Positions 1 through 64,000 of a stretch of 64,000 bases of DNA are shown here, piece after piece; position 1 is the stretch's first letter; every line of letters begins with the position of its first letter. The DNA comes from Neonectria sp. B-13. Taxonomy: Eukaryota; Ascomycota; Sordariomycetes; Hypocreales; Nectriaceae. The notes under the pieces are model-generated. The model was not told the DNA's origin. It did no database searches and saw only the letters and a list, made by a program, of their open reading frames with translations. The DNA lies in NCBI GenBank assembly GCA_002682825.1, contig NOKP01000002.1, forward strand, positions 2,573,063 through 2,637,062, given 5' to 3'. Position numbers and translations under genes: made by a program.

Positions 1-998
1 GATCCCGATCTTCTCGAGCAGTGTAGACAGGTCTCGATTCAGCCAAATGTTTCTTATGCCGCCAGGGAAGACGTCGAAGAGGCCCCTGAGGCCCTCTTCG
101 CTGAGCCACTTTGATGGAATGGAGTTGACGAGTACGGTTGTGGCTGAGGCTCGAAGTCGGTGCTCGGCACTGGTGAGATAATCTTGTCGGACCTTGATAT
201 AAACTCGGAGTTCGAAAAAGAAGACGCCACAGACCCAAATGACAACGAGGATGGCCATAAGCAGATGTGCATCATACCGGCCGGTGTGTTTGGGGCTAAC
301 GTTTCCCCACGCTAAGGTATCGAGGCCAGTTGGTTGGGAAGAATTTCTCTTGGAATCGTCATCTTTGATGTCGACTTGATGGCCTCTTCCGCCAACGTAA
401 TTTAGGGGAATCAGAATCGGCATGACGATGACGCAGATGGGAATGAATATGATCAAGAGGGTCCTCAAGTATCGAAGAAAGAAGTAGGCATCGAGACCGC
501 ACTTGTTGATGATTTCGCGATCGCTGAATTTCCAAAGCGTCTTCAACATTCCCAAAGGTGTCCTAGGAGGGGGTTCGGTTCGCTCGCGCTCGGGAACCAA
601 GTAGGTCTTGGGTTTGCTAGAAAGTATGTTAGTTTTGCGCATTCGAGAGCGTGGGTGGCTTGGACATACAATATTCGAGCCAACTTGTTCCGAAGGAAAA
701 GGAAGAGCAAGACCTGGACGGCAAAGACGACCATGGCAACACCCAAAGCCGTGAGGAAGCTCACGATGCCGATTCCCCGGTCATCTTCAGTAGCATCGGT
801 GCTGGTGGTTGTAGCGGCAGCGGTCGAAGACGTCGAGGTAGGTGTTCTGAATTCGGATTCTGTATCGGAGCCGCTGAGGGTGGCTGAGGCCGTGAGGGTC
901 GAAGAGAGGACAGAGGCAGTAGAGCTTATGATGGACGACAGGGTATCAGTCAACGACTCAGCCGTTGACTCGGCCGTCTCAGAGGCGCTGGAAGCCAT
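1..998 (-). CDS. CSC1/OSCA-like stress-gated cation channel, 5' part (partial)
   Basis: Predicted plasma-membrane, osmosensitive calcium-permeable channel of the RSN1/DUF221 (CSC1, OSCA, TMEM63) family. Two exons are visible: 670-998 and 616 to the window edge, split by a 53-nt intron (617-669, GTATGT...CTAG). After splicing the frame runs open to base 1. The first about 70 residues are a Ser/Thr-rich extracellular-type leader, followed by a first membrane segment (GIVSFLTALGVAMVVFAVQ). After the splice comes the family's cytosolic stretch with YLVPERER and LWKFSDREI, then a second membrane span (RTLLIIFIPICVIVMPILIP) and a third (LLMAILVVIWVCGVFFFELR). The order of these elements is characteristic of the RSN1_TM N-terminal region. 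The rest of the gene lies outside the window. The start at 998 is the first ATG of the open frame. Family assignment is strong; the exact channel paralogue is not determinable. Confidence 0.88.
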
Positions 999-3900
999 AG
1001 ATGCTGTTTCTGCGCTGTTCGGGTCGTTGAAACGTGTAGGAGGAAGAGGAGGAGAGGGAAAGCCCCGGGTGGGCGAGGGGGGCGACTAGACGCTCGAGAG
1101 ATAGTGGTCTCTTTTCAGAAGACAGTAAAAGATGTTGCAAAGAATCAGCGACGGTCAGAAAGCACCATCACAGCGAGGTCGCAGACTAATCACAAGGTAT
1201 CTAGATCAAAATCATTATTGGAAATGGAAGGCCCGAAGCGAGACGGCGGCGGTTTGGGTTATAATTGCCTTTAGATTCAACATCCCTGGGTGCCCGTCGC
1301 GTCATGGTTTGACCCCTGCAGGTCGCTTCGGTGGCTTGGACAGTGGCTTTTGGAGGCCTGGACTCTGAGTTCACCCGCTGAATGGCCCCTGTCGGCGAGT
1401 CGGCAACAGCCCTTCAGGGCAGCCCCTCCCGGACCCCACTGTGCCCCAAACGCTCGCCCAAAAACTGGGCATCGGGGCCCTGTCGAGGGCGCTACACTGG
1501 ATCCATGACATCAGAGGCTTCATCGCAATCATTGGCCACGGCCGGCGACGAAACAGGCCCTTGTGCCTGGAATCCTGCCCGCGCTGTGACGTCGGTTGGC
1601 TGTCGATGGCTTGTAGCGAGCTCCGCCAGCTGCCGTTTGGCGCCTACGGGCAAAATAGAACAGTAACTAATGAACCCGCGCGCTTCAACAGTCTTTGTCT
1701 GAGGATAGGAATAGGAATGGGGATTATGTTGTTTGATGAGAGCTAGGATCAAGCCCTCATCCTTCCTTTGACAAGCATCTTTGTCGCGGCGATCCTTTGT
1801 TTGCGTCTTCTTCTGTGGCTCTTTGTGCTGCCAAGCGGTACCATTCATCTCGTGTCATCCCCGAATAACTTGGCTAATGACAGGCGAACCCCCAATCGGG
1901 GCATGTGTCGACCAGGATCGCTCCCTTGCAGACGCAGATTATTGGTGCGATGGAGGCTATGATGTCGTTCCTCACATTGCCGACGAACTCTGGAATCTGG
2001 CCTCTGACCTCTCACCTCTCACCTCTGGCGATCTTTTTGCCGTTGTCCAACCCGGCATTTGGTGGCTCAGAACAAATTCCAGCTGGCATCGAGAACGTCA
2101 TGATCAACCTGGAAATCTAAACGTCAAAGCCCACACGACCACTAACCTTAAAACCATCAATGTCAAAGACCCCTAAACGGAGCCTGCTCTTTTGTTTCAT
2201 CTCCTTTGCGGGCCGCACAGCCAGACGGAAAAGGCTTGTTTTGAGCGACATGTTTGCCATCTGAAACTTGGCCATAGCACCCTCCACGATTAGCATCTGG
2301 TCCATCACACTACAGCCGCAAGCCTGCACACCACACCATCTCGCACAGCCCACGCTCAATGCCAGCTCAGCAAATGACTCCACACTGGGATCATCTAGTC
2401 GGGCTATCTCTGGATACTTGAAGCAGGGGTGACGGAGAAATCAACAACGACTACCCTCATCACGATCATAAAGGAATCAATCAGCTGGTTATAGCTAATC
2501 AACTACTGGATAACGGTATCCACAAAGACTGTTAGCACTCCTCTAAGGTGATCAGTTTAGCTTGTAGAGTCTTCCTTGTTCGTCTTACTTCCAGATTTCT
2601 ACAATGGTAGGGATCTTAGAAAAAAACTTGAATGAGTCGGGGAGTTCGAGCAGCGGTCGAAGCACCATATGCGGAGTTTCTTGGTATGTGGCACATTCGC
2701 AAATCGAAACTAGTTCTGAAGCACTTGAGCGGATTTGCGACTCCTAATCAGGGATGTCGTGAAGCTCAATGAGTGTAAAGCCTGAGTCAACATTCTCTCG
2801 GTCACGTCTAAGCTACCCTGGAGTATAAAGAAGACACGTAGGGGGCCAGGCCTACGAAGCGGAATTGATAGCCAAGTCCCAAGAACGGCGAGAGGGCGAT
2901 CCTGTTTGATCTGAATTACCCTTTGTGGAAGGTGGGTGTGGTCTGTTGTGGTGGGATGGTGTGTGGCTGTTTGTATGCGCTCTCTCAGGGATGTCATGCT
3001 AAGTCATTGGATTGTAAGTGACTTGCTCAAACCCGTGTCATCCAATTATGCTCCTACTGAAGACCGAGTAAACGAACAACTGTCTCTTGATTACTAGTCT
3101 AGTGCAAGCGATGATGCAAGTGATGGCTTTTTAGAAACATATGTGCATTATCATACACACTAATTATCACCAGCGGAGTCCGAACAACTGACCACATTTT
3201 GGCAAGTTTGCGACGAGAGGTTAGGACCAAAGCCATGTACATATAGTCTATGGTAATATATGTGTACATGAATATAACTTGGCTTGCTTCAACTGGCTAG
3301 TCGATCCAGAGCAGTTGCCCCCTGGTGCTTGTAACTCTTCACCATTGATTTAGGGATAGGACAAAAAGGGCAAAAAACAGCATGAGTTGTCTCAATGAGT
3401 ACACACTGCATTGACATTGTAGAAGCATTGGGCAATAAGGGACATGTCCTGTTCATTCCCTATACTAAGTGCTGGCATTCTTCGCTGACATCGTAAATTC
3501 TTGGGGAATATGTGAGCCAGGAGTCGATGACATTACATACGTTGGTAAGTATCTGGATGGACCACCAGGAACAGACAATACGGGGGAGAACGATATGCCG
3601 AAGCTGTCATTATTGGAGCTTTGTACAAATGGTCTGAATGCCCGGATGAGTATCCGACCTCGACAAACACTGCTGATACTTTCGTCATTCCTGGAATCTC
3701 CCACACCACGTCTTTGTAAACCTCACTCAACTTTCGTTCGGACTCCCTGGGCGGATTGATCTAGTCACCTATGAGCGGTTGGATTGAAGCTGAGCTCATA
3801 CCGAATCTCTCTCCTGGGTACACCGGCCTCTGTATTGCTGTGTTCCTATTATCGCAAATGACAACAAGATCGGGCCCGCGTATGGCTACAGCTAGGCGGC

Positions 3901-5551
3901 AGTGGTTAGCCAGCCCAGATGCGATGGCGATGTTCTACATGACGAAGCTTGAGGTGAGATTTTCGAAGCTCTGAAGAAAAGAATTGAGGTGCCCGTAATT
4001 CTGCATCCATCGGTATGCTCTTGTATTGAAGATTCTTTTGGTCCCGCTATAGGACTATAATGATTCTGTTACAGATGTGATTAACCCATATCGAATCACT
4101 TTTCGAGCACTATGCACACACATAACATAATATCTGATGAAACAACTTCGTTGAGGGTGCCGTTTTAGCTGGTGCTAGTTAGAGACATAATCAAGATATT
4201 TTGTGTCCTGGTGCGATGCTGCGATCATGACGGCTGGGATACAAGGACAGCGGCTAATTTCTTCTGCTACTAGTTGGATGTTTTGCCTCGATGACACGGG
4301 ATAAAATGAGAGAAGCGCGAACAATATTCGAGTGCCACCCAACCCCCTTTATTCATGTGCCGGCATTGCTGTCGAATCAATTGAGGCGATTTCCATTTGG
4401 TTACCCTGAGCTTCGCTGCGTATTTGTCAACCGTTAGACTGGGACTACGCGAATTCTGTGTCCACCTCCAATTGCCATGTGCCCTGTCAAATCAAACGCC
4501 ACGCATCCGTTGTAGAGGGCTACTGGCAGGGAAAAGTGGGCAACGGGTAGCTATCATAGGAGCGTGAGCGAGTGGACGGAGAGCCATGATTGATGATGGA
4601 GTGAGGCAGCAGATTCCGGACCCATGACAGCTGGCTCGCAGCAGTGGTCATCACGAGAAATGTCAAGTGGGGTACGGAGGTACAGCTACTCATCCCTAAG
4701 AGATCCCAGCTCATAAGGCCGAAAAGGACCAGCAGGAGGGCCGCCAGATAGCTCCCCGACCCCCGCCTCTTCCCACGTCCAGCCCCTACTCACACGCCCC
4801 GTGAAGTGGCATATTGCCACCAAGCTCTGCTATATCCCCCTATAATTTTGAGAGCTAAGCCGTCCCAGCTTGTATGCTTCCCTCTTTGTCAGTACTAGTT
4901 GGTGTGCCGGGCGTCCTGGAAGCTAACACCCAGGCCCTGGGGTCCCCACAGGAGGAGGCGTCGCATGCTTCGGGCCGTGCGTCTCTCGGCGGGGCCCCAA
5001 CACTCAGGTCCGTTAAGTTACGTTCGCTATCGTTTGCCTCTTCTAAAGCCAACCGCAACTTTAAGGTTGCTTCAGGAGCCAGGAAAGCCTTGAGGACAGC
5101 CCGGCGTCTCGAGGCGGAGCCAACCGTTGCCGAGAACTCCTCGTACACAGAGCACGACGGGACGACGAAGATTGCCACTGACAATCTGATCTGGTGGCTT
5201 GACGGGTGCAGAATACTTTACACTACCAAGATGTCTCACCGCTTGCTGTACAACTTGAGTAACTCAGTACTTAGGTACCTTAGGAGTACTTTAGGAGCAC
5301 TTTAGGAGCCGCTAGTACCCGTGGCCTCCAGGCATCCCGTGCATCAGCGTTTCCTAGTAGGCCAATAAGGCACTGTACACGGGTGGCTTTGCAGGTGTGC
5401 ACCACCTACCTAGGTGGCTTTATCGGAACATTCCACGACTATAATTAAATAAGTGCGGGGTTCCCCTGCTTATCCACTGTCACAGCCGATGAGCATCCAT
5501 CAAATCTCTTTCTGATCTCTTCCCTAGGCTGCCTCGATCAAAGCATTCAAC
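999..5551. other. 4.5-kb gene-poor stretch
   Basis: No reading frame here shows a domain, a convincing splice pattern or a family resemblance. The first few hundred bases are the presumed promoter and 5' leader of the channel gene. The part around 2400-4500 is visibly richer in A+T than the gene-bearing flanks and holds only short overlapping frames. Open frames around 3465-3974 on both strands are interrupted and were not accepted as a gene. The last 150 bases form the URC4 promoter. Confidence 0.6.
5420..5474. promoter_or_regulatory. URC4 promoter: two GATA-type sites around a TATA-like element
   Basis: TTATC at 5420-5424 and CTTATC at 5469-5474 are reverse-strand GATAA/GATAAG sites lying 80-130 bp before the URC4 start codon. 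Between them is an A+T-rich TATAATTAAATAAG element at about 5440. GATAAG is the binding core of the fungal nitrogen regulators AreA/NIT2 and AreB, so nitrogen control of this pyrimidine catabolism gene is plausible. Such short motifs also occur by chance. Confidence 0.35.
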
Positions 5552-7014
5552 ATGGACTCGCAGGTCAAGTACTTACTCTCTCTACGCGCTATCCGAGAGC
5601 GTGCCAAGGTTGTGGGGGATGTCGCCAAATCCGGGAACTTGAGCCATTTCGAGCTCCGAGAAGATAAACTGGATGATGTTGTCGACTTCGTGGCTTCTGT
5701 CATCAACGTTAGGGCCCAAGACTCCCCCAAGGCCTCTGCGTAGACTAACAGACCCTCTGCTAGCGTGATTACGGTCCCGATAAACATCATATAATCCCCC
5801 CTCATGGGCGCTGGCAGCATTTCGAGGTCGGGAATGTACCGCGTATCGCCAACATCATAGAGGAGTGGAAGAACGAGGGATGTGATAATACTGAGCTGAC
5901 TCGTCGCCTCATCGACCTCTTCTTCGTCTCCGTCCTCTTGGATGCCGGTGCAGGTGATCATTGGCGATACAATGAGCCCAAGACTGATCAAATCTACGAG
6001 CGGAGCGAAGGCATCGCGGTGGCCAGCCTTCACATGTTCAACTCCTTGGCTTTCACGGCCCCAGAGGTCGGAACCATCCCGATGGTCAATGGTAATCGCT
6101 ACGATCCTTGACCTCCGCGTACCCACTAACACATATGGCGCGCAGGGAAGGGTTTGGAAAGACTGGAGACGAGTGTACTTGCGGAGGGCTTCCAAGTGTC
6201 CAATGGTAACCCCATGTTGGGAGTTGATTCTCGTACGGCCCTTCTCAGAAGCCTAGGACAGTCACTGCTTGCTCACCCAGATGTATTCGGGGCCGAAGGC
6301 CGCCCGGGCCACCTTGTCGGTAAAGCTGTTGTCCTTTCCCTCAATAACCCGATTGCTTGCTGATAAATACCCCTAGACTTTCTGATCAAAACAGCCGGCG
6401 AATCCTCCAATCTCGACGTCCTTTTTCTCTGGGACATTCTTCAGACTCTTCTCATTCCGATCTGGCCCAAGGATCGGACGACCATTGGCGGCACACCCAT
6501 CGGCGATGCATGGCCACTGAGTACTCTGCAGAACGGAGCGGCGTCCAGTAGTCCCGATGCTGTTGCGGAAGGCATTCAACCCTTCCACAAACTTACACAG
6601 TGGCTCACCTATTCCTTGATGGTCCCATTCCAGAGGGTATTGGGGATGCAATGGATCAATACTGAATCTCTAACGGCCTTGGCGGAATATCGCAATGGCG
6701 GCTTGTTCGTCGATCTGGGTGTGCTGTCCCTGAAAAAGGAGACACTTGATCGAGGCCTGGAAGCATCGGGCGAGGAACTGCCGCTTTTCGATGCAGGAGA
6801 TGATGTTATAGTTGAATGGAGGGCCATGACATTGGTGCTGATTGACATTCTGTACAGCAAGATTCAGTCTCGCATGGGCGACGGTGTTCATCTGACCATG
6901 GCACAACTGCTTGAGGCTGGTACATGGAAGTCCGGGCGTGAGATCGCAGCACAGCGTCGACCACGAACGAAGTCTAGCCCTATCCTCATCAAGAGCGATG
7001 GCACTGTCTTTTAG
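5552..7014 (+). CDS. URC4: URC4-like uracil catabolism protein (DUF1688)
   Basis: Member of the DUF1688 family, defined in Lachancea kluyveri as URC4, one of the genes needed to use uracil as a nitrogen source by the URC pathway; its exact biochemical step is unresolved. Four exons: 5552-5707, 5764-6091, 6146-6319 and 6377-7014. The introns are 54-57 nt with GT...AG ends, and all joins keep frame, giving about 431 aa, the family's usual length. Diagnostic stretches include RAIRERA near the N-terminus, the block HGRWQHFEVG after the first intron, DAGAGDHWRY, EGIAVASLHMF, WPLSTLQNG and the C-terminal VEWRALT-like VEWRAMTLVLID. No signal peptide or membrane span is seen, so it is probably cytosolic. 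The start is the only ATG before the conserved N-terminal block. Its 3' end faces that of the gasdermin-like gene. Two GATA-type sites lie upstream. Confidence 0.9.
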
Positions 7015-7325
7015 GAGAAACGCATTCTAAGCCAAGCAGGGGGTTCCGGCAGGGAACGACTGGGTTCAAGGATTTTCCGGGGACAGATCTGCTGGGTTTG
7101 TGTGGGAGAAGTAGCTGGACTTAGTTTACACGAGGTCATGCAACGTGCCTGGCGTCTTGCAGTGGACATTCCTTTATTTAAATAGGTAGATGATGATGAC
7201 TGATGAACTCATCAAGCCGGCCCAGATATTGACCCAGCCAGAGGGTGCATGTACGAGCGTTCGGCAAGGGTAGACTAGCAAAAGGAGAGTGAAATCCAGT
7301 TTTTACATCGCGACTTGTCATGCTC
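7015..7325. other. Convergent 3' intergenic region
   Basis: 311 bp between the convergent ends of URC4 and the gasdermin-like gene. It presumably holds both 3' UTRs. No gene or repeat is seen. Confidence 0.6.
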
Positions 7326-8243
7326 TTAAACAACACCGAACGGGAGAAGCCAGATCTCATCTTCGCCCTTAGAATCATGTCCAGTCCAAGGAACTAGACC
7401 TTCTACTTCACCATCGCACAGGTCCGCAATGGTGAAATCAACTTCATCGTCCGGGTCTTCAACCCCCGGCTCGTCATCGTCCACCAGTATTGCATTCTTA
7501 ACCGCTCGTTTCACTGTAAGGGCCGGTTCACCGACGAGGAACGCCCTCTTATGATATATCTTCTGCACTTGGATGCCCAGCACGAAGTCGGCCGGCTTGT
7601 CAAACGACGATACCATCCCCAATTCACCGGAAACTCCCGCTCGAGCCTTTACCTGTACATCAACAGGCCCGCCTGGTGCTTGAACACTTCCCTCTGCCTT
7701 GCCCTCGAAATCTCGGCCGCGTTCCGTGGAGATGGTTGCTCCCCAGGCGATTTTCAACCCTGTGATTAGATACACAGGTTCCTTGTAGTTCGCCATCTCG
7801 TTGTAGTCTTTGACATCCGAGAGCTGTAGACACTTCTTGATGTAGCTTGGCTGGGGATAAAAGTACACCGTCTCCAGCTTCTGGATCTTGTACACGTCCT
7901 CGTCCTTCTTCCGTCCCTTGAGGCTTGCATCACCACTAATGCTGCGGTCAAGGACTTTGGCGAGGACGCTCCCCTCACCGCTGAGGGAAATCTTGAGGCT
8001 GGCTTTGATGTCTTCCTTCATATCGGTGTAGCGTTGGCCTTCCGGGATCGGAACGCGATTGGCAGCGCCTTGGTTGATAGGGTAGTACTGTCTGAGGTCC
8101 TCAACAAGCGTGCCGAGATCGAGGGGCCCATTTGGAAAAGGACGGGTTGTGAAGTTGGGCGCTACATGGTAGGTCGGCTGCTGTTTCTTGAAGACGTCGT
8201 TGGCTTTTGGCCCGAAGTTCATCCTGTATGATCCAATGTCCAC
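7326..8243 (-). CDS. Gasdermin-like pore-forming protein (HET-Q1/RCD-1 type), putative
   Basis: A 305-aa single-exon frame without signal peptide or membrane helix. It matches what is known of fungal gasdermin-like proteins: similar length (about 250-300 aa), a mixed alpha/beta N-terminal body and the recurring block VYKIQKLETVYFYPQPSYIK then EPVYLITGLKIAWGA, followed by amphipathic, beta-hairpin-like segments (residues about 165-215) of the sort that line gasdermin pores. From about residue 255 the C-terminus is strongly acidic (DDDEPGVEDPDDEVDF), a short tail such as is removed by the partner protease in HET-Q1. The next gene upstream on the same strand is a subtilase, as in characterised het-Q1/het-Q2 loci. 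In that family, removal of the tail frees a membrane-permeabilising N-terminal domain and kills the cell. The ATG at 8243 is the first of the frame, but MNF seven codons later or a short upstream exon ending at an ACAG acceptor are possible. The identification rests on recalled family features plus context, not an alignment. Confidence 0.68.
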   Translation of the reverse strand: MDIGSYRMNFGPKANDVFKKQQPTYHVAPNFTTRPFPNGPLDLGTLVEDLRQYYPINQGAANRVPIPEGQRYTDMKEDIKASLKISLSGEGSVLAKVLDRSISGDASLKGRKKDEDVYKIQKLETVYFYPQPSYIKKCLQLSDVKDYNEMANYKEPVYLITGLKIAWGATISTERGRDFEGKAEGSVQAPGGPVDVQVKARAGVSGELGMVSSFDKPADFVLGIQVQKIYHKRAFLVGEPALTVKRAVKNAILVDDDEPGVEDPDDEVDFTIADLCDGEVEGLVPWTGHDSKGEDEIWLLPFGVV

Positions 8244-8730
8244 ACCCGACTGTAATATCCCATAAACTCAAGGAGATGACAGCAAGGAAGCACTAGTGCT
8301 AGGTGGCAGAAGTTGGGAGGGAGAACGGACGATGTGATGGCGAGGGGAGTGATAACCCTGACTCGGGCAGAATAGGTACCCCTCACTAACTGTTGCATTT
8401 CCAGCTGAGGTAACGAGATGTGACATGCTTCCGCCCAATCGGATGATGGGTAACTTACTTGTTTCGGATGATGGGTAACTTACTTGTTGGTTGGCTCCCG
8501 TGCAGCTCGTGGCTTTCACTGACTGGAGGAGCCAGAAGAGGTGGCGCAGAGCTGAAGCCTTCGGGCTTTAGTTGCGTAAGCAAGTGGCCAGGACAGTTTG
8601 CCAAGTCTATCATTATTGTTATCAAAGTGATGTTACACTCGCCGACTAGCTTCTCTGAAATACAGCCACTCGTACATACATACTGCCCTCATGAGTCCCT
8701 GTTTGACCGTTTTTGCTGGTCGCCTTAGCG
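8244..8730. promoter_or_regulatory. Promoter region of the gasdermin-like gene
   Basis: 487 bp between the subtilase stop and the gasdermin-like start, both on the minus strand. It must hold the subtilase 3' UTR and the gasdermin promoter. It contains a perfect 25-bp tandem duplication (8440-8489). No additional reading frame is convincing. Confidence 0.5.
8440..8489. repeat. 25-bp direct tandem duplication
   Basis: Two abutting copies (8440-8464 and 8465-8489) share the core GGATGATGGGTAACTTACTT and differ only near the end of the second unit. They lie about 200-245 bp upstream of the gasdermin-like start codon. The repeat is plainly visible; a role as a doubled regulatory site is only a possibility. 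Confidence 0.85.
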
Positions 8731-11661
8731 CTAGAGATCCTCCATGATGTCCTCAATAGTTTTTGCGGCTTGTCGTTCCGTCCTTGTATCCTGCCAATCC
8801 TTCCACAGGCGCACGGGGTGAACAAAGTCGTAACCATCCCTCTCCTCTGCCATCTTCCGAAAAATCGCCTGCATGCCCCGTTTCCGATGCAGAATCCTCA
8901 ACTTCCTTGGCTTGAGATTGGTACATCTGTACTTTGCAAACTCCAAAACGTCTGCAGCAAAACCCACCGCAATGGGTACTGCAAAGGAGGTCCCGGACTT
9001 CCACAAGTCGTTGCCTTTCCACTTGGAGGGCACCGCAACGCCGAGCGTGGCGAAGTTGTCTCTGTTGGCCATAGGCGAAGGGTTCATACCGCCCTTGTTG
9101 CCCTTACCATCTGTAGCGTGGATGCAGATTACGCCCTCTTGACGCGCAGGCCTGGCACGTCCAGAGAGCCCGCCGTTGTTTGAGGCTGCGGCGATGATGA
9201 GCTTACCAGCGTCAATGGCGTTATCCAGTGCCGCATCGATCAGATCATTTTCGTCTTCAAAGCCGAAAGACATGGAAATGATGTGGGCGTCGCATTCATT
9301 GACGGCCCAATCTATCGCCTGCGCAGCAACATGTCAGCACTTGCGTGGCGCTTGAGAATGAGAGGCAAACCCACTTTTGCAATTCCAGGCATGAATTCAT
9401 CGTTGATGACCTTTCCAGTGCAAATCTTGCCAACGTAGATCTCTGCTGCGGGGGCTGTCTTCAGGAGGAGCTGAGCGACGTGTGTTCCGTGACCATGAGT
9501 GTCCTGCTGCCACTCGTCCGGGCGGCCGACGAAACTCTTGCTCCTCTGGGTATTGATGCGTCCAAATTTGATAGCAGGCCGAATCATCGAGTCCGTATCA
9601 TCTACTCCAGAGTCTAGGACAGCAATTCGGATCTTCTCGTGTGTAGGGTGTTGCGCTAAGCTGATGATATCGTCATGCAGGGTTTGGATCTTTCGGAAGA
9701 AAGGGTTCAAGCCATTGAGAAAACTGGAAGCTGAGATTCTATGCGTAGAAGATATTGTTAAAGGTACTGTCGGTTTGGTACATGCCAGGTTGGGTAGACT
9801 TACTGGTCATCACGCTTGGGCAAGGAATCATCATCGTCAAACAACACCCGCTTTGCGGTGACGGATGGCGAGATATTCATAGGCGCTGTAAGACTGCGAC
9901 CGGGACCAAACATGCCCTTGAAGAGAGGGGCGAGATTTCCAAAACTCTTCATGATATGACGAAATAATGGCTCGAGAATGCATTTGTAGATGACAGCGAG
10001 ACCCTTCCTCTCCGAAATGATGTCCGGATGATCAAGGCTCTCGATGAGGCTGTCGAATTCAAGACATGCTTTCGCGACTCTGCGGTAGTCATCACTAACC
10101 AGGTCTTCCCAAGTCTTCAATACCCGAGCTAGGCGTACGTGGTTTGACTTTTCTCCCGAAATCCAATCTTCGTCACCTGCAGTCCAGTTGGCCTTGCGGT
10201 CAGCCTCTAGTTCCAGGACGAGAACTCCAAAAGCAGCAATGTTGTCACTCTGGAGCCTCATATCCTTTTTAGTCACCAAGGTGCAGAGGACGCGAGGACA
10301 CCACTGCTGAAGCCGCTTGTTGTCTGGCGAAGGCACAAAGATGCATTCTGGTCCTAGGTGCTGTTCGATCCACGGACTATCGCTGAGCTGGAATATGGAG
10401 GCGGCCAGCAAAACCCCTGCCAGTTTCCGGTATTTTAGTGTGAGGCCATCTTTGTGAGTGAGAAGATGATCCAGTGACTGTTCTCCGCCGAAGAGAGCAG
10501 GTGAGTCAAGTCCAGCACCGTTGTTTGAGGCCCACATGCCCTCTGAGTTGAAGGCAACATGCAGCACCTCGGACCCCTCGGGATGTGGCGATGCAGGCGA
10601 GCAAATGTGATCGAAATAGAAGGGCTCCGGCGAGGGTTGTTCAAATGAACTGTGACATTGTTAGAGGGCCGAAAGATTCCTACTGCAGATGGTGCGTCCT
10701 CACCGTGTGAACACGGCAGAAATCCAGTCCGTCTCCTGGCATGTGCCAATATTCATCTTCAATTGGTCTTTCTTGAAACCGGACAGATGAAGCTTTGCCT
10801 GGTGTGGTGTCCCGCATTTGGTGCCGTCCACCATTTGAGAGAACAGCGACGTGCATGTAGAAGCGAAGTCATGGGCATGTTGAATGGCTTCCACGTCTTG
10901 AGGTGTGTAATCCAGCGTCTGGGCCTCCATTGTCCAGGACCCGGCAGAATTGCCCAAAGTCCTGTCCATAGTCATTCCAAAGCGGCTGACCGTCCTCCGA
11001 TATGATTCGATCTTTGTGGCATCTTGGGGGAACCGGATGAAGCTGGCGACCTGTGCTACTGATGTCGGCAAATATCTCCTACTCCAGCTCGATTCCGTGT
11101 GTATAGAGGTAATGTTCGTCTCCGTCAAAGCTGAAGTACCCGTTTCGTCTGCTGAGATGGATCCATCTGGGATATTGTCTGGCGCAGGACTCTCTTGGTT
11201 TTGAAGGAGTTTCCGCAACGCAACGAGCCTGGGAAAGCAGGCGAGAGATTCCGGCTCGAATGTGCGCTAGAGGTAAGATTAACCACCTGAGTGTCTAAAG
11301 AGCTTGGTTCAGAACTCACTTCAAGGTCCTCGTGACTAAGAACTTGGGGATCAATCAGATACTCCAGCTCTTCCAACAGCGTTTGCAAATCCAATTCAAG
11401 CCCCTCGAGGGTGGGATCATCTTCGGGCAACTGATCAAGGTCGACCAGCTGCTGCTTGATGATGTTCAGTTTGAAGTCATTTCGGAGCGTCGTAATCTCA
11501 TTCTTCAAATGATCAACATCATCAACGGTCGCGGAGCCATAGTGGCCTTGGTCGGCACCCTCTACGGTCGGAAGGCTCTCCGCGATGAGAAAAAGCGGAT
11601 GAAGGGTCTGGAGGAAACCCCACCTCGCACGGATCGGAGTTAGATCCGGCATTGCGCGCAT
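8731..11661 (-). CDS. DUF7580 + subtilisin-like serine protease (HET-Q2-like, putative gasdermin activator)
   Basis: Five exons, 11320-11661, 10704-11266, 9804-10649, 9375-9738 and 8731-9318, joined by introns of 53-65 nt in consistent phases, give about 900 aa. Residues 1-115 have a short heptad-like Leu/Glu-rich stretch. The middle (about 370-535) resembles DUF7580, a fungal domain with a degenerate kinase-like pattern (LKYRKLAGVLLAASIFQL, then IAAFGVLVLELE). The C-terminal third is a peptidase S8 domain with an intact triad: Asp626 in VLDSG, His667 in HGHGTHVA and Ser816 in GTSFAVP, plus the oxyanion Asn752 in AASNNG. There is no signal peptide, so it should act in the cytoplasm. It lies immediately upstream of the gasdermin-like gene on the same strand, as HET-Q2 proteases do next to HET-Q1. 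It lacks the ankyrin, TPR or WD repeats some such proteases carry. The start at 11661 is the first ATG of the exon; a further 5' exon cannot be excluded. Confidence 0.82.
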
Positions 11662-12000
11662 TGTTGCGGCTTGGACAACGACTCTAGCCTGTTTGTTCGT
11701 GGATAATTATGGATGCTTCAAGACAAGAACAAGGAAGGATGAACGATGGAAGAAGGATGGGGGGATGGCGAACAGGCAACAAAGGTGTTTTTCGAGGCTG
11801 GACTTCTTTGTTCCCCGATGCAGATGCATGACAAAGCACCCGTCTGGTTTTGGGCATCCGAAGCCCAGCCTGATCAATAAGTATCCTCACTCTCCGTCAA
11901 GCCCTCCATCATACGGCTCGGACGCTATCTCCAGCAAAAACCGCCCCCATAGCGTGCCTCTGGCCTGCCTCACCCTGCTCACTTCAACCGCTGCGACACC
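11662..12000. promoter_or_regulatory. Bidirectional promoter between subtilase and ankyrin genes
   Basis: 339 bp separate the divergent start codons of the DUF7580-subtilase (minus) and the C2H2/ankyrin gene (plus). Such a short shared interval would allow common regulation. No clear consensus element was identified. Confidence 0.5.
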
Positions 12001-14833
12001 ATGGGCCACACGCAAGAGGATATGGCGACAGCCATATTCGACATCACCCACCAATGCCTCGATTCCTTCGATCGGGTTGTGGCCAAGCACGATGAATCAA
12101 TTCTCACACACTCATTTGTTCCAGGCGATGCTGTCACCACTTCCGATAGCCAAAAACGATCCTCTTGCGACTTCTTGGGTCTTCGCAATAGCTTCTTGTT
12201 TTGGATTGACTATACTGGAGCGCTCTCATTGATGAACTCATCACTGGATGGAAGATTGCGGGGCTTGGCAGACATATCCGCCATGGTGATTGAGTTGTTG
12301 GAAATGATTCTACGAAATTTGCACCGCGGTGAGTTTGATTTCATTAACCCAAGCACTATATACCTAAACTTTTTACAAATGGACCGCTGAAGGATATCGG
12401 TCTGCCTCATCAGTTGACCGTAAGCCCGAAGACCTGTCGATACTCTCCTCTGATCCAACGACGTCGGATTCAAAAGCACGACAGACCTTTTTTTCGAAAT
12501 GGGAAAATGCCTCCCGGGCTGTTGACTCTGCGCTAGATCGGTTGCATTTCGTAGCCGTGGCGATTAGGAAAGCATCCGCAAAACGGCTCGATCACACGGT
12601 CACAACCTTGCTCACTGAGGAGGACATTGTCTTTCGCAGAGACAGTGCGTCCTTGGTCCGCTACAGATTTCCAGCTGCCCGCAAAGGACTGTCTCAACAA
12701 CTGGGGGACTCCGTAGCTGTTCGACGCCGAATGCTTCTGCGGAATAATCGTCACGCAAAGAGACTTGCCGTCAGACGTGTGCCCGAGAATGTGCCTTCTG
12801 CCAAACAGCACCGAAATACACATCTGGAACCTAAATTGGCGACAAATCATAAGGTCAAAGATAGGATAGCGCGTCATCCCATTGTGCTAGAAAGCGGCAT
12901 AACCCAGGCTTCTCGCCCAGACCACCAGGCCCCGGCGCTTAGGCATCTTCATCTTCCAAAACCACGGGCTCTCACGACAGTGATCAGCACTATCTCCACC
13001 ACACAAGAGGACTCTTTTGAGTACCCACCAGCACCGACAGCGAGCGAAGGAGAAACACGGGTTCAGTGCCCTTTTTGCTTCATGCCCCTGGAACGCAGAG
13101 AACTGGAGAAAAAGAGAAACGACCACTGGAAACGTCACGTCGACGAGCATCTCAAGCCCTATGGCTGCCTATTCCCCGAATGCGCCGAATCCCTTGTGTT
13201 CTTCGCCCGCCGTCACGAATGGAAGGCGCATATGGAATCTGCCCATTCGAAAGACTGGCTGCGTAAGGTCCACACTATCGTTTGGTATTGTGACATCGAC
13301 CACGACATCCCGGAAACATTCGAGACTGAGTTACAGTGGAGAAAACACATGCAGGACCTCGAGTCCCATCCAAAGCGAAAGCTGACAGCACCAACTCAAG
13401 CTCAGCTTGACGGTCTATCTCCCAGGAAACAACAAGTCGCTCTACGCGACAAATTCGTCTGTCCCCTTTGCGAACAAATTCCCGAGAAGATACGACCTCT
13501 CGTGGAGAAGGGAAAGGGAGAGCCGACGGACATGTACAATTTTGTGGTTGATCATGTCGCGAACCACATGAAATCACTGTCCTTGATGGCAGTGCCGTCT
13601 CTTGGAAATACCACTCAAGAAACCCCTGGCACATCTGGAGAGTCAGTGCTCATGATGAAGGACTCCTTCAAACGACTCATGAATGAGAACTCCGTTCCCC
13701 AGCCACCGAGTGGAAGAGAGCACATTGATGGAACTTCTCTCCCTCCAGAGGCTTGGTCTTTCTTAAATCGAGACAACATTGCTTCTCTCACAAAGTCTGG
13801 TCCGAATTCGTCCTGGGATAAGGAATATTTCGACTACACGCACCCAGAGGATCCTCCGGTGCCATCAGAACAAGAGTGGGTTGAACGTTGGAACTTATGG
13901 AAGAGTGACAATGATCCCTTCTCTCAACACTCCATTGAAACGGATCCAATCCTCGCGCATCTCAATAAAGCGAAAGCAAATACACAAGCAATTGCTTCGG
14001 ATGAGTTCGACATTAACTCAAAAAATGATGCTGGTCGGACGCGGTTGTCGTTCGCAGCTGAGACCGGTGACATCGTGACTGCTCAGCTGCTCTTGGACAA
14101 GGGCGCACACCTCGAGATAGCTGACCAGGATGGCCAGACGCCATTGCTATGGGCAGCTGACAATGGATATGAGGCGATTGTTCGGTTGCTCCTCGATAAT
14201 GGTGCACGTATCGAGGCGGCCGATCAAATATACGGCCGAACGCCGTTGTCATGGGCGGCTTCGAAAGGTCACCAGGCTGTCGTACAGCTGCTCCTCGACC
14301 GAGGCGCAGACTTTGATGCAGCTGATAATTCACGCCGGACACCACTCTCTTGGGCAGCCTCGAGAGGCCACGAAGCTAACGTACGGTTGCTCATGCAATA
14401 TGGTGCAGATATTGAGCTATCTGACCCCAAGTATGGCCGGACACCGCTATCGTGGGCGGTCGTGAGAGGTCACGAGGCCGTTGTGAAGCTGCTCCTTGAC
14501 CATGGCGTAAATGTCGACACCGCTGATCTGGAATACGGCCGGACGCCGCTATCGTGGGCTGCTGAGAACGGGCACAAGGCTATCTTGCGATTACTTCTTT
14601 CTCAGGGCGCAGATATCGAGGCGGTCGATCGGGAATCCAAGCAGACCCCGCTATCGTTCGCCGCTGAGAATGGACATGAGGAAAGTGTGAGGACGCTCCT
14701 AAAGCAGGGAGCAAACCTCGAGGCAACCGACCTGCAAGGCTGGACAGCACTATCGTGGGCGACCGAGAACGGCCATGACAGCATTGTGCGGCTATTACGT
14801 TCACATGATGCCAAAAATCCGTCAAGTCCATGA
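12001..14833 (+). CDS. AcuF-type C2H2 zinc-finger protein with C-terminal ankyrin repeats
   Basis: Two exons, 12001-12328 and 12393-14833, with a 64-nt intron (GTGAGT...TGAAG), give about 922 aa. Residues 1-330 carry no recognised domain; they contain helical, Leu-rich and basic stretches. Residues about 330-500 form a cluster of Cys/His fingers (CPFCFMPL...HWKRHVDEH, CLFPEC...HEWKAHMESAH, CPLCEQIP...VVDHVANHMKSL), the layout seen in the fungal 'oxidoreductase acuF-like' C2H2 domain often found in NLR-like proteins. Residues about 655-915 contain eight ankyrin repeats with a strong internal consensus (GRTPLSWAA.GH.A.V.LLL..GA). There is no NACHT or NB-ARC P-loop, so it is not itself an NLR. 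It diverges from the subtilase gene across a 339-bp promoter. Role unknown; a repeat-based recognition or scaffold role in the adjacent cell-death pair is inference. Confidence 0.8.
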
Positions 14834-15100
14834 ACTACGTCAAGTGACCCGCCACCTGCTCTTCCGCTCTCTTTCATACTACACTATCTACTACATCAAA
14901 TGGGAGTTACCAAAAGTTGACTGCTGAGGGTGGCACCTGCCAGGGACTAGAGCAAAGCAATCAGTGAAAACAGCGTGATGATTCATAAACCATCTTACTA
15001 CAGATCCAAATACAGTAAAATCATTTCCCAAGACTCGTCTCTCGATGGCCACTTCTGCCTGCTTGTTTAATTTTCAATGTTCCAGTCCACACTTGTCTGC

Positions 15101-16312
15101 TCAAGCCCCGCTGGCAATGCTAGGAATTGAGATTGACCGTACACTATCGGCAACTTTGTGGGGGGCATCGAAATTATCGATCTCATCTGCCCAAGGGATG
15201 CCGTCCTGGGCTCCCAGGCTTTGAATCGTGATTGCAGCAGCTTTGTTCGCGCGAACAACCGCGCTCCTGATGTCCCAAGTCCCCTTGGCCTTCTGGCGCA
15301 GGTAGTCAGAGGCATATGCCCCCGTGAAGGTATCTCTAATTATCCTCATCAACATATGCACATGAGAACTAGGAACAGAAACAGAAACTCACCCTGCACC
15401 TGTAGTATCCTCAACTTTGACATCAAACGCGGGACAGTGATCACTTCCTGTTGCGTTGGCGTAAAACGCACCCTTAGCACCAAGTGTGATGACCACGTTT
15501 TTGACACCGCGGTTTAAAAACTCCTGGGCGATGATCGGCCAGGTCTCTTCATTGACCTCGCCCATATCGCGGCCAGACATGATGGCTGCTTCTGACTCAT
15601 TGACCAGAAGATGAGTAAGATGCCAGTAGAAGCGTTTGCCGATAGGGGTTGCAGGCGCCGCATTCAGACAGAACTCAATGCCAGCCTTACCAGCCGTTTC
15701 GATCATAGTCTCGACCACCTCCTTGTTGATTTCCATTTGAGCCACGACTAAGTCGGGGCGTATCCCGCCTCCGAGCTGCTCGGTGTTGACAAAGTCCTCT
15801 TTCTTCCAGGTCGCCGTTGCACCCAGCGTGAAGAGGCACCGGTTCTCGCGTGTCAAGTGCTCGACCATGACGAAGCAGATGCTCGAGCGTGTGTTAGGCA
15901 CTGTCACGACGCCGGAAGCATCAACGCCATTCTTGTTCAATTCGACGATGAACTTCTCTCCGTACCGGTCGCTACCGACTGCGCCGATCATCTTGACCTG
16001 AATATTGTCTTCACCTGAGCAGTCGATCGCGAGTTGCTCTAGTGCGGGTGGGGGCTGCTCGTTGGTTGCTGTTGCTGCATGGTCACCATCGGTTGGCTTC
16101 TCTGGTACCCTATTCTCAGTCGTTCTTTTATTTTCCAACGACTTCTTGTGACAAGTCCGGTACGTCGCAATCGCGGAGTTGGCCCCTTTCCCCCCCAAGG
16201 CTTCCAGGTACTCGTTTGCCAGAACACTCTCCCCGCGGTCGGGGATACGACTCGCAATCATGATCAGATCAGCGTCCAGCCCCCCGATGACTGCGATGGT
16301 CTGCGGCGCCAT
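15101..16312 (-). CDS. Ribokinase (PfkB family)
   Basis: Phosphorylates D-ribose to ribose-5-phosphate in the cytosol. Two exons, 15393-16312 and 15101-15335, with a 57-nt intron, give about 384 aa. The N-terminus has the family beginning IAVIGGLDADLI. PfkB signature 1 is present (EALGGKGANSAIA, about residues 37-49), as is signature 2 with the catalytic Asp (DTTGAGDTFTGAY), whose GAG/DTF join falls exactly at the splice site, which confirms the intron. An insert of about 45 residues after the first signature (charged, Glu/Thr/Pro-rich, about 55-100) makes it longer than bacterial ribokinases (about 310 aa), as is usual in fungi. It faces away from the MFS gene, sharing a 521-bp upstream region. 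Confidence 0.92.
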
Positions 16313-16833
16313 TGTTGAACACTGAGGGGAGGGCCTTTTCGTGGTGGCGAGCGTGTAGTAAAGCTATAGAAATAATAGTTCTTCGTAGGATTTGAGAGAT
16401 GATGGTACAGATGGCAAACCATCTTGCTAAATACCATCATTTCGGGGGCGCCTCCGAGCCTAGGCGCCTATAAAGCCAGGTGGCGCAGCACCAACGTCCA
16501 CTGGCAAGCCAATCAGGCGAATTATCTTTCCTGGGCGAGGAGACACTCTCATACACGCGTCGATTCCGCAGCCTGCTTCATGCAGTGATACCATGGACGC
16601 CAATAGCAAATAAGAACATGGTATCAAGTGGTCATTGATTGGGTAGTGTTGCAGCTCAAGCGGTTAATGGCCTGGCCGAGCCTCACCAACATGGAGGCAT
16701 TAATAATAGATTGGGTTCAACTGGAGTCGTTCCACGAAGCTTTGCGAAGACCAACATTCTTGCATGTCGAAAGTGAAGCTACTGAACAAACTGAAGGAAT
16801 AACTTGCATGATCTCCATCTTGCTTTCCCATCA
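16313..16833. promoter_or_regulatory. Divergent promoter region, ribokinase / MFS transporter
   Basis: 521 bp between divergent start codons. The left part is G+C-rich with GGCGCC-type short repeats (16448-16490). No gene or specific factor site is claimed. Confidence 0.4.
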
Positions 16834-18822
16834 ATGGAGTCGCGTCGAAAGATGTCATCGTCTAACCCTCCTATTCCGTCAGAGCACATTGAGCAAGCTT
16901 CAGTCGCAGAGCCATGTGCTGCGGCTCCTGTTGCAGCCTTGCCATCATATTCGATTTTGACCAGGAGACAAAATATCCTTGTCCTTTTCCTGGCCTCCTT
17001 TGCTGCGACCTTTTCTCCCCTATCATCATTCATCTTCTTTCCGGCTATCGACGACTTGTCTCAGGCGCTCCATGTTTCAGTTGGAAGAGTCAATCTCACT
17101 ATCACTTCCTACATGATTGTGGCTGGCCTCGCTCCGGCAATCCTGGGAGATTTGGCGGATAAGATCGGACGCCGAATAGTATACCTCTTTATGATGAGCG
17201 TCTACTGCATTGCCAACATTGGCCTGGCACTACAAAGTAACTGGACGGCGCTTTTCCTGCTAAGAATGCTGCAAAGTGCTGGGAGTGCGGGTAGGTAACC
17301 AGCCTTTCACGTTACCCCACCCCATCAGAGTGCTTGTACTGATGGTTAGCCACCATTGCAATCGGATACGGTGTGGTGTCGGATATTGCTCCGCCATCCG
17401 AACGTGGTACATTCGTTTCTGGTCTGGTCCTTGGGTAAGCTATTCCCTTTTCTCAACTCACGACTTAAATTCGGGCAGGACTCCATTGCTGCTCTGCTTT
17501 CACGATTTTCTCCAGCTACTTCGGTCAAGGCTCACTTTAGTGCATAGTCCCAACATTGCGACAGCCATCGGTCCCATTCTCGGCGGCGCTCTAACCAGCT
17601 ACCCGGGTTGGCGTTGGATCTTTTGGTTTCTCGCTATCTTGTCAGGCACATGCCTGTTCCTCGTTGCCCTTCTGCTTCCAGAGACAGCACGATCAATTGT
17701 CGGCGATGGGTCTGGGAAAGTCACGGGTCTTCGCCGGACGATTTTATCCTACTTTCAAATTTCGACACTGTTACCATCTTGCAACAAGTCCAATGACCCA
17801 AGTAATGAGCCGGTTTTCTTAGTAGAAAACCACACCGGAAGGCGTTTGAGACTTCCCAATCCACTGGAGAGTCTGAAGCTACTTTGGGCTAAGGACAGTG
17901 CCCTGATCACGTTAATATTTGGAATCTTCTACATGAATCTCAGCTCTCTCCAGGCATCCACATCAATACTCTTCATCGAAGTACATAATATTTCAGGACT
18001 TCAGTTGGGTTTAGTGTATCTGCCATCGGGGATTGGGTCTTGCATTGGGGCTTATTGTGCAGGTATGGTTACCATCATGCTTTTTCTCAGTCACTTCCCA
18101 TTCTCAACATCCCCGTTTTCTTTTATTTATATTGCTTCATGACCCTGCTAGACAAATAATATGCTAATGTTACTGCCTGGAAAGGCAGCTTGCTGGACCA
18201 CGACTATCGTGTGATAGCACGGAAGAACAACATAGCAATAGACGTCAGAGTTGGTGATGATTTGGCCAATTTCCCGATCGAGAAAGCAAGGTTTCGAAGC
18301 ATTTGGCACGTCATCAGCGCCGGAGCAGTTTCCATGGTAGGGTACGGATGGTCGATGCAGTTCAAAGTGGTAAGTTGCGCCAGTACCAGTTCTTAAAACA
18401 GTTCTTCTAGACAACTCACTCGTGAATAGAACATGGCTGTTCCTTTGGTACTCCATTTTATCATAGGACTATCTACAGCGGTCGTTTTCAATGTACGCAC
18501 ACGACGACTCGCCACTCCTTCCTAGCCATCCAACGTGCACCCAAGCTGACCATCTTTCATGGAATAGATGTGCGGAACTCTTCTAGTAGATGTTCATCCG
18601 AAATCACCTTCGACTGCACAAGCAGCGAACAGTATTGTCCGTGCTTTTCTCGCTGGTGGCGGCACCGCCCTTGTCCAAGTGTTCATAGATGCCATGGGTG
18701 TCGGTTGGACTTTCACACTCTTTGGCGGTCTGGGCATGGGATCTCTGGCCTTCGCACGGCTGGAATGGATGTATGGAAAGCTTTGGAGAGACAAGATGAG
18801 AGAAAGGGGTGTCGATCGTTGA
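16834..18822 (+). CDS. MFS drug:H+ antiporter-like transporter (DHA1 type)
   Basis: Six exons, 16834-17290, 17350-17434, 17548-18062, 18185-18369, 18430-18492 and 18568-18822, give about 519 aa with in-frame joins. The protein has 12 expected membrane spans. The loop 2-3 motif A is present (GDLADKIGRR), as is the DHA1 antiporter motif C (GPILGGALTSYPGWRWIF). The central loop ends in the family stretch LLDHDYRVIARK, and the late block CGTLLVDVHPKSPSTAQAANS is typical of fungal quinidine-resistance-like exporters. Likely plasma membrane; substrate not predictable. Introns 2 (113 nt) and 3 (122 nt) are longer than the window's norm and were fixed by protein continuity. An in-frame ATG at 16804 or 16852 is an alternative start. 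It is followed 1.07 kb later by a co-directional FAD monooxygenase. Confidence 0.87.
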
Positions 18823-19896
18823 GACACATGGCACAAAATTGGAATAAGGTGGGCTTTAAGGTTTATTGTGGTGACCTGCTCTCAGCTTGAAAATAACGGC
18901 GATAGGTGGTAGTAACGCAAGCCGATGAGGCTGGGAAGACACATATAACGTTGCATCCCCTCGAGGCGTCGTCATCATCGCAATAGCGAGACCCGAGGTA
19001 ATAAAGGGCCCCTGACTCCTCTGTTTGCTCGTTAAAAATCGCGAACTTACAATTATGTCGATCTTCCACAATGGCGTGCTTGTTGCAATGAAGTTCTAGG
19101 ATGCTCGTGATGCCAGGCTTCATCTTGCAAGTTGGGTGATGGTATCTAAGTCGAAAGGTACCTCGCGGAGTCTGCCCCTAATGCGCTGAGGCTTTCGAGC
19201 GACATGGTGCTGCCCTATGGCGTGCTAAAGCCTGGTCGCGCTTGCTGAAACTGGGAGGAATATTTTATATTAATAGCTCTGTTGTTAATGGACTGGACAC
19301 GGAGTCGCGCTGCTTGCGCGGAGAGCTGGCGTCAACCGAATGCTTCCACTTAAGAGAGCAGAGCCGCATCCAAGGTACGGCGGCACCTTAGCTAAAGAGT
19401 GCCAAAGATGCAAAACCCCGAAATCTAAAAATCTAAAATCTAATCCCCTACCCCAATAGCCCCCTAAATTATAGGACTGTTGATCGGCTGTGGTTGAACG
19501 TGCCACAGTCGAGTCCATAACGTATCAGGTGGCCCTAGTTACGGAAGCAAATCCGATGCTCAACAGCCAGTCGCTTGTCCACGACTCGGCCAGACCCAAC
19601 CGGATAGAGACCCGTGCCAGTAATGTTGATTCCTGCCCCCTCCCCCGACCTATCATCTTTCCGTCGTTCCCGCTCATCCCCCACATCCCATCTTCACAAT
19701 CCCTGAGTAACCATGATAGTTCCCCGCATTACGCATCATCCTCGTCTTTAAAAAAGCGAAGTGGGATACCCAACTCGGTTGACCTTACAGACATTTTTCT
19801 CCTTAACAAAGTCGATTGCCAGGACCGTTGTATCTCAACGATCCGGATTTTCTCTCCAATTTCTTGGAATTCTTTGTCCAAACCAGCCAAGTCAAC
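18823..19896. other. Intergenic region before the monooxygenase gene
   Basis: 1.07 kb holding the MFS 3' UTR and the monooxygenase promoter. The stretch about 19400-19460 is a run of AATCTAAAA-like A+T-rich short repeats. No gene is supported. Confidence 0.5.
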
Positions 19897-21270
19897 ATGG
19901 GTGATATTCGAGACTTGCACATTGCCATCATGGGCTCTGGCATGGGTGGCCTCGGAACCGCATTGGCACTTGCTAAGAAAGGATTCAAGAAAATTGATGT
20001 CTACGAAACTGCCAGCAGCCTCGGGTTCGTTGGAGCTGGGATTCAGATGGCCCCTAACATGGGAAGAATCCTAGACAGGTTGGGCTGTTGGACGGAAATC
20101 GAGAGAGAGTCGACGTGTGTTACGGGGAGTAGTATCCGACGTATGAACTAGGTTGCTTTGCGCACTCATACGGATGGCTGACTGTCGATAGAGGGCGCCA
20201 CCAATGTTGAACTCGCACATGTCGACATGCCGGACATCAAGGCCAAATATGGATACTCGCATTGCTGTGGCCACAGGTCTTCCTTAGCAGGCCACATGTT
20301 TGAGGCATGCAAGAAGGAAAGCAGCATCAAATTCCATCTCTCAACTTCCCTGACGGACATCACGAGTTTCTCACCCCGAGTCTCTTTCACCTTGCAGCCG
20401 CGGGATTCGGAGCCCTACACAGGCTACGCCGATATTCTGCTGGGTTGCGATGGCATCAAGAGCGTGACTCGGGCAAAGCTTCTCCAACAAGTCGGAGCCA
20501 GTCCCGAGGAGGCCGAGACCGGACAAGCTGCCTACCGCATCATGCTGAAGCGTGAAGATATGGCTCACGACCCGGATTTGCTTGCGCTGGTCGAAAGTGA
20601 CGAGGTTGTGAGGTGGGTTGGCGAGAAGCGGCACATTATTGCTTATTCCATCGACAATAAGTCTCTATACAACCTCTCAACTGTCCAGCCCGACGAGAAT
20701 TTTGCCACCGCTCCTTCAGTCACGTACACGACCAAGGGATCGAAAAAGGTGATGCTAAAGGTCTTTGAGAGCTTCTGTCCCCTTGTGCAGAAGTTGGTTA
20801 ATCTCGTTCCGGAGGGAGAGGTTTGCGAGTGGAAGCTGAGGATGTACAAGCCACTGCCGACCTGGACACACGGAAGCGTTGCCTTGGCAGGAGACGCGTG
20901 CCATCCAACACTCCCTCATCTGAGCCAAGGCGCCGCCATGGCCATTGAAGATGGTGCGACCATCGCCGAGGTCCTGTCGCGAGCTCCTGATACCAAACCG
21001 GAGACGATAGCAAAGTGTCTGAAAGTGTACGAGATGTCCCGCAAGGAGTGGACTGCGAACCTCGTACAGATGGCCTTTATGTCTGGGCGGACGTTGCACT
21101 TGGGCGAGGGCAAGGCCAAGGAGGAGAGGGACAGGATGTTCCAGGAACACAAAACCAACGGCTCAGTTCCGGACAAGTGGACTTCACCGGACGTGCAGAA
21201 GATGATTTATACCAATGACTGCGTCAAAAAGGTAAACGAAGAGTTTGAAACATTCTACGCACGTCTTTGA
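19897..21270 (+). CDS. FAD-dependent monooxygenase, salicylate-hydroxylase-like
   Basis: Class A flavoprotein hydroxylase, NAD(P)H- and O2-dependent, likely acting on an aromatic substrate. Two exons, 19897-20140 and 20192-21270, with a 51-nt intron, give about 440 aa. The N-terminal dinucleotide fold has GSGMGGLGTALALAKKG (about residues 11-27). The middle carries the DG-type motif (LLGCDGIKS), and the C-terminal half the FAD-ribityl GD motif (ALAGDACHPTLPHLSQGA). These match salicylate 1-monooxygenase, 6-hydroxynicotinate 3-monooxygenase and related secondary-metabolism hydroxylases. There is no signal peptide. The start at 19897 lies just before the Rossmann beta strand. The preceding co-directional gene is a drug/metabolite transporter. 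Substrate unknown. Confidence 0.9.
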
Positions 21271-21631
21271 GGGTAGAATTGACAGTGTCGCGGCGGCGCC
21301 AAGGTCAACGGATGCAAGTGGACAGTAGGTCCAAGGGCAAAAATATTAATATAGGTACTCTGATACAAAAGAACGCAAGACGTAGTTCATTGCAATGCCT
21401 AGTCCACGCATATATAAGCAAAGAAGGATACCCTTCCAAACGCCAGACGAGTTCCAAATCCATGTCGAAATCCTCTGTAGGACTTGTCCCATCATGCGCC
21501 GCGTTGCGCATCACCCTCGAGTGCGCTTCCCCTATGTGGTCCGACATCATGACCGGGCCGAGTACTGGCTCGGAAGCCTCGGAAGCTCGATGGGCTTTTA
21601 TCCCAGTTGTCCATTTCGATTCATCGGGCGT
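21271..21631. other. Convergent 3' intergenic region
   Basis: 361 bp between the convergent stops of the monooxygenase and the CYSTM-like gene. No feature seen. Confidence 0.5.
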
Positions 21632-22024
21632 TTAAAAGAGGCAGTCCAGACAGCAGCAGCATGCCAGACCGGCCAGCAGACCCGTCATCAGGCCGCCGGA
21701 TTTCGATTGGTTCTGCTGAGGAGGATAGTAGCCTTGGGGAGGACCTCCTTGAGGCGGGCCATAGGAGCCTTGCTGAGGAGGATAGCCTTGTTGAGGATAA
21801 CCACCCTGCTGGGGAGGAAAGCCGCCTTGCTGGGGAGGGTAGCCGCCTTGTTGCTGGTTGTAGCCCATCTGGGGTGGTGGTTGCTGGTAATAGCCTTGCT
21901 GGCCTTGCTGACCTTGCTGGCCCTGCTGGCCCTGCTGGTATGGATCTTGGTAGCCACCGTAGGCAGCCTGCGGGGGTGCGGGAGGTTGTCCATAGGACGG
22001 AGGTTCGTCTTGCTTGTAGGCCAT
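21632..22024 (-). CDS. Gln/Gly/Pro/Tyr-rich protein with C-terminal CYSTM module
   Basis: A single-exon frame of 130 aa. Residues 1-105 are low-complexity repeats of PPQQGGYP and GQQGQQGQQ type. The last about 22 residues are a short hydrophobic stretch with clustered cysteines ([20 protein letters not shown]). This architecture is that of CYSTM proteins, small tail-anchored, palmitoylation-prone membrane proteins linked to stress tolerance in yeast and plants. The very C-terminal anchor suggests a plasma-membrane peripheral protein. Long open frames on the opposite strand over the same bases are by-products of the repetitive composition. The ATG at 22024 is the first and lies just before the [12 protein letters not shown] start typical of the group. 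Confidence 0.8.
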
Positions 22025-23026
22025 CGTGATGGTTTCGAATGGATATTAAGGGGATGCGGTGTCTTATCCGGGCGCGCGCGACGGCAAGGGACCGATTAAA
22101 GTAATTGGAGCTTGGGAAAAACGATAGAAACCGGTCGATTCGATGAAAGGAGAGAAAGAAGCGAAAACGTAAAGAAGGCGAGGGAAGGGCTGTCAATGTA
22201 GGTCGGAGGTATCGCACCGAGTTAACTGTCGGGTGCCAAACTCACGTCTCTGTCTCACATGGCCCCCTTGCGCGCCACAGAACTGCGTCGCGCATTACGT
22301 GGACGGGATTGGTGTGGCATCCACTGCGCCACGCTTGGCTCTCCCCATCTCCGGCGCCAAACCACTTGGCAGTTGGCGGGCTCCTCTGATTTTACGACCC
22401 GAAGAGGATTCCCAACATTCTTTCAGTAATTGTGATTTGAAATCAGCGCAGTTCAGAATGAAGCTTTGGCTCTGTCCTGTGACAGCTTGAAGGCCTTTCA
22501 GATTCGCGATGCCGGCTTGTTCATTCGAAACACAGCCTCAGACGTCAGGCCAACGCCACTGCACCAGATGCGGCCGTTTTCCAGGCTGCGCCACACTTCT
22601 GAACCCTCATTCGTTTCCAGTGTGCAGAATACACCCAACACACCGTACTCTTGTTGCCGCCGGACCCGGAGAGCCAGTGGGAATGAGTAAGAGGTATTCT
22701 TAGATGTGTAATCCCAAAAGATTATGTCTCCTATTGTCTCGTAATCTCTCAGGATCCTCGCTATCATCGGATTCGAAGGACAGGAAGCTCCACATATCTT
22801 ATCATCACGTGACCGTCACCCGTGGCTTGCCTGTCAAGCCTCTGTGGCGTAGCTCTTGCCCCACCACTGACAACCGCCGCACCACGAAAAAGTGATTAAA
22901 TTCATCCATCGACGAGAAACCCCACGATCACGACCGAACGCCCCTCTGAGCCGCGACGACAGCCTCACGCCGAACTAGAACGTCCCACAGATATCGAACG
23001 AGTCTCTCGGACACCGCTGATTCATC
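22025..23026. promoter_or_regulatory. Divergent upstream region, CYSTM-like / eIF3g
   Basis: 1.0 kb between divergent start codons. It contains a palindromic TCACGTGA (22805-22812), 215 bp before the eIF3g start, a core recognised by bHLH or CBF1-type factors. No reading frame is supported. Confidence 0.4.
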
Positions 23027-24040
23027 ATGGCTACCGCAGCAGCGAACAAGCCCAAGTGAGTACGGCCTCGACCTGGGGACGCGACCTCCTCTTTGACTGA
23101 CCCCACCATCAAATAGGCACGACTGGGCCGACGACGACGACGGCATCGAGGAGACCACCACCTCCACCGAGCTCCCTCCCCCCCAGACCATCGCCAACAA
23201 GGACGGCACGAAGACCATCATCACATACCGATACAATGATGACGCCCAGAAGGTCAAGACCACCCGCCGCGTCCGATACATCACTCACACCGAGACCGTG
23301 AACCCTCGAGTCGCCGACCGCAAATCGTGGCCCAAGTTCGGCCTGAGCGCCAAGGACCCTCCGGGCCCTGCCCCCGATACCACCTCCGTAGCCGAGAACA
23401 TCATCTTCCGACCCAGCGTCAACTGGCGCAAGGATGCCAAGGACGACGGCGGCGACGCGGCCTCCAAGGCCATGAAGGACAAGTTGAAGGACAAGCAAGT
23501 CAAGTGTCGTATCTGTAACGGAGAGCATTTCACAGCCAGATGTCCCTACAAGGACACTATGGCCCCTGTTGGAGAGCCTGTTGCCGGCGACGTTGCTGCC
23601 GGTATGGGCGACGAGCCCTCCGTTGGTAGTGCCGGAGCTGGCAAGAAGGGCTCGTATGTGCCCCCCGCCATGCGCGGCGGACCCGGAGGAGGAGCCGGCG
23701 AGCGGATGGGATCGAAGTTTGGCGAGCGGGACGACTTCGCCACGCTTCGTGTTACAAACGTGAGTGACATTACCCGGTTGGCACTATGTCGCGCGAAACT
23801 AACTCATGAACCCAGGTCTCCGAGATGGCCGAGGAGGGAGAGCTGCGGGATATGTTCGAGCGCTTCGGTCGTGTTACCAGAGTATTCCTGGCCAAGGACC
23901 GAGAAACTGGCATGGCGAAGGGCTTTGCCTTCATCAGCTTTGCGGATCGTGGCGACGCCGTCAAGGCCGCTGCCAAGATGGATGGATTCGGTTTCAAGCA
24001 TCTCATTCTTCGGGTGGAGTTTGCCAAAAAGGCCGCGTAG
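23027..24040 (+). CDS. TIF35: Translation initiation factor eIF3 subunit G
   Basis: RNA-binding subunit of eIF3, acting in scanning and reinitiation. Three exons, 23027-23055, 23117-23759 and 23816-24040, give about 298 aa. The order matches the family: the N-terminal eIF3g domain begins [12 protein letters not shown] and includes [15 protein letters not shown]; a CCHC-like knuckle follows ([14 protein letters not shown], about residue 130); then the linker YVPPAMRG; and last a C-terminal RRM with RNP2-like LRVTNVSEM and RNP1 KGFAFISF. The second intron falls inside the RRM. The first exon is only 29 nt and encodes the first nine residues. Confidence 0.94.
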
Positions 24041-26698
24041 GCTGTTTCGTTATTGTCACGGGTTATTTAGGGGCACGGTAATGCACTGGTCGAGGATTTG
24101 CACCTCATGATTCAACGACTGTCTGTATATTGTTCCTGTGTTGACGAAATATTGGTGATGTTTTGGCTGCAAAGGTCATCTGGAATATGAAACAAGGGCG
24201 TATACCCGTCTTGATGTATATTTTCCACTTGGAATGGACACGACGCAGCGTCTAGAATCTCCCAAATAGGTGATTCGCAACGTAACGCTGACTCAGAGTT
24301 CTGTGGAAACCAATTTGGTGACCGAGTCATCGCGTGAGAGAAGTAATGGGGAGTGTCTTGTTTTGGAAGGAAGGTTGTGATCTATTGTGGAGTGAGGTTA
24401 ACTCAGCTTGAGAACACCGCCGAGTAAGTAAACTCAGGCCACACGGGGAGTTGCCTCTGTTACATGACAGCGAATATGTCCACGTATATTTTAGGTTAAA
24501 GTGATGTAGGGACAAGACAGTAGACAGTGGTTACTTGTTCGACTTGCTGGTAGGTGTGTTCTGTGAAGAGGATCGCCCCTTGTCCCTAGACCTGGATCGC
24601 TCTGTGGGACGATCCTTCAGCCTTTTGACCAGGAAGCAACTCTTGAGATGTCGACTCGACAAAGCTCAACAAAAGATAAGGACCAGGTTGGACAGTTCCA
24701 GACCAGATCCATGCAGCTCTGGCCAAAAGGGAGAGCATCAAACCAGACCCCACCAGGAGGAGCGGAAGTTCTTGCTGAAAGCATGAGGACACAAAGCGGG
24801 ACGACTTACTTACCTCGTTCGGGGATAGCTGTCCACCGCCCACTCGGCGTTAATGGCGACAGCTCTCTCATTGTTGGTGCGGGAGATTATTTGCAGCATG
24901 TCCTAGACGAATGAGGCCTCTCTGCCGTAGAAATCTGGACCAATCCCAACAAAGCGAGTCGAGGGCAATTACTGGAATATTCCGCGAGGAATTAATCACT
25001 CGTTCCAGACAAGGGCCTCCCTAACAAGTGGCTAAGTGCCCAAGTGTCATAAGTGACACCCCTAGTGGCAGCCAGAACCAGGGTCGAACAGCAGGAAGAG
25101 AGCGAGCAGAAGACGGCGAGTTCTGGCCGTCAAGAGGACGTTATGTGAAGCTATTCTTGCTCTCAGCAGCCTATGGCTCATCTAGACGATGAATGGCGTG
25201 TTCAACTCGTCTGACGCCCTGATTGGGGAGCATTCAGCCACACCGACGGGAGGAAACTTTTATCACTCGAACTCTCCGTCAGTTGCTTTGGGGGGGAAGT
25301 GAGAAGCATGTGAATGTGTCCACCCTGCACCCCACGCGCGAGGTCCTGAGGGCTGTGGAAGTTAGTGGAATGAATCCAGCCACACGAGAGGCTCCCTGAC
25401 GACGGGCCCCCACTAGGCTCCGAGTGTGGAGTAGCTCTCGGGGTACCTATCGGAAGACGGCCCTGAGGCGATGGCACCGTGACCGGGTGCAGACCCGTTC
25501 TGTGAGACTGCAACTCAGTGAAGTAGCGGGTAGAGTCGGCGATATTCCCTTGCAGCCGTGGCGGGACATGCTTGAGGCCACGAGAGGTGCGGGAGTGGAG
25601 GACTATTCCTGCGACTCTTTGCGGAGACAATTGGTGAGGGTGCCGAGGACCACGAAGTATTGGGGCACACGACCAGCGGAGAGGCCGGTGGAATGCGAGT
25701 AAGTTGAGGCTGTTTGCCCGACTCGTTTCGGGGCATCACTGTAACGCTGTCGTGTAATTAGTGGACGTTGTTAGTGGGCTCGGCGGCCGGCTACCGCAGT
25801 GCTGCCCCACGGTTTTGGGTAAGGCTGGGGGCGCCCCCCGTGGTACGGTGGCTTCAGCGGGATTCCAGCCTGTGGGCTCTACGAATAGACGAATAGTGAC
25901 CCGGGCTTCAGTGGATGGGTCGGGTGAGGGGCGTGCCTGAGGTCTGAGGGGAGGTGTGACCTTCCTTCTGCGACGGGAGTTTGCTGCAGGCACATGCATC
26001 TCCCCGCTCCTCGTGGACACTGCCTCTGACAGACTCAGACAGGCTCAGACAGACTCGGACAGGCTCAGACAGACTCGGACTGAGACACAACGAACGGACA
26101 CTGCATTGGCTTTCACTTCCTCTCATCCTTTTGTGCCACCATTCACATCACACCAATCTTATTCATCGCTGCATACGGGTCGGTAAAAGCCCGCTGTAGA
26201 CAAAGAGCACCAGCGGCTGTGAGCACCGAATCTGGCGTCATTGGGGGGCTTATTGCGGTACGAACAACAGCCGAACCATCAAGACCGGGCCAATTAATTC
26301 GAGGCCCAGCGCGGCTCCCTGGTTAAATCGCCCACCCGGGATCAATCCCTGGCACCTGGCACCTGGCAACTGGCAACTGGCTCCTCGCTCCTAAACGCTG
26401 GCTCGCATCTGCGCTCTCTCGTTGTCCAACTGACTCTGCAGGCCTGCGGAGCCCTGACGTCGATTGAGGAGCGCACAAAGCGTCCCCAACAATTGCCAGT
26501 TGCCCGTGACTTCCGTCGAGCTCTTCCGTCTTCTCTCGTACCTCGTACCTCGTACTACTTGACCTTACTTAAACATCGAGCACCTGGATGCCCTCATCTG
26601 AGACTCTCGATTCGTCACCCCCCTTCCCACCACTCTTTTCCCCTCTCATTGCCTTTCAGTATCCTTTTGTCTGCTGAGCATTGCCAGCGCCCTCCATC
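24041..26698. other. 2.66-kb non-coding stretch before CHO2
   Basis: No frame here shows coding character. The 3' half holds short tandem repeats: five near-identical 10-mers (26031-26080) and CTGGCAACTGG-type repeats (about 26348-26385). The last few hundred bases are CT-rich and are probably the CHO2 promoter and leader. Confidence 0.55.
26031..26080. repeat. Five-unit 10-bp tandem repeat
   Basis: Five contiguous decamers alternate AGACTCAGAC/AGACTCGGAC with AGGCTCAGAC. The alternation suggests a 20-bp higher-order unit. It lies in non-coding DNA about 620 bp upstream of CHO2. Confidence 0.8.
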
Positions 26699-29600
26699 AT
26701 GAGCACCTCCGCCGATCTGCCTTCTGGTGGCCCTGGCGTTCGGCTTCGGCAGCCTGGGGTCGACTCCAACGACAAAGACGACTCTGGTTCAGGACATGTC
26801 GTCCCCAATCAAGAGTCGCCCGACGCTGGCGTCCCGAAGGAGAAAGTCCAAAAGACGTACGGACGCACCCCAGACGGCACAGGTTAGTTTATCCCAGCGA
26901 TGGTGCTACCCCAGAGGTCTCTTTGGCTGACTTTCACATGTCAAATCAGTCTTCATTGTACCCACCACGCATGACATGGTCTCTCAGCTTCTCGACCCTC
27001 GACAACCAAAGAATCTCTCAGACGCGTTGGTCCTCGCAATTCTGGCGCTGCACATCTTGGCTGCGATTCTGCTTCCTGCTGCCTGGAAACGTCCTGCGTT
27101 TGCCCTCATCTTCCTGTTTTGGCGCGCTTCCTACAACATTGGCATTGGCGTGCTTCTCCATATCCAGTCCCGGCATCATCGCCTCATCACCTGGGCGCAG
27201 CGCTGGAAGCTCTTTGAGAACCCGTCGACTGGAAAGAACCCGCGACCATGGCTGTACAGCTTCCTCAAGGGGGAGCTCGAGGCCAAGATCACCGAGGACT
27301 ACGAGTTCGAAAAGGCCCCCATTGAGTACAACACGTGGTTGGTCTTCCGAAGGGTTGTTGACTTGATCTTGATGTGTGATTTCGTGTCCTATTGCCTCTT
27401 TGCGATTGTATGTGGTCACACTCCCGAGGGAGAGAACCCCCTGCTTGGCATCGCCCGCTGGGCTATCGGCATTGCTCTGATCGGCTTCAACCTCTGGGTT
27501 AAGCTTGATGCCCACCGAGTCGTCAAGGACTTCGCCTGGTACTGGGGAGATTTTTTCTACCTCATCGACCAAGACTTGACCTTTGACGGTGTCTTCGAGA
27601 TGGCTCCCCATCCGATGTATTCCATTGGCTATGCGGGCTATTACGGTATCTCCATGATGGCCGCCAGCTATGAGGTACTCTTCATCTCGGTCATCGCTCA
27701 CCTGGCCCAGTTCGCTTTCCTTGTGATTGTCGAGAATCCTCACATTGAGAAGATCTACAACCCTCCCTCGCCCCGAAAGAGGACCGACAGCCAAAGTGAC
27801 CGTGCTGTGCTTGCCGAAGGATCATTCGACCAACAGACCCTCACTCCGTCCCTCAAGGACTCTCCGGCTCCGGTCCATAACCTCGTCGGAATAAGCAACA
27901 TCGACTTATTCCGCGTTCCGGACTTTACCGTTATTGCATTGCCCCTGTACGTAGCCGCCCTCACGTTCGTGGCCCCCTCGACTCCTCTATGGCAAGCCAT
28001 CTTCGTGATCCATGCCTTGCTTTGGCGTACCTGGTATCAACTGGGTCTCGGCTATATTCTTGACCAGCAGTCGAAAAACAAAATGTGGACCCGTCACTTC
28101 CTCAAGTATGGTGAGAGTGCAGGTGAAGCCTGGCGTCAGTGGAAGGGACTGTATCACATCACCGTGGTCATGACCAACACTTCATTGATTGCTGCGTGCT
28201 GGAAAATGTATTCCCCTCCGGAAGACTGGGCTTATGGACTGGTCCTCCTCAAGCACGTCCTCGGTGCTGGCTTGGTGGCTCTGCAGCTGTGGACCGCGGT
28301 CAGCATCTACGATTCCCTTGGCGAATTCGGCTGGTTCTGTGGTGACTTCTTCTTCGACCATCAAGCCAAGCTGACGTACAAGTCCATCTATCGATTTCTC
28401 AACAACCCCGAGAGAGTGTTCGGCACTGCGGGCGTGTGGGGCGCGGCGCTTATCACTTGGAGCCGGTCCATCTTTTTGATGGCCCTCGTGACACAGATCT
28501 TCACTGTCGGTTTCATTTCCTACGTTGAGCGGCCACACATGCAAAAGATCTATGGCAGAGGCCTTCGTGGTGAGGCTGGTCTCACCAAGTTCATCAAGCG
28601 CTCGCTGCCTCCCCCCGTCAAGGTCTGGCAAGAAAGCATGGACAAGGTCCTGGATGAAACCTCTCACTTCGTTGAAGATTTCCTTGAAATGGCTCGGCCC
28701 AAGTTTGCTACTGGCGTGAAGACAATTGTCCGCGACACTTCGGCACTGTTCAACGTGGCTCCCGCGCGACTCACTATCACCAGAATTGCCCCCGATTTGG
28801 AAGGACGTGATCCGAAGCAGTACTCCCTGACTGTCCAGGGTAAGCCATCGATGTATTCGTCCGAAGATGAGAGGGCCACTGGAAAGGAGAGTTTCACTGG
28901 CAGGTTCCCCAAGCCTGTCAAGACCATGACGTTCGAGTACGGTGCACCTCTTAGGGTCAAGTGGAGGGCCCCGGCCAACCATAGCAAGAAGGACTGGATC
29001 GGTTTGTACATGGTCACGGACAATCGCTCTCGGGAGTCAACAGAAGTTCCTTCGCTTGGACGTTGGTCACCAACAAACCCTGGGCTGTACGACGCGTTGA
29101 CGGCTGATACAAGTATCTCCGTCCAGGAGCATCCTGTTCCCGAATCCGAATCATCTGGAGTGGATCTAGTTGAAGGTGAGGTTCTCTTTGAGGGAGATAA
29201 GCTTTGGTGGACTCAAGGCATGTTCGAATTCCGATACCACCACGACGGGAACCATTCTGCCATGACGATTTCGGAACCCTTTGCGATCCAGATTGGAAAG
29301 TTTGACGAAGGAGACGTGGATGTTGATGCGAAGGGCTTGTATGAACAGGCCGTTGAAGCTGCTCTTCTTCCTATTGTTCAAAATTGTCTCGATCGCGACC
29401 CCGATATTGCGCCCAACAAGGCAGACGAACCTTTTGGTGGTCATGTTGAGCGTCACAGTAAGTACGCCAAGAGAATTGTCTACGCTATCCGAGAAATGTT
29501 TGGTATCGAATTCGCGCCGCCTGTTGTGGCAGCAGATGGCAACGTGAGGAAGCTGGCTTGGCGAATCTGCAACGCAAAGGAGGTTTTGGTAAGTGACTAG

Positions 29601-29717
29601 CTCTTAACCCCTTGTCTCCATACTAACTGGTCTCCTATTTAGGCTCCTTACAGTATGTCCAGATCAAGAGGAACCACTACACCGGCGCTTCAGGACTTCC
29701 CTACCGAGAAGGTATAA
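26699..29717 (+). CDS. CHO2: Phosphatidylethanolamine N-methyltransferase (Cho2)
   Basis: Catalyses the first SAM-dependent methylation of phosphatidylethanolamine on the way to phosphatidylcholine, in the ER membrane. Three exons, 26699-26882, 26950-29588 and 29643-29717, give about 965 aa, normal for fungal Cho2. Exon 1 encodes a polar leader. The body starts [16 protein letters not shown] and has two tandem PEMT-type membrane domains. The first has [18 protein letters not shown] followed by the SAM-binding-like [12 protein letters not shown] and ends ENPHIEKIY. The second has [20 protein letters not shown] and ends [10 protein letters not shown]. The C-terminal third (about residue 600 on) is the soluble Cho2 extension. 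The final exon gives [15 protein letters not shown]...; this short end is the least certain part, since another acceptor (CAG at 29651-29653) opens a different frame. Confidence 0.93.
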
Positions 29718-31224
29718 CCTCTTCACACCAAGTCGATTTCAGATTTGGGGAAGGCCTTTGAGTTGGATTGCATTGTAGCAAGTGTAGTGAACATTTGCGT
29801 GGAAGATTATTGCCACTACGGGTTTCGATTGCCACGACCCTTAGCTGGCGGTCTCCAGCCCATGTTAAAAAGCGTTGATACCCAAGAAACGGGGATGGGG
29901 AGAGGTTATCCAGGCCTCTGGGGTTTTAATAAGCATAGCGGGTTGCCTGGGGACCTCAGTTGTGGTTCTAGACAGGATCGGGATTGCTCTTCGATTCGTT
30001 GTCCAGCTCCGAAATGTTGGATCTCTTGGCCAAATCAAGTGCTCTGAAGGACAAATAAAACAGTTGCATCAAGCAAATTGCATCAACAAAAGTCATCATT
30101 TTCGAGTATTCTGTGTATGATCCCTCTCAAATGACCTATCCATGCGATACCTTGTAATGGGAGGCATCTTTAATACCAAGAAGCTTCCAAGAGCCAGAAT
30201 CCGGGATTGGAGTCGGTTCCTGGGTTATGCATGAAGGTTTTTAGTGGACTAAGAACTCACTATGGGAAGCAAAATCAGCTATGCCTCAGGATCGTGGTCA
30301 CCGAACTCCAACGTGAGTATGGACAATGAACCAATAGCAGCGCCACTTACTGATCTCGACGTTGTTGCGCGACTTGGAGGCAATTTGAAAGTCCTCAACG
30401 TGTACTGGGTGGTACTCTAGTCCACCACGTGGGTCCTGAGCCTAGCAAGTGGACTACGAAAATAACTATCACTCTGCTATTGGGATAGGAGCCTGAGACG
30501 GAAGGATTCGGCCCTCGTCCGCCCGTCGTGTATCGTGTATCGGCTATCCGTCGGCGATCCCGTTGTTCTCCAGTTGAAGAATTGCGTGGGGCAGCAGCAT
30601 CAACAGCAGCAGCAGGGATCAAACTGCCATGGCGTCCCCATCTGCTACAGAAGATCTGTTCCCATAGGGCTGCATGGCGAGTAAGCAGCCCCGTGAAGCC
30701 CCGTGCAGTCCTGTAATTAGTGCGACCCGAGCGTCCCTCCCACTGTTTCATCCCTGCTGGTGCTGATGGCGGTCCACCGAGCTGAAGCATGGTACACAAC
30801 TTCTCCATGACCTGAAAACCAGAGCCTGTCCCAGCATCTGGTTGAGACAAGGTTTCTTCTGGTTCTTCTTCATTTGCTTCCTGTCGTTGAATTTCCGTCC
30901 CATCCCTTGTTTCATTTTTCTTTCGCGTTTACGCTCCTTGATCCTACCACCGCCCGCTGTCGGCTCCGTCCTGCGCTCCACTTTCTCCGCATTCTTCGTC
31001 TTTTTACGGATATTACCTTTCGGTTCCTCGATATCATCCCGCCCGGTTAAATCGCCTTTGTTTCGTCGCCCGTTGAGTTTGCGGGGCCGCCTGTTTCGCT
31101 TGCCTATTCGGGCAATGTCACTGTAGTCTAGCTTCCGACACTTCCATTTGGAGGTCATCGTCTTACTACCAGTACACCGCAGTGCCAACGACAACCACGC
31201 GGCACGTTTCGCCGAGTCGACAAG
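29718..31224. other. 1.5-kb intergenic region
   Basis: Holds the CHO2 3' UTR and the lactonase-fold gene promoter. A CCACGTGG palindrome lies near 30422. About 30850-31130 is pyrimidine-rich, resembling a leader sequence. Long minus-strand frames here and into the next gene are shadows. Confidence 0.5.
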
Positions 31225-32717
31225 ATGGGATCTCTTCCTCGTCCGGCCGTTGCACCCAGCTCGCCCTATAGGCACAACGCCTCCAGGGCCCTCATTCCCG
31301 TGCTGCTCCTGTCTCTTCCGATTCTCGCCCTTCTCTTCCACTGCGCCTACCATAACTACGAGTATGGCCACTCTGCCGACCACTTCCACGGCCTGGAGCC
31401 TGCAGTGCCCTCCAATTCTATCGATAGCCTCGCATCGCACACCTACCTCTATGTTGCCTCGTACGGCGGGTCCGTCACGACGCTGAAGCTCACGCGTGGG
31501 GGGAATGCCGCTGCACCGTCCTTTGGCCTGGGGCCGGTTGCCTCCACGGAAGGCTGTGCGGGAAGCCCTTCATGGCTCACGCTCGACACCGCCAATTCTG
31601 TTTTGTATTGTACCGATGAGGGCTTGGCAACCGGCAGTGAGGGATCACTGTCGTCGTTCAGCATCATTGAGGATGGGAGTCTGGTCCGGCTCGCCAAGCT
31701 GCGGACTGTCTTTGGACCCGTAAGTGCTGCCGTGTACGGCAAACACGGGAACGGACTTGCAGTCGCTCATTAGTATGTTTGGCACCTCCTGATACGTCCC
31801 CAGAGACCTCATTGAGGCTCCAGTATGCGCTATACTAACGCACCTTCTTTCAGCGGCGGCTCAGCTTTCTCCACTTGGGACGTCGAGGACCCGTCCACCA
31901 TCACAGCGGTCCAAACTCGGCTCTTCAAGATGGCCCAGCCAGGACCCAAACCGTCTCGTCAAGAGGCGCCGCATCCCCACGCTGCCGTTGTGGACCCCAC
32001 CGGCCAATTCATTCTCGTGCCCGACCTGGGTGCCGACCTTGTCCGCATTTACGCCGTCCGCGACGGTGATCTGCGCCTTACGGAGCGGGAGCCACTCTTC
32101 GTAGCTCCTGGCAGTGGGCCCAGGCATTTGGCTTTCGCCGACAGGGGCGACAAGACTTTTATGTACCTGGTGACGGAGCTTGGTAACACCGTCGTCGGGT
32201 ACGAGGTGACCTACGATGCCGAGTCCATCGCCTTTGACGAGGTCTGGACCAGTGGTATACATGGAAAGGGGAAGGATGTGCCGGCAGGTAGCGCGGCGTC
32301 CGAGATCCTCGTCTCTGTAAGGACCACTTATTCCCGTTCAACTAGTGAGGAAGAGATCACTAACACGGATACCAGCCCGACTCAAACTTCCTTATTCTCT
32401 CATCGCGCAACGAGAGCACCCTTAAGCCACCCAACTTTGACCCCGGCAACATCATCGACATCCCCTCTGACCCACTCATCAACTTTGCTATCGACCCTAA
32501 AACGGGCCATCTCGACCTGCTCCAAGAAGTGCCGTGCGGCGGACGAGGACCGCGCCAGTTCTCCATGAACAAAGCCGGCACGCTGATTGCTGTGGCACTT
32601 CAGGACGATGGCAGGGTGGTGGTCATGGAGAGGGAGGTTGAGACTGGCGAGTTACGAGGTTTGGTGGCGTACGCTGATATTGAAGGGGAGGTCACGGCTG
32701 TGGTTTTCAATGAATAG
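31225..32717 (+). CDS. Membrane-anchored 6-phosphogluconolactonase-like beta-propeller protein
   Basis: Three exons, 31225-31772, 31854-32316 and 32376-32717, give about 450 aa. From about residue 70 on it follows the lactonase (seven-bladed propeller, Pgl/carboxy-cis,cis-muconate cyclase) pattern: YLYVASYGG at the start of blade 1, PSWLTLDTANSVLYCTDE, HYGGSAFSTW, EAPHPHAAVVDPTGQFILVPDLG, GPRHLAFA and, near the C-terminus, GGRGPRQFSMNKAGTLIAVALQ. Residues 23-42 form a hydrophobic segment (LIPVLLLSLPILALLFHCAY) preceded by basic residues and followed by a spacer, which would make a type II membrane anchor with the propeller in the lumen or outside the cell. Many fungal homologues have a secretion signal or none. 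The substrate is unknown; muconate cyclase activity cannot be assumed. Confidence 0.82.
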
Positions 32718-35700
32718 ATGTCCTGTTTTGGAAGGCAATATAAAAATATAAAAATAGATATGATAGATATGATAGATATTATGGACGAGCCTCATGCGCT
32801 GACTGATTCTTAACCAAATGCTGGCTAGCTGAGGTCCAGGAAGAGCCTATAATCGACCGTTCCCCTTTTTCCCGTCCTGACCAACACCCAGACGCAGAAA
32901 ATCAAACCGGCTATAGCATGTTCCGACGAAGAACAAACATCCGGATAAATTAATCTAGAGGCAATAAAGCCCATGCATCCAGCTGCATGAGATGAGCCGA
33001 GTCTGGTCTATCCGCTGTTCGGGCCCGGGGCACGGGATCTTGGGTCCAACAGGGGGTGGGAGGTTTCTTTCGATGCAGGGGAAAGGTTGTCCTCTGCAGT
33101 ATTGAACCTGCAGCGCAAGAGGTAACATATATTTATCAGGATATAGGCAGAATATCGGTTCCGGATGCCTTAATGAAGGCGTGATGTGCTCGTGGCATAT
33201 TGGGATTGTCAACTTTAACTCCTAGTTGGCAGTAGGAGGATGGGAGTCTTACAAATTGCACATTTCTAGGACCGGGTGAATCCAATATTGTGATTTGATT
33301 TGATTTAATAATAAAAATACGACATTCTTGCTAGAGAGGATAGATAGGTGGTGGTCACAACAGACATTCGTTGGAGGCTGACGTTATCAAGTCACATAGC
33401 CCCCGATGAACCATCCATCAGCCCGCAAGAGACACACATGGAGATCGGTCCGATCAATACTTGGTATCACATTGCTCACTGGATGCTTCGTCGCGTTAAT
33501 AGCCCACGTCATGGCATCCGTTTCAAACCTTTTCAAATCCTCCACGGCGGCCGCAGATTACCGCAGCGGTCCGGTTGCGTCGGTACCAGGCTTGCCAGGC
33601 TTGCAGGGACGGTGTGGCACACCCATGGTTCCCCGCAGCTCGGCAAGCCTTTCTCACTGGACAGTAGGCAAAGTCTGGAGCAAGGCCAGCAGATTGGCTG
33701 TGCGCCAGAGGGTGGATTGGAAGAGACCTGCCACGCTCCCGGCGCGCTGCTCTCCTATTCGGGCCGTTGACATGCTACTTCTGCGGTGGCTGGCACGCAC
33801 GAGGTACAGTCTGCTGAGGTCTGGATACGCAGTGCTTGTGTGTGAGAGCGGTACCCGGAAGCTTCCCGGAAGCTGGGGAGACGGGTGATGGATGCAAGCT
33901 GAACCCAGTGGAACACCTGTCATGTAGTTCATGTTCGACGCTCAGAGAAGCGCGACTTGTAAACGGCGCTGATGATCCTCGCTGGAAGCACGTCTTCGGA
34001 AGGCAAGGGTGAGCTAAAATCACAAGGCACCAGCACTGTCATATTGGCAGCGGGGATGAAGGGCCCCATGACGAGAGAAGCGCCGGGGCTTGGGTTGGCT
34101 CCGCACTGTTGGCCACCGATCCATCATCCGCATGTGGTACCTGGTTTAAAGGGAAAGAGGCTGCTTTAAGACTTGGCGGCCATGTGCCAGGGAGGTCTCG
34201 TGAAAGAGAAAGAAAGAAATCAAAAGATAGAGCAGGCGAGAAGCTTACAACGGGCGTAAAGTGGCATGTGGTGGGTGGGTTGGAGCTATGTTAGAGCGAA
34301 TGCGGTGACAGTGAGCTTTTACAGGTACTCACTCTAGTCTACTGGCCACATGTACAAGCCCAGGTTGGAGGGCTTTACCGGTAGAATTTGACAAGAGAAG
34401 CGGGTTTTACGAAGACGAAAAAGGCATTATTTGCTTCCAAACAAGACATAGTTAAACTGTGACTGACCCTGGACGCCACTATCTACATATTCAACATGGC
34501 AGTGTTATATTATTGTAGCAGTCGGGCTGCAAATGTTGCACACTGGGTTGACAGTTGACTGGCGGGGCTCTTGCGGCTAATAAGGTTAAGCCTGGGGAAG
34601 CAATTTAGTGTCTAGCGGGTAAATCCAGAAGAGTGGAGGCCTGGAGGGCGAAATGCGCTTGGAAATATACAGTGCAAATATGCCGAGAGCCCACAGTACG
34701 ACTCAGACGTTCCTCTCGGGTTCGTTCCACAGCGAAACAGAGCAGTCCTCTGGGCTCCGGATTTACATAATAGCGACCTTCCTTGTCAACGACCGACTCT
34801 TCAATCCACAAGGGCACGATGCCAAATCCAACAACAGAATAGCCCTAACGGGGGCAATGATGAGCCTCGTTCGAAGATCGGACGGAGAGACCATCCTCCA
34901 CAAATGAAGTCCCAAGGCTGGTGAGGGGTCGGCCAATCCATGCGCTGGGTCACCCTCCGTTGCAGACTCGCGGGCTTCTTCGTCTTCCCTGGCTTCGGCC
35001 GAGTGTCTTGGTGGGAAACTAGTGCACCGGTGCTCCGAACAGTCGACACAGTACCTGGGACTGCTCCGGCGATGGATTGCCAGACTGTGGGAAGAGAAGG
35101 GAGTTCCCGTTCCCTGCGAAGCATCCATCTTGCGCTACCTCTAGGCCGGCAGGCTGGCAGTGGCTTCCGGGGAGACCTCAAAACCCCAGCATTTCTCCAC
35201 GATAGCTGGCGCGCGCTATATGGAGTACGGAGTACGAAGTACTTCGTACACGAGGCTGCGATCTCCTCTCACCACCCCCTTCCAAGGGGACACACTCGCC
35301 GGGACTCGGGGCCGTGTTGGACGGCTCTGTCTCGTCTGTGGCGGCTCGACGACACCACCTCCAGACAAGATGAGCCGGCCCTCGGTTGTCATGCCATGGC
35401 TCCATGTCTCCATGTCTCTCCATGTCTCCTCCCTCCACGCTCTTGGGTCTGGGGCTTGGCACCTACTGCTCGTCTAATCGGGGTGCATCACAGCTAGGTC
35501 CAATCCGGATGCCCCGTCGCTGACTCTGGTAGGCCAACCGCCGGCCCAATTCTCCAGAAGTTCCCAGCATGCCGTTCGAGGCAAGGCTCAAGCTCATCCA
35601 TGATCCATCCGTCTTTCGGTCTCCACCTCCCGCGTCCACCGCTGGGCCAAGCCCAGGGTCTGGGGTTCCGACAAGTCGACTTTCCCTCCTCGCCCAGTGA

Positions 35701-36202
35701 AGCAGTCGGGTGTGCCAGTGAGCCCTCTATGCCAGGCGCCCTCCAGACCCTTGTCCCTGCTGCTCCCCCATACATAACCATAACTCCTCCATTCTGCCCG
35801 CGAGAGGGGGACCCTTTCCCCAACTTCTGATCTGTGGTGACGAACCGTTGAAGTGAACCATTTTCCTGCGAAATCCAGACCTGTCTTGCTAGTCTGCCCT
35901 TCCTCTCTCATCGGTCAAGACAGCCCAGTCGCCCACCATCGTCACTCCCGATTCGCATTACCCGCCCGTCAGATTCAAGTCCACGCTCTGATTCCCGTCG
36001 CCCCAAGCTTCTTCCCCGCTGCCTCGTGCCCGACATGTCGCCACGCTGACAATTCTTTATTTGGAATTGTACACTCGCCCGCCTCCTGCTTCCTAGTGAA
36101 GCCATCCACTCCTCTCCTCTCCAACCTGAACCATTGCTCTGTCTGCCCGGGCAGACGGCGATTTATCTCTTGCAGAGTGAGCCCCGGCCACAACCTCACG
36201 CC
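32718..36202. other. 3.5-kb intergenic region
   Basis: No supported gene. 32740-32785 is a run of ATAGATATGATAGATA-like repeats after the lactonase stop. 35218-35252 has nested GTAC repeats (GGAGTACGAAGTACTTCGTAC). 35500-36200 is CT-rich and open in several frames, probably a long promoter and leader for the Zn2Cys6 factor. Confidence 0.55.
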
Positions 36203-38409
36203 ATGTCCCCGTCCTCTACGGACGAATCGCCTCACTCCACCTCTGGCACCTCTACCAGACATTACCCACTTCCCACTCGTGACACTTTCACCATCGACAT
36301 CCCATCCACCTCGCTAGCAGCCATGTCGAACGAAGCTGGTACCAGTACCAAGTCTCCCATCCACCTTAGGACACATCGGACCTCCAGCTTTAGCAGAGAC
36401 GGCATGCTCAGCGCTGCCCCAAAATCTCGGCATCTCTCGCAGTCTTCTGACAACAGACCTGACAGTATGACCAATGGAACGCAACGGGTTTCGAGCGAGG
36501 AGAGCTCCAATCCATTAAAGAGAAGGAACACGGATGCGGGGCTCGACTATCCTCGCCGCAGAGCCACCATCGCTGTACGTCAGGAGTTTGTCTAGCTTTC
36601 GGGATCGCGACCAGCTAACCATTGCCATAGTGCGAAGTTTGTCGTTCGAGAAAGTCTCGCTGTGATGGAACGAAACCCAAATGCAAACTGTGCACTGAAC
36701 TGGGTGCTGAATGCATCTACCGAGAGCCTGGCATCAAGCTGGATGCTGGCGACAAGCTGATCCTCGAGCGTCTCAACCACATCGAAAATTTGTTGCAGAT
36801 GAGCATGGTTAACGGCCAAGCAAACAGCCTCAACATAACTCAGGCTTCTCCATCGATGAGCAATGGCACCGGGCTCAGCGGCGAAAACGTTCTCATGGGC
36901 ACCAATCCTAGCAACTTCGTTCCCATCCCGAATGGTGGATTTGGCACATGGTCTGCCCAGCCAACCGGTACTAACATCTCCACGATGCCCAAGGTCCACA
37001 CAAACGCCGCGATGCACTTACTGCAGTGGCCACTCATCAGAGACCTCGTTTCGAGACCGTATGATCCGCAAATTCTCTTGCAGCTCGAGATGGCCCGGGA
37101 GCCTCTCCATTCCTTGACAAAGACACCTTGCGTGGATTTGTCCAACACTCAGGCCTACATCGAGGCCTATTTCGAAAGAGTCAATGTTTGGTACGCCTGT
37201 GTCAACCCGTACACGTGGAGAAGTCAGTATCGGACTGCGCTCTCAAACGGGTTTCGAGAAGGCCCTGAGAGCTGTATCGTGTTGCTTGTTTTGGCGTTGG
37301 GCCAAGCGAGTCTGCATGGGAGCATCTCCCGGATCGTCCCACAGGAAGATCCGCCAGGTCTTCAATACTTCACGGCTGCATGGTCACTCCTTCCTGGAAT
37401 GATGACGGCAAACAGCGTGGTGGCAGCCCAGTGCCATCTTCTCGCCGCAGCGTACCATTTTTACCTTGTACGACCAATGGAGGCGTGGAACCTCCTCTGT
37501 ACCACTAGCACCAAACTCCAACTCCTCCTCATGACTCCAAGTCGAATTCCCAGCCATCAACGGGAACTCGTCGAGCGCATTTACTGGAACGCCTTGCTCT
37601 TCGAAAGCGATTTACTAGCCGAACTGGATCTACCACACTCTGGGGTGGTTCAATTCGAAGAGAATGTTGGTCTGCCTGGGGGGTTTGAAGGAGAGGAGTC
37701 GGAGCAAGTTGGGCGAGATGAGCTTTGGTACTTCCTTGCGGAGATTGCGCTGCGTCGGTTGCTGAACAGAGTCAGCCAGCTCATATACTCCAAGGACTCG
37801 ATGGCTTCAACTACGAGCTTGGAACCGGTCGTTGCGGAGCTTGACTATCAACTAACGCAGTGGTATGAGAGTTTACCGCTGCCACTGCAGTTTCCGTTTA
37901 CGCGGACTGTCATTCAAGATCCCATCCAAACAGTCCTTCGTCTCCGCTTCTTTGCCTGTCGGACCATCATCTATCGACCATACATTCTGGCAGTCTTGGA
38001 CAACGAACAGGCAGTTCTGGATCCCGCAGTGAGAGATTGTTGCCAAAAATGCCTTGAGGCATCGATACGGCAGTTGGAGCACATCGTTGAGCAGTAAGTG
38101 CCTCGCAATTGGGGCATCATTGTGTTTCAAAGCTAACTTCTCTATAGCCATGCGGGTCATATGCCATACATTTGGCAAGGTGCTCTCTCGGTTGTGTCCC
38201 AGACCCTGCTCATTATGGGCGCGACCATGTCACCCTCTTTGCTCGCCATCTTGCTCACATTAGTGCCTCACCGCGAGGCGTTGGACCAAATTATCAACGA
38301 AGTGGTGTTGGAAATTGAACGATACGCCACATTGGCACCAAGTTTGAACCTTGCTGCCGAGATCATTAAGGAAGCGGAAGTACGGAGGCGGACGTTTCTC
38401 GGCACTTGA
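36203..38409 (+). CDS. Zn2Cys6 fungal transcription factor
   Basis: Three exons, 36203-36574, 36631-38093 and 38148-38409, give about 698 aa. A Ser/Thr-rich disordered leader of about 120 residues precedes the binuclear cluster (CEVCRSRKSRC...CKLC...C, about residues 125-152). The first intron ends exactly before its first Cys codon. A short dimerisation-like helix follows (ILERLNHIENLL). The middle-homology region of fungal regulators spans about 230-560, including YFERVNVWYACVNPYTWRSQ and EGPESCIVLLVLALGQ. The ATG at 36203 is chosen because the upstream part of the open frame is CT-rich and lacks family features. The target genes are unknown; no cluster of metabolic genes adjoins it. Confidence 0.88.
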
Positions 38410-41400
38410 TAACTTAATGGAAGAACCTTGATCTGGCCAAGAACCGAACTAACGACTCCTGAGCATGCCGGAATAGAAGCTCCCGGTCACACATGGATTG
38501 CCCCCCTCCGGGCCTTCATCGGCGAACAGGTCTTCACAACCTCGATTAGCTCATCATGGGCACATTTTCAGCACCGGTGCCCACACGGAAACATGGAACT
38601 GCGTCGCACAGGATAATATCTGCAACTATTGAAGGCAAATGCTGGTTCAATCTCACATTTTCTACATCAAGCCGAGAGTTCCCCGCGAAACGCCCCAAAG
38701 CTGGAGAAAATTGTCAGGGGGTCATCCGGGGTACAGAAGTATCCAGGTTTGCACCACCATTGTGATGAAGCAGACGAAATGAGCTTCGTTGATTGGCTGG
38801 CTAAGTATCGAGGTCGCGGTAGTTCGGACCGATGAGCCGATGTCCACCACACAACCCCAACCATGGTCCGACTTTGGACCCTTCCGAGTCACCGGTGGGC
38901 TTTCAGGGGAAGATCGATACTCCAATTTGGCAATTCATTTCCCGGATGCGGGCATGAAGGAAGCTCCTTTACCGGGGAACCGAGGGAAAGGATTTTCCTC
39001 AACAGTCAGGAGTTTACGCGAGCACGCAACAATACCCAATATTTATTCGACGACCGTAAAGGCCAATTATGTGGAGGTGGCGCAATTCGAGTGATTTAAA
39101 CCTCTGTACTTTAATTTACGGCCATAACCTTGAAAGGCGCGGGGCAAGTTGGGATATGAGTATGAGTGTCCTGCGCGTGTACGAGTAAGAAGGATCAAAA
39201 CAGAGCAAGCACATGGACTCTGTCAAGGTTGAATAGCCAATGAGAATCACAAGAGGCATTCCATCGCTGGTCGGTGAATACACAAGGAGGTTTTAGGGAC
39301 TCGGCCAGAGTAGCGTAACTGCCAACTGGAGTTGGTACTGTTAGAAGATGATGGCTAACGTTGTGACACGGTTTCATGGCACTACGTTGCTACGGCGTCG
39401 GTGATGTGTGCCACGGCGACGACATCGTTGGAACTATTTTAGAAGGGGCCGCGACGAAACTTGATTCAGGGGTGTACGAAAGCGCACGTAAGCCGTGTTG
39501 TGCATGCCAGGCTGCCAGCCTTGTCATCATCTTACATTGGGGTCTGGGGAATTGGGGGCGCGAAGGAAATGAAGCGGAAACAGTCGGGGGAGGTCGGCGT
39601 GTATGCAGAATTGCAGGCCGAAGCAACCGAAGGTGGGCGGCGGAGGCCGGATCAACGAAAGGTGACCGGCAGTTGGACTTCGGTGCCGGACCGGGCCGAG
39701 AACACAGAGCGGAGGGGCTGGGCCCACCAAGGATCGATCCGGCAAGCCCCGGATCGGCCGATAGAGCTTGGTCCCCCACTCCGGCGAGGGTTTTGGGCCT
39801 TCCTTCCAGCGGCGGGGAGGAGGTTGGTTGGTCGTTGGGCAATGGTTTACCTGAAGACGGGCTGTGGAGTGTGGCAGGTTCTGGTCTCAGGGCCGTCCAG
39901 TCATCTGTTGACGGCAGGCGGGCACTGACGCAGACGCAGGACGCAGACGACGAAATGGCCAGCCCCGATGACGCCCAGGCACGCACACAGGGGGACAGGG
40001 CCTAGCGGGCAGCCTCCTCAGGGCGGGTAGGCTATCAAGGCAACACGGGCTGTGCTGTCGGGTGCCACCAGAATTAACTCAGGGAGGTACCTAAGTAGGT
40101 GGAGGAGGGAGGTGTGCACCAAGGGGCCGTACCGCAGCAGCCGTACCGTACCGTACCGCAGCGCGCCGGGCCTTTGGAAGCTTACACAAACACGGGCATC
40201 AACACGGAAGTGGACGCGAAAGGGCTTGTGTATTAGTTAGTACGAACACGTAAGTACGTACAAGCATGATACAACGGGTAACTGACAGGGACACAACACA
40301 AGCCCAGCACAGGATAGCATAGCACGGGCGCTCGCTCTCGTCCGCTCTCAACAGTGAAGTGAAGTGAAGGAAATGAAAGTGAGCACCGGATGCACGCACG
40401 CACGCACACACGCACACACGCAGGAAACAAGCGCAGGCGCCCATCCCCAACGTCCAACGGTTCAGCTGACTCACTTCTCGTCAAATCAACCCTGTGGATG
40501 GAACCTCACTTGCACACGGGCTTGCACCACCTAAAACTTATCCACTTCCACTCGTCCACTCATTCTCATCCCACTACCATCCAACCCCCCCATCCATGAT
40601 CCATCCTGATTCATCCTGATTCATCCATGATCCATCCCTCCTCAGGCCAGTCAGGCTCTCAAGCTTCCTGGGGCTTGGAACCCAGCCGTGATCCATTCTC
40701 CATTCCATCCAATCCATTCCAACCCGTCATCGGGCACTCCATCGCCATTCACCACTCATCTGCCACCCTCCCAGCTCTCTCCCCCTCCGCCACGTGACGG
40801 GCCACCACACCGACAAAGCTGCTTCGCCTTTCGCAATCCAATCCTTTGCGCCTTGAAGCCTTGCAGCCTGGAAAGCCTTGGATGCCCACTACCACCACCA
40901 ACCATCGTGCGCGCGCCCGCCATTTTCCCCGTCATTGCTCGTCCATCGGCTCGCCTCGTACGATCCAGCCCGTATCTGGATGGATATCGTGTCTCGCAAC
41001 CTCTGACGCTTCCAAGACATCACCAGTCCACGCGGGGGAGGGGCACATTGATTCGCCTGTACCCGATGGGGTGACCTGGGTATATACCTAACCCAACCCA
41101 AGCTTGCTTCTACTTTCTGTCTGTGTTCCGTTTTCTGCATTTCTGCGTTCCCCAGAAGCTCACTGCTGCTACTGCTGCTGCAACCGCTACTGCTGCAACC
41201 GCTTTCTCCTTTCTTCCGACATACCGTTACGAACACATCCCGACCTACCTACAACCCGACACACACACCACACACAACTGCAACCCGACATTACGGAGTG
41301 CATTCCGACATATCAGCGTCTGCATCTTTCGCCTGCGTCTCTGTCCTTCCCNNNNNNNNNNNNNNNNNNNNNNNNNNNNNNNNNNNNNNNNNNNNNNNNN

Positions 41401-41614
41401 NNNNNNNNNNNNNNNNNNNNNNNNNNNNNNNNNNNNNNNNNNNNNNNNNNNATCGCTCACGCAGCGTGGACTTTGCTGAGTGGCCGCCCGCCCTCATCAC
41501 CGTTGCAGTCACCCGTCTTTTCTAGTTCGCACAGAAACTAGTCAAGCCTCGCACGCTTCGCACTCCGCCGTGGCCGCGTCGAGGCCCAACACCCGTCCTT
41601 GGGGCGATCCCAAA
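38410..41614. other. 3.2-kb intergenic region with assembly gap
   Basis: No supported gene. A G+C-rich open frame at 39376-40005 has no recognisable domain and was not accepted. 40130-40165 carries CCGTACCGTACCGTACCGC repeats, and 40390-40425 a CACGCA/CACACG microsatellite. The last 800 bases before the RBR gene are C-rich, leader-like, and include a CACGTGAC box near 40793 and the 100-N gap. Confidence 0.55.
41352..41451. other. Assembly gap, 100 N
   Basis: Exactly 100 undetermined bases, a conventional placeholder for a gap of unknown size. It sits about 160 bp before the RBR ligase start codon, so part of that gene's promoter or leader may be missing. Confidence 0.98.
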
Positions 41615-44350
41615 ATGAGGCTGGGAATCCGTCGAGACGTCGACGAGAGAGATGATGGCATGCTCCGCCGCAGACAACGTCGCCCGGACCCCCGCGATTG
41701 GTATGCCCCGGATGACGACGAGCCCTATTCGCTGCCCCGTCCACCGCACATCCATGGGGTACAAAGGCCCGACGATCGGACGCCCAGGGGCCATCCGAGG
41801 AACCTGAGGACTCAGAGGAGCGCAAGGAGCCTGGACGTATTCCAGCACACGATGCCGCCGCCACGCCTGACCCGAGCTGAGACGGATGCTTACAGGAGAC
41901 CTAGGGAGATCCTGGTCTATGAGGAGGAAGAGAGCGATGAACCTGCCGGCCGTTGGGAGCCCAGGACCAGGGAACCAAGCCCTGAGTTTGAGCGCGTGCG
42001 CGTGCGCCAGCCGCATCGGGAACACCGAGGACCTCGAGACCGTCGAGAACCTCCTCGAGCACCCCAAGAACTTCGACAACCTTCCTCTCCTTCGACCCCG
42101 CCAACGGACAGTGACAGTGAAAGTGACAGTGACAGTGAAGAAGAAAGTGAAAGTGAAGAAGATGACGATGACGACGATGATGATGATGATGAAGACGAAA
42201 TAGAGGTCGTGGAGGAAGCCGAAGACGACGACATTAAATACCATCATCACCGGGAACGGCCACGGCACTCGAGCCGCGAAGATTACCTTGGCTCCTCGGG
42301 AGATAGGAGACGCCAGAGGAGTAGGAGGAGGCCTTCTCAGTCCGATGAGGAGTATGGGGTCAACTACCGCCATGCCTCCTCAGAGACTGGCTCTCCGGTA
42401 CGACGAAGACCTCAACTCAGACGCCAAGCCAGCGACTCTCCAAATCACCATCGCCGACCAAGGGTGATGAGCATAATCGAGAGCTCGCGGCCTCCCGTCT
42501 CGTCCAGAAGGTTGGTCTCAGTTGCGTTCGTTCCTCCCGCTCCCCAAGTCTGACTAGATGATCAGAACAACGAAAGTGTACGAAACACGAGAAGTCCGCC
42601 GCGAAGGCCGCCCTCGCCGGCCGGCGGCGGTACACACTGCTCAACAATCTAGATCAAACTCTCGGCGTCCGCCTAGTCTCTTGGGAAGCATCTTTGGCTC
42701 ATCATCCCGCCCGTCTTCCCCAGAGAGGCCAGCCAAACTGTAAGCGTTCCGGACTCTTCGCTGAACTTGCAAATCCTGACTTGTATCCCAGTCGTGATTG
42801 TATTGCATGTTTAGACGAGGTTCCCTCGTCCAAATGTCCTAAGCTCAAATGCGGCCACCGCATGTGCAACACCTGCCTCAAGCGGAATTTCAAGCTATCC
42901 ATAAATGATCCCCAGCAAATGCCGCCCAAATGCTGCACTTCGGATCACATACCCCTGCATCATGTAGACAAGCTCTTTGATCGCTCGTTCAAGAAGATGT
43001 GGAATCGCAAATTCGCCGAGTATTCAACGCGGAACCGCGTTTACTGTCCGGCCAGGCGGTGCGGCGAATGGATCAAACCAGCCAACATCTACCGTGACCG
43101 CGACTCTGGACGAAAGATGGCTCGCTGTGGGAGCTGCAAAACAAAGGTTTGCGTGTCGTGCAATAGCAAGTGGCACTTCCCGCGTAGGTGCCCGCGGGAC
43201 GATGACACTGCCAGGTTCCTTGAGCAGGCAAAGCAGGAAGGCTGGAAGAGGTGTTACAAATGCAGGGCCATGGTCGAACTCAAGGAAGGATGCAACCACA
43301 TGACTTGGTAAGTGTTTGTCCTAGGCCACTTTTATGTGCAACATACTAACTGGGAACAGCCGCTGCGGTGCCGAGTTCTGCATGATATGCGGTGTCAAAT
43401 GGAAGAACTGCGACTGCCCATGGTTCAGTTTCGAGGGCGCCGATTCGGATCATCTAGAGCAAATGAATGGCCCCGTCCCCATGAGCCGCGGGGAATTGGG
43501 AGATGGATACCACCATGAGGAGCCGCCATCACCAGGAGAGCAGCGGCCTCTTAGGCGAGGTCTATCAATTCGGCCGCGGCCGAAGAGTTATGAAGAAGAG
43601 GAGCTCATACACCAGCTCCAGGACCAGCGTGACGAAGAACTTACACGCAAGCTTCAGTACTATGGCGAGGACGATTATGGCCCAATAGGCGGGGTTGGGG
43701 ACGCGCCTGGTCATTTCGTGAACGACCATTACGGTCATGGAGGTCGCACAAATGGTGCACCACCGCCACCACCGCCTCCTCTGCCTTCAGCGCCTCCAGC
43801 AGGTCGGAACGGATTCGAGAGAGGAGACCCACGGGGTGATTATGGCGGCAGAGCCAGAGGCATGAGGGGAGGATCGATGGAGCGCCGCCTTGCCGACCGA
43901 TTCTCGGAAAACCGCCATATGCCGGGCTCTATGTCTGCGATGGAACCGCCAGGGATGAACCTCCACATGGGACCTCCCTTGATGCCACCACCGATGGGAA
44001 TGCCGCCCTCAATGGGCATGCCGCCCTCAATGGGCATGCCTCCTTCAATGGGAATGCAGCAAATGGGCATGCCGCCTTCGATGGGTGACCTGACGTACCC
44101 AGGCGGTCGGGTGGTTGTCGAACATGATCCCAACGACTACGATGACGGTCGCTCATATTTCAGTCACGGCCCGCACCACAGGAGGCGCAACCGTCGAAGC
44201 GTCACTCCCAAGTCTTCGACCCTCGCCGGACTTGGCGGGCGCGGGTCGGGCATGGGACGAGTAGATGGGTGGAGGAAGTATGTCGAGCCGGGAGACTTTG
44301 AAGGAGAGATTGCTGCTGCGGCTGCTGCTGCCACTGTGGCCTCGGCTTGA
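41615..44350 (+). CDS. RBR (RING-IBR-RING) E3 ubiquitin ligase
   Basis: Four exons, 41615-42510, 42566-42739, 42792-43307 and 43360-44350, give about 858 aa. The first 350 residues are disordered, Arg/Pro-rich, with an acidic Ser/Asp/Glu tract (about 165-210). RING1 starts CIACLDEVPSSKCPKLKCGHRMC. The IBR follows (YCPARRCGEWI...CGSCKTKVCVSC). RING2 is CYKCRAMVELKEGCNHMTC with the catalytic Cys in the last position, then RCGAEFCMICG. The final 260 residues are Pro/Gly/Met-rich with MGMPPS repeats, and a C-terminal Ala run precedes the stop. Ubiquitin is passed from an E2 to this Cys before the substrate. The codon for that Cys is split by intron 3 (TG|C). For intron 1, the donor GTTGGT with acceptor GATCAG was chosen because it keeps frame and has a CTGAC branch site. 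The open frame continues upstream of 41615, but that lies next to the N gap. Confidence 0.88.
42107..42204 (+). repeat. Acidic-tract microsatellite in the RBR coding region
   Basis: GACAGT/GAAAGT units run into (GAT/GAC)n, encoding Ser-Asp/Ser-Glu repeats followed by ten consecutive Asp. It is in-frame and likely length-variable between strains. Confidence 0.85.
43993..44089 (+). repeat. 18-bp coding minisatellite (MGMPPS units)
   Basis: About five units of ATGGG(A/C)ATGCCGCC(C/T)TC(A/G) encode MGMPPS in the C-terminal tail of the RBR ligase. One unit is altered (MGMQQ). Units differ mostly at third codon positions. Confidence 0.88.
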
Positions 44351-45955
44351 AAGGCTACGACTTGAGGGGCTTCGACTTGAATTGTCTGAACTGCTTGTGC
44401 GGCTTGAACAGCTCTCACGAGCTACGAGTTACGATTATGAATGCAAAGATGGGTATCCAGTCGGTCTACGGGGGTTCTTGGAGAAAGAGAAGGGAAACGG
44501 ATTCCCTCTTGTATGATAACTATGATAGATTGGCAGGATGCTCGATACTCGCTGCTCTGTGCTTGGTGCTTGGTGCTCGGGACGGAAGGTCTACAGGACT
44601 GGATGGATATTGGATACCTTGACGGGTGCATGGCTGTTTGAGCGGGGGATTTATCTTTAATGCGTCGGTTCGGTTTCGGTTTGGTTTATTTGGTAGTATT
44701 AGTAGAAATGTCAACCTCGTTAGGTACCACGATGCCGTCATGGGTGCGGTTCTAGTGAAATACTATGCATGTATGGATGGGCCGTTGATGATTGTGCCCA
44801 AACTAATGAGGGCCAAGATGGTGCGATGGCCGTGCCCTAGCAGGTCCGTAGTATTTATTCTAGTGTCAAACCACGCCAGGTTTGACAGGCCTCCCGACCC
44901 CGGAGCCCGCTCAGACCTCTCGACAGACTGATAAACGCGACCCAACAGGATTGCACGAAGTAATTAGTGGCATCATCGGTTGTTTTAGTGGCTTCGATGG
45001 CATCAGTGGCTAGCTTCGGTGGCTTCGGTGCGGCTTCAGCGGACGCACGGCGGGCCGCGTGAGCAAGGGAAACCTCCAGCGGCCGAGAGTAAGGTTCAGA
45101 ACCCCTCGTGCCAGCCTCCAACCGTCCAGGGGGCTTCCCAGTAAGTAACTTCATAGTGGGGGGGCGTCTTCTCGATGGAGGCTTGAGGTTTGAGGCTTTG
45201 GGGGGGGGCCAAGCAGTTTGGATGTCGGCGCCGCGGTGTGATTGGCACGCCCGACGAGCAGGTGAGCCAAGAGAGAAGAGGCTCGGGATGTACATGAGGT
45301 CCGGAGCCCCGCTGTACGGTTTTGCTGGAACCGGGGGTCAAGAGGCCAAGACATGTTGTTTCCCATCCATGACCCATGGATGCTTCCCAGGGTTTCCGAA
45401 ATTGGGGAGAACAGTAAGGAGAACCGTCCGTCATTGTATTGTATCCATGCATTCGTACGTCTCGCAAATCGCGACTGCCAGTTCCCTCCACCCCACAAAC
45501 GGTAGACTCGGGTAGTTCGGTCGCCGACTCACCGGGCTCTCTGCAACCACCAGCACGAGGACGGTACGAGCACGAACACGCCTAACCCTCCCTTCAACAC
45601 TCCACGTCAGCCCCTACCTATGCCCGACGACCCGCCTGCGCCGCTGCCGTTGTCGCCTCTGCTCCCGACAGCAACTAGAACCCCTCCATCGTCGTCCTCG
45701 TCGGTCTCGACGCCGCATCCCACCGAAAAGGAGCGTTGGACCGGGCATGGTGACGTCAGGAAGCCCCGAATAGCATCCTCCTCCTCCCGCTCCCCCTCTC
45801 TATCTCTCCCTCTCTCGCCCGTATTCTCGCCTCCTCCCTCCGCCTCCGTCTGCGTCTCTGCGCCCACCCCGACCGCCTCGTTTGCCCTACCTGCGACGTC
45901 CCCCGAACCCGTCGAGAGCACCCTCGCCACCACCCTGCGCCGTGCCGACGCCAAC
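44351..45955. other. 1.6-kb intergenic region
   Basis: Holds the RBR 3' UTR and the promoter/leader of the DUF676 gene. GGCTTC(A/G)GTGG repeats occur around 44985-45040. The last 330 bases (45620-45955) are in frame with the downstream gene but are CT-rich and low in complexity, and are read here as leader. Confidence 0.45.
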
Positions 45956-48900
45956 ATGCTCCTCCTCCACCAGATCGGGACCATCAAGACGGGCGAGGTC
46001 GTCCGGTATACTGTCACCTACACGCCGTCCCAAGACCGCATCCTGCCCTCCCCCGAGAAGCTATACCTGCGAGTCCGCAACACGTGTGCCATCGCCCTGC
46101 GCGCCGCCTTCGTCCACGGGCCCTACACCCTCTCCGTCGCCGCATACCCCGCCGCCTTCAACCCCAACGAGAAGTTTGAGAACCCCGACCGATATGGCGT
46201 TCCCGAGTTCGAGCCCATGGTCAAGGCCGGCGGCACGTGGGAGTGCGAGCTCATCGTCCCGGACGACATCCGCCAGAGCGCCGGCATGGGAGGGCACGGC
46301 GGCTTCGGCAAGCCCCCGGAGCATGATGAAGAATGTGCCAGCTGGGTTATTGAGGTAGCGTCGCAGGTCATATTCTCCACCTCGGCCGCCGTGGGATACG
46401 AGGTTGTGTTGGCACGCGACCACAAGTCGCTGAACCTGAGCAGCATCAGCCCCGTCGTCAGTGGTCAAGCCCAGGTGTCACAGCCGGGCAAGGTGAGCGA
46501 CCATCAGCAGAGCATCGGTGCCAAGGACGGCCACCACCCGGCACAACCCCGCGGCGTCTTCTCGCGGGCGGTAAGAGTCAAGGTCGAAGATACCGCGAGC
46601 CTGTGGAACACGCCGAAACTTCCAAGTTGGGATGATCTTGGCGACCCCAAAGCACAAGAACGCCAAGCCCCGAGCAACCCCGTCCAGCGCATGGCGCAAC
46701 AAGCCGACCAGGAGACGAAGGAAGAACCAGTGCCCCGCAAGCAAAAGAAAATACACATGGTAGTCTTAACGCATGGCCTGCATAGCAATCTTGGCGGCGA
46801 CATGCTCTTCATGAAGGAGAGCATTGATGCAGCCGTAAGGCAGGCCAAGATCGATGCCAAGGCACGGCGGGCCAAAGAGCGAGCTTCGGGGAGGAAACGC
46901 GAAGAACCAAGTACCGACTCACGAAACAAGGACAAACATCAGAACACGCCAACTGACGAGGATGCCGATGAGAGCGACGACGAAGAGGTCATCGTCCGAG
47001 GCTACTCAGGGAATGCCACCAAGACTGAGAGGGGTATTAAGTATCTAGGTAAACGCCTTGCCAGATACGTGCTCTCCACGACATATCCAGATCAGCCGTT
47101 CCTCCCGTCAAGAAAGGGGACGACCGATCCGGTGCTTAATTCTACCAAGGGGGATAAGACGGAGACTAATCTAGAACCGGCTCATAAACACAGCACCATA
47201 CTCTTAAATCACAGCAAAGAGTTCTTGGAGCAACACCAACGCCCATTCAAAATCACCAGCATAAGTTTTATTGCACACTCCCTAGGAGGGCTTGTGCAGA
47301 CGTACGCCATCGCATATATCCAAAAGCACTCTCCTGAGTTCTTCGACCTCATCAAGCCAATCAACTTCATCACCTTAGCGACTCCGTTCCTGGGGCTCAG
47401 CAACGAGAACCCGCTCTACGTCAAGTTTGCCCTGGACTTTGGCTTTGTGGGCAGGACGGGCAAGGACTTGGGTCTTACGTGGAGAGCTCCGACGATCGCA
47501 AGAAGCGGATGGGGCGCCATCGTCGGCAACCTAGGGGAGACGGCACACAAGAAGGTCTATGGAGAGTCACAGCCAGAGTCAAAGCCCCTGCTGAGGATCC
47601 TGCCCACGGGGCCAGCGCATACGGCCTTGAAGAAGTTCCGCAACCGCACTGTCTACTCCAACGTGGTCAACGACGGCATCGTTCCCCTCCGCACCAGCTG
47701 TCTCCTGTTCCTGGACTGGCAAGGACTCGGTCGCGTTGAGAAGGCGCGGCGCGATGTCGGCCTAGTCGAAACGGTGGTTGGCTTTGGATGGGCAGAGCTG
47801 ACCGGTGCCAACATGGGCTCTCCTCGTCAGAGGCAGGTTCCAGCGGGTGATCGACAGAATAATCATACTTCTGGAGGAACGTCGCCTCGGGAACCCCGGG
47901 AGAACATGCTCGAGGTCCCGCTCCCATCCAACAATGCCCTCACTGAAGATGATCGAACGAGTTTGCGGTCCATCCCCCCACCCTTTGCGGATGATGTGCC
48001 GTCCGATTCGGGTGACTCGAACAGCAGCGGACCATTGTCGGGCTTCTTCAACTTTTTCAAAAGCAACGAGCCAGCAAAGGCGCCCATAGTCTCGCAAAAG
48101 CAAAAGATGATTTTCCGCAGGAGTCAGACGATCAGTTTCGGAGAGCTTGCTGCCGGCGGCGACCGGAGTTCTTCGGGATCACCAAAGCCATCCAAGGTCA
48201 CGTCTGGACACGAGGAAGATGAGGAGGGGGTTACGGCTCCGCCTAAGACAACGTTTTTTGAGTCTGCCGGCGATGTTCTCAACCCCAAGATGCCAGATGT
48301 CGACTATCTCCTTGACCCGTCCCAGCGACCCCGGACTATCTTTCATGATCGAGTGTACCACCCGTCCGATATCCCAGCGCCGCCGATGAAGAAGCGACCT
48401 ACCACATTAGTCCGAAGAAAGACTCTCACTCAAGCAAATTCCTTTTCGCATGCCTCGACAGGTAGCGGGGACTCGACGCCTTATCCCTCGATTAACCACG
48501 AAGACACGATGCACTCGGTGAAGGACTACGACGACACAGCACACACCAACCCCGACAAGGACCCTCAGGAGGTCATCGACAGCTCCAACATGCGCGTCGA
48601 GGAAAAGATTGCGAGGGCTTACCATCGAGACTTGTCTTGGAGGAAAGTCCTGGTCAAGTTGGAGCCCGACGCGCACAACAATATCTTTGTCCGCCGCATG
48701 TTTGCCAACGCCTATGGCTGGCCCGTCGTTAAGCACATGGTCGATTCCCACTTTAGCGACTCTGCGGCTACCCACATGCGAACAGAAGATGAGAGCAATC
48801 GCGAGCGTGCGCGAGAAATCAGCCAGCCGCCAGACGAGCACGGTGGTGAGACGAAGAGCAGCAGGGACAACCTTGCCGATACGGGGCCGGAGACCACATG

Positions 48901-49258
48901 TTCCGAAAGCGAGGCCCGCGAGGCCCTGGATGAGCTGTCTGATCTGCCTGCTCCGCCGCGTTCACCAGGCAGCGATGGCTCAGGGCATCGGTCGCGGGCT
49001 GAGCAGGATGGCTCGATGACCTGGAGCGAGCGTGACTGGGTCGACAGCGAATGCGACAGCGATCTTGACTTTGGCGGTGAGCTACCTACCTCGGAGCGGC
49101 CGCCGGCTGAAGTGGTATCGTCGTCGCAGGAAAAGGGCAAGGAGACGCAGCGTAGTTCTAGCCCGCTATCGGCCGGGTGGAACTGGGCTGAGAAGATTGT
49201 AGGGAAGGGGGGTACAGCGCGTGCGAAGAGCCCTGTGGATGAGAGTGTGAAAAACTGA
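45956..49258 (+). CDS. DUF676 serine esterase/lipase-like protein (Lpl1/Rog1 group)
   Basis: A single long exon of about 1100 aa from the ATG at 45956 (context CCAACATG). It begins MLLLHQIGTIKTGEVVRYTVTYTPSQ, the expected N-terminus of this fungal group. The same frame is open back to an ATG at 45620, which would add 112 Ser/Pro-rich residues, so the start is uncertain. The alpha/beta hydrolase DUF676 domain follows a variable linker: VVLTHGLHSNLGGDMLFM carries the oxyanion region, an acidic/basic insert of about 110 residues comes next, and then FIAHSLGGLVQTYAI holds the nucleophile Ser in H-S-L-G-G. Later, FRNRTVYSNVVNDGIVPLRTS supplies the late Asp/His region. The C-terminal 400 residues are mostly disordered, with a folded patch (EEKIARAYHRDLSWRKVLVKLEPDAHNNI... 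WPVVKHMVDSHF). Yeast relatives act in lipid-droplet phospholipid and lipid homeostasis; substrate here is unknown. Confidence 0.86.
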   Translation: MLLLHQIGTIKTGEVVRYTVTYTPSQDRILPSPEKLYLRVRNTCAIALRAAFVHGPYTLSVAAYPAAFNPNEKFENPDRYGVPEFEPMVKAGGTWECELIVPDDIRQSAGMGGHGGFGKPPEHDEECASWVIEVASQVIFSTSAAVGYEVVLARDHKSLNLSSISPVVSGQAQVSQPGKVSDHQQSIGAKDGHHPAQPRGVFSRAVRVKVEDTASLWNTPKLPSWDDLGDPKAQERQAPSNPVQRMAQQADQETKEEPVPRKQKKIHMVVLTHGLHSNLGGDMLFMKESIDAAVRQAKIDAKARRAKERASGRKREEPSTDSRNKDKHQNTPTDEDADESDDEEVIVRGYSGNATKTERGIKYLGKRLARYVLSTTYPDQPFLPSRKGTTDPVLNSTKGDKTETNLEPAHKHSTILLNHSKEFLEQHQRPFKITSISFIAHSLGGLVQTYAIAYIQKHSPEFFDLIKPINFITLATPFLGLSNENPLYVKFALDFGFVGRTGKDLGLTWRAPTIARSGWGAIVGNLGETAHKKVYGESQPESKPLLRILPTGPAHTALKKFRNRTVYSNVVNDGIVPLRTSCLLFLDWQGLGRVEKARRDVGLVETVVGFGWAELTGANMGSPRQRQVPAGDRQNNHTSGGTSPREPRENMLEVPLPSNNALTEDDRTSLRSIPPPFADDVPSDSGDSNSSGPLSGFFNFFKSNEPAKAPIVSQKQKMIFRRSQTISFGELAAGGDRSSSGSPKPSKVTSGHEEDEEGVTAPPKTTFFESAGDVLNPKMPDVDYLLDPSQRPRTIFHDRVYHPSDIPAPPMKKRPTTLVRRKTLTQANSFSHASTGSGDSTPYPSINHEDTMHSVKDYDDTAHTNPDKDPQEVIDSSNMRVEEKIARAYHRDLSWRKVLVKLEPDAHNNIFVRRMFANAYGWPVVKHMVDSHFSDSAATHMRTEDESNRERAREISQPPDEHGGETKSSRDNLADTGPETTCSESEAREALDELSDLPAPPRSPGSDGSGHRSRAEQDGSMTWSERDWVDSECDSDLDFGGELPTSERPPAEVVSSSQEKGKETQRSSSPLSAGWNWAEKIVGKGGTARAKSPVDESVKN

Positions 49259-49941
49259 CGGCCGGATTTATATATACACACTGGACATGACTGGGACGTC
49301 GGGAGCGAAAGCATGTGTGAATAGAGTGCTTGGTAGGTGTAATGTATGGGACACGACAAGACACGGGGCTTTGTGGTAAGTGTCGAAATTGCATGGCTTT
49401 GTTAAGTCTTGTGGTGTTGGGTTAGGCTTTGGGATAGAGGAGCAGTCAGATATACCTTAGAATAGGATTGAAGTATTGGGGATTATTGACGTTCGCGGTA
49501 CATGTGCTACCCTAAGTCGTTGCGAGTTGAATTTAAAGTGGCGACTATCCGTACTATTACGTTCATTGATATTGACTTATTGGGGTAAGTAAACTCTCGT
49601 GAAAACGAGCTTGCTTTGTTTTCATTATTGGGTTTAAAATGGTAGATAACTGGTCTAGTTGCTGAAAAGAGGTTTGGGTTGTTTGGCTTTGGTTCAAGAA
49701 TGATATATCAGTGGATGCAATTTGACACCCAATACACATTTCTCTTTGGATGAGGGAAACAGAGAACGAGACAATAACTAGAATACATAGCATGTACCTA
49801 CAGGCGTTACAAGTGTCAAATCTCCATTTACCTGCAGAGTTTGATCACATTGAAACTGACCAGAGGTTATTGCAGTATTTTAGAAAAAGGCAAAAAAATG
49901 ACAAAAAGAAGGAATAATTGGTGGGTTCAAACCACCTGAGT
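49259..49941. other. Intergenic region before tRNA-Ala
   Basis: 683 bp of A+T-richer DNA with the DUF676 3' UTR. Nothing else is recognised. Confidence 0.5.
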
Positions 49942-50032
49942 TGGACGAACAGGGAATCGAACCCTGGACCACTCCCAGATATGTTCGGATGAATTATGCT
50001 AAGGGAGTATTATACCACTAAACCATTCGCCC
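49942..50032 (-). tRNA. tRNA-Ala (anticodon AGC) with 19-nt intron
   Basis: On the minus strand the acceptor arm GGGCGAA pairs with TTCGTCC, including the G3:U70 wobble that specifies alanine, followed by discriminator A. The T arm is CAGGG-TTCGATT-CCCTG. The anticodon arm is CTCCC-TTAGCA-[intron]-T-GGGAG, giving anticodon AGC; the intron follows position 37, where tRNA endonuclease cuts, and is 19 nt. The D arm (GTT TAGTGGTAT AAT) is short, making a 72-nt mature body before CCA addition. The anticodon stem-loop equals that of yeast tRNA-Ala(AGC). Confidence 0.9.
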
Positions 50033-50960
50033 GAGTGAATGTTGAGGTCGAGACGGGAAATTTGCAACTAGGAAAGTGGGATGTCGAATTTGTGCGGGAG
50101 TGGTGGGGTAAGGGAAAGTGGGGGGGATGGAAATGGTTCATCTGGGTTCTTGGCAGTGGTGACGTGAAGACTTGGAAATGGAATGGAGGAAAGAGGGAGC
50201 ACGGGCCATCGTTACATCAACTCTGTGAGATGCAGGGAAATGATGTGTGGTACTAGTGGAAGAAAGAGATGCTGGGAAAATAGAAGAATCTGCTCTGGAC
50301 TTATGCAGGACGGAATATTCGGGGCATTATGGTAGGTAGCAGAGAGATAGGTGTAGGTAGGTAGGTACCTGACTCTAATTAGTATGAACGATTTCCCACG
50401 GCACATGATAAGTATGGTTGAACCGTGGATGTTCAGAGGATAAGTTACCTACTACCTACTAACTGAGACTAAATCAGAGCGGTCAAGAGGTGCACGTGCT
50501 CTCCCCAACTGTCCGCCAACCATCCATGACAACCATGTGCGTCATTGCAGCCGTTTTGGGGGCCTCCCGCGGGAACCTGTCAAGGCACGCAAAAACTAAT
50601 CATCGTCGTCAGCTTCGCCACGACTCTCGCGCTCTGGACACTCTAGAACCGGCCGCTCCTCCTTCTCAGCTTAGCTTGTGAGCTGGGGTTCTTTGGTCTA
50701 CTTTACTGCGCCACTTCCTCTCTCTCTCCCATTTAATCACTTCTGCTCTGCTGCTGCAGCTGCTCTGTTGGGAGCTGGAACTGGAACTGGAACTGGAACT
50801 GGCTTGTCTCGCGATGTTGTTGTAGCTGCATCTCCAAGCCAAGCCAAGCCAAGCCAAGCCAAGCCCTCTCTCTCTCACCCTTACTCAACTCTCGCCCTAC
50901 CGACCGAATCGCACAACTCAAACGATCATCCTCCTCGCATAAAACAAACCATCCGCCGCC
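50033..50960. other. Intergenic region and leader with short tandem repeats
   Basis: No gene supported. GGTAGGTAGGTACC-like repeats lie near 50350. In the probable 5' leader of the next gene are a GGAACT repeat (50775-50802) and an AAGCC repeat (50835-50865). Confidence 0.5.
50775..50865 (+). repeat. Two short tandem repeats, (CTGGAA)n and (AAGCC)n
   Basis: About four to five CTGGAA units at 50775-50802 and about six AAGCC units at 50835-50865, within 190 bp before the start of the K+/H+ exchange-related gene. They are likely length-polymorphic leader or promoter microsatellites. Confidence 0.8.
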
Positions 50961-51860
50961 ATGCGCCTCCTCCTCCTCCCCGTCTCGACGCGGCGCACGC
51001 TGCTGTACGCGCAGCGCCTCAACGTCGTCACCGCGGCGCAGGACCGCAGCTACATGGACCGCGGCACGATCTGGGCGGCCAAGACGTGGGCGTCCTGGGA
51101 GAAGCAGGACTCGGGCTGGAAGCGCAAGGTGGTCGACTACGGCAACTACGCGTTCCGGCGCATCCCCTACCAGGAATGGGGCCTCAAGTCCGTCCCGCCG
51201 CTGTCGTCGCGACGCCGCGCCGACGAGCTCGAGGGCCGCGAGACGGTCGAGCTTTGCTACCCCAGCTCCGTCATCCCGCACGCCAAGGCCGAGACGATCC
51301 TCCGCACCCTGGCAACCGAGAGGCAGGCCCTGCACCGCAAGAAGCTGATCTGGTGCTGCATCGGCATGCCTATCTCCGTTCCCTTTGCCCTCGTGCCCGT
51401 GTAGGTCACTTCCGCGTGTTGAATATCTGGATATGTCACTGACGTGCGTCGCAGAATCCCCAATCTGCCCTTCTTCTACCTCCTCTACCGTGCGTGGTCC
51501 CATTGGCGAGCCATTGCCGGTGGGAAACACATTCAATGGCTTCTCGAGCAGAAGCTCCTCCAGCCTTCCCCTTCTGTGATTCTCGATCAGCTCTACGCCA
51601 CCCACGCTGCGCGTCCCGAAGAACCCAACAACAAAGAGCAGACTTTGCTCACGCAGAAAGAGGTCCAGACCTTCTCCAGCAAACTCGACATCCCCGCACT
51701 GGAGATTGAGCTGGAGAGGGCGATATGGCAGGTCGAGCAGTCGCTCAAGGACCCCAGCCAGGAGGATCCCAAGGACGCCGCCGCCGGAGCGGGTTCTGAA
51801 AAGTCGGACACGACGTCTCCTCCCCCGGGGAGCAAGTCGGACACCAAAAAGGACCAATGA
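50961..51860 (+). CDS. Mitochondrial K+-H+ exchange-related protein
   Basis: Member of the Mit_KHE1 family (yeast YDL183C group), implicated in inner-membrane K+/H+ exchange. Two exons, 50961-51400 and 51455-51860, with a 54-nt intron, give about 281 aa. The N-terminus MRLLLLPVSTRRTLLYAQRLN is the family's hallmark. Then come the conserved aromatic/basic region (WAAKTWASWEKQDSGWKRKVVDYGNYAFRRIPYQEWGLKSVP) and a membrane-associated pair spanning the splice (KLIWCCIGMPISVPFALVPV | IPNLPFFYLLYRAWSHWRA). The C-terminal 50 residues are polar and disordered. The ATG begins the hallmark motif, so the start is secure. A 421-aa frame on the other strand is a G+C-driven shadow. Confidence 0.88.
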
Positions 51861-52082
51861 GCTAAAGCTGTAACGCCTGAGACGATGTATGATAGGATAA
51901 TTGGCACGGTCGCGCATTACGAGTCGGACGGACGAATATAAGGAGGAAAACGACAGGCGGCGGGTTAAGCGGGTATATTTATAGACACTTCTCAACACCA
52001 GGTCAGGCCGGCGCGGAGCAAAATCGCAATTCTTTATGCCATCAACTTCCTCGTCTTTGCTTGCCTTCCGTCGCGCTCTCAG

Positions 52083-52616
52083 TCATAACACCTCCTTTGA
52101 CCGCAGGAGATTCTGTGCGCCCAGCGCCGGCAGCACGTTTGCAAGACCCATGGCCAACATGATCCGTCGCGTAGTCAGGCTCGACAAGTCCGGCAGCCGG
52201 AACACCACAGTGGATTGCTTGCCATCGGCGTATCCCACGAGCGAGAAGCTGAGCCCCAAGTTTTTCAGGCCAGACAGCGGCGGACAACATCCCTGAGCCA
52301 CCGCGTGAGCAATTACACTGATCCTTGCTGGAAACAGCATGAGACGAGAAGAGGGACTTACGCGGTTCCTGGGCACTTTGCGGCAGACCAGTCCGGCGTT
52401 CTCACCACCCCGCGCCAGCTGCGAGTTCAGCACATGGCCGCGCCACGCCTCGGCCGCCTTGCTCCGTAGCAGCCGCTGCGCAAGTGGGTGGGACGTCGGC
52501 GCGCGCCGGGCAGCCCGGCCCCGTCTCCGGCGGGCGATGCGGGAAGCGGCGGCATCGTTGGTGGGATTCAGCGGCGAGGAGATGACGGGAGCGTAGGAGG
52601 AGGTGAAGGAGGCCAT
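52083..52616 (-). CDS. Small basic hypothetical protein
   Basis: A predicted protein of about 154 aa from exons 52362-52616 and 52083-52292. The 69-nt intron (GTAAGT...CTCAG) is a multiple of three, so an unspliced 177-aa form is equally open. The ATG at 52616 has a good context (TCACAATGGC). The N-terminal half is rich in Ala/Arg (IARRRRGRAARRAP), like a mitochondrial or nuclear targeting stretch. The C-terminal half has a folded-looking segment (LSFSLVGYADGKQSTVVFRLPDL). I do not recognise the family. It converges on the K+/H+ exchange-related gene. The gene call itself is moderate in confidence. Confidence 0.5.
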   Translation of the reverse strand: MASFTSSYAPVISSPLNPTNDAAASRIARRRRGRAARRAPTSHPLAQRLLRSKAAEAWRGHVLNSQLARGGENAGLVCRKVPRNRVSPSSRLMLFPARISVIAHAVAQGCCPPLSGLKNLGLSFSLVGYADGKQSTVVFRLPDLSSLTTRRIMLAMGLANVLPALGAQNLLRSKEVL

Positions 52617-53123
52617 TGTGATAAGACTGGGGCACCGACAACACAGAGGAGCAAAGAAGGGGAAGTCGAGTAGAGAGGGATGCTTGGATTGTTCTGAGTT
52701 TGTATCGAGGGGCTCCTCCCGCGAGACGGCCAAAGGTATTTAATCAAATAGAGACGCGGTGGGGAGGCGGAGGGCAGGGAAACGCCAGGGGCTGGAGGAT
52801 CGCATCTAAAACATTGCGCTTTCAGGAATGCTGCGCGTATAGTCGCGACCCGTCAGCTGAACCACACGTGGAGTTTCCCGGGTGCTTGGTATTCGTTAGC
52901 CAGGGGACTAAATACAGAGACATGGGCCCTTTGCGAGACAATTGGTGTTTATATTTCACTCTCGATGTGGTTTGCGTCTCCCTTGCGTTGGTTGTTGTTG
53001 GTGTTGGAGCAGACTATTGCCAGCCCGTTGCGGAACTATTTCAATTTCCGCATCCCTTGCACGGGAGATGAGATTGAGAATTCAGGGATTGCGATGACAT
53101 GATGAGTGATTTCGATTACCAAA

Positions 53124-53210
53124 AATGGGCATTTATTTTTTGCATGGTTCTCGACTCCGATGCTGAGGGGGTACCAGCTATTAAGATGAGAATGGCATGA
53201 ATGTACGTTA
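53124..53210. repeat. Direct repeat, copy 1
   Basis: Starts AATGGGCATT and shares with copy 2 (53652-53740) the block GCTGAGGGGGTACC and the following GATGAGAATGGCATGAAT. Differences in the conserved half are only transitions (C/T, G/A). Confidence 0.8.
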
Positions 53211-53651
53211 AGCTTTGTTCGCAATGCAGCAGTCTCGGTGTAATGGGAATAAGGTACGCATCCGCAGCGCAACCAATCCCAAGGCGATCCAAGACGCAGC
53301 TGGACAGCACGCAGCACAAGTATAAGAGGCAAGGCCTCCCAACAGTGAAGTGACGACTGGAGGATCAAATGGGTAATATATGTTCTTTAACCTTCCGACC
53401 TAAGTATGATGAACACTTGGCAAAGAGAGCATTGCAACCAGGAACGAACTTCCTACTGCGTGATCGTAAATGATGCAATCAAGTTTCCTAACACCATCCT
53501 CGCGCTCAGCCGCCTCGTCCCCTTCCCTCAGGATCAACATTCACATCGTGACGAGTCAGGACTGCGTTCTCTCTTCTTTGCGCCGTGAGTGATGTGATGC
53601 CATTTAAGACCAATTACTAGCCTGAGACCTGCCCTCATGAGCTCTCTCTCC

Positions 53652-53740
53652 AATGGGCATTATATTTGTATGGTCCTTTACCCCGACGCTGAGGGGGTAC
53701 CAACTATTAGGATGAGAATGGCATGAATATATGTGTACCT
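53652..53740. repeat. Direct repeat, copy 2
   Basis: Second copy, 528 bp downstream in the same orientation, about 100 bp beyond the SVF1 stop codon (in the gene's 3' flank). About 80% identical to copy 1 by eye. Confidence 0.8.
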
Positions 53741-53839
53741 AAGCGAGTGACCAAGCCGTCTCCAACGCCGTCCCTGATTATGTATGTACCCAATGCAACG
53801 CAGTTGTACTCTTTCGAAAACAATCGTCCAAACCGTTCT

Positions 53840-55207
53840 TTACTCCGAGGAATTGGGATCCGAGATGAAGGTAGCCTCGGTGAACATGGTGCCCTCCTCG
53901 ACAATCTCCGCCTCTTCACCGATCTTCAGCTTGAGAGAGAGCTTGGGGTGGTACTGGGTAGGGTGTCAGTCAGCGAAAGGCGTTTCTTAGTGTAGGGATG
54001 CGACAGGGGGATGATACGAACCTGGTAGATGTACGGCTTGGTGCCAGCAGCTCCGGCAACAATCTTCTTGACGAAGCCGGGGACCTCGGCCATGACGTCG
54101 ACACGGTCGGAACGCTCACCAAGGGAGCCCTCGGCCACGGCGGTGACGGGCTTTCCGTCCTTGGTGTTGCCGGACCAAGCGAACTTGACTTCGGTGGGCT
54201 CGGGCCAATCGTTCATGGTGTCTCCCTTGACGGCAGTGTGAGTGGCGGTGTTGGAGCAGCCGGCCATGATAATCTCGCCATCCTTGACAATGGCGCCGAC
54301 GGTGACGGTGGTAGTACCATACGAGGGCGGGGTGGTGAATGCCATCATGATGGCGGAGTAGGTGGGGCCCTGGAAGTCGACGAAGTTCCAAGTCGCGGCG
54401 GCATGGTGGGGCTTCATGCCCTGGAGAGCGTGGATGAAGAGAGCGCGGCCCTTGAAGTCGATGGGGCCCTCCTTGACGGAGATGGTGCCCTCGGCGGTGC
54501 ATCGGGGCCAGAAGGCGTGTCGCATGGTACCCCAGGGGTTGGCCGGGTCGGTGCCGAAGAAGGTCTTGCCGGACTCGCCGGCTTGGAAGCCCGGGGTTGA
54601 GCGGGTGATCTTGAGGTTGACAATGGCGCGCTCATCGTTCATGCTCTTGATGGTGTAGGAGGTGCCGTCTTCAGACAATTCGACGGCGCAGTCTTCGGCG
54701 TAGAAGCTGTTTTTGTCGTCGCTGAGCTCGACGTTCTTGAGGGGCGTCGAGCACCAGAGGTGGGGCTTGGTCGGGTCAGTGTTGAAGACCTTGCAGTTGA
54801 ACTGGCAGGTGGTTCGGATACCACTTTAGAGAGAGACATGATCAGCATCAGGTTGAGGAGACTGTCTCATCGACGGGGAAAGAGGGAGCATACGCGACGT
54901 TGCTGTAGATGATCTGGGCTAGGGCGACTTGGCCATTCTCGGCGAAGAAGTAGAAGACCTGGGTCTCGACGGATGTCGAATCCATGGCGAGCCACTTCAG
55001 GTCGTCGCGCTTGAGTTCGGTATAGGGCGTCTTCTCGGCCTCGAGGGCGACGGACCTGACGGCGGAGGGACCATAGATGGGCTCTTGGGTGCCGGCGACA
55101 TTCGCCAGCCTATATTAGAGGAAGAAGGAAGCGTCAGCTGGCTGTCCATACCGAAGCACTCAAATGATTGGGGGTTTTTCTTACGTCTGCTTGGCCCAGT
55201 TGAACAT
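53840..55207 (-). CDS. SVF1: Survival factor 1 (Svf1-like)
   Basis: Svf1 proteins have a lipocalin-like fold and in yeast move ceramides from the ER to the Golgi and support survival under oxidative stress. Four exons, 55185-55207, 54894-55109, 54022-54823 and 53840-53953, with introns of 68-75 nt, give about 384 aa. The first exon encodes just MFNWAKQ plus a split codon, a hallmark start. Then come [48 protein letters not shown], a central [53 protein letters not shown], and the C-terminal [31 protein letters not shown]. The order covers both Svf1 N- and C-terminal domains. There is no signal peptide. Start and ends are well supported by phase. Confidence 0.92.
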
Positions 55208-57297
55208 GGTGGGCGGGAGAGAGGATGGACGGACGGAACTGGTTGGAGGTAGCTTCTCTTTGTCCAAGACGTGGGGAAACAGCGGTGGTGGATGGTAATT
55301 CGGATTCGGGAGTGATGGAAGTAGAAGACGGAATATCCAAGACGAGTCGAAGTTCTCAGGACGTTAGGCGGCTTGGCTTGTCACTACACACCGCTGGAGG
55401 GCTGGGCTTTGACTTTCGGCAGGTGGCGGCAGCTTGCTTTTTGGTGGAGGGGTAAAGGCCCGTAAGAGAGAGGGCCCATGACGCTCATGGTCGTGGCTGG
55501 TGAGTGGGGCATCCTGGGAAAAGTCTGTGGCTGGGGCCTACCTACTTACGTAGTACGCTTGATGCTTCGTACCGTACCGCAGCCGTGGTACCGCAGCCAT
55601 CATGACGTGGGTACGAAGTACGAATACACGGTTACGCGTACCGATCTTGTCGAGAAAATAGCCAGGACGCGTCGCTTTGCTGCTTATTGCTGACATGTTT
55701 GTTTCCTTGGCACATGCTGACTAGTACTTTTACCGTTCTACGCGCCTAACGTGCCTGCATCATAAGCCGGTATCGTGAAGGGATCGCCGCGTCTGCCAAC
55801 GTGTAGTGCATGCGCCGCAAGTCATGCTGAGGAAAATCCTATTACGTGCTCGCCCGGAGGTTGCGGGAGTTGGAGGCCTCGTAGAATTAGGCTCAAAGCA
55901 CGAACTGAACAGGCTGGATAGCTGGGTAATCTCCAGAGCTGGCTCAACTTGTCTGGCCTTTGGTTGGGACGCCATATCCCTCCCTCTTCAAATGTCTCAT
56001 CGCCTGTGGTGATGAAAAGGGGCTTTAGGCGATTCAGTCCCTCGAGTAGGAGGGCCGACACGTGCGCTGGGCCGGAGATGATGGTGCATCCTCGTTTAAT
56101 TATTTTTCTTTCTTGCCCAGCACAACTTCCAAGGCAATCATGGTAGTCGTGCATCTAATACCTATCGTACTAATAACCAGCAGTAAGAGCTACTAGGTAA
56201 CCACTAATGCTAATTATCAATCAGCAAAGGACAATGGCCTCGAAAGCACATCATCAGCTCATTCCCAATAGGGGTCCGAGGGAATCGCACTGGAGCGCCA
56301 AATCACCCGTGCGGATCCCCATTATCGCCATGATCCATCACGGGAGCAAAAAGGAGATTTGGGTGGCCCCCTTGGAGAAGACGGCCGGATTGGGGACTGC
56401 CACTCTGGACCCGAACGCTGGATGCACAGTGGACGGTCCCCCCACCAGTCCCCAAATTTCCCCACTGTGACGGGAATCAGTGGGCGGAGGCGATTTCGCG
56501 ATCAAATCGGCGGCGATCCATGAGCCCGCGTTCCTGAGCGATGATAAGATCCGGCCTTGTGCCCGTGATCGGATAAAGGATAAGTGATAACATTAAGGCT
56601 GGTTGGTACATGCCGGGTGCTGGTGTGCCAGAAATTACCCACGCACTCCAGACTCCAGAGCGCTTGGATTCACGCTGCATCGCCCAATGAGAGCGCTCCT
56701 GTAGTGTGACCCTTTCTTTCTATTACGTGCAGCTCGGCCTAAATCCCAACTTTATTGACCAGCACCGGCCCGTCGCACTCAGATGACACCTGCGCGCCTT
56801 CACGATTAGGGGCCCGTCATATTTTTTCCTTGTTTTTCTTGGGTTGTATTTCGCCCTTCCATAGCACTCCGTACATTGTCGCCAACTGTCGCGCTGCTCA
56901 TACAGTTGTCGCGTGCTTAAGTTCTTTCCCTCAGACGTCTTTTGACTTTACCGCCATCCTTTTGATCCTCGTTTGGGCATCTCGCTCGGAACTGTACCTG
57001 GTTCTTATTCGCCCGCTCCGTTTGGACCCGTGCTCCGAGTCCCTCGAATCTTTCCACGTCCGTACGATTCTCGCACTCGTTCGTCGGCCTCTGGACGAAC
57101 GACTCTGAAGCAATCGCACCATAATCTTTTATAATCGTTGCGCGCGACGGAGTATCACTTCTCACACCGATTTATACCGTTCTCTCGAGTTCGCGACAAC
57201 CTTGCGCTCCAGTTCGACCTTTGGAGCTCCTCCACCGCCAACCACCCCGGCCTTTACACACCCTCGAACAAAGACTTGTTCCCTTCCTCGACCGGCG
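55208..57297. promoter_or_regulatory. 2.1-kb upstream region of the AreB-like gene
   Basis: Region between the divergent SVF1 and GATA-factor genes. It has CCGTACCGTACCGCAGCC-like repeats (55567-55597) and a cluster of four GATA sites (56543-56591). 56755-57297 is open in places and pyrimidine-rich, and is read as a long 5' leader. No separate gene is accepted. Confidence 0.5.
56543..56591 (+). promoter_or_regulatory. Cluster of four GATA-factor sites
   Basis: GATAAG (56543), GATAAA (56572), GATAAG (56579) and GATAAC (56586) lie within 49 bp, all on the plus strand, about 710 bp upstream of the AreB-like start codon. This density is far above expectation for DNA of this composition and fits auto- or cross-regulation by AreA/AreB-class GATA factors. 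Confidence 0.6.
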
Positions 57298-59278
57298 ATG
57301 GAGGAAGGGCCGCAGATTCTCCAGCCGACTCTGGAGCCAATCTCTCGACCGAGCTCTGCCTCTACCGCGGCGTCGGCCTCGTTGACGCAGCTGCCCGGCA
57401 TACAGTCCCTGGCAGCCGTCAGCATGGCAACGACCTCACCACAGTCAAGGTACGCGCTGCGCTTTGGGCACGATACTCCATGCGACCCTCCCTCTAGAGG
57501 TTGGCAGTCGCGTGCGATACGTTATCTGCGTGGAGGATCTCCCCGGCCCGGGATGAGGCTGCTCGAAGATGCCGAAAGCTCTTCCTTCTTTGCATAATTC
57601 GCTTACTAACCCCTTCTGCCCCAGACCATCGACCGGACCGCCGCCCACGATGTATACCGGTGCGTCGCCCGCCGCCACGAGTGGGGGTTCTGGAGGGAAC
57701 TTGGTACGTTGCGAACATGCCCCATCACCAAAACACTGCCCATCACCGATCCCCTCGAAACACTGTTCTTCGAAATCGCGTCGCAATTGGCCCTCCACAA
57801 CCATTCTCTCTATGCAGGGGAAATATGTAAGGACGCATTGCCGAGGCGTTTATCTGGGCGGCATGCCACGTCCACCGTCTTATCGCACGCCACTGATACG
57901 ATCACGTGTGTTATCATAATCCCGGCGGGGCTAGGCTCGGTTGGGAAGTTTCGTGGGTACCCTAAGTGGGCTTATCTGGCTTATCAAACCAGTCAAGTTG
58001 GGGCCAAAGATTTTTACTCCATCCTCTTATCGTGATCAAGATACTAATCATCGCCCTCCCTCCCGCATCGCCCTCACTTCATCACAAACAACCGGCGTCA
58101 TGATGGCCACTAACGGATCTTCGCAGCCTACCTGCCAAAATTGCAGTACCTCCACGACACCACTATGGCGCCGCGACGAGTTCGGTTCCGTCCTCTGCAA
58201 TGCCTGCGGCTTGTTCCTCAAGTTGCACGGTCGCCCTCGGCCTATCTCTCTCAAGACTGACGTTATCAAGAGTCGCAATCGTGTCAAAACGATGCGACCA
58301 GATCTTGCCCCCAAGAAAAAGGTACACCGCCTCCACCATATCTTATAGCGCATCGCTGAGACCTTCTAGCAACACCAACAACAGCAGCAGCAACATCAGC
58401 AACAACAATCCCAGAACTTCTCCGTCTCAACTGATCACCATGGCCTCGATCTCTCCGGACACAACACGGCGGCGGCACACGCTGCACAAGCTGCGCGACG
58501 CGCCTCCCAGAGGTCTGTGAACGGACATAACGACGGATCCGACTCGCCGATCTCGCGCACCGGCACGCCGTCGATGTACAATCATAGCCTTCCTTCATTC
58601 ATGGTCGACGATCCATCCGGTGTTGGTGGTTTCGGTGCCTCTGGAAACTCGGACGGCCGCGCCCAGTCCCCTTTGAACGGAGAGCGACACCCCGATGCGC
58701 CCCAGACCCACGAGCAGCTTATCGCCCAGAACTCCAGTCTCAAGACTAGGGTTAGCGAACTTGAGTTGATCAATGAGCTTTTCCGTGGTCGCTTGAGCCA
58801 GATTGAGCAACAAGAGGCCGCCGCGAGGAGGGGTCAAGAAGTCGCAGGTGTCGAGCAGAATCAGTTGCGCTCGCAACTGAAGGCGGCACAGGACAGTGAA
58901 ACTCGACTTCGTGCCCAGCTCGAAGACAGTCACAGAAGGGAGAATAGCCTGAAGCGACGCCTCGACGATCTCGAGCTTGAGTTGAAGGATGCCAAGGACG
59001 CCATTGAAGAAGTATCGATTGAACGACCTGCGAAGAGGCTCCGCCTTACCGAACCCACTGTCAAGCCGGAAGAGACTCCTAAGGCTCAGGTCGACGCCCC
59101 AGTCCCCGCGCTCCTCCCCGCAGCCGCTGAGACTTCTGAGGTCTCGGAGGCTCCCAAAACCGAAAGCCCTAGCGTACCCGAGGCAACTGAGGCCCCAAAC
59201 GCTGCTGAAGCTCCCGAAACCGAAGAGGCAATCAAAGAAACTGAGTCCATCGAAGCCGCTGCCTCTGGACCAGCATAA
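57298..59278 (+). CDS. areB: GATA zinc-finger regulator with coiled coil (AreB / ASD-4 type)
   Basis: Nuclear nitrogen regulator counteracting or complementing AreA; the Neurospora orthologue ASD-4 is needed for ascus development. Four exons, 57298-57449, 57625-57703, 58127-58321 and 58370-59278, give about 444 aa. The leader ([20 protein letters not shown]...) precedes one GATA finger, [28 protein letters not shown], followed by the fungal basic tail ([20 protein letters not shown]). Next are a Gln/His run, a Ser-rich linker and a long C-terminal coiled coil (about 255-345; [25 protein letters not shown] onward), the feature that separates AreB from AreA. The end is Glu/Ala/Pro-rich. The third intron is the shortest here (48 nt). 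Intron 2 is unusually long (423 nt) and contains an ATG at 58100 in frame with the finger exon ([13 protein letters not shown]), so a second promoter or retained-intron transcript could make a shorter protein. Confidence 0.88.
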
Positions 59279-60315
59279 AAACCATGCCCGCTGCATAACA
59301 TCATCTGGGCGCGTCTTTGACCCTGTCTTGTTTTTCCGGGTGAGACAGCAGGGCCTTTGTGCGCCCCGAATGATATGCAGAAGCATGGATGACCTATGAT
59401 TTTCGCATCGTTTTACGACTCCTATCCTTTTAATACCCTTGTACGAGGCGTCGATGCGCTCGCGTTACTTTCTCGTTCACCAGCCATACACGTCGACGCA
59501 GCAGCGGCAACAGGGGCCTGGCGTTCAAGGCCGTAGTTTTGTTTTTACATATATTCAGTCGGTATTTGCGGGAGCATACCGGGAGGCGAAGGGGGAACTG
59601 GATTGGAGCTTGGGGCGGACTGTTATGAAGCTATTGATACCTACCTCGGCACGACTTCTTGGGACACACTCTACCCTGGCCGTTACGAATCTCCGCGACC
59701 TTTGAGCTGGAGCGCGGGTATGAGAGATGCTGAGATGAGACGTGGACCATGAAAAGTTTCGCTACTTTTGGCAATGAAAAATAGACACCCGATTTCTGTT
59801 GTGACGCTGAACTCGTGTGTTCCGGTGTATCGTATTCAACCTGATTCTATGTATGCACTCGTTCTATGCATGATTGTCCTGTCGGGCTTACCCGGCCGAC
59901 AGTCTACGAGTACTTGTTTGGCTATTTATCAGTCATTGTACTCAATCATTTGACCAGGTTAGGTTGGTGTTGGTTGGTAAGGTTTGATGTTGAACGCGGG
60001 GTCACGTGCGGAAACTCACAACCAACCTGTAGAGCTACTGAACTTCAGCTCGATTGATGAATCACGTACAGTTGACATCAACACAAACATCCGCCTTCGC
60101 CCTCCAGCTTCTGAATCAGACACTCACTCCTGGATTCCCTCCGCACATTCCGTGGCTCCTATCTCACATCGATCCATTTATCCACCCCAAAGTCGCAATC
60201 GCTTGACGATAACGCACCATCACCCCGCGCTGGAATAGATAAGCGCCCACGCACCAACCAAACCTTCTGACACGCGTAGCGGGCGTTCGTTGTTCGTGGT
60301 TGCAGTCTGGTTGAA
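59279..60315. other. Intergenic region
   Basis: 1.04 kb between the AreB-like stop and the H4-variant start. No gene or notable repeat is seen. Confidence 0.5.
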
Positions 60316-61117
60316 ATGCCTCCTACGGTTTCATCGCGTGGCGGCCCTTCCGTGGCGAAGAAGGGGGTGGCCCAACGGGGGGTTGCAGGCAAGACCATCT
60401 TGGGTGGTGCTGGAAGCCGGCGACACAGGTAAGACAGGCTCGGCGCTGGCGTAATTGCGGCGGGGACTGACGATTTCGCGACAGAAAGATTCTTCGGGAC
60501 AGCGTTATGGGCATTAGTATGTGATTCTGGACCCTAAGAGATTGGCGTGGTTGCTAACTGGGAGACAGCCAAGCCAGCCATTAGGTGAGTTGAGGGCCTC
60601 TGGCACCACCTGCCCTGTTATCACATATCCAACGAGCGAGCAAGCGCGCCACCATGAGCTCCATTCTGCGATATCATCCGCGACGCTTATCTTTACTCCG
60701 TCAATCCTGTCTTATCGCACAGTGTACTAACAGGTTTACAGACGCCTAGCTCGCCGTGGCGGTGTTAAGAGAATCTCGGCTGCCATCTACGAGGATGCGC
60801 GGGCTGCTCTGAAGGACAGACTTGAGATGGTATGCTATCGACACCACCGCCTCTTGGCAAATTTCTTTGCTAACGGCCTAAAGATCCTCAAGGACTGTGT
60901 TATTTATGTTGAGTATCGAGGTGCCAAAACTGTCACTATTAATGACGTATGCTGCAACAAGACCTCCGTTAAGTTCTACAACACAGCTAACGTCCATTTC
61001 TAGGTCATCCACAGTCTGAGGCGGATCGGTCGACCCATCTATGGGTTCGACCCCGATACATATGACGACCGAAAAAAGCCAAAGCACAACCCTCCCACTG
61101 CGACTGGGTACAACTGA
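60316..61117 (+). CDS. Divergent histone H4 variant
   Basis: Six exons, 60316-60428, 60485-60516, 60569-60584, 60742-60829, 60884-60946 and 61004-61117, give about 141 aa against 103 for canonical H4. The third exon is only 16 nt. The fold is clear: [31 protein letters not shown], then [38 protein letters not shown]. The N-terminal tail (38 residues before KILRD) is unlike canonical H4: aligned from RHRK, K16 is Arg, K12 Gly, K8 Thr and K5 Ala, while K20 is kept. The C-terminus extends about 22 residues beyond YGF ([22 protein letters not shown]). Neurospora has a described H4 variant gene (hH4v) of uncertain function, and this is probably its orthologue. Incorporation into nucleosomes is inferred from the conserved core. 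Confidence 0.88.
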
Positions 61118-61546
61118 ACAGTTGGAGATTTGTACGCTATGCTGAATGATACCCCGCACGTTGGAACGACTGAGTTGATATGGTTGCTTGTCTTTGGGCT
61201 TGGTGTGCTTGGTCACAATGCTTTTTGTTTGAAGGGAAACGAACAGTTTGTGCGGAAATCACATTATGGAGGGAAATTGAACCTAAGAAAACGGGACACA
61301 ACAGGTACGCGGTAACCGGGACTCAAGTTTGAAATCATGATGTTTCATGATATGAATGAATTACGAGCTTCTTAAAACGAATGGTATCTGGTATCTGGGG
61401 TATCTCAAGTGAAAGTATAATGTGTAAAAGGTGCCACAACGTCCAACCATTACCTGCCCTCTCTAGGGCAGCTATAACTTCTCCATCTCTTTTTCTTCTT
61501 TCGGTTTGTCTTGTTTAGTTCTTTATGTCTTAGAAAGAAAGTCGGT
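61118..61546. other. Convergent 3' intergenic region
   Basis: 429 bp between the convergent stops of the H4 variant and the GNAT-like gene. No feature beyond presumed 3' UTRs. Confidence 0.5.
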
Positions 61547-63068
61547 TTACCTCCTCTTCTTGGTGATTTCGTAATCGCCCAGCACTTCCTCTAGCGCCTT
61601 GGTGGCGAAGATCTCGTCTTTGCGGAACGGGGAGTTGAAGATGCTGGGGAGCAGCATGGCGCTGTTGGCGTGCTCCTTCGCGAAGCCCACTTCGGCATCA
61701 CGACCACAACGCTCCTTGGTAATGCGAACGGCCTCATATAGAAGATCCTTTCCGACTCCCTTGCCGCGGTATCGTAGGCTCGTGGTCCACGCACGGATTA
61801 CGCCCTTGCCGCCGCGGAGAGCGACACTGCGGTACCTGCGCTTGGGACTAGCGAGGGCGGCGGGGTTGGGCTCGAGGCGCAGGACCAGGGAGCCGATGAT
61901 TTCGTCGTTGTAGCGGGCAGCCAGCAGGGTGTCCTCCTCGCCGTCGTCGGCGCGGAGCCAGGCCCAGCGCAGGCGCTCGGCGAGGGAGACGTAACCGCTG
62001 GAGAGGTAGCGGATGCCCATGAGGTAGCTCATGACGACGCCGCAGGAAACGGTAATGGACACGCCCAGGTCAAGGCGGGAGACGAAGCCAAGCTGGTAAA
62101 CGGTGGCGAGGGCGGCGGACAGGCCGGCGAGGCAGAGCGGGTGGAAGACGAGGGCGACGGAGGCGCGCTGGCGCATCTGGGCGATGGAGTCGGCGACGAG
62201 GCGCAGGCCCTCGACCTTGTCGCGGCGGGACTCGAGGACCTCGAGGGACAGCGGGGGGATGTCATTGTCGTCCTGGTCGAGGTCGAAGAGCATTGAGGCG
62301 GCGGAGGTGGAAGCGGAGGAGGCGGCGAAGGGCGATGGCGACGGCGCGATGATGGGGGCGAAGGGGTTGGAGGGGCCGAGGCGCGGGGTGCTGGTGGCGG
62401 AGGACATGGCGGAGTGGAGGACGAGGTTGGCGCGGAGGAAGGTGAAGAAAGCTGCACCGGAGAGTATGAAGTTAGCGACAGGTTTGCTTTGGTTGTTTTC
62501 TGTGGAGATTGAAGAAAAGCCAAGGAGAATTGAGGTTGCGCGCCGTGTAAGCCGAGAGGCCATCACCACTGGCATGCGCTCCCAGATCGACCAAGACACG
62601 CAACCAAAGGGCTTAGCTACCAAGAGCTGAATCCTCCCCAGGCTCGACTCAAGGCCCTTTCCAGGGCTCGTAACTCGACGATGAGAGGATCTAGGGTCTT
62701 TACGAGGCTCGTGCCCTCAGTGGGCACGGCGGGCCAAGCGAGCTGACGACCCGACCAGGGTTGGATATTCGTTCCGGTGGCCCAGGTAACGAAAAAAAAA
62801 ATCGGTCGTTACAGGGTCCCTTGGTTCATACCGAGCTTGTTTATGGATGGAGTCGCATGAAGGAACGGGAGAGGGAGAAACAAGAAAAAGAAAAAGAAAA
62901 AGAAAGAGCAAAAGTAGCATAGGAAGGAAGAAGAGAACAAGAAGCATTCTTACCTGCGCTCGTCTTTAGTGCTGGCATGGCATTGACGCGGTCGACTAGA
63001 GGATTGGGATGGTAGGCGCTGAGATCGAGCTCGCGGATGGCCATATGGTGGTGGTGAGGGCCTTCCAT
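61547..63068 (-). CDS. Membrane-associated GNAT-family acetyltransferase (putative)
   Basis: Two exons, 62954-63068 and 61547-62451, give about 339 aa. The N-terminus starts MEGPHHHHMAIRELDLSAYHPNPLVDRVNAMPAL. The middle has two hydrophobic spans (SVALVFHPLCLAGLSAALATVY and LGVSITVSCGVVMSYLMGI, about residues 150-205). The C-terminal third looks like a GNAT core: YNDEIIGSLVLRLEP for strands 2-4, then the acetyl-CoA loop as IRAWTTSLRYRGKGVGKDLLYEAV with the R/Q-x-x-G-x-G/A signature (RGKGVG), and AEVGFAKEHANSAM. The substrate is unknown. The 502-nt intron is long for this window; its 3' part is open in frame and would encode another N-terminus (MASRLTRRATSILLGFSS), mitochondrial-presequence-like, if transcription began inside it. 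Confidence 0.72.
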
Positions 63069-64000
63069 CTTTGCGAGAGGGCGGTGGATAGAGTATGTGT
63101 ATGGCTGTATGCGTTGATATTATGGAGTAGGGAGGGATTCGGTAATAGTAAATAAATAATCAAAGTGTTTGAAGGTTTGAGAAAGAGGAAGCCAGCCTCG
63201 AAGAACGGGCGTCGAGAGGTAAGGTTGTCGACGACGGGCGACTGGAGGTAGCAGTGGTGGGGTATACTGTAGAGTAGAGGAGGGGGGTATCAAAGGACTG
63301 AAAAGGAACAAATAGAGTGCTTGGTATGTATATCGCGGGGGTGGTTGGCAGAGTAAATAGAGAGGCGAAGAAGATTATACAGGAATAGAGGAAGAGGAAG
63401 AAGACGGGGATGAGGCAGAGGAGCAGGAGGTCAAGATGAAGAGGACGAGGAGAGGAGGATGGTCGTCAGCATTATTCGAGCCTTGACCCAGTTGGACGGT
63501 CAGTGTGTCAGTGACCTGCGACCCAGGACGTTTTGATGGCGGCAGCGTCTTTTTTTCTCGTTCAGACCCTGGCCTTGTCCTGCTTGTCTTGGCCTTGCTG
63601 CCCTCCCCGGTCCTCCCTACAGGCTGGTTACAGGGCCATGCCATCCCTGGACTCGGCTGGCAGCCCTTGTTAGCTGGACTGGGCTCTTGCGGTGCAGCAG
63701 TCCCCACTGCCCGTCTCTCCACTGCAAACTAGCGATCCGTCGCTAGTTCGTGGGTTGGTTGGCGTTTGGGACTCGGTGGGTGGTGTGCACGCGCGCCGTC
63801 ACGGTGGGTATTTTGGCGTGGGTTGGTTGGGTGGCAACCTAAGGCGGGAAGGTTGGATTGGACGCCCGCAGCCGCTTTTCTCTCTCTGTTTTATTGTATT
63901 TCCGCTCGCTCGTCAGTGGGAATCGACTCAACGACATGACACGACCACGCCATTCTGTTCCCGGCTGGAAGCTTCCCTCTTCCGCGCCTTGATTCATTGG
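63069..64000. other. Right end, no gene supported
   Basis: Promoter/leader of the GNAT-like gene and flanking DNA. It includes purine-rich GAAGAGGAAGAAG runs (63380-63460). No coding region is supported up to the window edge. Confidence 0.5.

What the first reader, a model, noticed from the sequence alone, without database searches (positions are those of the whole stretch)
7326..11661. Gasdermin-like gene paired with a DUF7580-subtilase: a probable fungal cell-death module
Seen: a 305-aa protein with gasdermin-like blocks and an acidic tail, 487 bp downstream of a same-strand, approximately 900-aa protein with an intact Asp/His/Ser subtilase triad. Known: most fungal gasdermin genes neighbour a subtilase or CHAT protease gene, and HET-Q2 cleaves HET-Q1 to cause cell death in Podospora. 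Inference: this pair controls regulated cell death, perhaps in non-self recognition. The DUF7580 plus S8 architecture without repeats makes it a variant of the better-known systems.
Basis: partly seen in the sequence, partly recalled or inferred. Interest (0 to 1): 0.88.

Follow-up and report, generated by a model that had tools for sequence, protein, structure and literature searches.

The report
Three-gene fungal cell-suicide switch
This fungal DNA holds three neighbouring genes, for a pore protein of the gasdermin family, an intact-looking protease and a repeat-bearing protein; the third is predicted to act as a sensor that would switch on the protease, which likely cuts the pore protein and so would kill the cell, in the manner of our own inflammasome pathway.

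Summary
In detail: window 7326-8222(-) encodes a 298-aa fungal gasdermin (its profile matches only RCD-1 in the PDB, E 2.4e-11) and 8731-11661(-) a 900-aa, five-exon DUF7580-subtilase with an intact D626/H667/S816 triad. Head-to-head with the protease, 339 bp away, lies a third gene (12001-14833, +): a conserved N-terminal region, C2H2-like fingers and eight ankyrin repeats. In other fungi hits to all three share a contig (9 contigs), some with consecutive locus tags, and the third protein's tail varies: ankyrin, NB-ARC-TPR, WD40, kinase or DUF7104 repeats. In this genome 12 of 12 loci found for the third-gene family face, head-to-head, a subtilase (7, six beside a gasdermin) or an MSGFEVAG-type protein (5); DUF7580 is called in 9 of the 12 partners. 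I read it as a three-tier pathway (sensor, protease, gasdermin) in which DUF7580, a probable dead kinase-like domain, couples the sensor to its effector. Sensor role, coupling, cleavage and killing are inferred. Known kind (gasdermin plus protease), new variant.

The parts
7326..8222 (-). fungal gasdermin, 298 aa, single exon (stop codon included)
   Evidence: profile A1 matches RCD-1 in PDB; predicted fold matches RCD-1; start M aligned in all 54 rows of A1
7326..7523 (-). acidic C-terminal tail (last 65 aa and stop), presumed inhibitory piece removed on cleavage
   Evidence: 18 acidic, 4 basic residues; net-negative tail in 72 of 72 measurable homologs; inhibitory role inferred from HET-Q1 as told in PMC12881547
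8731..11661 (-). DUF7580-subtilase gene, 900 aa, exons 11661-11320, 11266-10704, 10649-9804, 9738-9375, 9318-8731
9962..10867 (-). DUF7580 region of the protease (residues 248-531, one intron inside), probable dead kinase-like C-lobe
   Evidence: Pfam; profile comparison with kinases probability 57%, E 1e-4 for one comparison, eight controls 0.1-1.2%
11662..12000 (.). 339-bp head-to-head intergenic region, presumed shared promoter
   Evidence: gene starts
12001..14833 (+). third gene, predicted sensor, 922 aa: exons 12001-12328 and 12393-14833 (acceptor at 12414 also in frame); N-terminal region, C2H2-like fingers, 8 ankyrin repeats
   Evidence: ORFs; donor; ankyrin; orthologs; family profile; repeats

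Best explanation
The window holds a three-gene fungal module - a gasdermin, a DUF7580-subtilase with an intact catalytic triad, and a head-to-head ankyrin-repeat protein - in which the ankyrin protein is predicted to act as a sensor that switches on the subtilase, which would then cut the acidic tail off the gasdermin and so likely kill the cell through membrane pores. Shown here: the three genes, their families, the predicted S8 and gasdermin folds, their linkage in other fungi, and the recurrence of the sensor-partner pair in this genome. Inferred: that the third protein senses a signal through its exchangeable tail (ankyrin here; NB-ARC-TPR, WD40, kinase or DUF7104 repeats in linked orthologs); that it acts through DUF7580, a probable dead kinase-like domain; that the subtilase cleaves the gasdermin at roughly residue 235-260; that the freed domain forms pores. 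The trigger is unknown.
Against: Nothing here shows cleavage, binding, sensing or death. The window's third protein has no nucleotide-binding domain, so it is not an NLR by definition. C2H2-like fingers could mean DNA binding. 34 of 54 sensor hits share no contig length with the other families (many are on short metagenome contigs; only the longest contig is listed). 5 of 14 DUF7580 loci in the genome show no sensor hit nearby (their upstream DNA was not read). C105's protease kept only the end of DUF7580 and the C56 one has none, so DUF7580 is not indispensable. 2 of 8 gasdermin-S8 loci (C20, C38) lack this sensor family. Paralogous pairs are not independent events. The gasdermin model is weak outside its core (mean pLDDT 63, 75 residues at 90 or more).
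Confidence: 0.62

Rival explanations
1. The third gene is a C2H2 transcription regulator of the shared promoter; the DUF7580-subtilase is itself the sensor and the system is an ordinary two-gene one.
For: Zinc-finger-like blocks; head-to-head gap of 339 bp in the window, 273-542 bp at the four other loci measured of ten tried; database names such as 'transcription factor Zn, C2H2'.
Against: Its tail differs among orthologs (NB-ARC-TPR, WD40, kinase, ankyrin, DUF7104), a receptor-like pattern that a DNA-binding regulator would not need; Pfam called no zinc finger in the window copy.
Confidence: 0.2
2. A gasdermin and protease pair of the HET-Q1/HET-Q2 type in which the third gene is only an old neighbour.
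For: Gasdermin-protease pairs are the known unit (PMC10197012 passages); C20 and C38 have the pair without this sensor family.
Against: Linkage of all three on nine contigs of other fungi and agreeing trees; 12 of 12 sensor loci found are paired.
Confidence: 0.1
3. An allorecognition (het) locus whose variants kill on hyphal fusion.
For: het-Q and rcd-1 are gasdermin-based het loci (PMC12881547 passages); a linked ortholog, P0130, carries 12 DUF7104 repeats, by eye near-identical in part.
Against: No population data; the window's own repeats average 49% identity; the same review says the vast majority of fungal gasdermins are not involved in allorecognition. Not exclusive of the main reading.
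Confidence: 0.15
4. The gasdermin acts without cleavage, as RCD-1 does by pairing of allelic forms.
For: Its only solved relatives found by sequence are RCD-1 proteins.
Against: Acidic tail kept in measurable homologs, recurrent protease neighbour with intact triad.
Confidence: 0.05

Closest known systems
het-Q1/het-Q2 of Podospora anserina (gasdermin and S8 protease; Clave 2022, not held, known here from reviews and recall)
   Same: fungal gasdermin with a short C-terminal piece; activating S8 protease
   Different: het-Q1 and het-Q2 are idiomorphs; here both lie in one genome with a third gene, and the protease carries DUF7580 and an N-terminal region
Q2L two-gene clusters, protease fused to ANK/TPR/WD40 repeats or to an NLR (PMC10197012, PMC12881547, passages)
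   Same: gasdermin gene next to a multidomain protease gene; kinase-like domains fused to the protease are mentioned there
   Different: here the repeats sit on a separate, head-to-head protein whose tail differs between orthologs; the passages I read describe no such constant third family
Mammalian NLR inflammasome, caspase-1, gasdermin D (recalled, and PMC10197012 passage)
   Same: separate receptor-like protein, separate protease, gasdermin
   Different: subtilase in place of caspase, no known adaptor, no sensing or complex shown; the window copy lacks a nucleotide-binding domain
HELL/MLKL-type membrane proteins with kinase or pseudokinase domain (PMC12881547, passages)
   Same: in this genome the same sensor family also faces MSGFEVAG-type proteins, four of five with DUF7580
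   Different: that the MSGFEVAG domain is HELL is recalled and not confirmed
C2H2-bearing NLRs of Sordariales (34 NLRs, PMC12258605, passages)
   Same: C2H2 fingers and NLR parts in one protein, as in ortholog P0134
   Different: that paper's text does not contain the word gasdermin, and most of its zinc fingers are C-terminal; overlap with the family here was not tested

Membership tests
fungal gasdermin | sequence homology to a proven fungal gasdermin | tested here: met
   profile A1 to RCD-1-1/1-2, E 2.4e-11
fungal gasdermin | gasdermin pore-domain fold | tested here: met
fungal gasdermin | short C-terminal tail after the pore domain | tested here: met
   65-residue acidic tail; net negative in 72 of 72 measurable of 93 homologs
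fungal gasdermin | pore formation and killing | not testable with these tools
   needs expression
gasdermin-activating S8 protease (Q2L) | S8 domain with intact D/H/S triad | tested here: met
   (ortholog model)
gasdermin-activating S8 protease (Q2L) | gene next to a gasdermin gene | tested here: met
gasdermin-activating S8 protease (Q2L) | cleaves the gasdermin | not testable with these tools
   needs co-expression
protein kinase fold (for DUF7580) | kinase-like sequence or fold, C-lobe | tested here: inconclusive
   profile comparison probability 57%, E 1e-4, eight controls at most 1.2%; viral kinases at ranks 16, 17 and 19, E 0.42-0.75, behind subtilases and a few others
protein kinase fold (for DUF7580) | catalytic HRD and DFG motifs | tested here: inconclusive
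   no HRD at the aligned place; the DFG region does not align clearly
NLR receptor (third protein) | NB-ARC or NACHT domain | tested here: not met
   window copy: only ankyrin above cut-off; orthologs P0134, P0176 have NB-ARC and P0126 NACHT, each with a P-loop
NLR receptor (third protein) | C-terminal superstructure-forming repeats | tested here: met
   8 ankyrin repeats
het allorecognition locus | incompatible natural variants | not testable with these tools
   no population data
het allorecognition locus | highly self-similar sensor repeats (recalled criterion) | tested here: not met
   mean pairwise identity 49%, no tandem array by TRF in 13800-15000

The most novel reading that the evidence does not exclude
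Fungi run an un-contracted, inflammasome-like pathway in which one modular sensor family works through a dead kinase-like transducer, DUF7580, that is plugged into two alternative killers: a membrane-puncturing MLKL-like domain (necroptosis-like) or a subtilase that frees a gasdermin (pyroptosis-like). The same receptor platform, with ankyrin, NB-ARC-TPR, WD40, kinase or other tails, would command both kinds of death.
Probability: 0.35. Interest if true: 0.9.

Novelty: new variant of a known kind. Interest (0 to 1): 0.74.

Why it matters
How the proteases that activate fungal gasdermins are themselves controlled is named as open in a 2025 review (PMC12881547, passages). A recurrent third gene gives a concrete candidate controller, testable in yeast. 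A separate sensor, protease and gasdermin in fungi would mirror the layout of animal inflammasomes, whereas some fungal two-gene systems were described as contracted, with the caspase-like protease physically part of the receptor (PMC10197012, passages). The shared DUF7580 link between two kinds of killer would tie necroptosis-like and pyroptosis-like death to one receptor family.

Tried and rejected
Pfam on the gasdermin: no match up to E 5. Clave 2022 is not held, so its domain survey could not be read. DUF7580: no paper; gasdermin+C2H2+Fusarium: none. A ninth gasdermin at C56, suspected by eye from a short motif in L029, is not supported by a broad gasdermin profile (E 3), and I do not count it; a search with that piece found only itself and its inverted copy. 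The MSGFEVAG N-terminal domain as HeLo-like: no significant solved relative (best E 0.015, a glucosidase subunit), left as recall. Homology between the protease N-terminal region and the sensor: none by profile comparison (0.3%). CHAT proteases: 12 rows in the genome, none at a gasdermin locus found here (nearest about 27 kb, on C66). The window's organism was not identified; its genome is about 61 Mb and the named relatives of the gasdermin are fungi.

Raw hit counts were reduced where contigs repeat themselves as inverted copies. Three such pairs were compared at 100% identity over about 9.7-9.9 kb and one of each dropped; the C50, C56 and C1 pairs are judged by equal scores only. Of 11 head-to-head gaps tried only five could be measured (start not found or not given in the others). 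The lists are capped (7996 and 7991 candidates scored).

Full report
Observation. The gasdermin frame runs 7326-8222 on the minus strand (298 aa); the 305 aa of the finding counts from a GTG at 8243, while the start aligned in all 54 rows of alignment A1 is the ATG at 8222. The protease is a five-exon gene model, 11661-8731, 900 aa, with DUF7580 (E 3.6e-24) and Peptidase_S8 (E 1.4e-16). D626, H667 and S816 are intact, and in the 22 external proteases of A3 aspartate and histidine are kept in 20 of 20 rows that reach them, serine in 22 of 22. The models are made by hand, without RNA data.

A third gene. Head-to-head with the protease, 339 bp away, lies 12001-14833 (+), two exons, 922 aa, with eight ankyrin repeats. 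The C2H2-like fingers are by eye and from names in databases; Pfam called none in the window copy. A search with its first 620 residues gave 54 hits. Contig lengths show nine shared by hits of all three families, 18 of 31 protease hits sharing a length with a gasdermin hit, and 20 of 54 sensor hits sharing one with a gasdermin or protease hit. Equal lengths are a proxy for the same contig; consecutive locus tags bear it out for Fusarium oxysporum (FOVG_01374-01376), Monosporascus (DL771_004406-004408), Kalmusia (N0V90_001011-001013) and Cephalotrichum (DNG_01668-01670). The tail of the third protein differs: NB-ARC plus TPR (P0134), WD40 (P0161), kinase (P0171; no HRD or DFG found by pattern), 12 DUF7104 repeats (P0130), NB-ARC (P0176), ankyrin in many others, none called in P0150. 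The NACHT-ankyrin protein P0126 was not shown to be linked. Trees of ten taxa each for gasdermin, protease and third protein all unite the window, Bisporella and Triangularia (92/94, 100/100, 100/100; the first is under the tool's 95/80 mark), across fungal classes by recalled taxonomy, and put Fusarium oxysporum elsewhere. The unit seems to have been inherited, or moved, together.

The own genome. After folding inverted duplicate stretches, searches found 8 distinct gasdermin loci; all 8 have an S8 gene beside the gasdermin. Six of the eight also have a gene of the third family facing the protease: window, C105, C49, C66, C39:272k and, weakly and decayed, C73. C20 and C38 do not; at C38 a WH1-DUF7104 repeat frame lies on the far side of the protease instead. 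Other members of the third family are at C42, C48, C50, C56, C1 and C39:3.9M. I read one copy of each: at C42, C48, C50, C39:3.9M and C1 the partner starts MSG(F/L)EVAG, and DUF7580 was called in the first four; at C56 the partner is an S8 gene without a DUF7580 call. So 12 of 12 loci found are paired, 9 with DUF7580. Five of 14 distinct DUF7580 loci (C44, C35, C50:2.07M, C1:3.86M, C94) have no third-family hit nearby; their flanks were not read. By rough arithmetic, not run as a test, chance proximity of so few genes in 61 Mb is negligible, but the pairs are paralogs, so this is an old linkage kept many times rather than twelve events.

Mechanism. The most likely reading is a three-tier pathway. 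The third protein is predicted to sense something through its exchangeable tail and pass the signal, likely through DUF7580, to the protease; the protease would cut the acidic tail of the gasdermin; the freed domain would make pores. The last two steps follow the het-Q system (told in PMC12881547, passages). The first two are inferred from gene order and domain swapping. The strongest rival is that the zinc-finger-like third protein regulates the shared promoter.

Novelty. Reviews describe two-gene clusters with the protease fused to repeats or to an NLR, mention kinase-like fusions and two- or three-gene clusters in general, and call some fungal pathways contracted (PMC10197012 and PMC12881547, passages only); a third review was seen in passages too (PMC10989679). 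C2H2 fingers in 34 Sordariales NLRs are already catalogued (PMC12258605, passages). Searches listed no paper that, from the titles, abstract starts and passages I saw, describes this third family beside gasdermins; several lists were cut (20 of 97, 10 of 24, 10 of 17 and 10 of 171 papers), and the key survey (Clave 2022) and its supplements were not available, so it may be known there. Verdict: new variant of a known kind.

Noticed in passing
G000 contigs C20 and C38 (L014/L015, L017/L018), part of C105 (L009/L010): Inverted copies, 100% identical over about 9.7-9.9 kb where compared; on C20 and C38 paired coordinates sum to contig length + 1, so those contigs look like whole palindromes, probably assembly hairpins that double gene counts.
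   Followed up: partly
L012, L021 (C73): A third-family, protease and gasdermin locus with many TAG/TAA stops, decayed in what looks like a RIP-like way; frames near the third gene hold TPR-like repeats (by eye).
   Followed up: partly
L009 (C105), about 6770-7254: The subtilase gene has lost most of DUF7580 but keeps its N-terminal part, S8 domain, gasdermin and sensor neighbours.
   Followed up: partly
L017:7903-8955 (C38): Beside a gasdermin-S8 pair lies a divergent WH1 plus DUF7104-repeat frame (7 stretches); DUF7104 repeats are also the tail of sensor P0130, so unrelated N-termini share this repeat.
   Followed up: partly
L022:3506-5671 (C66): The sensor-family protein ends in DUF7896 and annexin matches, another tail type.
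   Followed up: no
P0111, P0114, P0118, P0119, P0120: Protease and gasdermin are predicted as one fused protein in Fusarium and Colletotrichum records; P0064, P0078 and P0081 are gasdermin relatives named MFS-1: annotation errors or real fusions.
   Followed up: no
G000:C35:1537140 and C50:2072011: Two of the five DUF7580 genes without a sensor hit lie about 4 kb from a protein kinase gene.
   Followed up: no
window 6367-7011 and 15389-16312: The module sits between ordinary metabolic-looking genes (DUF1688, PfkB), an island of defence-like genes.
   Followed up: no
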